50,616 nt of DNA from Hassallia byssoidea VB512170 (GTDB lineage Bacteria > Cyanobacteriota > Cyanobacteriia > Cyanobacteriales > Nostocaceae). The position numbers and the translations under genes were made by a program. Below, one piece after another: positions 1 to 50,616 of this stretch. Where the stretch lies: NCBI RefSeq assembly GCF_000817785.2, contig NZ_JTCM02000045.1, positions 1-50,616 on the forward strand. The letters run 5' to 3'. How positions within the stretch are numbered: the stretch's first letter is position 1; the number at the start of each line of letters is the position of its first letter. The notes under the pieces were generated by a model that worked only from the letters and a program-made list of their open reading frames with translations, did not search any database and had not been told where the DNA came from.

Positions 1-10
1 GCTTACAAAT

Positions 11-73
11 GGGGACAGCCTTGTTTAATAGATCTTCGACACCCCACGACATTCTCGGTTGAAGGCTGTCCCC
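11..73. repeat. Left copy of a ~38-bp inverted repeat, with internal hairpin arms
   Basis: Bases 12-50 (from gggacagcc to cacgac) recur in inverted orientation at 5185-5222 with one substitution and one extra base. Within this copy, ggggacagcc at 11-20 also pairs with ggctgtcccc at 64-73, so the left copy can fold into a long-looped hairpin. The two distant copies enclose the whole glycosyltransferase-ABC exporter module. This could be the ends of a mobile element or two copies of a dispersed repeat; no transposase is seen. Confidence 0.7.
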
Positions 74-143
74 ATAAGGCGATGGGTTGTTGCAAGGCTG
101 CTGAAAGTTATGCAACGTCTGTTTTTTCCCATTCTTCCCAAAA

Positions 144-1064
144 TTACTTCTTGAGTAGTGCCTTGAATTTCCAGATAATGCGCCGGATACGTCGATAATA
201 GTGATAAATTGAAGGATGGCGCACGAAAAATAATACTCTTTGTAAAGCTTGCCAGACTTCGGTATTTACGAGCTTTTCTTTTACCAAATATTCTTCTAGC
301 CAATTTAAGTAATTCGCGTAGCTAGGAGTGATGTCTGTGATATGATATTCTCCTGTTCGCTCGGCTACGTAACAGGTAGAATCAGGGTGTTGTCGATATT
401 TATCCCAACAGCCACTCTCGATAAATACGGGGTATTTCAAGCAAATTTTTGCGAAGAAAGCTTGGTCTTCGTACATGCTGCCAAAGCTTTCTTCATGTCC
501 ACCAACAGCTTCTACGACTTCGCGTTTAATCAGAACTGCACAAGTACCGGGTGTTTCTGCTTTTGTGCGTAAAAAAAGCGGAAGCAGATTTGGTGGTTGA
601 ATCAATGTATCGGGTTTGACGCCAAGTTTGCGGTAGCGATCGCGTGTCATATCTTCTGGCTTACCAGTCCAGCTAAACCACATCTGCGTTGCTCCGTAAA
701 CCATCCCCGCTTCGGGGTATAATTGCAAAATTGCTAGCTGTTTTTCCAGCTTCGGCGCAAGCCAGATATCATCAGCGTCTAAAAAGGCGATATACTCTCC
801 TTTAGCTTTGCTGATACCCAGGTTGCGGGAAACACTCTGTGCCAGATTTTGGTGGTTTGGATGTTCTAAATAGCGGACTTTTTCTGGATATTTCTCTGCA
901 TACTTTTGAGCGATCGCAGTGCTATTATCGGTGGAACCGTCATCTACTAACAATAGTTCCCAGTTATCATAAGTTTGGGCAAATACGCTGGCGATCGCTT
1001 CAGAGATGAACTTTTCAGCGTTTAAGAAAATCATTACACCAGAAATTAATGGCTTGCTACTCAT
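144..1064 (-). CDS. Glycosyltransferase family 2
   Basis: GT-A fold glycosyltransferase that would transfer a sugar from a nucleotide-sugar donor to a glycan or lipid acceptor at the cytoplasmic face of the membrane. In the 306-residue protein the nucleotide-binding VDDGSTDNS lies at about 40-48, the metal-binding DADD at 96-99, and a likely catalytic acidic pair (YED) near 198-200. The C-terminus is basic and amphipathic (YYRRIRRIIWKFKALLKK), which fits membrane association. The frame stays open upstream to 1367, but that extension is translated tandem repeat (PPC and GDK units) and overlaps the deacetylase gene. I therefore start at the ATG at 1064, just before the conserved fold begins. 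It is last in a minus-strand polysaccharide gene set. Donor and product cannot be predicted. Confidence 0.88.
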   Translation of the reverse strand: MSSKPLISGVMIFLNAEKFISEAIASVFAQTYDNWELLLVDDGSTDNSTAIAQKYAEKYPEKVRYLEHPNHQNLAQSVSRNLGISKAKGEYIAFLDADDIWLAPKLEKQLAILQLYPEAGMVYGATQMWFSWTGKPEDMTRDRYRKLGVKPDTLIQPPNLLPLFLRTKAETPGTCAVLIKREVVEAVGGHEESFGSMYEDQAFFAKICLKYPVFIESGCWDKYRQHPDSTCYVAERTGEYHITDITPSYANYLNWLEEYLVKEKLVNTEVWQALQRVLFFVRHPSIYHYYRRIRRIIWKFKALLKK

Positions 1065-1094
1065 GGCGTTTTTTTGAATAATATTTAGGAAGAA

Positions 1095-1253
1095 GGGGCA
1101 AGGGGGGCAAGGAGGACAAGGAGGACAAGGAGGACAAGGAGGACAAGGAGGACAAGGAGGACAAGGAGGACAAGGAGGACAAGGAGGAATTTCTTCCTCA
1201 TCTCCCTTGTCTCCCTTGTCTCCCTTGTCTCCCTTGTCTCCCTTGTCTCCCCC
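1095..1253. repeat. Two opposed 9-bp tandem repeat arrays
   Basis: About ten copies of a 9-bp aaggaggac-type unit (1095-1188) are followed by about six copies of a tctcccttg unit (1201-1250). The two arrays are purine-rich and pyrimidine-rich respectively, and their units are near reverse complements. They separate the GT2 gene from the deacetylase gene and overlap the latter's last codons' neighbourhood. Similar repeats occur near 28.2 kb and 37.8 kb. This resembles the short tandemly repeated repetitive sequences known from heterocystous cyanobacteria. Confidence 0.85.
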
Positions 1254-1263
1254 TGTTTCATTC

Positions 1264-2280
1264 TCAGTCAAGGAACCATTTTGATAATTGTTTGGCGAAT
1301 TCTTCTCCGTTACAATTTTCGACGGCAAAGCGGGGTAGTTGAAAGCGATCGCTATTTTTGCCGACAATGTTTGCGTTGGTAGTACAAGCGCAGGTAAATC
1401 CGGCTTGGCGAACTAAATCGCTAGTTTCGCTGTTATAGTTTCCGTGGGGATAGGCAAAACTTTCGATTGTCTGTCCGAAAATCTCTTCTAGTTGGATTTT
1501 ATTTTCTTGAATTTCATGAAGCTGTTGTTCTGGGGAAATTGTGGCAAGAAATGGATGTGTGACTGTATGACCGCCAATTTCGATGATGTTTCCTGGTTGT
1601 AAACTAGATAATTCCTTCATTGTCATCATCCGGTGAGTTAAACGTAATTCTGGCTTTTTGTTTGCCCATAAAAGTAGTTGATCTAGAAGATGCGATCGCT
1701 CTTGGGCAGATAAGGGGTAAAGTAATTCATAAAGCGAGTAGTAAAGAGAATAACGTTCGTTGGCATGTAAAAGATCCAAGTTGTTTGATTTCTCGCTATC
1801 ATTTGCTGTTGCGTCTAACTTCCATTCGTAGCTAGTGCCGTTAATATTTAAAGATAAGACTTCTGGTAAAGTCCCTGGTTGTAGCAATATCCTCTCCAGT
1901 TCATCCGACCAAAATTCACGCTTTTGTTGCATGTATCCTGTTGTCAAAAAGATGGTAGCGGGAATTTCATACTGTTCTAATAAAGGTTTAGCGTTATACA
2001 AATTATCGGTGTAACCATCATCAAAGGTGATGACTACTTGACGATGGGGACGCTTACCATTTTTCAAAGTTTGATTTAATTGTTGTAAGCGCACGGCACA
2101 ACCGAGTTTTTGTAATACTTGCAAATGTTCGGCAAAATAAGCTGGACTAACGCACAATTTCCAAGGATCGGATTCGATTTCAGTTACGCGATGGTACATG
2201 AGAATCAATCCTGGTGGTGCGATGCGGTTTCGCACTCGTCTTGCTATTCGCTTTAATTTGCCGCTTCCAGGTATCCTCAT
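1264..2280 (-). CDS. Polysaccharide deacetylase (NodB homology domain)
   Basis: Carbohydrate esterase family 4 type enzyme, expected to remove N- or O-acetyl groups from a polysaccharide using a divalent metal. Of 338 residues, MYHRV lies at 28-32 and the catalytic-base and metal motif TFDDGY at 85-90. The metal-binding H-x3-H (HTVTH) is at 238-242 and SFAYPHG at 274-280, the usual motif order. A large insertion of roughly 120 residues separates motif 1 and motif 2, as in the longer members of the family. No clear signal peptide is present; the N-terminus is basic. Its start overlaps the end of the methyltransferase gene by 4 bases, so the two are likely co-translated. Surface glycan tailoring is inferred from the neighbouring GT2 and ABC exporter. 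Confidence 0.92.
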   Translation of the reverse strand: MRIPGSGKLKRIARRVRNRIAPPGLILMYHRVTEIESDPWKLCVSPAYFAEHLQVLQKLGCAVRLQQLNQTLKNGKRPHRQVVITFDDGYTDNLYNAKPLLEQYEIPATIFLTTGYMQQKREFWSDELERILLQPGTLPEVLSLNINGTSYEWKLDATANDSEKSNNLDLLHANERYSLYYSLYELLYPLSAQERSHLLDQLLLWANKKPELRLTHRMMTMKELSSLQPGNIIEIGGHTVTHPFLATISPEQQLHEIQENKIQLEEIFGQTIESFAYPHGNYNSETSDLVRQAGFTCACTTNANIVGKNSDRFQLPRFAVENCNGEEFAKQLSKWFLD

Positions 2281-3035
2281 GATATTTCCTTCGGTTTGAC
2301 AGCGCGGACAGTTATTAGTAGTTCATATGGACGATCGCGGTGATCTAATTCTGATGATTGCAGTTCTTCGGCTGCTAAACCTTGCAAAAAGGCGATCGCT
2401 GCTAACACATTTCCGTAACTCTCTAGCTGAATATTTGCTTCTGGGAAGAACTCTGCAAACAGCCGTTTTCCTGATTGGCTGGTAAAATTCCAACACCAGT
2501 AATCTCCCCATTGGTCGGGAGGTGTCAGACTAATACCCGAAAATGTAGCTAGTACAACTCCACCAGGCTTGAGAATACGGTATATTGTGTTCAGTGCTGC
2601 CTTTGTATCGTAAATACATTGCAATGTTTGCGTCAGAATAAAGCAGTCAAAGATATCTGAAGGTATGTGTTCGGCGTTGGTTAAATCTCCAACGATGGTT
2701 GCTTGTGGATTACCTTCGACTATATGAAGCACATCGCTCTGAGTGACGCGATCGCCTCCAAATTGGCGCGTGTATGAATTGTCACCAATTTCTAATACAC
2801 GTCCTTTGACATCAGCCGCATTTTTGGCGAGAAACTTTTCTATATAGTAACGGTCAACCGGTAAACCTCGGTCATAGCCAAATTGTCGGCTGATTGGGGT
2901 TACTCTTCGCAGACTACCAAAGTCTACTGCACCCACCGGCGGGATATATCTGTCACCTTTTAATTGTGTTCCTATCCAACGGTGAAGATAAGCTGGTAAT
3001 GTGCGTTTGGCAATTGATTTTAGTGTGTCTTTCAT
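2277..3035 (-). CDS. SAM-dependent methyltransferase (class I)
   Basis: The 252-residue protein has a Rossmann-type methyltransferase core. Motif I (VLEIGDNSY) is at about 80-88, an acidic loop (VEGNPQATIVGDL) follows at 106-118, and FDCFILTQTLQ matches the motif IV region. The motif V/VI region is ILKPGGVVLATFSGI. The motif I glycine pattern is GDNSY instead of the more common GxGxG, but the surrounding strand-loop-helix is intact. It overlaps the downstream deacetylase by 4 bases and follows the ABC exporter, so it probably methylates a sugar or a terminal residue of the same exported glycan. Many glycan-cluster methyltransferases share this architecture, and the substrate is not predictable. 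Confidence 0.85.
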   Translation of the reverse strand: MKDTLKSIAKRTLPAYLHRWIGTQLKGDRYIPPVGAVDFGSLRRVTPISRQFGYDRGLPVDRYYIEKFLAKNAADVKGRVLEIGDNSYTRQFGGDRVTQSDVLHIVEGNPQATIVGDLTNAEHIPSDIFDCFILTQTLQCIYDTKAALNTIYRILKPGGVVLATFSGISLTPPDQWGDYWCWNFTSQSGKRLFAEFFPEANIQLESYGNVLAAIAFLQGLAAEELQSSELDHRDRPYELLITVRAVKPKEIS

Positions 3036-3090
3036 CTATTTAGTTAAGAGTTATTTATTCTTTCTTTAAGAGTAAATAAAACTGATATTT

Positions 3091-4881
3091 TCAGTTTTCA
3101 ACTCCACCGTATTGTAAGTGATAAAGCTGGGAAAATAACCCGTTCATTTGTAACAATTGCGGAAAATTTCCTTGTTCTACAACTCGTCCTTCTTGTAAGA
3201 CAAGGATTTTATCTGCTTGTTCAATTGTGGATAAACGATGGGCGATAATAATTACTGTGCGATTTTGACCAAATGTATTAATTGCCTCTTGAATTATGTT
3301 TTCAGAAACGCTATCGAGTGCGTTAGTTGCTTCGTCGAGAATAAATATTTGCGGATCGCGGATAATAGCACGCGCTAAAGCTATGCGCTGTCTTTGTCCG
3401 CCGGAAAGACGAACGCCGCGATCGCCCAATATGGTATCATAGCCTTCGGGTAATTTATTGATAAACTCATGAGCGTTTGCTTGTTTAGCTGCGTTGATAA
3501 TTTCCGCTTCTGTAGCATCTAAACGACCGTAAGCTATGTTGTCCCGCACTGTGGTATTAAAAATATAAATGTCTTGGCTGACAATCGCAATGTGATTTCG
3601 CCAAGAGGCTAAATCTAATTCTCGTAGAGGATAATCGTCAACGTAAATTTCCCCTTCTGTAACGTCATAAAAACGGCAAATTAAACCGATAAGTGTCGAT
3701 TTACCTGCACCTGAAGGTCCAACTATAGCTGTAGTTTTTCCTTTGTTAATAGAAAAAGAAACGCCGTTTAGTGCAGGTTTGTCTGTGGGATTGTAGCGGA
3801 AACCGACAGATTTAAATGTGAGCGATCGCTTTAAACCATGACAATAAACATTTCCTGTACGAATAAATTGCTGTTCGGGAATTTCTAACAGAGATACGAC
3901 ATCTTCAACTGATGCTAATAAGCCAATTAAATTTACGCGATCGCTATCTAATTTCCTCACCGATGGCTGTAAGCGATAAAGCATAAAGATAAAGGTTAAC
4001 AAAGTCGGTAGATTCGCTTTATTTTGCAAAGCGATAATCATAATACACACCAACAAAGCCACCGATAAAACTTCCGAAAGTGGTCCAGAGATGGTGTAGA
4101 GTTTCGCCAGTTTGAATGCGGCAAGACTTACCTCATTTGTTAGCTTCTCAAAACGCTTATATTCGTAAGCTTCTCGACCAAAAGCTCTTATTACCCTCAT
4201 TCCATAAAAGCCTTCGATCATCCGATTCACAAGGCGATCGTTTGCCTGTACTGCTTGTCTTCCTAGCTTCTTTGTTTTACGTGTTACTTGCTGAATTATT
4301 AGTGAAATTCCTAACAAAGCAACAGCTACTAAAAAAGTCAGTTGCCAAGAAGTTAGCATTAAGAAGACAACAAAAACAAGAACTGTAGATAAATTGATGA
4401 TTATATTAATTAAAATTAATATCGCATCGCAGGCACGCCAACTTTCCGTATGCAGTGTATTGACTAATTTACCTGATTGCTTAGAGTCTAAAAAACTATA
4501 GCTGACGCTTAATATCTGCTGAAAAAGTTTAGATACTAATTGAGAACCAATACGCCAATAAAGCCAAACCGAAAGAAGCGAACTGCTATAAGCAAGTAAA
4601 TTTTTTAGGAGAACGCACCCGAAAATAGATAAGGGAATAATTAGCAGTCGATTACTTGGGGGAATATCGCTAAATAATCGATTTAAAATAGTTCCTAAAA
4701 ATGTTCCACTTGCCGATTGAGAGTTTCCGGGTTCTAAACTTTGAAGAAATGGAATAAATAAACTAATTCCCAAACCTTCAGATAAAGAAGTTAAAATTCC
4801 TAAGATGATAATTACTGGAATTGCCCACGGATACAGGTTTAGCAGTGGAAATAGTTTTTTAATTATTCCCGTACTTTTCAT
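3091..4881 (-). CDS. ABC exporter, fused membrane and ATPase domains (MsbA/HepA type)
   Basis: Half-transporter of 596 residues with an N-terminal membrane domain (about six hydrophobic segments in residues 1-330) and a C-terminal ATPase. ATPase motifs in order: Walker A GPSGAGKST near residue 390, the Q-loop region VSQDIYIF, signature LSGGQRQRIALARAI, Walker B IFILDEAT and the H-loop IIAHRLS. It would work as a homodimer, flipping a lipid-linked or glycolipid substrate across the plasma membrane. It is first in the minus-strand set and lies next to methyltransferase, deacetylase and GT2 genes, which suggests polysaccharide or glycolipid export. It resembles the family of HepA, the heterocyst-envelope exporter, but orthology cannot be decided here. 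Confidence 0.92.
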   Translation of the reverse strand: MKSTGIIKKLFPLLNLYPWAIPVIIILGILTSLSEGLGISLFIPFLQSLEPGNSQSASGTFLGTILNRLFSDIPPSNRLLIIPLSIFGCVLLKNLLAYSSSLLSVWLYWRIGSQLVSKLFQQILSVSYSFLDSKQSGKLVNTLHTESWRACDAILILINIIINLSTVLVFVVFLMLTSWQLTFLVAVALLGISLIIQQVTRKTKKLGRQAVQANDRLVNRMIEGFYGMRVIRAFGREAYEYKRFEKLTNEVSLAAFKLAKLYTISGPLSEVLSVALLVCIMIIALQNKANLPTLLTFIFMLYRLQPSVRKLDSDRVNLIGLLASVEDVVSLLEIPEQQFIRTGNVYCHGLKRSLTFKSVGFRYNPTDKPALNGVSFSINKGKTTAIVGPSGAGKSTLIGLICRFYDVTEGEIYVDDYPLRELDLASWRNHIAIVSQDIYIFNTTVRDNIAYGRLDATEAEIINAAKQANAHEFINKLPEGYDTILGDRGVRLSGGQRQRIALARAIIRDPQIFILDEATNALDSVSENIIQEAINTFGQNRTVIIIAHRLSTIEQADKILVLQEGRVVEQGNFPQLLQMNGLFSQLYHLQYGGVEN

Positions 4882-4991
4882 TAGTTTATATTAAATGCTA
4901 GGTATATAATAGCACTTTATTTCCAAAAAAGCTTGTCTAGTTTTAATATGTTTGATAATAATTTTTAGCAATTTGAGTTAATCTTTAATAA

Positions 4992-5147
4992 TCATATCAG
5001 CCAGTTAGTAATCCTTCCTTATCAATGTGTGCTGACAAGTGCGTAGGTCAATCCTTGTGATTGTTCGGACGATAGCATACATTGCACTTGTTTTTCTAGA
5101 TTTTGCGGATACCAAATGTCATCAGCATCAATTGGGGTTCCAAAAAA
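4992..5147 (-). pseudogene. Remnant of a GT2 glycosyltransferase gene
   Basis: Translating the minus strand from about 5146 gives PIDADDIWYPQNLEKQ and then QGLTYALV. This is the metal-binding DADD block and the following segment of a GT2 enzyme, and it closely resembles DADDIW-LEKQ of the intact GT2 gene at 144-1064. A stop then appears in this frame (TGA at 5022-5024). A +1 shift would continue as HIDKEGLLTG before another stop, so a frameshift is likely. Nothing upstream of the PIDADD block is recognisable: the 5' part of the gene is cut off just before the inverted repeat at 5185. The gene is therefore truncated at both ends. Confidence 0.75.
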
Positions 5148-5184
5148 TCAGACAAAACGGAGACGGTTCCTTCATCCTTTGATA

Positions 5185-5222
5185 GTCGTGGGTGTCGAGG
5201 ATCTATTAAACAAGGCTGTCCC
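5185..5222. repeat. Right copy of the ~38-bp inverted repeat
   Basis: Inverted counterpart of bases 12-50, differing by one base and one deletion. It lies just upstream of the truncated GT2 remnant, so the break in that gene and the repeat are probably related events. Confidence 0.7.
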
Positions 5223-5418
5223 GTAATGTCGGCGTTTTAGCGTAGGGGCAATATATTCACTTATTGTGAGTGTGCGATGACGATCGCACACTTACACAGC
5301 AGCTGCAACTCCAGCATTAGACTATTGCAATAAAGTGACACGTTTATCTTTGATCGCAATTCAGGAAGAGTGAATTATCATCAACAACTAATATCATGAC
5401 AGGTTTATTACATATGAT

Positions 5419-5452
5419 GTAGAGACGTTCCGGTGGAACGTCTCTAAACTAC
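5419..5452. repeat. gtagagacg palindromic repeat, copy 1
   Basis: Hairpin with arms agagacgttcc and ggaacgtctct and a 3-base loop, lying just beyond the 3' end of the flavoprotein gene. Relatives occur at 19260, 31144 and 48540. It could act as a transcript end or simply be a dispersed REP-like repeat. Confidence 0.75.
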
Positions 5453-5490
5453 AGTTTTTACCGATTTAAAATGCGAGTCTTTTGTTAATA

Positions 5491-6714
5491 TTATCTTGCC
5501 ATTGCTAAACCGGCTAAATGTCCTGTAGTCCAAGCACTTTGGAAGTTAAAACCGCCGGTAACACCATCAATATCGAGGATTTCTCCAGCAAAATAAAGTC
5601 CGGGAATTATGCGGCTTTCCATTGTCTTAAAGTTGACTTCTTTTAAGTTGACACCACCACAAGTAACAAATTCTTCTTTGAAGACTCCCTTACCGTTGAT
5701 TAAATATTCTCCCTGAGTCAGTTCTTGAATAAGTTTATTTAATTTTTTGTTAGATATTTCTGCCCAACGTTCTTCTGTAGTAATATCTGAACGGGCAATG
5801 ATGTATTGCCACAAACGATGCGGTAAATCAACACCGCGATGTAAAGCGATCGCCTTCTTGCCCCATTCATTTTTAACTGCTAAGATTTTTTGCCGCACTT
5901 CATCTTGCTGCAAATCAGGCAACCAATTTATCATCAAAGTCGCTTGATAGTGACTTTCGCGCAGTACTCTCGCACCCCAAGCCGAAAGTTTCAACACCGC
6001 AGGTCCACTCAAACCCCAATGAGTAATTAGCAAAGGTCCTGTTTGTTCTAATTGAGATTTTCCACCGCACAATAAGCGCAAACGTGCCGATTCTACACTA
6101 ACACCAGCTAATGAGCGCAATTTTTCATCACCAATATTGAAAGTAAATAAAGAAGGAACAGGTGCCTCAATTTGATGACCGAGTTCTTTAGCTATTCTAT
6201 AGCCTACAGGGTTGCTTCCCGTTGCTAAGAGCAAGCGATCGCACTTTATAGTTTCTCCCGACTTGAAAATAATTTCAAAGCCTTCATTTTGTCGTTTGAC
6301 ACCAACAACAGGTGCAGAAGTGCGAATTTCTACCCCAGCTTCAAAAGCAGTATTCAGCAAACAATTGACAACCGTTTCCGAAGTATTCGTAATCGGAAAC
6401 ATCCGTCCATCAGCTTCAGTTTTCAGCGGTACTTTATGCATCGCAAACCAAGTTATCGTATCTTTGGTTTGAAAGCGAGAAAAAGCACCCCGGAGGGCTT
6501 TTCCGCCTCTGGGATAATTTTGCACTAAAACGGCTGGGTCAAAACAAGCGTGAGTGACATTACAGCGTCCCCCACCAGAAACGCGAACTTTCGCCAACAC
6601 TTGCAGGCTGGCTTCAATTAAAGTAACATGGGCGTGCGGATTCGCTTCTTTCGTAGCGATCGCGCTAAAAAATCCGGCTGCCCCACCTCCAATTACAACA
6701 ACTTTCAATTGCAA
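5491..6714 (-). CDS. HI0933-family FAD-dependent flavoprotein (YhiN/BaiN type)
   Basis: Predicted NAD(P)/FAD-dependent oxidoreductase of the HI0933 family, 407 residues, the usual length. The N-terminal dinucleotide-binding motif is VVIGGGAAGFFSAIA (residues 6-20), followed by the family blocks KVRVSGGGRCNVTH and YPRGGKALRGAFSRF. The C-terminal FAD-binding block GLYFAGEILDIDGVTGGFNF is well conserved. Some members reduce steroid or bile-acid double bonds, but the physiological substrate in cyanobacteria is unknown. It lies 59 bases downstream of the rubredoxin gene on the same strand. Shared electron transfer is possible but not shown. Confidence 0.9.
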   Translation of the reverse strand: MQLKVVVIGGGAAGFFSAIATKEANPHAHVTLIEASLQVLAKVRVSGGGRCNVTHACFDPAVLVQNYPRGGKALRGAFSRFQTKDTITWFAMHKVPLKTEADGRMFPITNTSETVVNCLLNTAFEAGVEIRTSAPVVGVKRQNEGFEIIFKSGETIKCDRLLLATGSNPVGYRIAKELGHQIEAPVPSLFTFNIGDEKLRSLAGVSVESARLRLLCGGKSQLEQTGPLLITHWGLSGPAVLKLSAWGARVLRESHYQATLMINWLPDLQQDEVRQKILAVKNEWGKKAIALHRGVDLPHRLWQYIIARSDITTEERWAEISNKKLNKLIQELTQGEYLINGKGVFKEEFVTCGGVNLKEVNFKTMESRIIPGLYFAGEILDIDGVTGGFNFQSAWTTGHLAGLAMAR

Positions 6715-6773
6715 CAGACTTAAATTCCCTAATAAAATAACAGCGTCTTAATTCTAGACTAGCTATTTTTTTA

Positions 6774-6935
6774 TTATTCTGCGGGTTCAAATTCCTCTTT
6801 GCCTGCACCGCAAACCGGACACACCCAATCATCTGGTATGTCTTCAAAAGCTGTCCCAGGTGCTATGTCGCCATCTGGATCGCCTACTTCTGGATCGTAT
6901 TCATAGCCGCAGATAGTACATATATACTTTGGCAT
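6774..6935 (-). CDS. Rubredoxin
   Basis: Small soluble electron carrier of 53 residues binding one iron through four cysteines. The two knuckles are CTICGYEY near the N-terminus and CPVCGAGK near the C-terminus, with the typical [12 protein letters not shown] between them. There is no C-terminal membrane anchor, so this is not the RubA type needed for photosystem I assembly. The ATG at 6935 gives a start right before the conserved PKYIC block and has a gagg element at suitable distance. The longer frame to 6968 adds only a non-conserved [11 protein letters not shown]. It may be co-transcribed with the flavoprotein downstream. Confidence 0.93.
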
Positions 6936-7558
6936 TTTTCTATACCTCGGAAAATTGTCTGGCTTCATTCAATATTAAAAGCTGCTGGAAGACAATTTCC
7001 AGAGGTTAACTGCAATCTTTTACAATAGTTAATTAAAGAGTCTTCAAGTCACACTAATTAAACGGTTATTTTGGACTTTGACCAAACGCCGTTTTCCAGA
7101 AATCTTAAAACTGCTTGCACCTCACGCCTAGTCAACCTTTTAGAGAAATTGTGCGTTTTAGCTTAATATTGTTACTTTGTCTGGATTTTTGGGAATTATA
7201 GAAGAAAGTGTACGCGCCAATTTTCGGAAATTTAGGTACAAAACTCGTAAAAAAACAGGCAAAAATAGGAAAACAATACTGACATTCGCCAAAATAGCAG
7301 TTATGGTATTAATAACTAAAGCTTACAGCGATAAGTTGCTAAAAAAATGAGTTAAAAATATCTTTTCACTAGCAGAAAGACATAAACATTATGAGTGCAT
7401 ATTTATTAAATATGTATTCCAAACCAATGACATTTAATCCGAAAATTCACCAATAACATCACAGGTTTTTATTAAGGATTTTCATAACTCAAATGTATGA
7501 AAGTGGCTACTTGCATAGCCACAAATTTCTCATACCGTATTTTCCCAGGAAAAACACT
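6936..7558. other. Intergenic region, about 620 bases
   Basis: AT-rich spacer between the divergent rubredoxin and plus-strand lipid locus. It should hold promoters for both directions. I see no convincing -10/-35 pair, RNA gene or recognisable gene remnant. Confidence 0.5.
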
Positions 7559-7669
7559 ATGGTTCAGGTGACAAATGGAGAGATTTATGATGAGAAAATG
7601 CTAGCATATTTAACCGAATTGCAACTTCATGTAGTTGAATTGGTAGAGTTCATAAAATACTCGCAATAA
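7559..7669 (+). pseudogene. 5' part of a coiled-coil gene, cut by an in-frame TAA
   Basis: An ATG at 7559, preceded by agga at good spacing, opens a 36-codon frame (MVQVTNGEIYDEKML...) ending at TAA 7667-7669. The same frame then continues without another stop (LQRLQKQEELYHQVAEG) into the gene at 7721. The heptad-like leucine/glutamine pattern runs through the stop. The simplest reading is one gene of about 175 codons broken by a single nonsense change. The alternative is two separately translated small proteins. Confidence 0.6.
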
Positions 7670-7720
7670 CTCCAACGGCTTCAGAAGCAGGAGGAGTTAT
7701 ATCACCAAGTTGCTGAAGGT

Positions 7721-8086
7721 ATGCAAAAGCTTGAATCCCATGCAGAACGCATAAATCTTTTGGCTGACAAGCTAGAGTTTGAAATTTTGCAGTTTAAGGA
7801 AATTGCACTGGAAATTAATCAGTCCTACCAAGCTATTCAGCAGCCTTTGGAGTTGAAAACACCTGGAAACGGCGAATTAAGACGGTTTCGTTGCAGACCT
7901 CTGAATATATGGGAAATCCATTATTCAAAAGTCCCCACTGTAATTAGACACAACACTGGGTTTGTCTTGACCGCAAAAACTATAGATTTATTCAAGGCAC
8001 AAGGGGAACTTGAATTTCAAAAACAACTAAAAGCAGCACAAAGCCGCAGAGAAGCATTTGAGTCCTGGTTAGTACAAAAAAAATAA
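7721..8086 (+). CDS. Hypothetical coiled-coil protein (probably the 3' part of a broken gene)
   Basis: The 121 residues have no family I recognise. The first half is helical with charged heptads (RINLLADKLEFEILQFKE), then a compact middle (FRCRPLNIWEIHYSKVP), then another charged helix to the end. There is no signal peptide or membrane segment. The reading frame extends upstream in phase to the TAA at 7667, and an in-phase ATG with a better ribosome site lies at 7559, so this product may be an artefact of a nonsense mutation. It ends 14 bases before the DarA-like gene on the same strand, suggesting a common transcript. Function unknown. Confidence 0.55.
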   Translation: MQKLESHAERINLLADKLEFEILQFKEIALEINQSYQAIQQPLELKTPGNGELRRFRCRPLNIWEIHYSKVPTVIRHNTGFVLTAKTIDLFKAQGELEFQKQLKAAQSRREAFESWLVQKK

Positions 8087-8100
8087 CCAAAACTAAAGTT

Positions 8101-9018
8101 ATGAAACGTGTATTAGTACTTTATTACACCCAATCGGGTGATGTACTTCGCGCTGCGGAGTCTTTTGTCAAATTTTTGGATACACCAGAAGTCGAACTTA
8201 CTTGGGAATGTATCAAACCAAAAGCTGATTACCCTTATCCCTGGAAATTGTACAAATTTTTTGACGTTTTTCCAGAATGTATTAATGAAGAACCACCGGA
8301 AATTTATCCGCCGAAGTTTGAGTCATCTAAAAAATTTGATTTAGTCATTGTTACTTATCAAGTTTGGTTTTTGGCACCAGCTTTACCGATTCAGGGCTTT
8401 CTCAAATCCGAGTATGCAAAAGTTCTAAAAGATACGAAAGTTATCACTTTAGTGGTGTGTCGGAATATGTGGCATTCAGCCTCAGAAACTATGAAGAAAA
8501 TGATTGCTGAGGTCGGAGGGATTCATATTGACAATGTTGTGGTGACTCATCAAGGTCCACCTTTGGCTACCTTTATTACTACGCCCCGGTTACTGTTAAC
8601 CGGAAAAAAGGATAAATTTTTGGGAACATTGCCGCCTGCGGGGGTGAAAGATGAGGATATTCATGCACTATCAAGATTCGGTAGGCAGATAGCAAATAAT
8701 CTGGCGGCATTGACTGATTCTTCTAATCAGCCATTGCTCAAAGGACTTGGTGCTGTTGAGGTCAATCGACGCTATATCATTCCAGAAATAATCGGACGAT
8801 TTGTATATAATCCTTGGGCAAAAATAGCTCGTTTTTTTGGTAAACCTGGAAGCTTGCGCCGACGACCCATTATATACCTATTTGCTATTCAGCTCGTCTT
8901 AGTCATTCCCATTGTGCTTCTATTTTCCCTAGTTTTTCGAGTTCTGTTTAATCCTTTGTTGAACAAAAAAATGGAGGCTTATGTTGACGTTCTTAAATCC
9001 CCATCTGCTGCTGGATAG
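8101..9018 (+). CDS. darA: DarA-like dialkylresorcinol condensing enzyme
   Basis: The 305-residue protein has a flavodoxin-like start (RVLVLYYTQSGD, residues 3-14). It also carries blocks characteristic of the DarA family: YPYPWKLYKFFDVFPE at about 45-60, YQVWFLAPALPIQGFL near 90-105 and VVCRNMWHSA near 120-130. The C-terminus has one hydrophobic segment (IIYLFAIQLVLVIPIVLLF) and would anchor it in the membrane. In characterised DAR pathways DarA and the ketosynthase DarB join two acyl-derived chains into a cyclohexanedione that becomes a 2,5-dialkylresorcinol. Related pairs occur in cyanobacterial alkylresorcinol clusters. The adjacent gene is a truncated DarB, so this enzyme may lack its partner. 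Family assignment is firm; activity in this strain is doubtful. Confidence 0.82.
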   Translation: MKRVLVLYYTQSGDVLRAAESFVKFLDTPEVELTWECIKPKADYPYPWKLYKFFDVFPECINEEPPEIYPPKFESSKKFDLVIVTYQVWFLAPALPIQGFLKSEYAKVLKDTKVITLVVCRNMWHSASETMKKMIAEVGGIHIDNVVVTHQGPPLATFITTPRLLLTGKKDKFLGTLPPAGVKDEDIHALSRFGRQIANNLAALTDSSNQPLLKGLGAVEVNRRYIIPEIIGRFVYNPWAKIARFFGKPGSLRRRPIIYLFAIQLVLVIPIVLLFSLVFRVLFNPLLNKKMEAYVDVLKSPSAAG

Positions 9019-9120
9019 GAAGACGTAGTAATTCGTTTTACCTATATCCATAAATGAAGCTTAATTGCCAAATTTACTCTTTTTTTAGTTTTTTGTTTTG
9101 TCACTTTCAAGGAGGATAAT

Positions 9121-9522
9121 ATGGGTTCTGCATACATTACAGGTCTTGGTGTTTTTCTACCCAACAACCCAGTTGATAATGAAAACATCGAAAATGTTCT
9201 GGGGATGATCAACGGTAAGCCCTCCCGAACCAAGTCAAGAATCTTGAGAAACAACGGCATCAAAACTCGACACTATGCCATCGATCCAAATACAGGCAAG
9301 CAAACTCACACCAATGCTCAATTAACAGCCGAAGCAGTGCGATCGCTATGTCCGTCAAATGAAAACTTTGACGGACGACTTATTCACTCGATGTTAATAA
9401 GCGTGTTGAAAATTTTGGAAATATTTGAATCATGGAAACCTTCAAAATTCCTAAATCTAAAGAACAGGTTATTCCCCAAGCTGAAAATCTGTTCAAGTCA
9501 GTTTTACTTGTGGGGCTGCTAG
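9121..9522 (+). pseudogene. darB: Truncated DarB-like beta-ketoacyl synthase III
   Basis: A strong aaggagg site precedes the ATG at 9121. The first 76 or so codons (SAYITGLGVFLPNNPVDN..., then PSRTKSRILRNNGIKTRHYA and NAQLTAEAVRSL) match the N-terminus of the FabH-like ketosynthase DarB. Homology stops near 9347 at a HIP1 octamer. The remaining codons are unrelated and run out of phase over the start of the desaturase gene. The active-site Cys, His and Asn of the thiolase fold, which lie further along, are all missing. A hairpin (tccgtcaaa/tttgacgga, 9351-9375) sits right after the break. About 250 codons appear to have been deleted. Confidence 0.8.
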
Positions 9523-10448
9523 TCGGTTCTTTTGCTCTGGCTTTGGTGGGTGTCACCAAAATAGATACTTATTTCTCTTCTAATTCCGAACCAATACACC
9601 TGGTAATTAAATGGGCGTTTGTTAGCGTTTTGGCAGTATTTAACTGCATTCTGCTGACGGGTATAGGAGTGATGGCACATGAGGGCATTCATGGGGTGTT
9701 ATTCAAAAGCAGGTTTTGGAATGACCTGTGGGGTGGAATATTGTCTGCCTTAGTTGTCTTCCTCCCTTTTTATGCGAACCGTGAATTTCATTTGACCCAC
9801 CATCGTTACACGCATCAGCCAGACTTAGATCCAGAGCAACCCTTGCATAACCACTCGTTTTGGTATGCATTTGCTATGGGAGGATTTATCGCCCTTTATC
9901 AACACTACAAAATAGTTGCAGCCAATCTATTAGGCGTGTTTTCGCTGAAGTGGAATAAGGTCTTTCGAGGTCTGAAAGATATTTGCTTTGTGGGTGTGGC
10001 TGTAGCTTTCTATTTTTATCTCCCCCCAATGCTGGGGATTTCCCTCTGGTATACAGTAGTTCCCACCTTCGTGTTAGTGCCGACGGTATATTCCTTCCGT
10101 GCGATGTGCGATCATTATGCCTTTGCACCTGCGGTTTCACCAGCCGCCAAGAAAAGCTTGGGTCGGGTAGTCAATATTGAAGATCAATCTGAGGATCTTC
10201 AAGGCGAGCAACTACAGATTGACAGCTGGTTAATCCTGACGAATCCAATGCTTACTTGGCTATGGAGCAACATTAACTATCAGCAGGTGCATCATCGGTA
10301 TCCTTACTTATCTTATCGATATCTGCCGGAAATTTTTGAAGCCACAAAGCACGAGCAGCCCTATGCAGTGGTGAACGGCTACTTCCTTTTTATAACTTCC
10401 GGAATTTTCATTTCACCCATCACCGTCATACGCATTGCTCCCGTCTAG
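9432..10448 (+). CDS. Membrane fatty-acid desaturase, copy 1 (altered C-terminus)
   Basis: Di-iron membrane desaturase or hydroxylase of 338 residues. It has all three histidine boxes: HEGIH at 83-87, HLTHH at 120-124 and QQVHH at 284-288. Hydrophobic segments lie at about 23-42, 62-82, 103-115, and two near 183-222. It would insert a double bond or hydroxyl in an acyl or aromatic-lipid chain. After YAVVNGYF (about 318) the last 20 residues are out-of-frame sequence from a second desaturase copy. Comparison with the tail of that copy indicates about 34 native residues were replaced. All metal ligands are retained, so activity is possible. The start overlaps the dead end of the truncated darB. 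Confidence 0.82.
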   Translation: METFKIPKSKEQVIPQAENLFKSVLLVGLLVGSFALALVGVTKIDTYFSSNSEPIHLVIKWAFVSVLAVFNCILLTGIGVMAHEGIHGVLFKSRFWNDLWGGILSALVVFLPFYANREFHLTHHRYTHQPDLDPEQPLHNHSFWYAFAMGGFIALYQHYKIVAANLLGVFSLKWNKVFRGLKDICFVGVAVAFYFYLPPMLGISLWYTVVPTFVLVPTVYSFRAMCDHYAFAPAVSPAAKKSLGRVVNIEDQSEDLQGEQLQIDSWLILTNPMLTWLWSNINYQQVHHRYPYLSYRYLPEIFEATKHEQPYAVVNGYFLFITSGIFISPITVIRIAPV

Positions 10449-11041
10449 ATCCTGAGGAACCTGTAAATAACCACCCCGTTTGGTTTGCTCTGATTGGGGG
10501 AGCCTTCATCGGTCTTTATATCCATTACAAAACACTTGCGGTCGATTTGTTGAGTGGGTCAAGAAAGCAGCAATATCAGGCGTTGAAAGATGTGTTTTGC
10601 TTAAGTATTGTAGGAGCTTTCTATTTTTATATTGTCCCGATCGCGGGAATTTCCATATTGTATACAGTTGTTCCGACTCTCCTGTTATTGCCATTGCTTT
10701 TTATGTTCCGTAACCTGTCGGAGCATCACGGCATTCCAGATCGGGTAAGAAAAAGCACACAACAAACAGAAAACCCAAATGTTGATAGCTGGATTATATT
10801 GACGAATCCCTTAATGACTTGGCTATGGAGCAACACCAATTATCATCAGGTACATCATCGGTATCCATATTTGTCTTACCGATATTTTCCGGAAATTTTT
10901 GAAGCCACCAAGCACGAGCAGCCCTATGCAGTGGTGAACGGCTACTTCCGTTGTACGATCAATTCGCTCAAGCGACCGTATTATGCAAGCGATGAAGACG
11001 TAAAGCCATTCTTGACGACTAAATCTGCTGTCAACTCCTAG
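10385..11041 (+). pseudogene. Membrane fatty-acid desaturase, copy 2 (N-terminal half deleted)
   Basis: From 10385 this frame reads PFYNFRNFHFTHHRHTH..., a close match to PFYANREFHLTHHRYTH of copy 1, and then runs parallel to copy 1 through HQVHHRYPYLSYRY to the stop at 11041. Histidine box 2 (HFTHH) and box 3 (HQVHH) are present. Box 1 (HExxH) and the first two membrane segments are absent, because the sequence begins at the recombination junction inside copy 1. It has no start of its own; a TTG at 10547 would give 164 residues lacking box 2 as well. The two copies were evidently tandem paralogues before an internal deletion. Confidence 0.85.
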
Positions 11042-11087
11042 GTTGCTTGTTTCACCTCAAGAGTAGGAACCGCCGAACCTAAGGAAG

Positions 11088-11115
11088 CAGCTGCCCTCTG
11101 TCTAGAGGGCAGCTG
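11088..11115. terminator. Perfect 12-bp hairpin after the desaturases
   Basis: cagctgccctct (11088-11099) and agagggcagctg (11104-11115) pair perfectly around a 4-base loop. No T-run follows, so it is either a weak terminator or an RNA-stabilising stem separating the lipid genes from devBCA. Confidence 0.55.
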
Positions 11116-11220
11116 ATTGATTGACATTACCAGAAGCGCCTCACGTTCGGTCAGTTTTCTAGATTATTTGCAGCTTTCAAATCAAGACTGTTAGTTTGTC
11201 ACCGATTCTTTGGGAATCCT

Positions 11221-12615
11221 ATGATTAACCTTGCTCAAGGTCTTTTGCTTGCTTTGGCAAGCAAATTTTTGGGGACAGCTATTTCGGGGGATGAGGTCAA
11301 TTTTCAGATGAAATTCAATACTTTTGGCAAACGAGTAGGGTGGTGGCTCATCCTTTTAGTAGTGGCTTGTGCTTCTATAACTAGCACCGTTGTTCTCTAC
11401 AGATTCCTGCCCATCCAGAATAGCGATCGCACTTCGTCACAAACCAAAGAAGCAACAGAAAGTACAATTGCTGTCAATGCCGTTGCTGCCTTGGGAGATT
11501 TGGAACCACAAGGAGAGGTTATTACCCTGTCGGCTCCCAATACTACACAAGGTTCGCGGGTTGACCAACTGCTTGTGGAACGGGGAGACAGTGTTAAGGC
11601 GGGGCAAGTAATTGCAATTCTTGACAGTCGCGATCGCCTGTCAGCTGCCCTCAAAAAAGCCCAAAAACAAGTCCTCGTTTCCCAAGCTCGTCTAGCACAG
11701 GTAAAAGCCGGAGCTAAACAGGGTGAGATTGATGCTCGCAAGGCGGACATTGGAAATATCTTGGCTGAACGGCGCGGACAAATTGCTACACAACAGGCAA
11801 CGATTCAGCGCTTGGAGGCTGAATTGCAGGGCGAAAAGCAAGCTCAAGCAGCGACGATTGAGCGTCTGGAGGCTGAATTGCAAAATGCTAAAACAGATTG
11901 CGATCGCTATGAGCGGTTATACTTTGAAGGTGCAGTAACAGAAATTGAGCGCGATCGCAAGTGTCTGGAACAAAAAACCGCGACTGAGCGCGTCAATGAG
12001 GCATCAGCTACCCTAAACCGGATTGTAAACAGTCGTCGAGAGCAGATTGCCGAAGCCAAAGCGACGAAGCAGCGGACAATTGACACTCTGCAACAGCAGC
12101 TAGCTGAAGCTAAAGCTACCTTAGAGCAGACGGCGGAAGTCCGTCCAGTAGACGTGGCAATTGCTTCTTCTGAACTTGAAAATGCCAAAGCATCTGTGCA
12201 ACAGGCTCAGGCAGAACTAGACCTAGCTTATGTGCGATCGCCCTCTTCTGGTCAAATTCTGAAAATTAACGCTCGTCCAGGAGAACTCGCCAGCGAAAAG
12301 GGAATTGTTGCATTAGGTCAAACCCAACAGATGTATGTGAAAGCAGAAGTCTATGAAACGGACATCGGTAAAGTCCGTGTAGGTCAACGAGCCATCATTA
12401 CTAGCAATGGGTTTAGTGCGAAGCTACACGGAACTGTAGACGAGATTGGTTTGGAAATTGGCAAAAAAGATGTTCTCGGTACTGACCCGGTAGCTGATGT
12501 AGATGCCAGAGTAGTGGAAGTCAGAATTCGCCTTGACCTAGCAGACAGCAAACTGGTTGCCGGCTTAACTAACTTAAAGGTGAAATCGATAATTGATACT
12601 TCCTCTGTTCGATAA
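11221..12615 (+). CDS. devB: DevB-family ABC exporter membrane fusion protein
   Basis: HlyD/DevB-type periplasmic adaptor of 464 residues (435 if the in-phase ATG at 11308 is used, which sits nearer the membrane anchor). The order is: N-terminal transmembrane anchor (WWLILLVVACASITSTVVLY), lipoyl-like half (GSRVDQLLVERGDSVKAGQV), a long coiled-coil hairpin at about 145-335, then the second lipoyl half and beta-barrel (AYVRSPSSGQILKINARPGE, KAEVYETDIGKVRVGQ). In Nostoc/Anabaena, DevBCA with TolC exports heterocyst glycolipids. Many paralogues exist for other substrates. It starts the devB-devC-devA-oxygenase operon and lies just downstream of the resorcinol/desaturase genes, a plausible substrate source. 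Confidence 0.92.
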   Translation: MINLAQGLLLALASKFLGTAISGDEVNFQMKFNTFGKRVGWWLILLVVACASITSTVVLYRFLPIQNSDRTSSQTKEATESTIAVNAVAALGDLEPQGEVITLSAPNTTQGSRVDQLLVERGDSVKAGQVIAILDSRDRLSAALKKAQKQVLVSQARLAQVKAGAKQGEIDARKADIGNILAERRGQIATQQATIQRLEAELQGEKQAQAATIERLEAELQNAKTDCDRYERLYFEGAVTEIERDRKCLEQKTATERVNEASATLNRIVNSRREQIAEAKATKQRTIDTLQQQLAEAKATLEQTAEVRPVDVAIASSELENAKASVQQAQAELDLAYVRSPSSGQILKINARPGELASEKGIVALGQTQQMYVKAEVYETDIGKVRVGQRAIITSNGFSAKLHGTVDEIGLEIGKKDVLGTDPVADVDARVVEVRIRLDLADSKLVAGLTNLKVKSIIDTSSVR

Positions 12616-12647
12616 AACACTACTTTTTCTACATACATAACAATTAA

Positions 12648-13814
12648 ATGAAAATATCCACAGCCTGGTTACAACTTAAGTATGAAAAACTCCGGTTATT
12701 AGTAGCACTAGGTGGAATTAGCTTCGCAGTAGTTTTGATATTTATGCAACTCGGCTTGCGTGCCGCTTTATTTGATAGTGCTGTCGCCCTGCATTCAAGA
12801 TTGCAAGGTGACATTTTTTTGGTCAGTCCTCGGTCTACCGCTTTGATTGCTATGGATAACTTTTCGGAACGCCGCTTATATCAATCTCTAGCTTTCGAGG
12901 AGGTAAAATCTGTTGTTGGGATCTATTTAGGTTTTGCACAATGGAAAAATCCCCAGACTAGAAATTATTGGCGCAACATATATGTGATCGGTTTTGAACT
13001 TGGCGATAAAGTATTTGATTTACCAGGTGTCAAGGAAAATTTAGATAAGCTGAAAATTCCAGATGTTGTTTTATTTGATGAAGCCTCTAGAGCCGAATTT
13101 GGTCCTATTGTTTCCGAATTTCAACGCCAGGGAATAGTCATTACAGAAATCGGAGACCGAGGTCCTAGCAATCGCCGAATTAGGGTAGAAGGATTATTTA
13201 AGTTAGGAACTTCCTTTGGAGCCGATGGCAATTTACTGACCAGCGATTTGAATTTTCTGCGGATTTTTCCCCAACGTTCCAAAGGATATATTAATCTAGG
13301 AATAATTAAATTAAAACCCGGTTATGATGTTATTAAAATCTGCGATAAATTAAAAACATATTATCCTCCAGATATCAAAGTTTTATCTAAACAAGAATTG
13401 ATGGAACAGGAAAAGAAATATTGGGATAGTAGTACTCCGATTGGGTTTGTTTTTGGTTTTGGTGTAGTTTTGGGAATAATAGTCGGGATTATTATTGTCT
13501 ATCAAATCCTATACAGCAACTTATCCGAGCATTTGGGTGAGTACGCAACTCTCAAAGCCATAGGATATAAACATTCTTACTTACTGTCTGTGGTTTTTCA
13601 AGAGTCGCTAATTTTAGCAATTTTCGGTTACATTCCTGGCTTTGTTATCGCTTCGGGAATGTATAACTTAGCTAGAAATGCCACACTTCTACCAGTTGCA
13701 ATGGAACTAACTAGAGCCTTGTTTGTATTGGTATTGACGTTTTTAATGTGTTTTAGTTCTGGGGCTATTGCTGTACGGAAACTCCAAGAGGCAGACCCGG
13801 CTGATATTTTTTAG
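12648..13814 (+). CDS. devC: DevC-family ABC exporter permease
   Basis: Permease of the MacB/DevC type, 388 residues. One transmembrane helix lies near the N-terminus (LLVALGGISFAVVLIFMQLG). A large periplasmic domain follows at about 45-255, and three more helices are clustered at the C-terminus (from about 265, including GFVFGFGVVLGIIVGIIIVY). The ending RKLQEADPADIF is typical of the family. It dimerises and couples ATP hydrolysis by DevA to substrate transfer from the outer leaflet to the DevB-TolC conduit. It follows devB by 32 bases and precedes devA by 14 bases, one transcription unit. Confidence 0.93.
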   Translation: MKISTAWLQLKYEKLRLLVALGGISFAVVLIFMQLGLRAALFDSAVALHSRLQGDIFLVSPRSTALIAMDNFSERRLYQSLAFEEVKSVVGIYLGFAQWKNPQTRNYWRNIYVIGFELGDKVFDLPGVKENLDKLKIPDVVLFDEASRAEFGPIVSEFQRQGIVITEIGDRGPSNRRIRVEGLFKLGTSFGADGNLLTSDLNFLRIFPQRSKGYINLGIIKLKPGYDVIKICDKLKTYYPPDIKVLSKQELMEQEKKYWDSSTPIGFVFGFGVVLGIIVGIIIVYQILYSNLSEHLGEYATLKAIGYKHSYLLSVVFQESLILAIFGYIPGFVIASGMYNLARNATLLPVAMELTRALFVLVLTFLMCFSSGAIAVRKLQEADPADIF

Positions 13815-13828
13815 CGTATTCTTAGATA

Positions 13829-14542
13829 TTGAGATTTATGCCACCCATTGTTATTCGCAATCTTAACCATTACTTTGGCAAAGGCTCACTACGCAAACAG
13901 GTTTTATTTGACATTAACCTAGAAATTAAAGCTGGTGAAATTATCATTATGACGGGGCAATCGGGGTCAGGAAAAACGACTTTATTATCGTTAATAGGAG
14001 CTTTACGCTCTGTTCAAAAGGGAAGTTTGAGAGTTTTAGAGCAAGAACTTCTGGGAGCGAATGAAGACCAAATGGTGTGGGTACGTCGGCGAATTGGCTA
14101 TATTTTTCAAGCTCACAATTTGTTGCAGTTCATGACTGCCCGACAGAACGTACAAATGTCAGTTGAACTGCATGAAAATATTTCTGCCCGTGAAGCTCGT
14201 ACCAAGGCTGAAGCAATACTCAAGGCAGTTGGTTTGGGGGAGCGAGTTAACTATTACCCTCATAATCTCTCAGGCGGACAAAAGCAGCGAGTAGCGATCG
14301 CCCGTGCTTTGGTGAGTCGTCCCCAATTGGTTTTAGCAGACGAACCGACTGCGGCATTAGACAGCAAAACTGGTCGAGAAGTTGTAGACCTAATGCAGCA
14401 TTTGGCTAGAGAACAAGGTTGCACCATCATGCTTGTAACTCACGACAATCGGATTTTGGATATTGCTGACCGCATCCTTCATATGGAAGATGGTCGGCTG
14501 GTAAAAGAAACGGTGGCAGATCGTCTCGCTTCTACCAACTAA
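13829..14542 (+). CDS. devA: DevA-family ABC exporter ATP-binding protein
   Basis: ATPase of 237 residues in the LolD/MacB/DevA class. Visible motifs are Walker A GQSGSGKTT at about 44-52, a Q-loop YIFQAHNLL, the signature LSGGQKQRVAIARALV, Walker B LVLADEPTAALD and the switch His in MLVTHDN. It powers the DevB-DevC exporter encoded immediately upstream. The gene is followed by a carotenoid-oxygenase homologue only 40 bases downstream, unusual company for devA, so that gene may belong to the same mRNA. Confidence 0.94.
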   Translation: MRFMPPIVIRNLNHYFGKGSLRKQVLFDINLEIKAGEIIIMTGQSGSGKTTLLSLIGALRSVQKGSLRVLEQELLGANEDQMVWVRRRIGYIFQAHNLLQFMTARQNVQMSVELHENISAREARTKAEAILKAVGLGERVNYYPHNLSGGQKQRVAIARALVSRPQLVLADEPTAALDSKTGREVVDLMQHLAREQGCTIMLVTHDNRILDIADRILHMEDGRLVKETVADRLASTN

Positions 14543-14582
14543 AACCAATCTCAAACACTAAGCTTTTAATCGAGGAAAAATT

Positions 14583-16022
14583 GTGCAAAATAAATTATTT
14601 CCAACTTGGGCAAAGGCAATTACCCAACCAGCGACTGAATTTGGTTTAACACCCCTGCCTGTTATTACTGGTGCCATTCCCACAGGGTTACGGGGTTCTT
14701 TATATTACAACGGTCCGGCACGGCTAGAGCGCGGCGGAAGACGAGCGGGACATTGGTTTGATGGGGATGGGGCAGTTCTGGCGGTTCATTTCACCGATAC
14801 AGGTGCTACTGGGGTTTATCGTTACGTACAAACAGCGGGATACCAAGCCGAAGAAAAAGCTGGAAAGTTTTTGTTCGAGACTTATGGGATGACGCCACGA
14901 GTACCGATTTGGAAACAGTTGGGTGCGCGACCAAAGAATTGTGCAAACATTTCCGTGATGGCATTGCCTGATAAGCTGTTGGCGCTCTGGGAGGGGGGTC
15001 TACCCCATGCGCTTGACTTGGTTAACCTAGAGACTTTTGGACTCGATAATTTAGGAGGGCTAGCTGATAGCGGAGCTTATGCGGCTCATCCGAAGCTTGA
15101 CCCACAAACACAAGCGATTTACAACTTTGGGGTAACTTATGGGGTAAAAGCAGTGTTGCATATTTACCAGTGCGATCGCGCCGGTCAGATTCAACAACAA
15201 GCTGAAATAGAACTTGATGGTCTGCCCTTGATACATGATTTTGTGCTGGCTGGTAATTATCTGGTGTTTTTCATTCCTCCGGTGCGGCTAAATCCAGTGC
15301 CATACCTAGCAAGGATGGCTTGCTTCGGTGATTCCTTGCAATGGCAGAAAGAACAGGGAACACAGATTATAGTGATTGATAAAACTACGCTCAAAGTAGT
15401 CAGTCGTAGCACAGAGTCGCCTTGGTTCCAGTGGCATTTTGCCAATGGTTATACCGATGCTAGTGGCTGTGCCGTAGTACACCTCGTTCGCTATGAAGAT
15501 TTTCAGAGTAATCAGTTCAACAAAGAGGTGGCGACAGGTCAAACACGTACAATTGCCAAGGGAACGCTTTTTTCGATACGTCTAGACCCGCAATCGGGCA
15601 AGGCGATCGAAATGCGTCAACTGCTCGATCGCAGCTGCGCTTTTCCCAGCGTACCTCCAGATCGGGTGGGGCAAGAATCGCGCTTCACTTACTTATTAAT
15701 GCATCGGTTCGGGGTTGATATCGGTCAGGAATTGTATGGTGCGATCGCCCGTTTCGACCATCAAACCAAAACCCTCACCGAAGCAGACTTCGGTGACAAC
15801 CGTTATCCAATGAAAGCTATCTATGCTGTTGATGCTGAAAATCCTGAAAAAGGTTGGGTTTTAACTGTAGTATTTGACGGCAATTCTTGCAGTAGCGAAG
15901 TCTGGATATTTGAGCAAGAGCATCTTGATGCTGAACCAGTTTGCAGGCTGGCATTACCCAGTGTAGTTTCTTTTGGGTTTGGCGGAACCTGGAAATCCGC
16001 TTCAGTGGCAAACACTTTTTGA
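14583..16022 (+). CDS. Carotenoid-oxygenase family protein lacking one iron His
   Basis: Seven-bladed propeller enzyme of the carotenoid cleavage / apocarotenoid-15,15'-oxygenase family, 479 residues, usual length. Family blocks include GSLYYNGPARLERGG near the N-terminus and HWFDGDGA at about 57-64. Three of the four Fe(II)-binding histidines are present: H169 (YAAHPKLD), H218 (LIHDFVL) and H285 (FQWHFANGY). The fourth normally lies in a GFHGTW motif near the C-terminus; here the motif reads GFGGTW with Gly467 (codon ggc at 15981). Loss of a ligand should impair iron binding and oxygen activation. The GTG start has gagg upstream and the gene follows devA by 40 bases. It may be a dead enzyme or may bind rather than cleave apocarotenoids. 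Confidence 0.88.
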   Translation: MQNKLFPTWAKAITQPATEFGLTPLPVITGAIPTGLRGSLYYNGPARLERGGRRAGHWFDGDGAVLAVHFTDTGATGVYRYVQTAGYQAEEKAGKFLFETYGMTPRVPIWKQLGARPKNCANISVMALPDKLLALWEGGLPHALDLVNLETFGLDNLGGLADSGAYAAHPKLDPQTQAIYNFGVTYGVKAVLHIYQCDRAGQIQQQAEIELDGLPLIHDFVLAGNYLVFFIPPVRLNPVPYLARMACFGDSLQWQKEQGTQIIVIDKTTLKVVSRSTESPWFQWHFANGYTDASGCAVVHLVRYEDFQSNQFNKEVATGQTRTIAKGTLFSIRLDPQSGKAIEMRQLLDRSCAFPSVPPDRVGQESRFTYLLMHRFGVDIGQELYGAIARFDHQTKTLTEADFGDNRYPMKAIYAVDAENPEKGWVLTVVFDGNSCSSEVWIFEQEHLDAEPVCRLALPSVVSFGFGGTWKSASVANTF

Positions 16023-16133
16023 GGACATAAAGATGCAGAAGAAGTGCGATCTGTTGGGTGCGATCGCCTTTCTTTCTTTAGATATAATCCTACAGTCTAC
16101 CTATAAGCAAGATCCAAAAGCCAGCCCCTGATA

Positions 16134-16334
16134 TTAAAACCGCCACCAAGTTTTTTGCATGTAACTGAGAATCGCAAAAGCGAATGCCGCCAAAAATAAC
16201 AGCCAAATCACACCCCCCGGCATAAAACCAAGAATTCCAAAGCCTCTAAGTACCCAAACGGCGATCGCAATTCCAAAAAGGAAGCCGCAAGTTTGGGTTA
16301 ATAGACGATTTAATTTATTAGAAGATTGACTCAC
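16134..16334 (-). CDS. Small membrane protein, unknown
   Basis: Using the GTG at 16334, the product is 66 residues: a polar start (SQSSNKLNRLLTQTCG) and two hydrophobic helices (FLFGIAIAVWVLRGFG and GGVIWLLFLAAFAFAIL), ending SYMQKTWWRF. The frame is open to an ATG at 16394, which would add about 20 residues, but the shorter form begins at a natural polar boundary. This looks like a conserved cyanobacterial small membrane protein of unknown function. It is convergent with the carotenoid-oxygenase gene. No family name can be given. Confidence 0.6.
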   Translation of the reverse strand: MSQSSNKLNRLLTQTCGFLFGIAIAVWVLRGFGILGFMPGGVIWLLFLAAFAFAILSYMQKTWWRF

Positions 16335-16394
16335 GGAAAAAGCCCTCAGAACGCAACAGCTTATCAAAGCATAACGAAAAGGCAAAAACTTCAT

Positions 16395-16746
16395 AATTTT
16401 ACGTCATAGACGAGTAGTGTTAAAGGCTGTACTTTAAAGCTAGTTCAGTATTTTCCCATGAAGGGGGAAATTCATCATAAAATTACATACTTTTCCGTAA
16501 ATCTTGGGAATAATAACCTTAGAAGGAGTTTTTCCGGAAAATTTATTTATGGAAGTGGAACTACAATTAGTCGGTTGTCATCGATGAAGTTAAAGACTTT
16601 ACCTTCGGGTTCGCCAGTCGCTACAACGGGGGAAACCCCAACGCCAGGTGCCTCAACGGAGGGAACCTCCGCACGGCACTGGCGCAGCAACGCGCTGGCT
16701 CACATTTTAACTGCGTAAATGGGTTTGAGGAGTAACCAAAATCAAT
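16395..16746. other. Intergenic region with a dispersed GC-rich repeat
   Basis: About 350 bases without a convincing gene. Bases 16615-16700 contain the cgctacaacgggggaaaccc / ggcgcagcaacgcgctgg repeat type. Related pieces are seen near 35.23 kb, 41.70 kb and 50.26 kb. The short frames crossing it have repeat-derived composition. Confidence 0.6.
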
Positions 16747-17301
16747 ATGTCTGCGTCTTATATCCCAAATATTACTAAAGGTTCTGATATGACTTGGAGT
16801 CAAGACAAGCAAAAGTTACTGATGCAGGGTGAGATTTTGGTAGAAACGCGATCGCACAATGCTTGGGGTGGTGCTGTCACCGCTTGGATGTATGTGCCTT
16901 TAGTGCGATCGCATGTCTGGCAGCAATTAACAGATTACCCGCGTTGGGTGCAATATTTTCCTGATATAACAAAGAGCGAGATTATACAACGAGGTGAAGT
17001 AAAACGTCTGTATCAAGCCGCACAAAAAGCATTTTTCTTTTTTACGGCACAAGTTGAAATCTACCTGAACGTTGCCGAAGAAATTGGGCAGCGAATTCAA
17101 TTTAGGATGGAAAAAGGAACTTTTGAAGACTTTACAGCTAATTTAGAGCTAAAAGATTGCGGTAACGGCACATTGCTAGCTTATAGCGTGCAAGCTACGC
17201 CTAATATTCCCATACCATCGATGTTTATTCAACAAGCAATGAATTTAGAATTGCCCGCCAATATGCGTAAAATGCGACAAGTGCTTATGTTAGGTCAGTA
17301 A
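16747..17301 (+). CDS. SRPBCC (START-like) family protein
   Basis: Of 184 residues, the segment from about 40 onwards matches the polyketide-cyclase / COQ10-like SRPBCC helix-grip fold: YVPLVRSHVWQQLTDYPRWVQYFPDI, then a beta-rich core (AQVEIYLNVAEEIGQRIQFR) and a long C-terminal helix (ELPANMRKMRQVL). Members bind hydrophobic ligands or act as cyclases and lipid chaperones; no catalytic residues can be assigned. There is no signal peptide. It ends 5 bases before the DUF924 gene and is probably co-transcribed with it. A second ATG at 16789 (MTWSQ) could be the true start. Confidence 0.78.
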   Translation: MSASYIPNITKGSDMTWSQDKQKLLMQGEILVETRSHNAWGGAVTAWMYVPLVRSHVWQQLTDYPRWVQYFPDITKSEIIQRGEVKRLYQAAQKAFFFFTAQVEIYLNVAEEIGQRIQFRMEKGTFEDFTANLELKDCGNGTLLAYSVQATPNIPIPSMFIQQAMNLELPANMRKMRQVLMLGQ

Positions 17302-17306
17302 TACCA

Positions 17307-17882
17307 ATGTCACAGGCAAAACCTATTTTAGAATTTTGGTTTGGTCATCCCGATGAACTCAGTTACGGTAAACCTCGAAAAACTTGGTTTAATAAAACAC
17401 CAGAGTTTGATGAGGAACTGCGAACTCGATTTGGCACAGATTACCAAAAAGCGGCAGCGGGACACCTAGACGATTGGATCGATTTACCGGAAACTTGTCT
17501 AGCGCTGATTTTGTTGTTAGATCAGTTTCCCCGATGTATATTTCGCGGTACTCCTGAAGCCTTCGCGACTGATTGGGAAGCACTTTCAGCAGCGCAGCAG
17601 GCGATCGCGCTCTTGTACGATCGCCACTTTTTGCCTGTACAACGCTGGTTTATCTACTTACCCTTTGAACACAGCGAAAATCTAGATCATCAGCATCAGA
17701 GTGTAAAGCTATTTCAGCAACTCAGCCACGATCCTGACAGCGCTGAAGCAATTGAATATGCATATCATCACCTAGAAATAATTGAGCGTTTTGGGCGATT
17801 TCCTCATCGCAATGCAATTTTAGGGCGCACTTCTACCCTAGAGGAAATAGAATTTTTACAGCAACCAGCTTCAGGTTTTTAG
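17307..17882 (+). CDS. DUF924 family protein
   Basis: All-helical, TPR-like cytoplasmic protein of 191 residues, the normal length of the family. Conserved blocks are ILEFWFG at 8-14, LALILLLDQFPRCIFRGTPEAFATD at about 64-88, RWFIYLPFEHSEN near 111-123 and the ending RFPHRNAILGR. The biochemical role of DUF924 is unknown. It directly follows the SRPBCC gene and is followed by a pyrimidine-rich repeat and a hairpin. Confidence 0.9.
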   Translation: MSQAKPILEFWFGHPDELSYGKPRKTWFNKTPEFDEELRTRFGTDYQKAAAGHLDDWIDLPETCLALILLLDQFPRCIFRGTPEAFATDWEALSAAQQAIALLYDRHFLPVQRWFIYLPFEHSENLDHQHQSVKLFQQLSHDPDSAEAIEYAYHHLEIIERFGRFPHRNAILGRTSTLEEIEFLQQPASGF

Positions 17883-17907
17883 AGGATGTAAACATCAAAA
17901 TCGGAAC

Positions 17908-18080
17908 CTAACCCCCCCTACCCCCCTTCCCTTGTAGGGAAGGGGGGAATTTCAAAGCCTCTCCCCCCGTGGGGGAGCGGAAAGTTTGAGCGGAGGTTTC
18001 CGAGAAGTTTGAGCGGAGGTTTCCTCCGATCAAAGCTTCGGTGTCCGATCAAAGCGCATCCTCGACAGAGGTTTGGAGAG
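17908..18080. repeat. Cyanobacterial C-rich hairpin repeat and duplicated segment
   Basis: ccccccttccct (17921-17932) pairs with agggaagggggg (17936-17947). Further along, aagtttgagcggaggtttcc occurs twice, about 27 bases apart (near 17981 and 18008). No coding potential. This kind of element is scattered in Nostocales intergenic DNA. Confidence 0.7.
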
Positions 18081-18141
18081 GGGTTTTTCAGTATAGTTTA
18101 GGACTTTCCTTAGCATATTTTTAAGTAAAATTACTAAAAAA

Positions 18142-18170
18142 ACGCTTTCCCTAGTGGAGAAAGCGTCTTT
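18142..18170. terminator. Hairpin between convergent genes
   Basis: acgctttc (18142-18149) pairs with gaaagcgt (18159-18166), preceded by an A-run and followed by cttt. It sits between the DUF924 gene and the oppositely oriented Nif11 gene, so it could end transcription from both sides. Confidence 0.6.
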
Positions 18171-18238
18171 GATTGTAGTCATATCAAAACGTTTATTCTA
18201 AATTTATTCAGTTAAAAGATATAAAAATGCCAATTAAT

Positions 18239-18493
18239 TCAAGACATATGCTCGTATTTGGATAAATTCAGCGATTGAGCAGAAAAACTTGGCTCATTTC
18301 CAAACCATACTTGATCTAAATCATTTTCACTAAAGCTGTAGCCCAGATTAGCCGCAAAATCAACAATCTTGCTTTTATCCCAATGATAGCTGCCTAAAAA
18401 CCCCAGACGACAGCACTTATTGTAATATTGCTCGTAAATAGCTTGATCTGAACTCACAAGGTCATAAAAAGCATCAACCTGTTCTAAAGACAT
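18239..18493 (-). CDS. Nif11-like leader peptide family protein
   Basis: The 84 residues start MSLEQVDAFYDLVSSDQAIY and continue with WDKSKIVDFAANLGYSFSENDL, the two-helix Nif11 pattern. In RiPP pathways Nif11 domains are leader peptides recognised by modification enzymes, with the core after a Gly-Gly site. Here the tail after the domain (FGNEPSFSAQSLNLSKYEHMS) has no Gly-Gly cleavage site and no Cys/Ser/Thr-rich core. No LanM, radical SAM or peptidase-transporter gene is in the window. Two cysteines (CC) occur inside the domain region. It may be an orphan precursor, a stand-alone Nif11 regulator, or a RiPP gene whose core has decayed. The start is preceded by a ggaggat-type site. Confidence 0.72.
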   Translation of the reverse strand: MSLEQVDAFYDLVSSDQAIYEQYYNKCCRLGFLGSYHWDKSKIVDFAANLGYSFSENDLDQVWFGNEPSFSAQSLNLSKYEHMS

Positions 18494-18612
18494 AAAATTT
18501 ATCCTCCAATGATTGTTACTTGTGCATTCATTAAAAACTACATTACTTAACTAGATAATTCCGGGTTGAATAATCGACTTAAGTACTCAAGTGTAAATAA
18601 ACGCGATCTAAC

Positions 18613-18714
18613 GTAGGAAGCACTGAAGTGCTTAAAAGTCAATGCAATTGAGCGGTAAACCGCTCACTACGAGCAATAATTACATTTTATCTTTAATTAC
18701 GCCCACTTACTTAC
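18613..18714. repeat. Two-hairpin dispersed repeat, copy A
   Basis: Read on the minus strand this matches 43739-43835 over nearly its full length, starting with a shared taagtaagtgg block. Hairpin 1 is gagcggtttaccgctc in both copies. Hairpin 2 is aagcacttcagtgctt here and aagggctgaagccctt in copy B: different bases, same pairing. This suggests a repeat whose RNA or DNA fold is maintained. Confidence 0.8.
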
Positions 18715-18763
18715 TGACATATATGAAGTATTTTTTGATGAATAATTTTTTAATATAAGCAAT

Positions 18764-19234
18764 TTATAAGCGCTTGACCATTAACATACAGGGATTAGCT
18801 TCCCCCCAAAGTTGTGTAAATACTTCTAAAGGTCTAAATCCCATACTGAAATAAAAAGCTCTTGTTTGTGCATAAAATATATCTGGGTGAGAAGAAGCAA
18901 GAGTCTTAACCTGCCAATATTCTATACTCTGCTGACGTATAATCGACTCTACACGCCTCACTAACGCACGACCAATACCTTGACGGTGATATTCGGGACG
19001 AACACCCATAACATACAGTTCCGCTGCGTATTCATTATGCAGCTTTAAGGTAAGAAAACCTACACAGTTATTATCTACTACAGCAAGTAAACTTGGTAGC
19101 ATTTCTATGTCTTTCAGGTATTGAATTAGTGCTGTCTCTTTCCCAAACCATTCGGGTAAAGTTCTAAGTATTGATTCACAAACCTCAGCTTTGCCGTAAA
19201 ACGGACCTGCCAGTTCTATATTACTTAGTTTCAT
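18764..19234 (-). CDS. GNAT family N-acetyltransferase
   Basis: Acetyl-CoA dependent acetyltransferase of 156 residues. The acetyl-CoA binding motif A is MGVRPEYHRQGIGRALVRRV (about 96-115), with the Q/RxxGxG/A signature RQGIGRA. The preceding beta-strand (YAAELYVM) and the later YFSMGFRPLEVF complete the fold. The acceptor substrate is not predictable; small GNATs act on amines, antibiotics or proteins. It stands alone, downstream of clpB on the same strand, with a palindromic repeat between. Confidence 0.88.
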   Translation of the reverse strand: MKLSNIELAGPFYGKAEVCESILRTLPEWFGKETALIQYLKDIEMLPSLLAVVDNNCVGFLTLKLHNEYAAELYVMGVRPEYHRQGIGRALVRRVESIIRQQSIEYWQVKTLASSHPDIFYAQTRAFYFSMGFRPLEVFTQLWGEANPCMLMVKRL

Positions 19235-19259
19235 GTCCGATAAAAATACCGTAACGGTC

Positions 19260-19288
19260 GTAGAGACGTTCCAGCGGAACGTCTCTAC
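19260..19288. repeat. gtagagacg palindromic repeat, copy 2
   Basis: Arms gtagagacgttcc and ggaacgtctctac around agc. It lies in the clpB/GNAT spacer; same family as 5419, 31144 and 48540. Confidence 0.8.
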
Positions 19289-19321
19289 AATGTTTTTGTG
19301 CGAAATTATTTAATTCCTCAA

Positions 19322-21955
19322 TTAGCTGGTAAATACCTCAGCCGGCAAGCGATTGAAAGACAAACGCTCATTTTGCACATCCACAAAAATTGTATCGCCA
19401 TTATTGAATTCACCGCGCAAGATAGCTTTGGCAATTTGAGTTTCTAACTCCCGCTGAATTGCTCTCTTTAAAGGACGTGCGCCAAATACAGGGTCATATC
19501 CTACTTCTGCCAAAAAGTCAAGAGCAGAATCGGAGAGTTTGAGAGAAATCTTGCGATCGCTCAATCTTTGTCGCAGTCTTTCTACTTGCAACTGCACAAT
19601 ATGCCGCAATTCTTGTTTGTGCAATGGATGGAAGATAATCGTTTCGTCAATGCGGTTGAGAAACTCTGGACGGAAGCTATTCCGCATCGCTTCCATCACG
19701 CGATGACGCATTTCATCATAACGTGAATCATCCCCCGCCACATCGAGAATGTACTGCGAACCGATGTTGCTGGTCATAATGATGATCGTGTTCTTAAAGT
19801 CAACTGTATGACCTTGAGCATCAGTTACACGCCCATCATCAAGAATTTGCAGGAAGATATTAAATACATCGGGGTGTGCTTTTTCGATTTCGTCGAATAG
19901 CAGCACCGCATAAGGACGACGGCGAATTGCTTCGGTGAGTTGTCCGCCTTCGTCGTATCCCACGTATCCGGGAGGCGCACCGATGAGGCGAGAAACTGCG
20001 TGTTTCTCCATATATTCAGACATATCAATTCGTACCAGCGCTTCTTCCGTGTCGAAGAGATATGCTGCTAGCGCTTTCGCTAATTCGGTTTTACCCACAC
20101 CCGTAGGACCGAGGAAAATAAAGCTAGCGATCGGACGATTGGGATCTGCAAGTCCAGCACGCGATCGCTGAATTGCATCCGCTACAGCTGTTACTGCTTC
20201 ATCTTGTCCGACGACACGGTGGTGCAGTTCATCTTCTAATTGCAGCAGTTTTTCTTTTTCAGATTCCACCAGCTTGCTGATGGGAATTCCCGTCCACTTA
20301 GAAATAACTTCCGCAATATCAGCTTCGGTTACTTCTTCTCGCAACAGTGATTTTCCACTGTGTTGCGTTTGGGCAAGTTCAGTTTCTGCCGCTTCTAATT
20401 GACGATGTAAATCTGTTAATTTGCCATATTTCAACTCAGCAGCGCGGTTAAGATCGTAGTCGCGTTCTGCTTGTTGAATTTCCAGATTTACCCGTTCAAT
20501 ATCTTGTTTAACAGACTGAATTTTGGTGATAATATCTTTTTCAGACTGCCATTGAGTATTGAACGTTCTTTGTTCTTCTTTAAAATCCGCAAGTTCTTTT
20601 TCTAGTCTTTCTAAACGTTCGCGAGAACCTGCATCGCTTTCTTTTTGGAGAGAAAGCCTTTCCATTTCTAATTGGAGAATTTTGCGGTCGATTTCGTCGA
20701 GTTCTTCAGGTTTGGAGGTAATCTCCATTTTCAGTCTCGCTGCTGCTTCGTCTACCAAGTCGATCGCTTTATCGGGAAGAAAGCGATCGCTAATATATCG
20801 ACTCGACAATATAGCAGCTGCAACTAAAGCACTATCAGAAATCTTTACCCCGTGGTGGTTTTCATAACGTTCTCTCAACCCCCGCAAAATCGAAATAGTA
20901 TCGGATACAGTTGGCTGATCGACATAAACCTGCTGGAAGCGTCTTTCCAAAGCGGCATCTTTTTCGATATACTTGCGGTATTCGTCTAAAGTTGTCGCCC
21001 CAATACAGCGCAATTCACCCCGCGCTAACATCGGTTTTAACAAGTTACCTGCGTCCATCGCACCTTGAGTCGCACCGGCACCGACTACGGTGTGAATTTC
21101 ATCGATAAATAATACAATATTGCCGCCAGATTCGGTAACTTCTTTTAATACTGCTTTGAGACGTTCTTCAAATTCACCTCGGAATTTTGCCCCGGCAATC
21201 AAAGCACCCATATCTAAAGCTATCAGCCTGCGGTCTTTCAGAGACTGAGGCACATCACCTGCTACGATGCGCTGTGCTAGTCCTTCAGCGATCGCAGTTT
21301 TACCAACACCCGGTTCCCCAATCAAAACGGGGTTATTTTTAGTACGACGCGAGAGAATTTGAATGGTGCGGCGAATTTCATCATCGCGTCCAATCACTGG
21401 ATCAAGTTTACCTTGACGGGCAGCTTCGGTGAGGTCACGCCCATATTTTTCCAGTGCTTCATATTTGCCTTCTGGATTTTGGTCGGTCACTTTCTGGTTC
21501 CCACGAATTTGTTTAATGATATTCTTTAATTTGCCTTCGTCTAATCCAAATTCTTGAAATAGACTTTTGCCAAAGCGGTCATCCTTGGCGTAGGCAAGCA
21601 ATAAATGTTCAATAGAGATGTATTCGTCTTGAAATTCTTTGCGATAGCCATCAGCGCGATCTAACAGAGTATCCAAGCTGCGTCCTAAGTAGACGGAACT
21701 GCTGCTACCGGATACTTTCGGCTGACGTTGAATGAATTGTTCAGTGCGATCGCGTAATTTTTGCAGATTTACACCAGCTTTGGTAAAAACACCGCTAGCG
21801 AGTCCTTCTTGTTCTAGCAGCGCTTTCATCAGGTGTTCGCTTTCGATCTGCTGTAGTTGATATTGTTTGGCAATATCTGGAGTGTGGGCGATCGCTTCCC
21901 AGGCTTTTTCGGTAAATTGGTTCGGGTTAGTGGGTTGCATAGGCTTTTGACTCAA
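19322..21955 (-). CDS. clpB: ATP-dependent chaperone ClpB
   Basis: Hexameric disaggregase of 877 residues that works with DnaK to extract polypeptides from aggregates. Order: N-terminal Clp domain (about 15-155, [10 protein letters not shown] onward); first ATPase with GEPGVGKT near 215 and Walker B VLFIDEIH; the M-domain coiled coil at about 415-540, which distinguishes ClpB from ClpA/ClpC; second ATPase with [15 protein letters not shown] and Walker [12 protein letters not shown]; and the C-terminal domain with [14 protein letters not shown]. No ClpP-binding loop is evident. An in-phase ATG five codons in (MQPTN) is an alternative start. Cyanobacteria often have two clpB genes; I cannot tell which this is. 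No CIRCE element is visible upstream. Confidence 0.96.
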
Positions 21956-22203
21956 CTAACTAATGAAGGCGTTTAAACAGCGCCTAGAGAAAAACAATAA
22001 AATTTTTTCTGATAAAGTGATTGTAAAAAGACGCGGACAACTACGAAGATCGGTCTTCACGTCATTCTCAAGTAGGATTACCGTCCGCGAAAAACCTCAC
22101 CTTCAACCCGAAAGCACTACAGGCGGTATTTGCTTTTACAATTGTCAACAGCAGAGTATATGCGTGAAGAGTATTTTTATACCTCTTACTGAAATATATA
22201 ATC

Positions 22204-22293
22204 GGACTTACGCAAAAACTCTCCTAAACTCTTATTTCTCTGTGTCCTCTGCGTCCTCTGCGGTTAGTTTTTTGATGACGAGTGCGTAAGTCC
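22204..22293. repeat. MITE-like element with 11-bp terminal inverted repeats
   Basis: ggacttacgca (22204-22214) and tgcgtaagtcc (22283-22293) are perfect inverted ends of a 90-bp segment that includes the cyanobacterial ctctgcgtcctctgcgg repeat. Its left end (ggacttacgcaaaaactct) recurs at 32739, inside another inverted-repeat element. No coding content; the nearby open frame from 21963 looks spurious. Confidence 0.7.
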
Positions 22294-22360
22294 TAGTATA
22301 TTCTGGCTGGAGAAACTATCGAAATTATTATCAACCGTGAGGGAATCTGGGAGTTTATAA

Positions 22361-22558
22361 ATGAAGCCGGATTTTGATAAAATGCCTAGAGCCGAACTGA
22401 GAGCTTATGTACTGGCACATCGAGAAGATATTGAAGCATTGCGTATTTTAATGAGTCGTCGTAATCCCAACGCTAAACAGTATAAGTTTCCCGATACTGA
22501 AGAAGGTTGGCAACAAATGGAAGAGGTATTCCGGCGCAAAATTGAAGGTGAAGAGTAA
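22361..22558 (+). CDS. Small cyanobacterial protein, DUF6887-like
   Basis: The 65-residue acidic protein begins MKPDFDKMPRAELRAYVLAH, which I recognise as the start of a family found widely in cyanobacteria near toxin-antitoxin-like genes (DUF6887 is my best match). The rest (KFPDTEEGWQQMEEVFRRKI) is a predicted helix. No catalytic residues or membrane segment. It precedes the DUF2281/vapB-like gene by 53 bases on the same strand, which supports an antitoxin-like or regulatory role. That role is inference. Confidence 0.65.
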   Translation: MKPDFDKMPRAELRAYVLAHREDIEALRILMSRRNPNAKQYKFPDTEEGWQQMEEVFRRKIEGEE

Positions 22559-22611
22559 AAAGCTTTACACTGAACGTTTTATCTAATTTATATCACAGGA
22601 TAAATAAGCTG

Positions 22612-22854
22612 ATGAATACCGAACAACTGTTACTTAATAAATGGCGAGATTTAACCGCCGATAAACAGCAAGAAGTTTTAGATTTTGTCGATTTTATCTT
22701 GCACAAATCTACCCCAGAAAAACACGTACCCCTAAATTCTCTGACGACGGCAGAACGGGTTAAACAATGGATAGATTGGGCAGAAAGCCATGAAAAAGAT
22801 AGCCCAGGACTTCCAGATGATGCCCTACGCCGTGACAGCATTTATGAGGATTGA
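22612..22854 (+). CDS. DUF2281/VapB-like antitoxin
   Basis: The 80 residues start with NTEQLLLNKWRDLTADKQQE followed by VLDFVDFILHKS, the DUF2281 antitoxin pattern. The second half (LTTAERVKQWIDWAESH, then DDALRRDSIYED) is typical of VapB partners of PIN-domain toxins. The stop codon overlaps the ATG of a PIN-toxin start (tgatg at 22852-22856), the usual translational coupling. The toxin itself is reduced to 18 codons, so this antitoxin is likely an orphan. Confidence 0.78.
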   Translation: MNTEQLLLNKWRDLTADKQQEVLDFVDFILHKSTPEKHVPLNSLTTAERVKQWIDWAESHEKDSPGLPDDALRRDSIYED

Positions 22855-22910
22855 TGGCTAGATATCTTCTTGATACCAATATTCTTTTAAGGTCTAGTGA
22901 CCCCAATTAA
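22854..22910 (+). pseudogene. Stub of a PIN-domain toxin gene (vapC)
   Basis: ATG at 22854 opens MARYLLDTNILLRSSDPN and then a stop. This is the N-terminus of a VapC-type PIN ribonuclease, including the first catalytic Asp in LLDTN. The remaining ~120 codons with the other acidic residues are gone. The sequence passes directly into the start of the next gene, so a deletion joined the two. Confidence 0.75.
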
Positions 22911-23274
22911 CCTTACTCGAATATATAAAGAAACTAGAGAAACTGTGGCAGAGCAATTTTTTTGCCTTTATCTTGATAGTGAGGTTGAACTAACCCAAGA
23001 ACGCGAAAGACATATTCTTCAAAGGCATCCCGATTTACCAACAACCTACCTTGACTTAATTGCTGACACCTTGAGCGATCCTGATGAAGTTCGGTGTGAT
23101 GTACGTTTTGAGAATACCCTTTTATTTTCCCGATGGTTTCCAATTCTTCGCAAAGGCTCTTTTGCAGTAGTAGCCGTAGTTACCGATACATTTCCCCAAG
23201 AACGCCATTGGATTGTTACAGCTTATATTTCTAAAAAAATTACTCAAGGAGAAACTATATGGACGCGAAATTAG
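22897..23274 (+). CDS. PBECR-like putative ribonuclease toxin
   Basis: The 125-residue product (about 109 if the in-phase GTG at 22945 is used) has the pattern LTQERERHILQRHPDL, then DTLSDPDEVRC, then LLFSRWFP and finally HWIVTAYISKKITQGETIW. This order (an His-rich helix, a strand with R/W, a C-terminal TAY...W) fits the PBECR/barnase-EndoU-RelE-like nuclease families seen in small cyanobacterial gene pairs. The His in ERHILQRH could be catalytic; this is inferred. The stop overlaps the following DUF2283 gene, a toxin-antitoxin-like arrangement. The GTG start at 22897 overlaps the vapC stub and is doubtful. Confidence 0.68.
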   Translation: MTPINLTRIYKETRETVAEQFFCLYLDSEVELTQERERHILQRHPDLPTTYLDLIADTLSDPDEVRCDVRFENTLLFSRWFPILRKGSFAVVAVVTDTFPQERHWIVTAYISKKITQGETIWTRN

Positions 23275-23498
23275 GATTTGAATACGATCGCGAAGGTGAT
23301 ATTCTCTATATCAACAAACGCCAACCATACGCAGAACAAGAATCAGAAGAAATTGACTATGGTGTAATTGCTCGGCTCAACCCAGATACTGGCGAAATTG
23401 AAAACTTGGAAATTCTATTTTTCTCCAAAAGGCTGTCAGAGAAAACTTTATTCGAGTTGCCTATTATAGCAGATTTTCGCCTTGCTACAACGGCGTAA
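23259..23498 (+). CDS. DUF2283 family protein (putative antitoxin)
   Basis: The 79 residues contain the DUF2283 signature: FEYDREGDILYINKR at the N-terminus and later GVIARLNPDTGEIENLEILFFSKR. DUF2283 proteins commonly overlap or follow small nuclease-like genes and are thought to be antitoxins. Here the ATG lies 16 bases inside the end of the PBECR-like gene, so translation is coupled. DNA binding has not been shown for the family as far as I know. Confidence 0.82.
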   Translation: MDAKLGFEYDREGDILYINKRQPYAEQESEEIDYGVIARLNPDTGEIENLEILFFSKRLSEKTLFELPIIADFRLATTA

Positions 23499-23543
23499 TT
23501 CACAAGCAGCATATAAAAGTCCAGTGTCGGCGTTTTCTGGCTC

Positions 23544-23813
23544 TCAAGGTGTATTTGACGGTAATTTCTGCGATGCTTGTTCGGCTAGAATTTTATCGTG
23601 ATTTACTGAGGTATCTTGAAAACCACTTCCCTTTGGTGCAGGAGTCAGGTGTAAACTTTGTCGTTGCGGGGGTAAATAGCCACGTTGGGTTAAAAATTCT
23701 TTGAGCGCAGTTTCTACAATCGCATTAGCAGGTAAGGAAACTTCGCGATCGCGTATATAAGAATTCAGAGCATCACTTAGCTCATCTGGTAGTGTAATGT
23801 TTATAGATTCCAT
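23544..23813 (-). CDS. Ribbon-helix-helix (CopG-like) antitoxin-type protein
   Basis: The first 45 of 89 residues (MESINITLPDELSDALNSYI) form a ribbon-helix-helix DNA-binding fold: a beta-strand with alternating N-I-T-L followed by two helices. The remainder is polar and likely disordered, as in the toxin-binding tails of antitoxins. No toxin gene is adjacent on this strand, so it is an orphan. It is convergent with the DUF2283 gene. Confidence 0.65.
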   Translation of the reverse strand: MESINITLPDELSDALNSYIRDREVSLPANAIVETALKEFLTQRGYLPPQRQSLHLTPAPKGSGFQDTSVNHDKILAEQASQKLPSNTP

Positions 23814-23896
23814 AAGCTACTGACACTAAGTTGCAATCAATGGTAGAACCCGTCCGAAGCGAACCAAACGAAGCAATATCATTGATTATAAGCTAC

Positions 23897-24076
23897 GCAA
23901 TGTTAATGCAGGGCGATGCAATGCCAATGCAGAGCGATGCAATGCCAATGCAGGGCGATGCAATGCCAATGCAGAGCGATGCAATGCCAATGCAGAGCGG
24001 TGTTATGTTAATGCAGGGCGATGCAATGCCAATGCAGAGCGATGCAATGCCAATGCAGAGCGGTGTTATGTTAATG
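23897..24076. repeat. 21-bp tandem repeat, about eight units
   Basis: Eight consecutive 21-bp units of the form gcaatgccaatgcagagcgat, with two kinds of variant (ttatgttaatgcag.. and ..ggcgat) arranged in a higher-order order. The length is a multiple of three, so the plus frame is open and would read AMPMQSD/VMLMQGD heptads. The composition is repeat-driven and there is no good ribosome site, so I do not call a gene. There are no spacers, so it is not a CRISPR array. Confidence 0.85.
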
Positions 24077-24238
24077 CATCCCCATACATTTAAAAACGCT
24101 ACATTTTTAGAGCCACGCAGGGTGATGCGAGTTCAGCCCTATTTCCCCACCTCCCCATCTAAAATCGGGCTGCCTTAACACGCCCGCGTATTAGAGCGAC
24201 TCTGCCTCAGACAAATTCATCTTCTTAATCAGCAATAC

Positions 24239-27200
24239 CTAAAATCGCTCAAACAGCCATTCATCGCCAACAATCTCCTCTAGGCGTTGAAGCAGTCGCG
24301 GGATAAAATATTCTGGATCGTTCAACCGTTGCTGAACAAACCAAGTATCAAAAGCTTCCTGTGTCTCAATACCTTGGGCATCTGCTGCCCCTGCAATCAT
24401 CTTGAAACTACCCTCTTGGAGTTCCTCTAACTGCGGATGATTTTCACCGCGTTGGTAGCAAAATAATATTGCAGTTGCCCCTAGCAAAACTTCCATTTCA
24501 TCACCTTGAGGTACTGCGTTATACAAAGCACGAATTAGCTGAATTGTATTTGTTAAAGAAGCTTGAATTCTTATCGTCAGCCAAGTTGCTTGAGCCAGGT
24601 AAACCAAACTGTTACTTTCATCTGTTAAGCCTAAGTTACCCAGAACTGTTACCAAATCTACATAAGCACGAATCTGTGCAAGTGCTGAAGCCGCTTGTAG
24701 ATTTAAGTCTAACTCCCTAGCTTTATCTCCAGTTTCACCTGCCAAATAAGCCATGTTTGCCAAAGTAGCAGCTTTACCTTTAACATCGTTAATCTGCTCT
24801 TTTATTTCCAATGATTGCTGATAAAGTGCGATCGCACCATCAATATCTCCGCTTTGGGCAATTAAACCTGCCATTTGGTGCAAAGTAGCAGCTTTACCTC
24901 GAACATTGTTAATCCGCTCTTCTATTTCCAATGATTGCTGACAAAGTTTCATCGCGCCGTCAATATCTCCGCTTTGGGCTATTAAATAAGCCATGTTGTG
25001 CAGAGTATCAGCTTTTTGTTTCAAGTCCTCTTCCGGACAAAGGTCTAAAGCTTGCTGATAATGAGCTAAAGCATCCTCAACTTTGCCCAAAACTTCTTCA
25101 GCACGGGCGATGGTTCCCAAAATGCGGTAGTCTACATATTGCATTAGTTGCTGACAAAGCTGCACCGCTTCCATAAATCGGGAACTATTCACCCAATTTC
25201 TTGCGATATTGTCCCCAACGCTGACGGCAATTTCTTGCTCATCTGCTAGCAGTCCCAAACGCACAATTTCCAATGCTTCGGCTTCTGTGTGTTTCTCAGA
25301 CTCCTCCCACCATACTTTATATAGTTTCCTTGCCGCTTGCTGTCGGGTTGTTTGCCATTCCTCTTCATTTAACACAGGTTGCAGCAACAATTCTAAAATC
25401 GTCGCTACTCGGTAATTGGGTGTCTGGCTTTTGTAAGTCGTGGCGGATTCCACTAAGCTGAGGCTGACGAGTTTAGTCATAACCGCCAGGAAATTAATTT
25501 CCTGGCTCATAGCTGAAGTCCGCTCAAGCGGACTAGAAATTTTCTCTGCTAAATCCTCAGTCCTCTTTAGAGGACTTTCGCTATTAGCCTGGGAATTTGA
25601 TTCCCAGGCGGTATCGGTTGAGGTTGCAGCCTTCACAATATCCTCTGTCACTGGCAAACGAAACACGCTCAACCGCGCCAGAAATTTTCGCTCATCCTGA
25701 TTTAACGCCTTGAGCAGTGTTTCCGCCAAAATATTCTCGCGAAATTCCTGCTGAGTCGCTTCCAACTTCGTCAACAACTCATCCGCTGCTAAACCCGGTT
25801 GCTTGACTACATCCAACAGCCATTTCAATAAACGCGGATTTCCGTCGGCAATTCTTATTATCCGTTGTTGGTGTACCTGTTGCTTTTCTTTTTCTAAATC
25901 CCGGCAGATTTTATCAACATCCGCCGGATTCATTGCTGCTAAAGATTCCAAATGCAGGCGGTGAGGTGGCAGCGTGTCTGATTTCAAGTAGCGACAGGTG
26001 ACAATCAACCGACTCTCAGCTTGATTTTCCGCCAAAGCCGCACAAATCGCCCCGAAAATATCATAAGCTTCTGCCGTCATCCGCAGCGAACCATCAGCAA
26101 TATTCGCTTGGGGGATGTTCTGCTCAAAGTCATCCAACACCAACAGCAGCGGTTGGTTGTGTTGAGTTTCAATAACTTCAAAAAAGTTTTGCAACCGCCC
26201 TTTCAAGGAAATTCCTGGTTGATTCAACAGTGCAGGCACATCTGCAAACCGCTCATACTTGCTAGAAAGCTTATTCAGCAACCCAACCTCATCCAGCGGT
26301 CCAATCAACACCACCCGCTGAAAATTCAAACGCTGCGCCTGTACTCTACCACACAACCGCGCCGCCAACGTACTTTTGCCCAGTCCGCCCATCCCGGCAA
26401 GAAACACGCCGATTTCCTCGCTGGTTTCCCGCAATGCCCGCAAACACCTTTGCAAAGGTCGTCTGCGTCCGACAAACTCAAATTGACCCGCTACTTTAAC
26501 GATATTTTTCTCATCCAGAAATTCGCTCTCTGGCGGTAGAAATTTCAGCTTTTCTCGCCCCTTAGTTCTCAACGGTGTCACCAGTTGCTCAATTGGGCGC
26601 GTATCCCGATAAATCCGCAACAGATGCCAGTCGCTGCATTTGTCGGAAATCATCTTTTCTTGTGCTGCTTTTACCGCCTCTTCTACTGTTGCACCCGTCG
26701 CCAAAGCCTGATATAACGCTTGTGCCGCAATAATACCCGTGCGGTCAGACACCGGACGCGCCCAGCCCAAAACTACACCCGCCCCAGCCTTCACTAATTG
26801 TTGCGCCATCGAAGGCACCGTTCCCCGGTTGGCTATTTGTCCGGTGTGACAGCCAGAGAGAAATATCACGCGGGGAAAGCGTCCCCGAAAGGTTTGAGCT
26901 AAGTCCTTGACGGTAGTAATTTGCACATAACCCTCTTCATCCTCAGTGATGAAGCAAGGCGTATTTTCCTCTATTTTTCTATTTTTTGGCAGCAAATCGC
27001 CGTAGTCTTCTTTGGTATAAATTATCCCGTGTCCCGTCAGGTGAAAGACATCAAAATAGTCTTCCGGGTAGGATTTAACCAGATTGGCTAATTCTGTCAC
27101 CGAGCCGCTTTCCTCTACAATCAAAGCTAAGGGCTGATCCTTGGTAGCTTGCAGAATGTTGGCTTCTTCCTGCTCAAAATCCAAAATTGGCTTTATCCCT

Positions 27201-27682
27201 TCTGGAGAAGTCGCCATGAACAGCAACCGCAACGGACGATTTTGCATTGCAGCAACTTTGGTGTTACGCTGCTGCACGGAACGCACTAACAACACGGCAA
27301 TATCTTGCCGTTGCAGTAAAAACCCTGTGCGATCGCGTAGCAATTCCCAAGGCAAATGTGCTAGTCCCAAAGCTATACGTTCCGTTTCTGGGTTCAATCC
27401 CTGCGCTTCGCTAGTTTGGATCAAATCTAGATAAATCGTTTGTTCATCCGTCTCATCCAGCGACTTTCTCAGCCATCCTTCCTTGCCATCCAGCCAAGAA
27501 TAAAGCTGTCGTCCAATTTCGGTAAGATAGGATAGGCGATCGCTCTCCTTAGAATAGTAATTTTGCTCACACTGGTCAATTAATGCTAATAACTCTACTT
27601 TATCCAGGCGACGCGAGCCATAATCACAGCGCAATTCAAAAGTTTGCTGTTGACTAAGGGCAAAAGTGAAGGTTATGGGCAT
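24239..27682 (-). CDS. CHAT protease-NTPase (NB-ARC/NACHT-like)-TPR protein
   Basis: Large STAND-type signalling protein, 1147 residues from the ATG at 27682 (a TTG at 27706 would add eight). The N-terminal CHAT caspase-like domain has the catalytic dyad His218 in FHLTGHG and Cys278 in FLSGCHTG. The central P-loop NTPase has GMGGLGKST at about 430-438 and Walker B LLLVLDD at 512-518. A winged-helix-like region follows, then TPR repeats at about 860-1000 (e.g. NMAYLIAQSGDIDGAMKLCQ). Such proteins are thought to oligomerise on sensing a ligand and activate the protease; related ones serve in defence or regulated death. Residues about 692-733 are encoded by palindromic repeat DNA inserted in frame (separate entry). 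No partner gene is obvious. Confidence 0.88.
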   Translation of the reverse strand: MPITFTFALSQQQTFELRCDYGSRRLDKVELLALIDQCEQNYYSKESDRLSYLTEIGRQLYSWLDGKEGWLRKSLDETDEQTIYLDLIQTSEAQGLNPETERIALGLAHLPWELLRDRTGFLLQRQDIAVLLVRSVQQRNTKVAAMQNRPLRLLFMATSPEGIKPILDFEQEEANILQATKDQPLALIVEESGSVTELANLVKSYPEDYFDVFHLTGHGIIYTKEDYGDLLPKNRKIEENTPCFITEDEEGYVQITTVKDLAQTFRGRFPRVIFLSGCHTGQIANRGTVPSMAQQLVKAGAGVVLGWARPVSDRTGIIAAQALYQALATGATVEEAVKAAQEKMISDKCSDWHLLRIYRDTRPIEQLVTPLRTKGREKLKFLPPESEFLDEKNIVKVAGQFEFVGRRRPLQRCLRALRETSEEIGVFLAGMGGLGKSTLAARLCGRVQAQRLNFQRVVLIGPLDEVGLLNKLSSKYERFADVPALLNQPGISLKGRLQNFFEVIETQHNQPLLLVLDDFEQNIPQANIADGSLRMTAEAYDIFGAICAALAENQAESRLIVTCRYLKSDTLPPHRLHLESLAAMNPADVDKICRDLEKEKQQVHQQRIIRIADGNPRLLKWLLDVVKQPGLAADELLTKLEATQQEFRENILAETLLKALNQDERKFLARLSVFRLPVTEDIVKAATSTDTAWESNSQANSESPLKRTEDLAEKISSPLERTSAMSQEINFLAVMTKLVSLSLVESATTYKSQTPNYRVATILELLLQPVLNEEEWQTTRQQAARKLYKVWWEESEKHTEAEALEIVRLGLLADEQEIAVSVGDNIARNWVNSSRFMEAVQLCQQLMQYVDYRILGTIARAEEVLGKVEDALAHYQQALDLCPEEDLKQKADTLHNMAYLIAQSGDIDGAMKLCQQSLEIEERINNVRGKAATLHQMAGLIAQSGDIDGAIALYQQSLEIKEQINDVKGKAATLANMAYLAGETGDKARELDLNLQAASALAQIRAYVDLVTVLGNLGLTDESNSLVYLAQATWLTIRIQASLTNTIQLIRALYNAVPQGDEMEVLLGATAILFCYQRGENHPQLEELQEGSFKMIAGAADAQGIETQEAFDTWFVQQRLNDPEYFIPRLLQRLEEIVGDEWLFERF
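25485..25609. repeat. Four palindromes inserted in frame inside the CHAT-NTPase gene
   Basis: Four consecutive palindromes: 25485-25506 (gccaggaaatt and its exact complement, a perfect 22-bp palindrome), 25517-25534 (agtccgct/agcggact), 25559-25576 (agtcctct/agaggact) and 25587-25609 (gcctgggaat/attcccaggc). The type matches intergenic hairpin repeats, e.g. agtccacgcaggtggactt near 28722. The insert keeps the frame and encodes a polar linker (SNSQANSESPLKRTEDLAEK region). Confidence 0.8.
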
Positions 27683-27765
27683 AACTTGAATCAGTAGATT
27701 CCACAATTATATTCACAGTGCTATCACACAATTCCCGTATTTATGAGGAATCTTGCTAAATTCTT

Positions 27766-27810
27766 TCTTTTCCCCCCATCCCCCCCTCCCCCCCTCTCCC
27801 CCTCCCCCCG
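27766..27810. repeat. C-rich low-complexity tract
   Basis: Pyrimidine tract of c-runs and ct steps directly upstream of the small acidic gene. It can be read through in frame (PPSPPPPLSPSP), which explains why the next gene appears longer than it is. Confidence 0.75.
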
Positions 27811-27835
27811 ACACGCAAAAAGTTACCATAATCTT

Positions 27836-28195
27836 ATGATTGACCCCCACGACTTCGAGGATGATGACTTTGAATTTGACGAAGAAGATTTCATCTTCCC
27901 GAAGCGCGTCAGCGAAATGACAGAAGGCGAATTGTTACAGCGCTTTAAGCGATTTTTCGACAGCAGCAGTCGCGCAATGTTGCAAGACTGCCGATTTCGC
28001 ATTGAATACCACGAAGATGGCAAGGGTACTTTAGAGATTCTCTGTCCAAACGAAGTCGTCCGGCAACGCTTATCTAAAAAAACCCGCAAAATTAACAATC
28101 AGATCAACAGCTGTTGGCTTCATATTAAATCGTTTTCCCTCTGCGTTGAGGAAAATGGCGAAGTTGTTTGTGATACCTTTGTCCGTGGGGGATGA
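27836..28195 (+). CDS. Conserved acidic hypothetical protein
   Basis: The 119 residues begin MIDPHDFEDDDFEFDEEDFI, strongly acidic, and continue with a folded part (ELLQRFKRFFDSSSRAML, FRIEYHEDGKGTLEILCPN, RQRLSKKTRKI). No domain I can name. The frame is open further upstream to 27743 but that part translates the C-rich tract, so the ATG at 27836 is preferred. Cytoplasmic; no membrane segment. It is divergent from the CHAT gene and followed by a g-rich tandem repeat. Confidence 0.65.
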   Translation: MIDPHDFEDDDFEFDEEDFIFPKRVSEMTEGELLQRFKRFFDSSSRAMLQDCRFRIEYHEDGKGTLEILCPNEVVRQRLSKKTRKINNQINSCWLHIKSFSLCVEENGEVVCDTFVRGG

Positions 28196-28270
28196 GGGGA
28201 TGAGGGGGATGAGGGGGGGAGAGGGAGATGAGGGGGATGAGGGGGATGGGGGAGATGAGGGGGACAAGGA
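28192..28270. repeat. gatgagggg tandem repeat
   Basis: Degenerate 9-bp repeats (gatgagggg, ggagatgag) right after the stop of the acidic gene. Then, to 28332, repeated actattgac units lead into the next gene. Same type as the arrays near 1.1 kb and 37.8 kb. Confidence 0.8.
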
Positions 28271-28332
28271 GGATAAACAACTCTTGACTATTGACCATTG
28301 ACTATTGACCAATGACTATTGACTATTGACAA

Positions 28333-28587
28333 ATGCCTAAAAAACAAAAATTTCCTTACTTAGTTGGTTCTAAATGGACAGCGCAGCAAAAAGTAGATGG
28401 TTGGCGACACTTCCAAGTAGTCAACCGCAAAAATCAGGCTAAGTGGGTTTATGCTGAGATGGTTGCTGCTTGTGACCCCAATGTTCGCTTCTGGCTCAAC
28501 GCCAAATTATTACAAGATAATTCTCAGTGGCAAGCCGGCTGGCAAACATTAGAAGAAATAAGAGCAGTATCCGAGGATGTATCTTAA
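28333..28587 (+). CDS. TIGR02450 family Trp-rich protein
   Basis: Small protein of 84 residues with six tryptophans. Family blocks are KFPYLVGSKWTAQQKVDGWR at the N-terminus, HFQVVNRKNQAKWVYAEMVA in the middle, and DPNVRFWLNAKLL plus WQAGWQTLEEI at the end. The family is found in cyanobacteria and some proteobacteria; function unknown. There is no metal-binding or membrane motif. It follows the acidic gene on the same strand after a 140-base repeat-rich spacer. Confidence 0.88.
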   Translation: MPKKQKFPYLVGSKWTAQQKVDGWRHFQVVNRKNQAKWVYAEMVAACDPNVRFWLNAKLLQDNSQWQAGWQTLEEIRAVSEDVS

Positions 28588-29265
28588 CTTTACATATTAC
28601 ACTTTGTAGTTTGCGCTGGATTCGCGTTTTGTGCAAACTACAAACTCATCACATGAATATAAAAGTAGGACTAATTATATAAAGCTTGCCTCCGCAGCCT
28701 TAAAAGTCTTTGATTTTCTCTTAGTCCACGCAGGTGGACTTTGTAAATTTAGCCCCAGGCTTATAGCCTGCGGGGAGTTGGTGCAAGATATTTAATAAAA
28801 TTTAATCAATATTCTGCAAATTAATAATTTTTTACAAAAAAGTAGAAATTAGAAAAGATTGAGCGATCGCCCAATCTTGCTTCACCAGCCAATTACCCAT
28901 TTATTGTGATTGACAAAAGCAACTTTATTTGCATTTTCCGCATAAAAACCTGGATTTCCAAGCCGGAAAACTGAGTTTATCCCAACCAATCTGGCTTACA
29001 CAGCCTTTGGTGTAAGTACTTCAGTTATAAAAATGAAGCACTCATAACTGAAATTGCCATTTCCCAAAATAAACTGGTTTCACATAACTTACTTCTATGA
29101 AATCCATTGAAAAAGCCGATGAAAGCTTTTTGTGTTTTGTAACTAATTTTATTTATTTAGGTACTAAAAACCTGAATTTTTACTTTTTTTAGGCTTTGTA
29201 TAGTTTTATAGCTAATTAAAACCAAAATATGATTACTTGAGACAAAATCTGTCTAATATAACCCT
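28588..29265. other. Long intergenic region upstream of chlL
   Basis: About 680 bases. It contains a palindrome-rich repeat at about 28719-28785 (agtccacgcaggtggact and ccaggcttatagcctgcgg). A stem aagattg/caatctt follows around a GCGATCGC at 28855-28878. The rest, 28880-29265, is AT-rich and probably holds the chlL promoter; I cannot place it confidently. Confidence 0.55.
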
Positions 29266-29349
29266 ATGACAGATTCACCGCCACTTCCTTTTACATTCGA
29301 TTTAGATAATAATGACGAAGACCTCACACATCGCGCCTTGTGCGGCTAG
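29266..29349 (+). CDS. Possible 27-codon leader ORF before chlL
   Basis: ATG at 29266 opens a short acidic peptide (MTDSPPLPFTFDLDNNDEDL..., ending LCG) that stops 58 bases before chlL. No homology I can recognise. It may be an upstream reading frame of the chlL transcript, a gene fragment, or chance. Confidence 0.25.
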   Translation: MTDSPPLPFTFDLDNNDEDLTHRALCG

Positions 29350-29407
29350 GTGAAGGCAAATGTTTTAGCCAAGAAGTTCGATAAGAAACTATAAGAGGCA
29401 GACAAAA

Positions 29408-30274
29408 GTGAAATTAGCAGTTTACGGAAAAGGTGGTATTGGTAAATCCACAACCAGCTGTAACATCTCCGTCGCCCTAGCCAGACGCGGGAAGAAAGTT
29501 CTGCAAATTGGATGTGACCCAAAACACGATAGTACTTTTACCTTGACCGGGTTTTTGATTCCGACAATTATCGACACCCTGCAAGAAAAAGACTATCACT
29601 ACGAAGATGTCTGGCCCGAAGATGTAATTTACAAAGGCTACGGTGGTGTCGATTGTGTTGAAGCGGGTGGTCCGCCTGCTGGTGCTGGATGTGGCGGTTA
29701 CGTAGTTGGCGAAACCGTGAAATTACTGAAAGAACTCAACGCTTTTGATGAGTACGATGTGATTTTATTTGACGTACTCGGTGACGTTGTATGTGGTGGT
29801 TTTGCAGCACCTCTCAACTATGCTGATTACTGCTTGATTGTTACCGACAATGGTTTTGATGCTTTATTTGCGGCAAATCGCATTGCAGCTTCAGTACGCG
29901 AAAAAGCACGCACTCACCCATTGCGTCTAGCTGGTTTAATTGGTAATCGTACTTCCAAGCGCGACTTGATCGAGAAATACATCGAAGCAGTACCCATGCC
30001 AGTACTGGAAGTATTACCTTTGATAGAAGACATCCGCGTTTCTCGCGTCAAAGGCAAGACTTTGTTTGAAATGGCAGAAAACGATCCTTCTCTGAACTAC
30101 GTTTGCGATTACTACCTCAACATCGCCGACCAAATTTTAGCGCGTCCAGAAGGTGTTGTACCTAACGATGCCCCAGACCGGGAATTGTTCTCTTTGTTGT
30201 CTGATTTTTACTTAAATCCGAGTAAACCCCAGGTTACTAATCCGGAAGAGGAATTAGACTTGATGATTGTATAA
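29408..30274 (+). CDS. chlL: Light-independent protochlorophyllide reductase, Fe-S ATPase subunit ChlL
   Basis: NifH-like homodimeric reductase of 288 residues that passes electrons from ferredoxin, with ATP hydrolysis, to ChlN-ChlB for chlorophyll synthesis in the dark. The P-loop is GKGGIGKST at 8-16. The two cysteines that bind the inter-subunit 4Fe-4S cluster are Cys95 (GAGCGGY) and Cys129 (DVVCGGF), and the switch region [14 protein letters not shown] is intact. The ATG start is standard for the family. It is first in a chlL-DUF5331-chlN series; chlB is not in the window, as is common in cyanobacteria. Confidence 0.97.
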
Positions 30275-30292
30275 ATCATCTATTTTCTCAGG

Positions 30293-31126
30293 ATGAGGGA
30301 CAATATGGCTTTCTTTTACAGCTTTACAGATTCTTTAAGACAAAAGTGGTTGCAATTTTTTCAGGTGAATCGTGACTGGATTACACTCCACATGGAGGTG
30401 GAATCGGTTTACACCCCCGATGGTGGAAAGCGACCACCGTCTTACCTCATCCTGGGAGTCGTTAACGCGCTGGAACCGAAACTAGCGCAGTTAATGCTGC
30501 CGTTTGCGAAATTGAATCCAGACGCAGATACTTTGATAGAAGTGCTGGATTTGCATTTCGATCCTGACATGGCTTTGGGCAACCGCGTCATGCCCAAAGC
30601 AGAAGCACAAGAAGACATGGAATCCGAAGGAGTCATGGAGGGAAAGCCCCATGATGAAACCTTGACGATTCCCAATGAAAATGGCTTTGGGGAAGAGGCA
30701 ATTATTCACGAGTTCGTGATGGTAGATTCTCATCAAGAAATGCTGATACCAGATGAGTTTAGCCAAATGTCCCTAGGGGAAATTGCTGAAGTACCAGTGT
30801 CGAATCAAACTGCAAATGGATTTGGCGATATTTCTTTCAGTAACGGGCAAAACTCAAACCAAACACCCAGCAACGAATCTGTAGATGATTTTGGCGATAT
30901 TTCCTTTGATGACTTGAAGGATAGCGACAGCAAAATCTCCGCAGCAACTACACCATCAGCTAACTTGGGGCAAAACATGCTGGATGATTTGGATACACCA
31001 GACGAAAATGTGTTTAGCGACGTGTTGTCTGATGTCTGGGGTGAAGAGAGATCGGCATCAGGGGAAGATTTGCCATCTGGCGTTTTTGACGACTCGGAAA
31101 TTGCCCGCCTTTTCCCCAACGCGTAA
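30293..31126 (+). CDS. DUF5331 protein between chlL and chlN
   Basis: The first ~100 of 277 residues form the conserved part (FYSFTDSLRQKWLQFFQVNR, then PDGGKRPPSYLILGVVNALE). The rest is an acidic low-complexity tail with a repeated FGDISF motif (encoded at 30821 and 30890) and a conserved-looking end (SGVFDDSEIARLFPNA). Genes of this family sit between chlL and chlN in many cyanobacteria. A role in dark chlorophyll synthesis is likely from position but not demonstrated. The in-phase ATG at 30305 (MAFFYS) is probably the real start. It lies 18 bases after chlL. Confidence 0.85.
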   Translation: MRDNMAFFYSFTDSLRQKWLQFFQVNRDWITLHMEVESVYTPDGGKRPPSYLILGVVNALEPKLAQLMLPFAKLNPDADTLIEVLDLHFDPDMALGNRVMPKAEAQEDMESEGVMEGKPHDETLTIPNENGFGEEAIIHEFVMVDSHQEMLIPDEFSQMSLGEIAEVPVSNQTANGFGDISFSNGQNSNQTPSNESVDDFGDISFDDLKDSDSKISAATTPSANLGQNMLDDLDTPDENVFSDVLSDVWGEERSASGEDLPSGVFDDSEIARLFPNA

Positions 31127-31130
31127 TTAC

Positions 31131-31188
31131 AAAGTTAGGAGTTGTAGAGACGCGATATATCGCGTCTCTACGAGGAACTCCTAACTTT
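31131..31188. repeat. Long hairpin in the DUF5331-chlN spacer (gtagagacg family, copy 3)
   Basis: Nested stems: outer aaagttaggagtt (31131-31143) with aactcctaacttt (31176-31188), inner gtagagacgcgat (31144-31156) with atcgcgtctctac (31159-31171). In RNA this would be a near-continuous stem of about 26 bp, directly after the DUF5331 stop and 26 bases before chlN. It could modulate transcript ends or stability within the operon. Confidence 0.8.
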
Positions 31189-31190
31189 AA

Positions 31191-32618
<1,428 letters not shown>

Positions 32619-32650
32619 GGTTTTTATTGAGCGAGATTATGTTAAGTTAG

Positions 32651-32678
32651 GGCGAACTTTGTGTTCGCCTTTTTTTTA
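32651..32678 (+). terminator. Rho-independent terminator after chlN
   Basis: ggcgaac (32651-32657) pairs with gttcgcc (32663-32669), followed by nine T residues. Classic intrinsic terminator, 33 bases past the chlN stop. Confidence 0.9.
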
Positions 32679-32679
32679 T

Positions 32680-32802
32680 ACGAACCGCCAAGGCACCAAG
32701 AACGCCAAGAGAAGAGCGCCCTATAGTATCACTAATAGGACTTACGCAAAAACTCTCTCAAATTCTTATTCCTTGGTGTACTTGGCGTACTTGGCGGTTC
32801 GT
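32680..32802. repeat. Repeat element with 13-bp inverted ends
   Basis: acgaaccgccaag (32680-32692) and cttggcggttcgt (32790-32802) are perfect inverted ends. The inside has further ccaagaacgccaag / cttggcgtacttgg complementarity and the ggacttacgcaaaaactct block also present at 22204. Non-coding. Confidence 0.75.
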
Positions 32803-32841
32803 TATAATCTCTTAGAAAAAATTGAACCATTAGAGTAAATT

Positions 32842-33064
32842 ATGCTAAAAGACATTATAGAAGTTATTCCCCAAGATAATTATCAACTCTATCTAAAGTT
32901 TGAAGATGGAGAAAAAGGTATTGTTAATGTTAACCAAGGAAATCGAGTTTACGGGAGTTTTTGAACCTTTAAAAGATTTAAATTATTTTATAATAGTTAA
33001 AGTTAACCCTGAATGGTCATTGGATGAATATCTTACTTGCCGTTCAAACGAAGCATTGCAATAA
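32842..33064 (+). pseudogene. Frameshifted DUF2442 gene
   Basis: ATG at 32842 reads LKDIIEVIPQDNYQLYLKFE then DGEKGIVNV, a DUF2442 N-terminus, and runs into a stop soon after. In another frame the DUF2442 continuation appears: EFTGVFEPLKDLNYFIIVKV and NPEW, ending at 33064. The usual family ending (GTI-WPNG-DLDPD) is replaced by unrelated residues (SLDEYLTCRSNEALQ), so there is both a frameshift and a tail change. DUF2442 proteins often accompany DUF4160 partners; none is present. Confidence 0.75.
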
Positions 33065-33077
33065 TTTGCATTGACGA

Positions 33078-33362
33078 CTAATAAACATCGTCATGAGTAC
33101 CAACATCCAACAGTAGAATAATCTCTTCCCCTGTTTCTTCATCTGTTTCCAAACAAAAAACAATCCGACAATCATATCCACAAGAACATGATAATAGTCC
33201 CGATAATTTACCCTCTAGCTTATGTGTACCTAAGCCAGCGCTAAAGACATCATTTTCCATCGCAACAATTGTTTCTTCAATCCTGGCTTGCAAATCTGCA
33301 TTTCGATGAGCAAATTTTCGGAAAGATTTTTTAAACTTTTTACTCAGGACAATTTTGTGCAT
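33078..33362 (-). CDS. RelE/ParE (YafQ-like) toxin
   Basis: mRNA-interferase-type toxin of 94 residues. Family features are the N-terminal strand and helix (HKIVLSKKFKKSFRKFAHRN), the HKLEGKLSGLLSCSCGYDCR core with the Leu/Gly pattern, RIVFCLE, and the C-terminal IILLLDVGTHDDVY with the typical GTHDDVY ending. It would cleave mRNA at the ribosome. The gene lies 10 bases after the stop of its antitoxin gene, so the pair is an operon with the antitoxin first. Confidence 0.88.
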   Translation of the reverse strand: MHKIVLSKKFKKSFRKFAHRNADLQARIEETIVAMENDVFSAGLGTHKLEGKLSGLLSCSCGYDCRIVFCLETDEETGEEIILLLDVGTHDDVY

Positions 33363-33372
33363 GGAAACAACT

Positions 33373-33591
33373 TTAACTATTTAAATATTCCCGTAGTTCT
33401 TGAATTGCTTCCTCTGCGGTTTGTGTTTTATATTCTCCCGATTTAAATTCAGCGATCGAGTCTTTTGCGTCTTTTGCTATTTCATTGCGATGAGCTTCAG
33501 AAAGTCGATTTTTTAAGATTTGTATCAACATTTCTTGCTGTTCTACAGGAAGACTCATAGCAGCATCTAAAACTTTATCTAGGTTACTCAA
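33373..33591 (-). CDS. Antitoxin of the RelE/ParE-type pair
   Basis: Acidic helical protein of 72 residues. An N-terminal half (LDKVLDAAMSLPVEQQEMLI) resembles other small antitoxins, and a C-terminal helix (EEAIQELREYLNS) could bind the toxin groove. Position immediately upstream of the toxin supports the call more than sequence does. A tcctccttt (sense aaaggagga) ribosome site precedes the start. Confidence 0.75.
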   Translation of the reverse strand: MSNLDKVLDAAMSLPVEQQEMLIQILKNRLSEAHRNEIAKDAKDSIAEFKSGEYKTQTAEEAIQELREYLNS

Positions 33592-33654
33592 GTATTTTAT
33601 CCTCCTTTAAAATTGGTGCGTTCGTGTTACCAAACGTAAATAAATCAAAATTAA

Positions 33655-33735
33655 TTCAATAATGCGTCATACTCATCATGAGTTGCAATATCGGCTTCAG
33701 CTTTGGCAATTAGTCTATCTAAAATAGACTTTACT
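33655..33735 (-). pseudogene. C-terminal scrap of a small antitoxin-like gene
   Basis: On the minus strand the sequence reads VKSILDRLIAKAEADIATHDEYDALLN then stops; a stop also lies directly upstream in phase, so no start is available. The residues look like the tail of a small acidic antitoxin-type protein, but the family is not identifiable. Boundaries are approximate. Confidence 0.35.
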
Positions 33736-33841
33736 TAATTTTATCGTGTTTTATGGCGATCGCAGCCTTGATGGTGGGTGTTGGATTGCGATCGTACTAA
33801 ATGAAACTATAATTTCGCTGTGATAAAAAGCAAAATTTAAT

Positions 33842-33980
33842 GTAGGTTGGGTGGAGACGCACGAGATGTATCGAAGTTTAACGAATAATATGTTTTGCGT
33901 CTCCACCCAACGTTTAGATATTTCGGGTGATTTCAAAGTATAAATGTTGGGTTCCGCTTCGCTTCACCCAACCTACGATT
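33842..33980. repeat. Dispersed ggttgggtggagacg / cccaacctacg repeat
   Basis: gtaggttgggtggagacgc near 33842 faces gcgtctccacccaac near 33896, and a further cacccaacctacg lies near 33966. This inverted arrangement is common in cyanobacterial intergenic DNA. It fills most of the spacer between the TA pair and the WD40 gene. Confidence 0.7.
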
Positions 33981-34003
33981 ATTAATATTTAAAAGTGTAA
34001 TTC

Positions 34004-35017
34004 TTATTTCAATCGCCAAATTTTGATAGTCTTGTCATCGCTAGCACTAACAAGAGTTTTGCCATCTGGGCTAAAACTGACGGAAATAACTGGAAGGGAA
34101 TGACCTCTAAGAGTGCCTATTTCTTCTTCCGTTGCTAGATTCCATAGTTTGATTGTCTTATCAGTACTAGCACTAACAAGGGTTTTGGCATCTGGGCTAA
34201 AACTGACGGAAATAACTCTGCCGGAATGCCCTTCAAGGGTGCGGATTTGCTCTTTGGTTGTCGGATTCCACAGTTTGATCGTGTTATCAACACTACCACT
34301 TGCAAGGGTTGTGCCATTTGGACTAATGGCGACGGAATGAACCCAGCCAGAATGCCCAGTGAGGGTGCGGATTTGCTCTTTGGTTGTCGGATTCCACAGT
34401 TTGATCGTGTTATCAGCACTACCACTTGCAAGGGTTGTGCCATTTGGACTGATGGCGACGGAAGTAACCGCGTTAGAATGCCCAGTGAGGGTGCGGATTT
34501 GCTCTCCTGTTGCCAGATTCCACAGTAGGATGGTGTGGTCAGAATTAGCACTAGCAAGGGTTTTGCCATCTAGGCTGAAGGCAACAGAAATAACCGCGAA
34601 AGAAAGCCCTGTGAGGGTGGAGATTTGCTCTCCTGTTGCGATATCCCACAGTTTGATGGTGCCGTCATCACTACCACTGGCAAGGGTTGTGCCATCTGGG
34701 CTTATGGCAATGGAATAAACCCCGCTAGAATGCCCGGTAAGGGTGCGGATTTGCTCTCCTGTTGCCAGATTCCACAGTTTGATAGTGTTGTCATTACTAC
34801 CACTGGCAAGGGTTGTGCCATCTGGGCTTATGGCTACCGAATAAACCCCGCTAGAATGCCCTGTGAGGGTTTTTTGTAATAAAATTCCGCTTGGTATGCT
34901 GGCAATTATAGATATTGGATTAGTTGGAAAAAAGCCATAACGAACATAGCCATATATTTGAGTTCCAACTACTGTAATAGCAGCACCCAGCAGAAATATT
35001 TTTCTTAAATTAAGCAT
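34004..35017 (-). CDS. WD40 repeat protein, seven blades, membrane-anchored
   Basis: From the ATG at 35017 the protein has 337 residues: one N-terminal hydrophobic segment (KIFLLGAAITVVGTQIYGYV), a short linker, then seven WD40 repeats of 42 residues filling the rest. Each repeat has the GHS...V.SVAISP.G.TLASGS.D.TIKLWN pattern, forming one closed propeller that mediates protein contacts. The DNA repeats of 126 bp are nearly identical in places (around 34.23-34.48 kb), suggesting recent internal duplication or gene conversion. In repeat 3 GHS is replaced by GLS. The partner is unknown. Confidence 0.88.
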   Translation of the reverse strand: MLNLRKIFLLGAAITVVGTQIYGYVRYGFFPTNPISIIASIPSGILLQKTLTGHSSGVYSVAISPDGTTLASGSNDNTIKLWNLATGEQIRTLTGHSSGVYSIAISPDGTTLASGSDDGTIKLWDIATGEQISTLTGLSFAVISVAFSLDGKTLASANSDHTILLWNLATGEQIRTLTGHSNAVTSVAISPNGTTLASGSADNTIKLWNPTTKEQIRTLTGHSGWVHSVAISPNGTTLASGSVDNTIKLWNPTTKEQIRTLEGHSGRVISVSFSPDAKTLVSASTDKTIKLWNLATEEEIGTLRGHSLPVISVSFSPDGKTLVSASDDKTIKIWRLK

Positions 35018-35179
35018 GACTGTATATTTACTGGCAGATGGAAGTATTATCAAGCATTTACTAGGATTTTTCAGTAAAACTACTGTTTATTTTTCTTTCT
35101 TAATTACTTCGCTGGTCTCGGTTATGTTGCTTTTATCACAGTAAATCTGTTTGTATCACAACTTACTACCTTAGAGTAG

Positions 35180-35300
35180 GAAGAGAATAAGAGAATAAGC
35201 TATAACTCTGCGCTCCTCTGCGTTTACCTCTGCGCGACGGCAGTCGCTACAACGGGGGGAACCCCCGCAACGCGCTGCCTCCCCTCTGCGTTGAAAAACT
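35180..35300. repeat. Dispersed ctctgcg / cgctacaacgggg repeat
   Basis: ctctgcgctcctctgcg-type repeats followed by cagtcgctacaacggggg and caacgcgctgcc, the same family as at 16615-16700. Non-coding spacer between the hydrolase and WD40 genes. Confidence 0.65.
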
Positions 35301-35312
35301 TATGTCTTGACT

Positions 35313-36320
35313 TCACTTATAACCATCAATAATCATTTTCTCATCCATCACTGCCACCAAAACTGACAAATCTGGAGTAACTCTTTCACCTAAATCTAAT
35401 TCACTCACAGCAGCCTCAAAAGTTTTTCCTTGAAGTATCAAATAACCCACTTTTATCAATTCATTCCAAGTTATATCGCTTTCCACATAAGCTTTAACTA
35501 AAGTAATCAGCAAGTCTTGATATTTATTACCCTCAGCTTTAGTCATCATAGTATGGGGAATTTCTAGAGTTTTATCAAAGCGGTGATACCATGATGGCTG
35601 CTGTTTTAATACAGATTCAAATAAAATCTTTATTTCATGGTGGTTGATAGCGCGATCGCTTTCACTATAAATCACAAACATCGGCACTGTTGACTCTTTT
35701 TCCACGCGCGACAAAATCTCTTTACCCATATCCAAAAATATCCTAAATGCTGGAATCAAAAAGCCATTATAACCAAAGTTACCGGAATTATCTTTATTTA
35801 ACCATTCGTAATAAATAGGCAGCACTTCTACTAAAAAATCTACTACTGCATTATTACTACCAAGAGATGGCGCAAATAATAAACTTCGCTCAATTTCTTG
35901 GGGACGTTCTAGTGCTAACCAAGCTGCTAAATTTGCCCCAGTAGATAATCCGCCGACTATTACTTTATCTCCTAACTTTTGAGCAACTTCCAACCAAGAA
36001 AAAGCAAATTGTTGATAAATTTCGATTTCACTTGGCAAAGGAGGTGGATTATCCTTGTCCCATTTTCCTGCGACTCCATGACCGGGCTGCAATGGAACTA
36101 AAACATTATAACCTGCTTCAAATAATGCTTTTCCTAGTGGCTCAAATTGATAAGGACCCGCTGTAAATCCGTGGAAGAAAAGGCAAATTTTGGCAGTAGG
36201 TTCGGGGTGAAAAAAGAATTTGGGACGGCAAGCTTCGTTTTTTATTGGTAAAGTATTCTCAAGCTTTTTAGCTTGCTGGATGATGGCTGCTGTTATGGTC
36301 GAATAGTCAGACATATTCAT
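35313..36320 (-). CDS. Alpha/beta hydrolase
   Basis: Serine hydrolase of the lysophospholipase/carboxylesterase type, 335 residues. The oxyanion region is FFHGFTAGPYQFEPL near 48-62, the nucleophile elbow GLSTGA at about 120-125, the likely catalytic Asp in YSESDRAI and His in IPHTMM. The N-terminus lacks a signal peptide, so the enzyme is probably cytoplasmic. A 60-residue C-terminal extension follows the His. An ATG at 36314 (MSDYS) is an alternative start. The substrate is unknown. Confidence 0.85.
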   Translation of the reverse strand: MNMSDYSTITAAIIQQAKKLENTLPIKNEACRPKFFFHPEPTAKICLFFHGFTAGPYQFEPLGKALFEAGYNVLVPLQPGHGVAGKWDKDNPPPLPSEIEIYQQFAFSWLEVAQKLGDKVIVGGLSTGANLAAWLALERPQEIERSLLFAPSLGSNNAVVDFLVEVLPIYYEWLNKDNSGNFGYNGFLIPAFRIFLDMGKEILSRVEKESTVPMFVIYSESDRAINHHEIKILFESVLKQQPSWYHRFDKTLEIPHTMMTKAEGNKYQDLLITLVKAYVESDITWNELIKVGYLILQGKTFEAAVSELDLGERVTPDLSVLVAVMDEKMIIDGYK

Positions 36321-36544
36321 TTATACAGAATTCGTTCTATTTTAAGTAACAACCACAACTTACTTAAATCTGTTATTGGACGGATAATGGCGATCGCATG
36401 ATTCCAAACGCCCCTAGCAACCCTAAAAAGCAGCGTTTCCCCCTTTCCCCCTTTCCCCCTTCCCCTTATGATGTTATGGCGTTACCAAAGCCAAGTTAAA
36501 CTAGGTCTGGTGACAGCCGCTCCACCGTTCGTTGTGAGGCTTTT

Positions 36545-37102
36545 ATGGGAGCTAATCTGCAACAGATTGCCAAATACCTAGACAAACTTGGTTGGGATTA
36601 CCGTCTTGATGACGAAGAAGACCGTATTATCACAGGTGTGGAAGCAGAAAATTTAGAGGATTTTCTGATTGTTGTCCAGTTGGATGAAGAGGGAAAATTT
36701 TTCCGGGTATTTGCCCCTCAAGTTCTTCAGGGAGTGAAAGACCATCCTTATAAAGGAGCTATCCTCCAAACGATGCTTGCTATTTCCTGGGAAACAAAAA
36801 TGCTTCAATGGGAGTATGACCCATCTGATGGCGAAATCCGGGCGATTATTGAGTTTCCCCTAGAAGACTCAATTCTTACCGAAAAACAATTTAACCGTTG
36901 TCTTTCCGGTTTAATTCAAATTGTCGATAGCGTTGCCATCCCGCGCTTGCAACAAGTAATGGTAACAGGACAAGATCCTGGAAATGTGGAACTCGGCGAA
37001 AGACTATTGCTGAGTATTCAAGAAGAAGCTCCAGGATTACTAGAACTTCTGGAGAAGGCAATGGAAGCACGGAAAAAACGCGGAAGTTTTCCTAACGAGT
37101 GA
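36545..37102 (+). CDS. YbjN domain protein
   Basis: The 185-residue cytoplasmic protein has a fold like type III secretion chaperones. The core pattern is LQQIAKYLDKLGWDYRLDDE, DFLIVVQLDEEGKFFRVFAP, then LAISWETKMLQWEYDPSDGE and EFPLEDSILTEKQF. The C-terminus is helical and charged. YbjN homologues occur in nearly all cyanobacteria; a general regulatory role has been suggested elsewhere, but function here is unknown. It precedes the DUF3318 gene by 78 bases on the same strand. Confidence 0.85.
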   Translation: MGANLQQIAKYLDKLGWDYRLDDEEDRIITGVEAENLEDFLIVVQLDEEGKFFRVFAPQVLQGVKDHPYKGAILQTMLAISWETKMLQWEYDPSDGEIRAIIEFPLEDSILTEKQFNRCLSGLIQIVDSVAIPRLQQVMVTGQDPGNVELGERLLLSIQEEAPGLLELLEKAMEARKKRGSFPNE

Positions 37103-37180
37103 GGCGAATTATCACTCTTTATAGCTATACTCCAAAGTGATACCCTCACTATATACTGAATTTTTCTAGGGCTGGATTTT

Positions 37181-37825
37181 ATGACATCCTATGCAACCTC
37201 CTCTGCCAAAGCGGAAATGAGTGAACTTCGGCGGTTGAAAAACTTACTACCACCAGAATTGCAGAGCTGGGTAACGGTTGAAGGCACAACTGAGGTTAAT
37301 CCACCCCTGGTCCGCTGCGAAGAAATTGGCAAAGACCAGGTAGAAATCCAAATTGACCTGGTGAAATGGGATGCGCTCGCAATGGATCAGCGTAACCTAC
37401 TTTTTTGGCACGAAGTCGCCCGCGTGCAAAATGACACGATCCCCAAAGATGGATGGGAAATGGCGGCTCTAGCGATTGGTTTAGGAGGTGCTGTCGGTGA
37501 ATTGTGGGTGCAGGATGGATTGCTGCTGGTGTTAGCCTTGGCTCTTTGTGGCGTTTCTGGCTGGCGATTATATCAAAAGAATAATGGCGAAAAGCAAATA
37601 AGAGAACTGATCGACGCAGATGAAAAAGCGATCGCACTAGCAACTCGCTTCGGTTACAGTCTCCCCAACGCTTACAAAAGTCTCGGCAGCGCTTTAAAAA
37701 CCCTAATTGACAACACTGCCAGCAAGCGCGAACGCTCTAAATACGAAGGACGCCTCTCTGCACTCAAACGCAGCGCTAATAAAGCAAAAGCCAAATCTAA
37801 GACTATTGATGATGGGGCAATGTAG
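37181..37825 (+). CDS. DUF3318 family protein
   Basis: The 214-residue cyanobacterial protein has conserved blocks SELRRLKNLLPPELQSWV at about 14-31, the FWHEVARVQNDTIPKDGWEM block (which contains an HEVAR metalloprotease-like motif), then one or two hydrophobic segments (ALAIGLGGAVGELWV, LLLVLALALCGVSGWRLY) and a basic C-terminus rich in K, S and R. The HE pair resembles the first half of a zinc site, but no second motif is seen. Function unknown. Confidence 0.88.
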   Translation: MTSYATSSAKAEMSELRRLKNLLPPELQSWVTVEGTTEVNPPLVRCEEIGKDQVEIQIDLVKWDALAMDQRNLLFWHEVARVQNDTIPKDGWEMAALAIGLGGAVGELWVQDGLLLVLALALCGVSGWRLYQKNNGEKQIRELIDADEKAIALATRFGYSLPNAYKSLGSALKTLIDNTASKRERSKYEGRLSALKRSANKAKAKSKTIDDGAM

Positions 37826-37997
37826 GACAAGGGGACAAGGGGACAAGGGGACAAGGGGACAAGGAGGACAAGGAGGACAAGGAGGACAAGGAGGACAAGG
37901 AGGCAGGAGGCAGGGGGCAGGGGGCAGGGAGCAGGGGGAGTTTGTCTCTCCATCCCCCCATCCCCCCCTCTCCTTGTCTCCTTGTCTCCTTGTCTCC
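37825..37997. repeat. ggacaag tandem array with inverted partner
   Basis: About ten 8-9-bp units (gacaagggg, then gacaaggag) directly after the DUF3318 stop, then ggcaggggg units. The array ends in ccttgtctcc units of opposite sense. The two halves are complementary and could pair in RNA between the convergent DUF3318 and phytase-like genes. Same family as at 1.1 kb and 28.2 kb. Confidence 0.8.
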
Positions 37998-38011
37998 CCA
38001 TTCCCTCTTAC

Positions 38012-39541
38012 CTAAGAACGCCGTTTCAGCCAAAAGCCACTCAAACCTAGCAGCATTATCCCAACAGTTGCCGTTGGTTCTGGTACTTTCTTAGATGGTG
38101 GAATAAAGTTGCCTAATTCAGCGGCAGTCACTTTAAATGAATAAAGGTAGCCAGGAATCAACTTTTGACCTGGAGGACAGCCTTTGTCGATGGGTATGCG
38201 GCTAACGCTAGTGCCATTGCTGTTACTGCAAATATCATACTGAGTTGGCTGATCGTCAATTTGCGTCACGCTGTAATCATTATCAGTGCCAATTAGCAGC
38301 GCGTAGGAACCATCTTTAAGTTGTGGACCGATCGCTAGTCCTTCCATTTTTTCTGCTATCTTTGTCCAATCTCCCGGATTATCTGGACTCAAAGCTTTCG
38401 CAATATCCAAAAATAGCGATTTGTTCACGGGATTGATTCCCGCTAGCAAAGTATTAGTATTTGCCAGACTGATACCGCTAACATCGGTTGCATCGGTCAG
38501 GTTAATCTTGTATACACGCTTGCTAGCAACAGGCTGTGGTGTTGTCGATGAATTTTCAGTTAAACCTAGTAGTGCGTCTACCCCAAACCCGCGATTATCT
38601 CGTTCTAGTACTAAAAATTCTTTGTCATTCAAAGCTGTAATTGCACTGATCCCAATATTGCGACCTTGGGAATTTGCCCCAAAATCATCATCAGTTCCGG
38701 GAATGCGATCGTTAATATCTGCCAAACTTTCTAATTGATAAATGTACTGAGCAGTACTTTTACCTGTTTTCGTATCAAATTCTACTAATCTTATATTGCG
38801 ACTGCGCCGACCATCTGGCGAACCTTCATTTACCAAGGGGTCTTGCAGCAATGTATATAGTTTGCTGCCATCTGGACTAAGAGTCAATCCTTCAAATCCT
38901 CGGTTATCTTGACGACCGGTGGTAATGGTTGGACGACCATCAACATAGTTAATTGTCCCATCACTCTGTTTGGGAATTATATTTTCTGGAGTTGCAAATG
39001 CCCGGAGAAATGAGCCTGTAGGACTGAATTCGTAAACAGACGGACCATATTCATCAGAGACGTAGAAGTTGCCGTTAGAAGCGACAGCAAACCCCTCTGA
39101 GTCAAAACTAAGACCAAGAGATGCTTTATTGCCGTTAGGTAATAAATCAGGCTTCAAGCCGTTGAAGTTTTGACCATCCTTGGTGAAAAGAATAGTGTCT
39201 AATAATTTAAAGTTAGCGATCGCCCCCGTTTTTGAGTCAACATCCAAAGAAAATTTCTCTCCTCGCGGATTGTAGTCAATTACACCGCCACCCGGACCGC
39301 GATCGCTTAAACCGTAATAAACGTTTTGGTAGCGATCGTAGTAGAGATCCGAGAAAAATCCCAAACGGTTGGCGTTAGCACCATTACCAAGAGAAGAATA
39401 TAAATCCGTACTTTCACTCCCGATTGTCAGAGTATTGGTCAGAGAAAGACCGTAGGCTGATGTTGCATACCCCGTAATACTAGCTGCACAGACCATCACC
39501 GAACAGCTTAATACGGAAAGCCAATGTTTTGCTTTCATCAT
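38012..39541 (-). CDS. Phytase-like esterase with PEP-CTERM anchor
   Basis: Exported protein of 509 residues from the ATG at 39541 (or 520 from 39574). It has an N-terminal signal peptide (KAKHWLSVLSCSVMVCAASI). The esterase-like phytase domain spans about 45-475, with GLGFFSDLYYDRY / FYGLSDRGPGGG near its start, FEGLTLSPDGSKLYTLLQDP in the middle and KMEGLAIGPQLKDGSYALL near its end. The C-terminus is a PEP-CTERM signal: VPEPTATVGIMLLGLSGFWL followed by KRRS. PEP-CTERM proteins are sorted by exosortase to the cell surface or matrix. A beta-propeller hydrolase of phosphate or sugar esters is expected; the substrate is unknown. Confidence 0.88.
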   Translation of the reverse strand: MMKAKHWLSVLSCSVMVCAASITGYATSAYGLSLTNTLTIGSESTDLYSSLGNGANANRLGFFSDLYYDRYQNVYYGLSDRGPGGGVIDYNPRGEKFSLDVDSKTGAIANFKLLDTILFTKDGQNFNGLKPDLLPNGNKASLGLSFDSEGFAVASNGNFYVSDEYGPSVYEFSPTGSFLRAFATPENIIPKQSDGTINYVDGRPTITTGRQDNRGFEGLTLSPDGSKLYTLLQDPLVNEGSPDGRRSRNIRLVEFDTKTGKSTAQYIYQLESLADINDRIPGTDDDFGANSQGRNIGISAITALNDKEFLVLERDNRGFGVDALLGLTENSSTTPQPVASKRVYKINLTDATDVSGISLANTNTLLAGINPVNKSLFLDIAKALSPDNPGDWTKIAEKMEGLAIGPQLKDGSYALLIGTDNDYSVTQIDDQPTQYDICSNSNGTSVSRIPIDKGCPPGQKLIPGYLYSFKVTAAELGNFIPPSKKVPEPTATVGIMLLGLSGFWLKRRS

Positions 39542-39894
39542 GGCTAAGACCCAAATAATCACCTTTCTCAGCATCTGACTTTGGTATTAAGAACAGATTA
39601 ACCGTAAAAGTATGTACTGATTTTGACGCCAAAAATTCATCAAATTTATTTTTTGCTTGATGATAGCTTTACAAAACTGTTTGGGGGAGCGTGGATGATA
39701 GTTATTAGTTAGTGGCTAACAACTAATAGGTAAACCAGTGCTGGAGCGGATTTGAGGTAAAAATTATCTGAAAAATAAGGCATGAAGAAGTGGTTCGCCC
39801 CAAGTCTTGCTAATGTTATCGTGTAGACAAGGTAGATTTTGCAGCTCAACCTATTCTATTAAAATGGGTAGTGAGACAGGATTCTTTGTGAATT
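39542..39894. other. Intergenic region
   Basis: About 350 AT-rich bases between the divergent promoter side of the PEP-CTERM gene and the queE fragment. No gene, repeat or RNA recognised beyond short self-complementary stretches near 39708-39730. Confidence 0.4.
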
Positions 39895-40101
39895 TCACTC
39901 ATCACGTAATCCAGGCGATCGCTCTATCCGACAAATCAAGGGTGCATTCCAAGTGTGAGCGCTATCACAAAAGTGACAGTGCGAATCACAAAGAGCAAAC
40001 CGAATAAAAATTTGACGTGTTCCCACATTTAGTCCTTCTTCTTGAATGGCACAAAAGACCTCGACCAGGCGTGCGGTTGGTGTAACAGTATTAGCAGTCA
40101 T
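39895..40101 (-). pseudogene. queE: N-terminal fragment of queE (7-carboxy-7-deazaguanine synthase)
   Basis: The 68 codons read TARLVEVFCAIQEEGLNVGT, then RQIFIRFALCDSHCHFCDSA and HTWNAP. This is the QueE N-terminus with its radical-SAM C-x3-C-x2-C (CDSHCHFC). The family substrate loop SIQGEG is changed to AIQEEG. The frame stops at RSPGLRDE, far short of the ~200-220 residues needed, and no continuation is visible downstream. QueE makes a precursor of queuosine and related deazapurines; this copy cannot be active. A complete queE presumably exists elsewhere. Confidence 0.82.
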
Positions 40102-40322
40102 TCGATGATAGCAACGCCTACTCGTCGCGCCGACACAACAACAAGGATGTTTTTTAGCTTTTTGTTATATTGTGAATCGTCGCAGACGATATTCAATTTC
40201 ACACTAAGCTACTAGCAATTAACTTTGATTCCTATTGGTTAAGCACGATAGTTCGGTTATTCGCTAAGACAAAACACTGTTTGGCAGATTACATTTATAA
40301 GGCAACGAAAGTGCAGAGCTTC

Positions 40323-41318
40323 ATGACTAGCCAACCCAAAGAGGTGGATTTTCCGGTTACTTCCCTAAACGACACGGCTATAGTGCAGATACCCGCACGG
40401 TTGAGCGTGCTTGAGGCTGTAACCTTTAAGCAAACCTGCCAAGAGTTAATCGAGGTAAATTCCCATCCCAAGCAAATAATTATTGACTTCCACCAAACTA
40501 CTTTTATGGACAGTAGTGGTTTAGGTGCCCTCGTCAGTAATTTGAAAACCGCTCAGGAAAAAGGAATCGCTCTTACACTGCAAAACGTTACCCCTCAGGT
40601 AATGGCAGTGCTTAACCTCACAGGACTGGATCAGGTTTTTTCGATTGAGTCTCTTGGAGACACACCCCCAAGAGAACCCCAAAAGTTGGGTGAGCAGTTA
40701 CCGACTACTCATCCAAGCGTGCGCTCTTGGATGAAACGGGTTATAGATGTTATCGGGTCATTGGTAGGTTTAGTAATTACGGCAGTTTTATTTATTCCCA
40801 TAGCCACTGCCATTCAAATCAACGATCCCGGTCCGATTTTCTTTAAGCAAACCCGCTGTGGTTGGATGGGTAAACGTTTTCAGATTTGGAAATTCCGCTC
40901 GATGTGTGTCGATGCAGAAGCGAAGAAAGCTCAAGTCAAAAATCAAGTCGAAGGTGCTTTCTTTAAGAATGACAACGACCCAAGAATTACACGCGTAGGG
41001 CGCTTTTTGCGGCGAACCAGTTTGGATGAACTCCCCCAATTTTGGAACGTCCTCAAAGGAGAAATGAGTTTAGTTGGCACCAGACCACCCACACCCGATG
41101 AGGTGGAACGCTATGAAGTACCGGAGTGGCAACGTTTGGATGTTAAACCCGGTATGACCGGAGAATGGCAAGTAAATGGGCGCTCTGCTGTACGTAGTTT
41201 TGAGGATGTAATTCGCTTAGATTTGCAGTATCAAAAAAACTGGAGCTTAGTATACGATTTAAAACTGATTTTCAAAACGGTAGCCGTCCTCTTTAATAGA
41301 AATAGTGGTGCTGTTTAG
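40323..41318 (+). CDS. STAS domain fused to a polyprenyl-phosphate sugar transferase
   Basis: Two-part protein of 331 residues from the ATG at 40323 (frame open to a TTG at 40281). Residues about 10-110 form a STAS (anti-anti-sigma) domain with the phospho-acceptor motif FMDSSGLGAL (Ser64 or Ser65). Residues about 137-331 form a WbaP/PglC-type initiating sugar transferase: one hydrophobic helix (RVIDVIGSLVGLVITAVLF), DPGPIFFKQTRCGWMGKRF, RRTSLDELPQFWNVLKGEMS, LVGTRPPTPDEVERY, and KPGMTGEWQVNGRS. The enzyme would load the first sugar-phosphate onto undecaprenyl phosphate. The STAS half suggests phosphorylation-dependent control. Confidence 0.9.
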   Translation: MTSQPKEVDFPVTSLNDTAIVQIPARLSVLEAVTFKQTCQELIEVNSHPKQIIIDFHQTTFMDSSGLGALVSNLKTAQEKGIALTLQNVTPQVMAVLNLTGLDQVFSIESLGDTPPREPQKLGEQLPTTHPSVRSWMKRVIDVIGSLVGLVITAVLFIPIATAIQINDPGPIFFKQTRCGWMGKRFQIWKFRSMCVDAEAKKAQVKNQVEGAFFKNDNDPRITRVGRFLRRTSLDELPQFWNVLKGEMSLVGTRPPTPDEVERYEVPEWQRLDVKPGMTGEWQVNGRSAVRSFEDVIRLDLQYQKNWSLVYDLKLIFKTVAVLFNRNSGAV

Positions 41319-42320
41319 CCAATTACCCAAATTAGTGCAACAGGAATGAGCGCAATCGACAAAGTGTAAGTAGCGGTAATTCATGAATTACCACTACTGT
41401 ATAATAGACTTTTCAATTATTTTTGCGCTTATTCCTATGCAAGAAAGAAGGACAGTTTCACCAAAGCACGCAAGTGTCCTATTCTTGTCTTTTAACCTAG
41501 AGCAATATGACTTTTGACTTTTGACTAATTCAGAATCCCGGTTTCTTAAAGAAACCGGGATTCTCGTTTATTTGAGAAACCGGGATTCTCGTTTTTACCC
41601 GCCTTACGCAAAACATCTGCCAAAATAAAGATTTTAAAAGTTATTTGAGTAGATTTACATAAATTTTTGTAACCATACGAGTGCGTAGACGCAAAGCGGT
41701 GAAGCAGCGCGGTCTTGGGGAGCCAGTGCGTTGGACGGGTCTCCCGGCTTGAAGCATCTGGCGTGGTTTCCCCCATGAGCGACTGCACCAAGCCGAAGGG
41801 CTTGTCGATAGACATCGCCTTCATACTCCCAATAGTCTTTTTGAAAAAACCCCTAGCGATTAAGCAACAGAACCCGCAAAGCGATGGTTTGTATGTTGCC
41901 AATGTATTTTCTCTTTAAAAATGCCTCCAGCAAAGCTGCTGGCACACAATTTGCAATATTTTTTAAGTTCTACTATCTCAATTTTTAAGTCAGAAATTGA
42001 TTAAAAACCGTGGCAATACCGCTATTGTTAGCAAAATCTGCCGTGTCTCGTGTCCTATTAAACTAATAATTATACGGTTTTTACGTAAACTGAGAATAAA
42101 AATATATACTTAAAAAATTAATCAAATAGTAAAAAAAACATCATGTATTAACTCAGCACATGCTATCAAATTTTACTCAATCTTCAACGACTAATCACTG
42201 ACATCAAGAGATTTTAAAGCCAAAATGAAAACATAAGTGCTACGCAAGTGCGAAACGATTTTGCTAGCAAGTGTTGTCATTAATTGAACAAAAAACTGGG
42301 GTCATTCTGAATAATTTTTT
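41319..42320. other. 1-kb intergenic region with dispersed repeats
   Basis: Holds a palindrome agtagcggtaattcatgaa (start 41369) that could end the transferase transcript. It also has the repeat gaatcccggtttc/gaaaccgggattc (41533-41563) with a second half-copy to 41593. A GC-rich repeat at about 41690-41790 is related to that at 16615. The frame 41546-41902 on the minus strand is repeat-derived and not called. The last 400 bases are AT-rich and probably hold the GT4 promoter. Confidence 0.6.
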
Positions 42321-43592
42321 ATGCGAATTTTAATTTACTCCTACAACTACTATCCAGAACCAATTGGTATTGCCCCTCTAATGACTGAATTAGCAGAGGG
42401 ACTAGTCAAACGCGGGCATGAAGTACGCGTAGTTACTGCTATGCCTAACTACCCTGAACGTCAAATATACGAAGGCTATCGGGGCAAGTTATATCTTAAT
42501 GAATATAAAAATGGCGTTCAAATCCAACGCAGTTATGTTTGGATTCGTCCTCAACCCAACTTGCTAGATCGAGTGTTGCTAGATGCTAGCTTCGTTGTCT
42601 CCAGTTTTTTGCCCGCGCTTTTTGGCTGGCGTCCAGATGTAATTCTCTCCACGTCACCATCTTTACCGGTTTGCATCCCAACTACCCTTTTAGGATGGCT
42701 GCATGATTGCCCGGTAGTGTTAAATCTTCAAGATATATTACCCGAAGCGGCTGTTCACGTCGGTTTACTCAAAAATAAATTTCTCATCCAGGTTTTTGCC
42801 ACTTTAGAAAAATTTGCTTACCGCACTGCAACAAAAATTAGCGTCATCGCCGATGGTTTTGTAGACAATTTGCGTTCTAAAGGTGTACCTGCTAACAAAA
42901 TTGTGCAAATTCCTAACTGGGTTGATGTTAATTTTATCCGCCCTTTGCCGAAAGAAAATAACGCTTTTCGTGCCGCACATAACCTAGATGGCAAATTTGT
43001 GGTGCTGTATTCGGGAAATATTGCCCTCACCCAAGGCTTAGAAACTGTTGTCAAAGCTGCTGCTGCGTTGCGCGATGTTCCAGATATTGCTTTTGTGATT
43101 GTGGGTGAGGCAAAAGGTTTGCAGCGATTGCAACAAGAATGTCAAGATATCGGTGCAGATAACGTTTTGCTACTGCCTTTTCAACCCCGCGAAAAGCTGC
43201 CAGAAATGTTAGCAGCTGCTGATGTCGGTTTGGTGGTGCAAAAGAAAAATGTTATATCCTTCAATATGCCATCAAAAATTCAAGTGCTACTTGCCAGCGG
43301 TCGGGCGTTAGTCGCATCTGTACCCGATAATGGTACAGCAGCAAGAGCCATCAGACAAAGCGGCGGGGGTGTTGTGGTGACTCCAGAAGACTCGCAAGCG
43401 TTAGCAGCGGCAGTTTTAGACTTGTACCAAAATCCAGAAAAAGTTAAAACTCTCGGTTATAACAGTCGCCAATTTGCGATTGAGCAATATTCGTTTGACC
43501 AAGCCTTAAATAATTATGAGTTGTTGTGTTACTCAGTCAAGGCACAGACTCCAGTTATTGAGTCTACGGTAGTGTCAAAACAGGAAGTGTAA
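42321..43592 (+). CDS. WcaI-like glycosyltransferase family 4
   Basis: GT-B retaining glycosyltransferase of 423 residues, close to the colanic-acid WcaI type. N-terminal half: RILIYSYNYYPEPIGIAPLM, HEVRVVTAMPNYPE, DVILSTSPSLP, VLNLQDILPEAAVHVGLL. C-terminal Rossmann half: VVLYSGNIALTQGLETVVKA near 235-255, and the donor-binding region MLAAADVGLVVQKKNVISFN with PSKIQVLLASGRALVASVP. It probably adds a sugar during exopolysaccharide assembly, consistent with the STAS-sugar transferase gene 1 kb upstream. No other cluster genes lie in between. Confidence 0.9.
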   Translation: MRILIYSYNYYPEPIGIAPLMTELAEGLVKRGHEVRVVTAMPNYPERQIYEGYRGKLYLNEYKNGVQIQRSYVWIRPQPNLLDRVLLDASFVVSSFLPALFGWRPDVILSTSPSLPVCIPTTLLGWLHDCPVVLNLQDILPEAAVHVGLLKNKFLIQVFATLEKFAYRTATKISVIADGFVDNLRSKGVPANKIVQIPNWVDVNFIRPLPKENNAFRAAHNLDGKFVVLYSGNIALTQGLETVVKAAAALRDVPDIAFVIVGEAKGLQRLQQECQDIGADNVLLLPFQPREKLPEMLAAADVGLVVQKKNVISFNMPSKIQVLLASGRALVASVPDNGTAARAIRQSGGGVVVTPEDSQALAAAVLDLYQNPEKVKTLGYNSRQFAIEQYSFDQALNNYELLCYSVKAQTPVIESTVVSKQEV

Positions 43593-43621
43593 TCTATAGT
43601 ACCATTAGATTAAAATCGCAC

Positions 43622-43664
43622 GCCAGAAGCAGGAGATAGTTTTAAACTAGCTCCTGCTTCTGGC
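43622..43664. terminator. 14-bp perfect hairpin after the GT4 gene
   Basis: gccagaagcaggag (43622-43635) pairs with ctcctgcttctggc (43651-43664) around a 15-base loop, followed by tgtttaaat. A probable transcript end, 30 bases after the stop. Confidence 0.7.
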
Positions 43665-43738
43665 TGTTTAAATGTGTAAAATATAGGTATATATGGCAAA
43701 AAGTTAGGCGATCGCACTGGTTCACCCAATTCAAAGTT

Positions 43739-43835
43739 ATAAGTAAGTGGACATAATTAAACATAAAATGTATTCATTCGTAGTGAGCGGTTTACCGCTC
43801 ATGGCTAGGCTTTCAAGGGCTGAAGCCCTTACTAC
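43739..43835. repeat. Two-hairpin dispersed repeat, copy B
   Basis: Direct-strand counterpart of 18613-18714 in opposite orientation, upstream of yqeK. It shares the taagtaagtgg / taaaatgt block and hairpin 1; hairpin 2 differs in sequence but keeps pairing. Confidence 0.8.
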
Positions 43836-43944
43836 AAAAAGCTATTTACACTCCTGATAATTAACTCGGTTAAAATAAAATAGAAATTTCTCATTCACCT
43901 CGAAAGCGGTTTTTTGCCAAAAGCTTCAATTCGTTATAGCCATT

Positions 43945-44544
43945 ATGCGCGAACAAGTCCTCGCCTGGTTAGCAGAAAATGTGCCTCCTTCTAGAGTCAA
44001 CCATATTCTCAGAGTAGAGCAGATGGCAACCGAGCTAGCTGTTCATTATCAACTTGAAGATGTAACAAAAGCTGCTACCTGTGGGTTGATGCACGATTTG
44101 GCAAAATACTTTCCGCCACAAAAACTCTTGTCAATCGCACGTAAAGAAGGTTTGGAAGTTGATTATGTGATGGAAGCCGCCCCCCATCTGTTACATGCAG
44201 ACGTAAGTGCTATTATCGCTAGAGATACATTTGGCGTAGAAGATGAAGAAGTATTACAAGCGATCGCCAATCACACTTTAGGTAGACCAGGTATGAGTCT
44301 CCTAAGTTGTATCGTGTTTGTAGCAGATACTCTGGAACCAGGACGCGGCGATACCCCAGAATTAGAAAATCTACGAGCTATTAGCCGAGAAAATATAGAC
44401 TATGCTGTTTGGAAAACTAGCGATTATTCTTTAAAATTCTTAATCGAAAGTTCTTGCTTGATTCATCAGCGCACAATCTTAACCCGGAATTGGTTCTTGC
44501 AAAAATCACGCAAGCAAACCACAATCCGTCCCTTTGTCAGCTGA
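43945..44544 (+). CDS. yqeK: HD-domain Ap4A hydrolase YqeK
   Basis: HD-superfamily metal-dependent phosphohydrolase of 199 residues; the YqeK family hydrolyses diadenosine tetraphosphate symmetrically to ADP. Motifs include His in VNHILRVEQMA (residues 19-29), the HD pair in GLMHDLAKYFPP near 50-61, HLLHADVSAIIA, and the C-terminal ANHTLGRPGMSLLSCIVFVA plus DTLEPGR. The gene precedes rsfS, as in many bacteria, with a 166-base spacer. Confidence 0.9.
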   Translation: MREQVLAWLAENVPPSRVNHILRVEQMATELAVHYQLEDVTKAATCGLMHDLAKYFPPQKLLSIARKEGLEVDYVMEAAPHLLHADVSAIIARDTFGVEDEEVLQAIANHTLGRPGMSLLSCIVFVADTLEPGRGDTPELENLRAISRENIDYAVWKTSDYSLKFLIESSCLIHQRTILTRNWFLQKSRKQTTIRPFVS

Positions 44545-44710
44545 GGTCGATGGTAACTTCATCACACCAATTATCAATGCAACTTCAACGACAATCGATT
44601 TTTTGTTAGTATTCAAAAAAACCAGTTCGCACTTTTACAATTCTATTAAATTTTATTAATTAAGAATTGTAAAAAGTAGTTGCCAAAAAACAGAAAGCAC
44701 CTGAGGTTTA

Positions 44711-45166
44711 ATGTCTGATTTCCAAGGAATTCCATTACAATCTGTATTTTTAAGCGAGAAAGCACTTCTTAGCTCATCAACTGACAGCGACCAGATGAGT
44801 AGAAAGTTAGCGGAAACGATAGTCGTTGCAGCATCAGATCGCAAAGCAGGTGATATTGTATTGCTTCATGTAGCAGAAGTATCTTACTTGGCGGATTACT
44901 TTGTGATGATGACTGGTTATTCAAGAGTACAAGTAAGAGCGATCGCCGACGCAATAGAAGAAAAAGTCTTTACAGAGTTACAACGAAATCCCTTGCGGAC
45001 AGCAGGAAAAGCCGAGGGAAATTGGGTTTTGCAAGACTACGGCGACATAATCGTTCATGTGATGATGCCTAAAGAACGCGAGTTTTATAATTTAGAAGCG
45101 TTTTGGGGTCATGCGGAACGCATAGAGTATCCAAAACCGGATGAGGGTGGGGGTAAACCAACATGA
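44711..45166 (+). CDS. rsfS: Ribosome silencing factor RsfS
   Basis: Binds ribosomal protein uL14 and blocks subunit joining under nutrient limitation. Of 151 residues, the RsfS/Iojap domain spans about 35-140: [57 protein letters not shown] and [16 protein letters not shown]. The first 35 residues are non-conserved. Its stop overlaps the following CGLD27 gene start (ATGA-type, 45163-45166). Confidence 0.94.
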
Positions 45167-45663
45167 TAAATTCCTCGGTTTCAAATTGCCCAGTTCCCGC
45201 TGAACAGCAACCGCTGAATGAGTATGAAGAATTAAAAATTTCTTGGCTATTTCGTGATTGCACCTTAAGTTGGCGCGAGTATATCACAAAAATGGTTTGG
45301 ATTTGGGGTTTATCTTGGGTGGTGGCAGCACCAGTTGCGGCAGCAAGTTTTACCCCAAATAAGTATATTGCCCAGTTTGTGCTGTGTGGAGCAGGTGGAG
45401 CGAGTGTAGGGGTAGTTCTGGGACTGATAAGGCTGTATTTGGGCTGGTCTTATATACGCGATCGCCTGTTCAGTCCGGTAATATTTTATGAAGAATCAGG
45501 TTGGTACGACGGACAAACTTGGGCAAAACCCCAAGAAGTGCTAATGCGCGATCGCTTAATCGTCAGCTATGAAATCAAACCAATTATCCGTCGCTTACAA
45601 ATAACGAGTCTTTGCTTGGCGGGATTGCTAGTTGCTGGTACGATAATTTGGCATTTACTTTAA
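45163..45663 (+). CDS. CGLD27-family membrane protein
   Basis: Protein of 166 residues conserved in cyanobacteria and green plants (CGLD27, conserved in the green lineage and diatoms). Conserved blocks are [16 protein letters not shown] at 9-24, [20 protein letters not shown], then two hydrophobic helices ([15 protein letters not shown] and [19 protein letters not shown]), [20 protein letters not shown], and a final helix ([17 protein letters not shown]). In plants the homologue affects photosynthesis under iron limitation. Overlaps rsfS by 4 bases. Confidence 0.93.
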
Positions 45664-45743
45664 ATAGTTAGGAGTGATTAGTTAATCAAGTCATAACTCA
45701 TAACTCATAACTCACAACTCCAAAAAATGATATATTCTCACCC

Positions 45744-46697
45744 ATGACCAGGGGAAAACGAACTCAAGCGGCAGCACTTGAAGTAAGGTTGCTGCGGGAA
45801 GGGATTATTGAATCGAGGCACATAGTCCAAGCTGTTGTCTGCGATGAACGGGGACGGGTGCTATGCGTTGCGGGAAACGCCGAAACAGCAACTTTTGTCC
45901 GTTCAGCCCTCAAACCATTTCAGGCACTCGCAGTTACCACCACAGGTACACTGGAACGTTATGATTTGAGCGATCGCGACTTAGCAATTATCGTATCTTC
46001 TCACAAAGGTACAATCGAGCAGGTACGACAAGCATTTAATATTCTTTGGCGTGCCGATCTCGATCCAAGCGCACTTCAATGTCCGATTCCCGAAGGTAAA
46101 AAAAGTCGTTTGGAATACAACTGCTCTGGTAAACATGCGGGGATGTTAGCCGTGTGTCAGCAGCGCCATTTTCCTTTAAATAACTACTTGGAACGCAAAC
46201 ACCCCATCCAGCAGTTGATTGTCAGCAAAGTAGCAGAATTGCTACGAATGCCGGCAGAAGAATTTATCAGCGCTCGTGATGATTGTGGCGTACCTACTTA
46301 TTTCATGCAACTTGCTCAAATAGCGTCTTTATATGCTCTGCTAGCGTCGGGTAACAATTTGGATATGGAGCGCATTGTCCGTGCCATGACTCATCACCCC
46401 AATTTGGTCGCAGGAGACGGAGAATTTGATACAGAACTAATGCGCTTGGCTCCAGGAGAACTGGTAAGTAAATCCGGTGCCGAAGGAGTACAGTGCATTT
46501 CTCGACTTGGTGAAGGCATGGGATTGGCAATTAAAGTCATAGATGGGGCAAAGCGAGCAAAATACGCTGTTGCCATTCATGTGCTTCAGCAGATGGGCTG
46601 GATTAGCCCCAGCGTCGCTCAAAGTTTGTCAGAAAAGTTTATGAACTTCGGAAAATACAAGCGTTTAGAAGTTGTTGGAGAATTATCACTTTTGTAG
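45744..46697 (+). CDS. L-asparaginase II family protein
   Basis: Of 317 residues, the family blocks include EVRLLREGIIESRHIVQAVV, the FVRSALKPFQALAVTTTG motif near 50-67, IIVSSHKGT, NCSGKHAGMLAVC, DDCGVPTYFM near 178-187, HPNLVAGDGEFDTELM, and SKSGAEGVQCISRLGEGMGL near 237-256. This type (thermolabile asparaginase, COG4448) deamidates asparagine to aspartate and is unrelated to the bacterial type I/II enzymes. It is 80 bases after the CGLD27 gene; many cyanobacteria keep this gene order. Confidence 0.9.
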   Translation: MTRGKRTQAAALEVRLLREGIIESRHIVQAVVCDERGRVLCVAGNAETATFVRSALKPFQALAVTTTGTLERYDLSDRDLAIIVSSHKGTIEQVRQAFNILWRADLDPSALQCPIPEGKKSRLEYNCSGKHAGMLAVCQQRHFPLNNYLERKHPIQQLIVSKVAELLRMPAEEFISARDDCGVPTYFMQLAQIASLYALLASGNNLDMERIVRAMTHHPNLVAGDGEFDTELMRLAPGELVSKSGAEGVQCISRLGEGMGLAIKVIDGAKRAKYAVAIHVLQQMGWISPSVAQSLSEKFMNFGKYKRLEVVGELSLL

Positions 46698-46738
46698 TTG
46701 CCAAATTTAAAAACTTGGGTTATAGTTAATAAAGACGA

Positions 46739-46815
<77 letters not shown>

Positions 46816-46839
46816 AGTTAAAAAACGAATTAAAAAACA

Positions 46840-46876
46840 AACCCTGTAACACTCAAAAGTTGCAGGGTTTTGTTTT
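46840..46876 (+). terminator. Terminator after the initiator tRNA
   Basis: aaccctgtaac (46840-46850) pairs with gttgcagggtt (46859-46869) with one mismatch, followed by ttttgtttt. It lies 24 bases past the tRNA end. Confidence 0.85.
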
Positions 46877-46923
46877 ATGCTGTTACTCTTCATGCGGACG
46901 AAGCGTGGTTGGTCTCGCAGGCA

Positions 46924-47349
46924 TTATGACGCGGGATCAAGCATCGGTGGCATCTTGGCGAACTTGTGCAGATCCGGGTTCATGTAATCCCACGGCTGGG
47001 CTTTGCTAGTGTAAATATCCATCACAGGTCGAAACCAGCTTGGGTCATCGAGACTCCCTGCCATAATGCCCATAAACTCAGGGTTTGGGGGTTTGCTAAA
47101 TAATCGGGAACCGCAGTTTGGGCAAAAGCCTCGACCAACAATGCTGCCACTATCGCCAATTACATCATAGTATTTCACATCTCCGGTGATGGTGACTGTA
47201 TTCTGCGGCACGAGAAGCCCGGAAGCATAAGCACTTCCTGTCACTCGTTGACAATCGCGACAGTGGCAATTCCCCATTGCAAGCGGTTCCGCTGAACATT
47301 CATAGCGGACAGATCCGCACAGACAACCGCCAGTAAATTTTATCCCCAT
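46924..47349 (-). CDS. GFA family (CENP-V/GFA) zinc protein
   Basis: The 141-residue family was first described as glutathione-dependent formaldehyde-activating enzyme. It has a fold with structural and catalytic zinc sites: GGCLCGSVRYEC at about 7-18, GNCHCRDCQRVTGSAY near 26-41, and FCPNCGSRLF near 75-84. All expected cysteines are present. Whether it activates formaldehyde is uncertain; many paralogues do not. It is a stand-alone gene between the tRNA and an AraC regulator on the same strand. Confidence 0.9.
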   Translation of the reverse strand: MGIKFTGGCLCGSVRYECSAEPLAMGNCHCRDCQRVTGSAYASGLLVPQNTVTITGDVKYYDVIGDSGSIVGRGFCPNCGSRLFSKPPNPEFMGIMAGSLDDPSWFRPVMDIYTSKAQPWDYMNPDLHKFAKMPPMLDPAS

Positions 47350-47549
47350 AAGAATATCTCTCCTTGGAAGCTCTAAGTTTTGTTACTTCTAGGACGCAGG
47401 TGCAACTAACACAGTTATTTAATTCGTAGGGTGGATGTGTCCAGTGCCCACCAACCAAAAGATGACAATAAAAGTGCGTCCTGATTTATAAAGTAACGAT
47501 CGCACTCTTATTTGGTCTTACAAGTTTTTACTTTTTTTACACGTTTCTG

Positions 47550-48449
47550 CTATTTTTCTCGAACGACCTTAGGCGTAACTCCCAGCAAGCGCTTAAAATG
47601 ATTGGTTAAATGCCCCTGATTGGCAAAGCCGACCTTATAAGTGATATCCGCGATTGACAAGTCACTTTTGAGGAGGAGTTCAAGAGCGCGATCGACGCGG
47701 CACTTGATGACAAACTGATGGGGTGAGTATCCCGTTGATTGTTTGAATAATCGAGAGAAGTGAGAGAGACTCATCTTAGCCAAGTCAGCCAATTCAATCA
47801 AGCCAATATCACAATCAAGGTTGGCATGAATGTAATCAATGACTTGTTGTAATTTGTACTTAGGCAAGCCACTTGTTGTGATTTGCTCTTTTGGAAAGCG
47901 AAAAGCGTAATGGTGGAAAAGATGGGTGACGAGAAACGTGGCAGCAGATTCTGCATATAAGCGGCTAGAATGCCGATTCTGTTCTAATTCAGCTTTTAGC
48001 GCTAGCCCAATTTGATAAATCAGCGGGTCAAACGTCGGAAATTGAGGATGCAGTTCAAGACAATTTAAGTCAATCGATTCAGAGAGAGTACGGGCAAGAA
48101 AGCCGGAATTCAAACCCAAAGTAATGCCTTTGCTTTTGTGGTTGTCTGATTGCCAATAAGCTGTGCCGCGTGGAATGATGAGACTATGACCCGTGACAAG
48201 CGAGCTTTTTTGCGATCGCCCATTAATTCGCGCTTCAATAACATAATCAGACGGCATTTCTGTATAAATATGAATCGCATGTTGTGGAAAGATAATCTCC
48301 TCTGGCAATGCACTTGCGCTGTTGCTATGAGTGAACTGGAAGCGGATACCGCTCCAAAGCGAATCGTCGTTGGAGAGTAGAGATTGACGATTAAAGCTTT
48401 TTAAGATTGCCTTTTCTATAGCGCAGCATTCATGCTCTGTCTTTGACAT
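47550..48449 (-). CDS. AraC family transcriptional regulator
   Basis: From the ATG at 48449 the protein has 299 residues (an in-phase ATG at 48458 adds three). N-terminal ligand-binding region at about 1-190 (contains HAIHIYTEMPSDYVIEARIN and SLIIPRGTAYWQ). The C-terminal AraC DNA-binding domain has two helix-turn-helix motifs: LIELADLAKMSLSHFSRLFK and IADITYKVGFANQGHLTNHF, ending FKRLLGVTPK. The ligand and target are unknown; its nearest same-strand neighbour is the GFA gene 200 bases downstream. Confidence 0.9.
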   Translation of the reverse strand: MSKTEHECCAIEKAILKSFNRQSLLSNDDSLWSGIRFQFTHSNSASALPEEIIFPQHAIHIYTEMPSDYVIEARINGRSQKSSLVTGHSLIIPRGTAYWQSDNHKSKGITLGLNSGFLARTLSESIDLNCLELHPQFPTFDPLIYQIGLALKAELEQNRHSSRLYAESAATFLVTHLFHHYAFRFPKEQITTSGLPKYKLQQVIDYIHANLDCDIGLIELADLAKMSLSHFSRLFKQSTGYSPHQFVIKCRVDRALELLLKSDLSIADITYKVGFANQGHLTNHFKRLLGVTPKVVREK

Positions 48450-48539
48450 GACTCTCACCTTTTTTAGATCGGCTGATGATAAAAATTAGGAGACAGCAAC
48501 GGTAAATTCAGATACTCAATTTTCATTTTTGGCAATAAT

Positions 48540-48565
48540 GAGACGTTTCGGCGAAACGTCTCTAC
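48540..48565. repeat. gtagagacg palindromic repeat, copy 4
   Basis: Arms gagacgtttc and gaaacgtctc around gc, with a ctac end. It sits in the 340-base spacer between the divergent AraC and DUF697 genes; same family as 5419, 19260 and 31144. Confidence 0.7.
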
Positions 48566-48801
48566 ATTATGTTGAATTTTTTACGTATTTGGTTCATAAG
48601 CTATGATACCAAATACACTTTGTTGAGACTGACAAGCGGCAGGTAAACCACGTTTAGCCCGGTATCGTGATGCTTGGGAGTTAATCTTACAGCATATATA
48701 GGTAAAGAAAATTGTCCGGAGTTGCCTGTGGAATTTGTCCAAGGGAATTTTTGATCTATTCTGGAGGAGAAGGGATCGAAAAAGCGCGGAGAATCATAGT
48801 T

Positions 48802-50223
48802 GTGAAGTTGCAGCGACCGATTTTAGTGGGAGGATTGGGACTGTCCTTTTCTCTATGGATTTTACAAAATATGCACCATTCAATGGTGCAGGTGGGAGAG
48901 TTTGGTTTATTAAGTCTGGTAGCAGTTGGTGGTGGTTTGTGGTTATTTAAGCCAAATCGCGGCAAAAATGCTGCCGATATCTTTGATGGAATGCCTGTAA
49001 ATCAAGCTAGAGTAGAAGAAGCGATCGCACTTACTGAAGTCGTAATTAACCAACTTGCAGGTGAAGCTGAAAACCATCCAGCTTTAAAAACGCTGCGAGA
49101 ACAAGTTAATCAATTATTCTTTGAATTAGATAGACAAGAAATTAAACTAGCTGTAACCGGCGGAAAGTCGGTAGGTAAAACCACCTTAATTAAAGTTCTA
49201 CAGCCAAATTTTGCATCTGTACAATTCCACGAGACAGCACCTTTGTTTGTAGAAGCAGGTGAAAAGTCAGATACTGCTACTTCAGAAGTTAATCAATCTG
49301 ATTTTGTTCTGTTTTTGACAAACGGTGATTTGACAGATTCAGAATTTCAAAGTTTACAGCAGCTAAAGGCAGCAAATCAACCTGCAATGCTGGTTTTTAA
49401 CAAACAAGACCAGTATCTACCAGACGAACGCGCAAGCGTGTTACTGTCGTTAAAACAGCGGATGCAGACGAATGTAGTTGCAACAGCGGTGTCTCCTTTG
49501 CCCATCAAGGTGCGGAAGCATCAAGAAGACGGTTCCCTGCAAGAATGGATGGAACAGCCTGTGCCAGACATTCAGCAGTTAACACAGCAGTTAAATGAGA
49601 TTGTCGCACAGCAAAGACAACAAGTGGTGTGGACAACTACGATGAGAAAAGCGAAGTTGTTGAAAGCTGATGCGAAGAAGTTGTTGAATCAGGTGAGACG
49701 CGATCGCGCAACTCCGATAATAGAACAATATCAGTGGATAGCTGCGGCTGCGGCATTCGCTAACCCAGTACCAGCGCTGGATATCTTGGCAACAGCGGCA
49801 ATTAATGCCCAAATGGTAATGGATTTGGGTGGTATTTATCAGCAGAAATTTTCTTTAGAACAAGCGCAAACTGTAGCCGGTGCAATGGGAAGTTTGATGC
49901 TGAAACTCGGTTTGGTGGAACTTTCTACAAAAGCTGTTAGCACTGTCCTTAAGAGTAACGCTGTCACCTTTGTTGCTGGTGGTGTCGTGCAGGGTGTGAG
50001 TGCAGCTTATCTTACCAGAGTAGCAGGTTTAAGCTTAGTAGAGTATTTCGAGCAGCAGGAAATAGCCTTAAATTCTGAAGGTGGTTTGAATTTGGATAAA
50101 TTGCGGCAAACTTTGCAAAACGTCTTTGTGCAAAATCAGCAAATTAATTTTTTGCAGGGGTTTGTTAAGCAAGGTGTGAAGCGTTTGTTACCAGAAGCAC
50201 AGGCTGAAGCTATTAGTGGTTAA
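48802..50223 (+). CDS. DUF697 family P-loop membrane protein
   Basis: From the GTG at 48802 the protein has 473 residues (the frame is open to a TTG at 48712). It has N-terminal hydrophobic segments (PILVGGLGLSFSLWIL, GEFGLLSLVAVGGGLWLF). A degenerate GTPase domain has P-loop TGGKSVGKT at about 118-126, an NKQD-type motif (VFNKQDQYL) and a weak Walker B (DFVLFLTNG). The C-terminal DUF697 region has PVPALDILATAAINAQMVMD near 338-357 and paired helices (AGAMGSLMLKLGLVELST). Related proteins are YcjF-like and cyanobacterial slr1306-like. It may regulate a membrane process in a GTP-dependent way. Confidence 0.82.
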   Translation: MKLQRPILVGGLGLSFSLWILQNMHHSMVQVGEFGLLSLVAVGGGLWLFKPNRGKNAADIFDGMPVNQARVEEAIALTEVVINQLAGEAENHPALKTLREQVNQLFFELDRQEIKLAVTGGKSVGKTTLIKVLQPNFASVQFHETAPLFVEAGEKSDTATSEVNQSDFVLFLTNGDLTDSEFQSLQQLKAANQPAMLVFNKQDQYLPDERASVLLSLKQRMQTNVVATAVSPLPIKVRKHQEDGSLQEWMEQPVPDIQQLTQQLNEIVAQQRQQVVWTTTMRKAKLLKADAKKLLNQVRRDRATPIIEQYQWIAAAAAFANPVPALDILATAAINAQMVMDLGGIYQQKFSLEQAQTVAGAMGSLMLKLGLVELSTKAVSTVLKSNAVTFVAGGVVQGVSAAYLTRVAGLSLVEYFEQQEIALNSEGGLNLDKLRQTLQNVFVQNQQINFLQGFVKQGVKRLLPEAQAEAISG

Positions 50224-50229
50224 AAGGTA

Positions 50230-50342
50230 GGAAGAATAATCTCACGCAAAGCCAAGCCAGCGCCGTGCGGGGGTGGAGGAGTTTGAGGCGACTGGCGCGC
50301 AAAGACGCAAAGGATTTCTTCTTTGTCTTTGCGTGAGACTTA
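50230..50342. repeat. Inverted ctcacgcaaag repeat
   Basis: ctcacgcaaag near 50241 and ctttgcgtgag near 50327 form an inverted pair, enclosing a variant of the gccgtgcgggggtggagg repeat. Non-coding. Confidence 0.65.
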
Positions 50343-50375
50343 ATCAAGTAAATTATTTAAAACGTATTAAATTAA

Positions 50376-50546
50376 ATGGTTGATAAATATTCTTTTTTAG
50401 ATATTTTCCCAAAATTGCAGCAAGTTATAGCAGAACAATTATTAGCAGAGAAAGAGAGTATCACTTTAGACACACCAATTTTTCTTCCTGTGGAATTCAT
50501 ATCTCCATTTGACGCGAGGATTTGGCGTTGCATAATTGAAGTATGA
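50376..50546 (+). pseudogene. Small ORF probably cut by an insertion sequence
   Basis: ATG at 50376 gives 56 residues (MVDKYSFLDIFPKLQQVIAE..., then PVEFISPFDARI) with no family I recognise. Its last codons (WRCIIEV) run over the sequence ggcgttgcataat at about 50524, which looks like the left end of the IS element whose transposase starts at 50562. The native gene probably continued beyond the window. Alternatively this is a real small gene. Confidence 0.45.
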
Positions 50547-50616
50547 ATTCAAGCGATCGTTATGCAATGTCCAAGGTGTGAATCAACTCATATTCGTAAG
50601 AATGGTAAAAAGGCAA
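50524..50616 (+). mobile_element. Left end of an IS1-like insertion sequence (partial)
   Basis: From about 50524 onward the sequence appears to be the IS left end followed by its transposase start at 50562 (MQCPRCESTHIRKNGKKA). The left boundary is inferred from the likely interruption of the upstream frame; the right end and any terminal inverted repeat lie outside the window. Confidence 0.5.
50562..50616 (+). CDS. IS1-type transposase, N-terminal fragment (runs off window)
   Basis: The 18 visible residues, MQCPRCESTHIRKNGKKA, contain the CxxC zinc-finger start and RKNGK turn typical of IS1-family transposase first frames (InsA-like) in cyanobacteria. The gene continues past the window edge, so completeness and the second frame cannot be judged. 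Family assignment rests on this short N-terminus only. Confidence 0.6.
   Translation, partial: MQCPRCESTHIRKNGKKA

Follow-up and report, generated by a model that had tools for sequence, protein, structure and literature searches.

Does the row of genes that runs from a darA-like gene to a carotenoid-oxygenase homologue in Hassallia byssoidea VB512170 form a lipid pathway with its own exporter, and what has become of that pathway? The genes lie in a 50,616-nucleotide stretch of contig NZ_JTCM02000045.1 (the window), and the original prediction described them as a decaying aromatic-lipid locus next to a DevBCA exporter. With a probability of roughly two in three, the window carries a recently inactivated dialkylresorcinol-type lipid locus; judging from its genes, it is best read as a desaturase-bearing variant of the cyanobacterial dialkylresorcinol lipid clusters.

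Gene content and distribution of the block

The whole locus lies within one block (Table 1), and, as originally described, all genes from darA to the oxygenase homologue are on the plus strand. Profile searches bore out the initial naming of the exporter, the desaturases, and the oxygenase homologue: DevB, DevC, and DevA each exceed their NCBIfam cut-offs, FA_desaturase matches twice, and the carotenoid oxygenase (RPE65) family is matched at 392 bits.

Table 1. Features of the locus (positions are those of the window)
Feature	Position	Strand	Remarks
Block with whole locus	6940..16133	.	9.2 kb
Hypothetical protein	7721..8086	+	121 aa; counterpart ORF in intact relative 197 aa; no family match
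darA-like (aromatase) gene	8101..9018	+	305 aa, intact
darB remnant	9121..9336	+	First 72 codons; ORF continues to 9522 in other sequence
Deletion 1 junction	9337..9342	+	GTGCGA repeat; 939 bp absent relative to intact relative
Desaturase 1 (FA_desaturase)	9432..10448	+	C-terminus clipped
Deletion 2 junction	10379..10386	+	CTACTTCC/TTACTTCC repeat; 923 bp absent relative to intact relative
Desaturase 2 remnant	10387..11041	+	First 108 codons lost; listed ORF 10547-11041
devB, membrane fusion protein	11221..12615	+	TIGR02971, 342.6 bits (cut-off 129)
devC, ABC permease	12648..13814	+	TIGR01185, 519.6 bits (cut-off 290.35)
devA, ABC ATPase	13829..14542	+	TIGR02982, 383.2 bits (cut-off 295.8)
Carotenoid-oxygenase homologue	14583..16022	+	Complete frame; Gly467 (codon at 15981) in place of fourth iron His

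The block behaves as an all-or-none unit, being present in the window genome (G000) and in a genome of the same genus that matches Plectonema radiosum NIES-515 (G004, the intact relative), and absent from three congeners (G001, G002, and G003), which have 150 to 180 bp of other DNA in its place. Its G+C content (0.425) equals that of its surroundings (0.424). In a tree of one 1.27-kb flank, G000 groups with G001, and G004 groups with G002 and G003 (96/94). Because this tree splits the two block-bearing genomes, presence of the block does not follow it, and a single gain in one clade is rejected; the block may instead have been lost twice, or inserted once and spread by recombination.

No Pfam or NCBIfam model matched the window's DarA at an E value of 0.01, and its predicted structure (mean pLDDT of 52, with a flavodoxin-like start) is of too low confidence for a fold assignment. 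The protein is 92% identical to the DarA of the intact relative, 71 to 77% identical to 13 other full copies of the family, and shares 54% identity with the protein encoded next to DarB in a Synechocystis cluster; 21 of the 26 matches to the DarA profile in a search of the phylum were weak and N-terminal and were set aside. It had been called a condensing enzyme, but the available portion of PMC3949708 terms DarA an aromatase and DarB a cyclase, so that on this account DarA is not the condensing enzyme.

Among the block's listed genes, all of which were scanned with Pfam and NCBIfam, there is no CylC homologue, CylK homologue, or glycosyltransferase. The block also contains no PKS, ACP, or ligase and no PfaD-type PKS gene, the genome's one PfaD match lying on another contig (C85).

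Two short-repeat deletions

An intact version of the locus had been expected in a relative, and G004 carries it, with all eight genes at full length; lesions in the window were measured against this locus. In the first deletion, all of darB from codon 73 onward is lost, and the gap extends past the stop codon. The second, between repeats with 7 identical bases, takes the end of desaturase 1 together with the start of desaturase 2 and shifts the frame, accounting for the lesion originally described in desaturase 2. Desaturase 1 keeps three His boxes, with its last ~31 to 34 residues replaced by out-of-frame sequence, a clipping that the original prediction had missed.

The predicted truncation of darB is evident from its match to the StlD/DarB family (NF005293), which covers only positions 1 to 79 of 378 and scores 109 to 111 bits, below the 450-bit cut-off; DarB of the intact relative scores 577 bits. 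Both are below the cut-off of 550 for the stricter dialkylresorcinol DarB model (NF053539), at 94 bits for the window fragment and 507 bits for the relative. The relative's DarB aligns over residues 3 to 383 with StlD (5gk0), the closest solved structure, and in this alignment keeps the SG-x-C, PHYSSEYF, and NTGSAS motifs, which we take to be the sites of the catalytic Cys, His, and Asn. All three residues are missing from the window's remnant. With darB mostly lost and no second DarB over the cut-off in the window genome, there would be no product unless another ketosynthase substitutes.

A further lesion had been proposed in the oxygenase homologue, but its 479-amino-acid frame is complete and its dN/dS relative to the intact relative is 0.135. 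Three of the four iron-binding histidines are present, the four aligned histidines being presumably the iron ligands of a carotenoid cleavage oxygenase; the fourth position is Gly467 in both the window and the intact relative and His in 28 other top-scoring homologues that were aligned. Decay of this gene is ruled out by the complete frame and by the same Gly in the intact relative, which also indicates that the His-to-Gly change predates the decay of the locus.

The three dev genes and the oxygenase gene are all of full length and under constraint (dN/dS of 0.07 to 0.28 relative to the intact relative). Changes polarised between window and relative did not establish relaxed selection on the window's surviving genes (window/relative/ambiguous: 5/1/18 in DarA, 4/6/5 in desaturase 1, 6/5/7 in the oxygenase, and 3/3/7 in DevC).

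Linkage of DarAB, desaturases, and DevBCA

Desaturases of the desaturase-1 type (>50% identity) occur in 5 of the 211 genomes scanned, four of which (the window genome, G004, G204, and G086) carry the gene behind DarAB, adding two genera to that of the window. In the fifth, G087, it follows type I and type III PKS genes and precedes a CylK-like gene and devBCA. An extra desaturase of G086 was rejected as an orthologue of desaturase 2, and in the desaturase tree, desaturase 2 and the G087 sequence are long branches whose joining may be false.

Of 15 full loci, 14 have a DevC no more than 30 kb from DarA (0.9 expected), or 7 of 8 when counted by genus (0.49 expected); these loci are related to each other, and the expectation ignores contig ends and is slightly too high, as G011 was counted as 8, with 7 over the cut-off. 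Most of the proximity is due to PKS islands similar to the heterocyst-glycolipid island, an island that carries a DevBC of its own and no DarAB, and the DevC of these PKS islands is not close to the window's. The distance between DarA and DevBCA is 7 kb in G011 and about 16 to 27 kb in 11 further genomes, in their PKS islands.

The DevC of the Synechocystis DarAB clusters, on a long branch (0.82), forms the sister group of the window's DevC (support of 95/87); a tree that instead joins the window's DevC only to G011:C191 was not rejected (P = 0.16). Descent of the window's exporter genes from those of the PKS islands was rejected for the natural 13-row island group (P = 3.7e-7), as was descent from the islands plus the heterocyst-glycolipid group (18 rows; P = 0.001).

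In Synechocystis sp. PCC 7338 and in G310, genes for a CylK-like protein, DarA, DarB, UDPGT, DevB, DevC, DevA, and a CylC-like protein lie on one strand. From gene content and genus (PCC 7338 plasmids), we infer that these loci (L183 and L184) are bartoloside (brt) clusters; DevBCA is a trait of brt clusters insofar as this assignment holds, and the literature, in the parts available, does not mention a transporter for them. The window shares with them DarA-DarB and DevBCA on one strand and the grouping of DevC, with DarAB whole in the relative and a remnant in the window. Unlike them, the block has no CylK-like, CylC-like, or glycosyltransferase gene; in their place are desaturases and an oxygenase homologue. 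The original prediction, which knew of no described cyanobacterial system with exactly this combination, missed the bartoloside-type precedent for DarAB with DevBCA.

PfaD-type PKS islands of Fischerella and other genera likewise have DarA orthologues (71 to 77% identity), DarB behind them, and DevBCA, and those of G204 and G086 also have the desaturase-1 type. They differ from the window in their large PKS, PfaD, ACP, and acyltransferase-like genes, and their DevC is in another subclade, together with that of a heterocyst-glycolipid-type island. These islands may belong to the "dialkylresorcinol" cluster class of PMC8406957. Contrary to two possibilities raised at the outset, devBCA orthologues do not always stand alone, being found in the Synechocystis rows, and darAB is paired with desaturases in G004, G204, and G086; the grouping is not accidental.

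A putative resorcinol pathway and its alternatives

The product, the order of steps, and the exported cargo can be proposed from the gene set. In the intact relative, the StlD/DarB ketosynthase DarB would condense a pair of fatty-acyl chains head to head, with DarA responsible for aromatisation of the ring. The alkyl chains would acquire double bonds (or hydroxyls) through the two desaturases, and DevBCA would export the lipid. Because the block lacks PKS, ACP, and ligase, primary fatty-acid synthesis would have to supply the acyl substrates. The desaturases would fill the slot in which related clusters have a CylK-like and a CylC-like gene, and the window genome has lost most of darB and part of desaturase 2 to the two deletions. 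Among the points against this pathway are two: the known DevBCA cargo is a glycolipid, whereas the block has no glycosyltransferase, and the relative's DarB falls short of the stricter DarB cut-off.

The region could instead join two unrelated neighbours: darAB with the desaturases, on its way out, and devBCA with the oxygenase, still functional, exporting or handling something else and being the reason that the region is kept. This would fit the restriction of the deletions to darB and the two desaturases, and among 17 other DarA or DarA-remnant loci, only that of G004 has a match to this oxygenase in the stretch compared. Moreover, the window's DarA is nearer to other family copies than to the Synechocystis copies, so that, with the nearest kin of DarA and DevC differing, DarAB and DevBCA do not show a shared history. 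We nevertheless consider two separate units unlikely, as the block is present or absent as a whole and two Synechocystis genomes have a DevBCA of this subclade within their DarAB row.

Somewhat less likely again is that the StlD/DarB-type enzyme yields a related head-to-head product, such as a cyclohexanedione, in place of a dialkylresorcinol, as might be suspected from a DarB that passes the family cut-off but not that of the DarB model and whose closest solved structure is StlD. DarA, however, adjoins DarB, as expected for aromatisation to a resorcinol (PMC3949708, as far as available): DarB is behind DarA in all 14 other full loci of the family, and the two are paired in both Synechocystis loci. 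This adjacency is not independent evidence because the loci were found through DarA; in a search for DarB in 11 genomes, all four over the cut-off stand beside a DarA. That the lesions are assembly errors in an intact locus is very improbable even for a 219-contig draft genome, since the lesions are two distinct deletions with cleanly aligning flanks, and junction repeats of only 6 to 7 identical bases are too short to mislead an assembler.

The locus ties the DarAB resorcinol pathway to a specific transporter family in loci without PKS, and the window offers a well-defined example of a lipid pathway shortly after its loss of function. Its comparison with related clusters also hints that desaturation may replace chlorination as a tailoring module. 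Export of resorcinol lipids by DevBCA is directly testable in Plectonema radiosum NIES-515 and Synechocystis sp. PCC 7338. More tentatively, and at slightly less than even odds, one DevBCA subclade may serve resorcinol lipids in distant cyanobacteria, in combination with an exchangeable tailoring slot behind DarAB that holds a halogenase and an alkylase (CylC/CylK-like) in some lineages and desaturases in others. The intact P. radiosum locus would in that case make and export dialkylresorcinol lipids that are unsaturated and carry no chlorine, a type so far undescribed.

Other known systems share some elements with these loci. The nostochloroside (ngl) cluster of Nostoc punctiforme has CylC and CylK homologues, as do several DarAB islands; its products are chlorinated gulose glycolipids, and it was chosen by its authors among organisms without the resorcinol-forming CylI, with no DarAB named in the available text of PMC10849952. 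DevBCA and HgdBC of Anabaena sp. PCC 7120, of which DevBCA exports the heterocyst glycolipid (PMC6161253, in part), are of the same transporter family as the window's, but that system is heterocyst-specific, and the hgdBC-type DevC of the family's islands falls in another subclade. The dar cluster of Azoarcus sp. BH72 is listed with darA, darB, and ABC-transporter genes and, unlike the window, concerns an aryl-polyene hybrid pigment, with no desaturase or DevBCA named in the accessible sections of PMC3949708. Farther afield, a Streptomyces DarA homologue of 28% identity adjoins a gene for a KAS III C-terminal domain.

Gene content and deletions of the Hassallia locus

The one-strand gene order of the original prediction, from darA through devBCA to an oxygenase homologue, was observed in the window (see table). 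DevB, DevC, and DevA exceed their curated cut-offs, and the window DarA matched no model in Pfam or NCBIfam. An intact version occurs in a genome of the same genus matching Plectonema radiosum NIES-515 (G004; NZ_JAOWRF010000336.1), in which a search with DarA returned a 92% identical protein, accompanied by DarB (383 aa), desaturase 1 (349 aa), and desaturase 2 (322 aa), and then by devB, devC, devA, and the oxygenase gene. The DarB of this relative passes the cut-off of the StlD/DarB family (577 bits versus 450) and falls below that of the narrower dialkylresorcinol DarB model (507 bits versus 550). Its alignment to StlD (5gk0) covers residues 3-383 and retains the motifs around what we take to be the catalytic residues.

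Features of the window and of loci in other genomes
Feature	Location	Strand	Basis or remark
Short repeat	window 5200-5249		many times in the Hassallia genome (G000); several copies <100 bases from a contig start
Hypothetical ORF at block start	window 7721-8086		121 aa (197 aa in G004)
darA, darB fragment, two desaturase genes, devB, devC, devA, carotenoid-oxygenase homologue	window 8101-16022	all +	gene listing, Pfam/NCBIfam
Oxygenase homologue	window 14583-16022	+
Gly467 codon of the oxygenase	window 15981	+
~90-bp repeat	window 16612-16704		multicopy in genomes of the same genus
1155-aa protein	window 24239-27706		CHAT, AAA/NACHT-like, and TPR domains
DarA remnant	L039 7351-7596
DarAB island L029	G016:C56 60000-79500
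Locus L103	G087:C1 2488000-2507500
DevBCA locus L173	G011:C191 18500-38000

Relative to G004, the window locus has two deletions, bearing out the lesions claimed for darB and desaturase 2. The first (939 bp), flanked by two GTGCGA repeats, leaves darB with 72 codons and no stop. Between CTACTTCC and TTACTTCC, another deletion (923 bp) deprives desaturase 1 of its end and desaturase 2 of its first 108 codons and causes a frameshift; the three His boxes of desaturase 1 are retained. No second DarB above the StlD/DarB family cut-off was found in the Hassallia genome (7.5 Mb, 219 contigs), and, judged from its sequence, the pathway is dead at DarB in this strain. Its loss in the window lineage looks recent, because dN/dS in the surviving genes (darA, desaturase 1, devBCA, and the oxygenase) is 0.07 to 0.30 at a dS of 0.14 to 0.17 between the window and G004, and polarised amino-acid changes show no clear window-lineage excess, with the possible exception of DarA (5 changes in the window versus 1 in the relative, 18 ambiguous).

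Three congeners (G001, G002, and G003) match the window to position 6939, continue for 150, 180, and 164 bp, respectively, and match again from 16134 or 16135; the block between these positions is carried or missing as a whole. The right-hand match in G002 stops at 16376, with the remainder on another contig, and the G003 genome, although 54% complete, spans the site. For G004, contig C112 carries the left junction and C383 the remaining block, with the break ~120 bp inside the block, and we infer that the two contigs are joined across it. Since a tree of the flanks does not group the two carriers, their distribution may reflect either gain or repeated loss.

DarAB neighborhoods in Nostocaceae and the phylum

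DarA matches occur in 18 of 217 family genomes, 15 at full length (the window included) and 3 as remnants. DarB lies behind DarA in all 14 other full loci, and a desaturase of the desaturase-1 type stands behind it in three of these (G004, G204, and G086), so the DarA-DarB-desaturase linkage sought in relatives recurs. In G086, an additional, unrelated desaturase lies between DarB and desaturase 1. At >50% identity, this desaturase type is present in 5 of 211 genomes (the window's, G004, G204, G086, and G087).

Further behind DarB, 9 of the 14 loci carry a CylK-like propeller gene and a 400-residue gene; two (G085 and G011) have neither this pair nor the desaturase-1 type, and none has both. 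One CylK-like gene tested gave 530 bits to solved CylK. We read the 400-residue gene as probably CylC-like from its position and the general description of CylC; its sole family match, to AurF, is below the cut-off (21.3 versus 29.6 bits), and it had no match in the PDB. In one island (L029), DarA-DarB is combined with a type I PKS, homologues of a type III PKS and of a methyltransferase gene, two CylC-like genes, and one that is CylK-like. A further locus (L103) lacks DarA but has, all on the same strand, PKS, type III PKS, a desaturase, a CylK-like gene, and devBCA, and may represent another resorcinol-type route sharing tailoring and export genes.

In G222, G034, and G205 (loci L039, L040, and L041), a short DarA remnant (~50-60 residues matched) lies in a PfaD-type PKS island that otherwise stands, with no DarB-like ORF in these loci; DarAB seems to have been lost from these islands too. 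Of the 26 matches to a DarA profile across 386 genomes from the phylum, 21 are weak and N-terminal, in ~2-Mb genomes, and 2 are remnants; the 3 that span the full length belong to the window's genome and two Synechocystis.

DevBCA and the proposed product

Of the 15 full loci, 14 have a DevC no more than 30 kb from DarA (0.9 expected), 12 have one within 20 kb (0.61 expected), and 3 within 10 kb (0.32 expected), the loci being mutually related and the distance picked after the data were seen; counted by genus, 7 of 8 have DevC within 30 kb (0.49 expected). The sole exception at 30 kb, G089, is on a contig extending just 4.7 kb upstream of DarA, and the three remnant loci also have DevC within ~21 kb. 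In most of the loci counted, DevBCA is part of a PfaD-type PKS island. The Hassallia genome has a second island of this type (G000:C85) with DevB, DevC, and an epimerase gene and no DevA or DarAB, an organization that PMC6161253 describes as hgdBCA for the heterocyst-glycolipid region.

Island and glycolipid-type DevC form a group of 18 rows (support 100/100) that excludes the window DevC. Its joining the island rows was rejected (p 3.7e-7), as was its joining all 18 rows (p 0.001). It groups with DevC of the two Synechocystis genomes (95/87), whose branch is long; the alternative, a grouping with G011:C191 alone, was not rejected (p 0.16). That locus (L173) has the family DevBCA nearest to the window's, behind two similar 323-aa and two ~590-aa genes, one of each scanned (DUF1702 and Trp_halogenase family, respectively), and is perhaps another exported polyketide locus.

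Over the 9 kb compared, two plasmids of one of the two Synechocystis genomes match the records of Synechocystis sp. PCC 7338, identifying it as that strain; its gene order is CylK-like, DarA, DarB, UDP-glycosyltransferase, DevB, DevC, DevA, CylC-like. This is the gene content expected of a bartoloside (brt) cluster, of which PMC7081238, PMC8406957, and PMC6965366 give BrtB as a CylK homologue, BrtJ as a CylC homologue, and BrtD as the condensing ketosynthase; both Synechocystis loci (L183 and L184) are thus inferred brt clusters. The window DarA is nearer to other family copies than to that of Synechocystis. DevBCA in the Synechocystis DarAB row, together with the 30-kb counts, favors the claimed darAB-devBCA grouping over devBCA always standing alone.

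The intact locus would most likely turn primary fatty-acid chains into a dialkylresorcinol-type lipid, its desaturases filling the tailoring slot taken by halogenase- and alkylase-like genes in other clusters, with export of the lipid through DevBCA. Nostocales DarAB clusters are already described as a class in PMC8406957. No description combining DarAB, desaturases, and DevBCA was found in searches of the open-licence literature, in agreement with the original statement that no cyanobacterial system with this exact combination is known.

A divergent oxygenase

The lesion claimed in the oxygenase did not hold: the gene has a complete reading frame. It retains three iron-binding His, and the fourth is Gly467 in both the window and intact G004, which led us to reject the gene as a casualty of locus decay. 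This position is His in all 28 other homologues aligned, the top-scoring ones from a 211-genome search; 24 columns invariant among these differ in the window, and G004 shares the window residue in 23. The locus copy is a divergent paralogue, probably altered in catalysis and a possible pseudoenzyme; it is under purifying selection in two genomes despite Gly for the fourth iron His. All 211 genomes have some oxygenase match, many near 60% identity, and the locus copy (96-100%) occurs only in the window's genome and G004.
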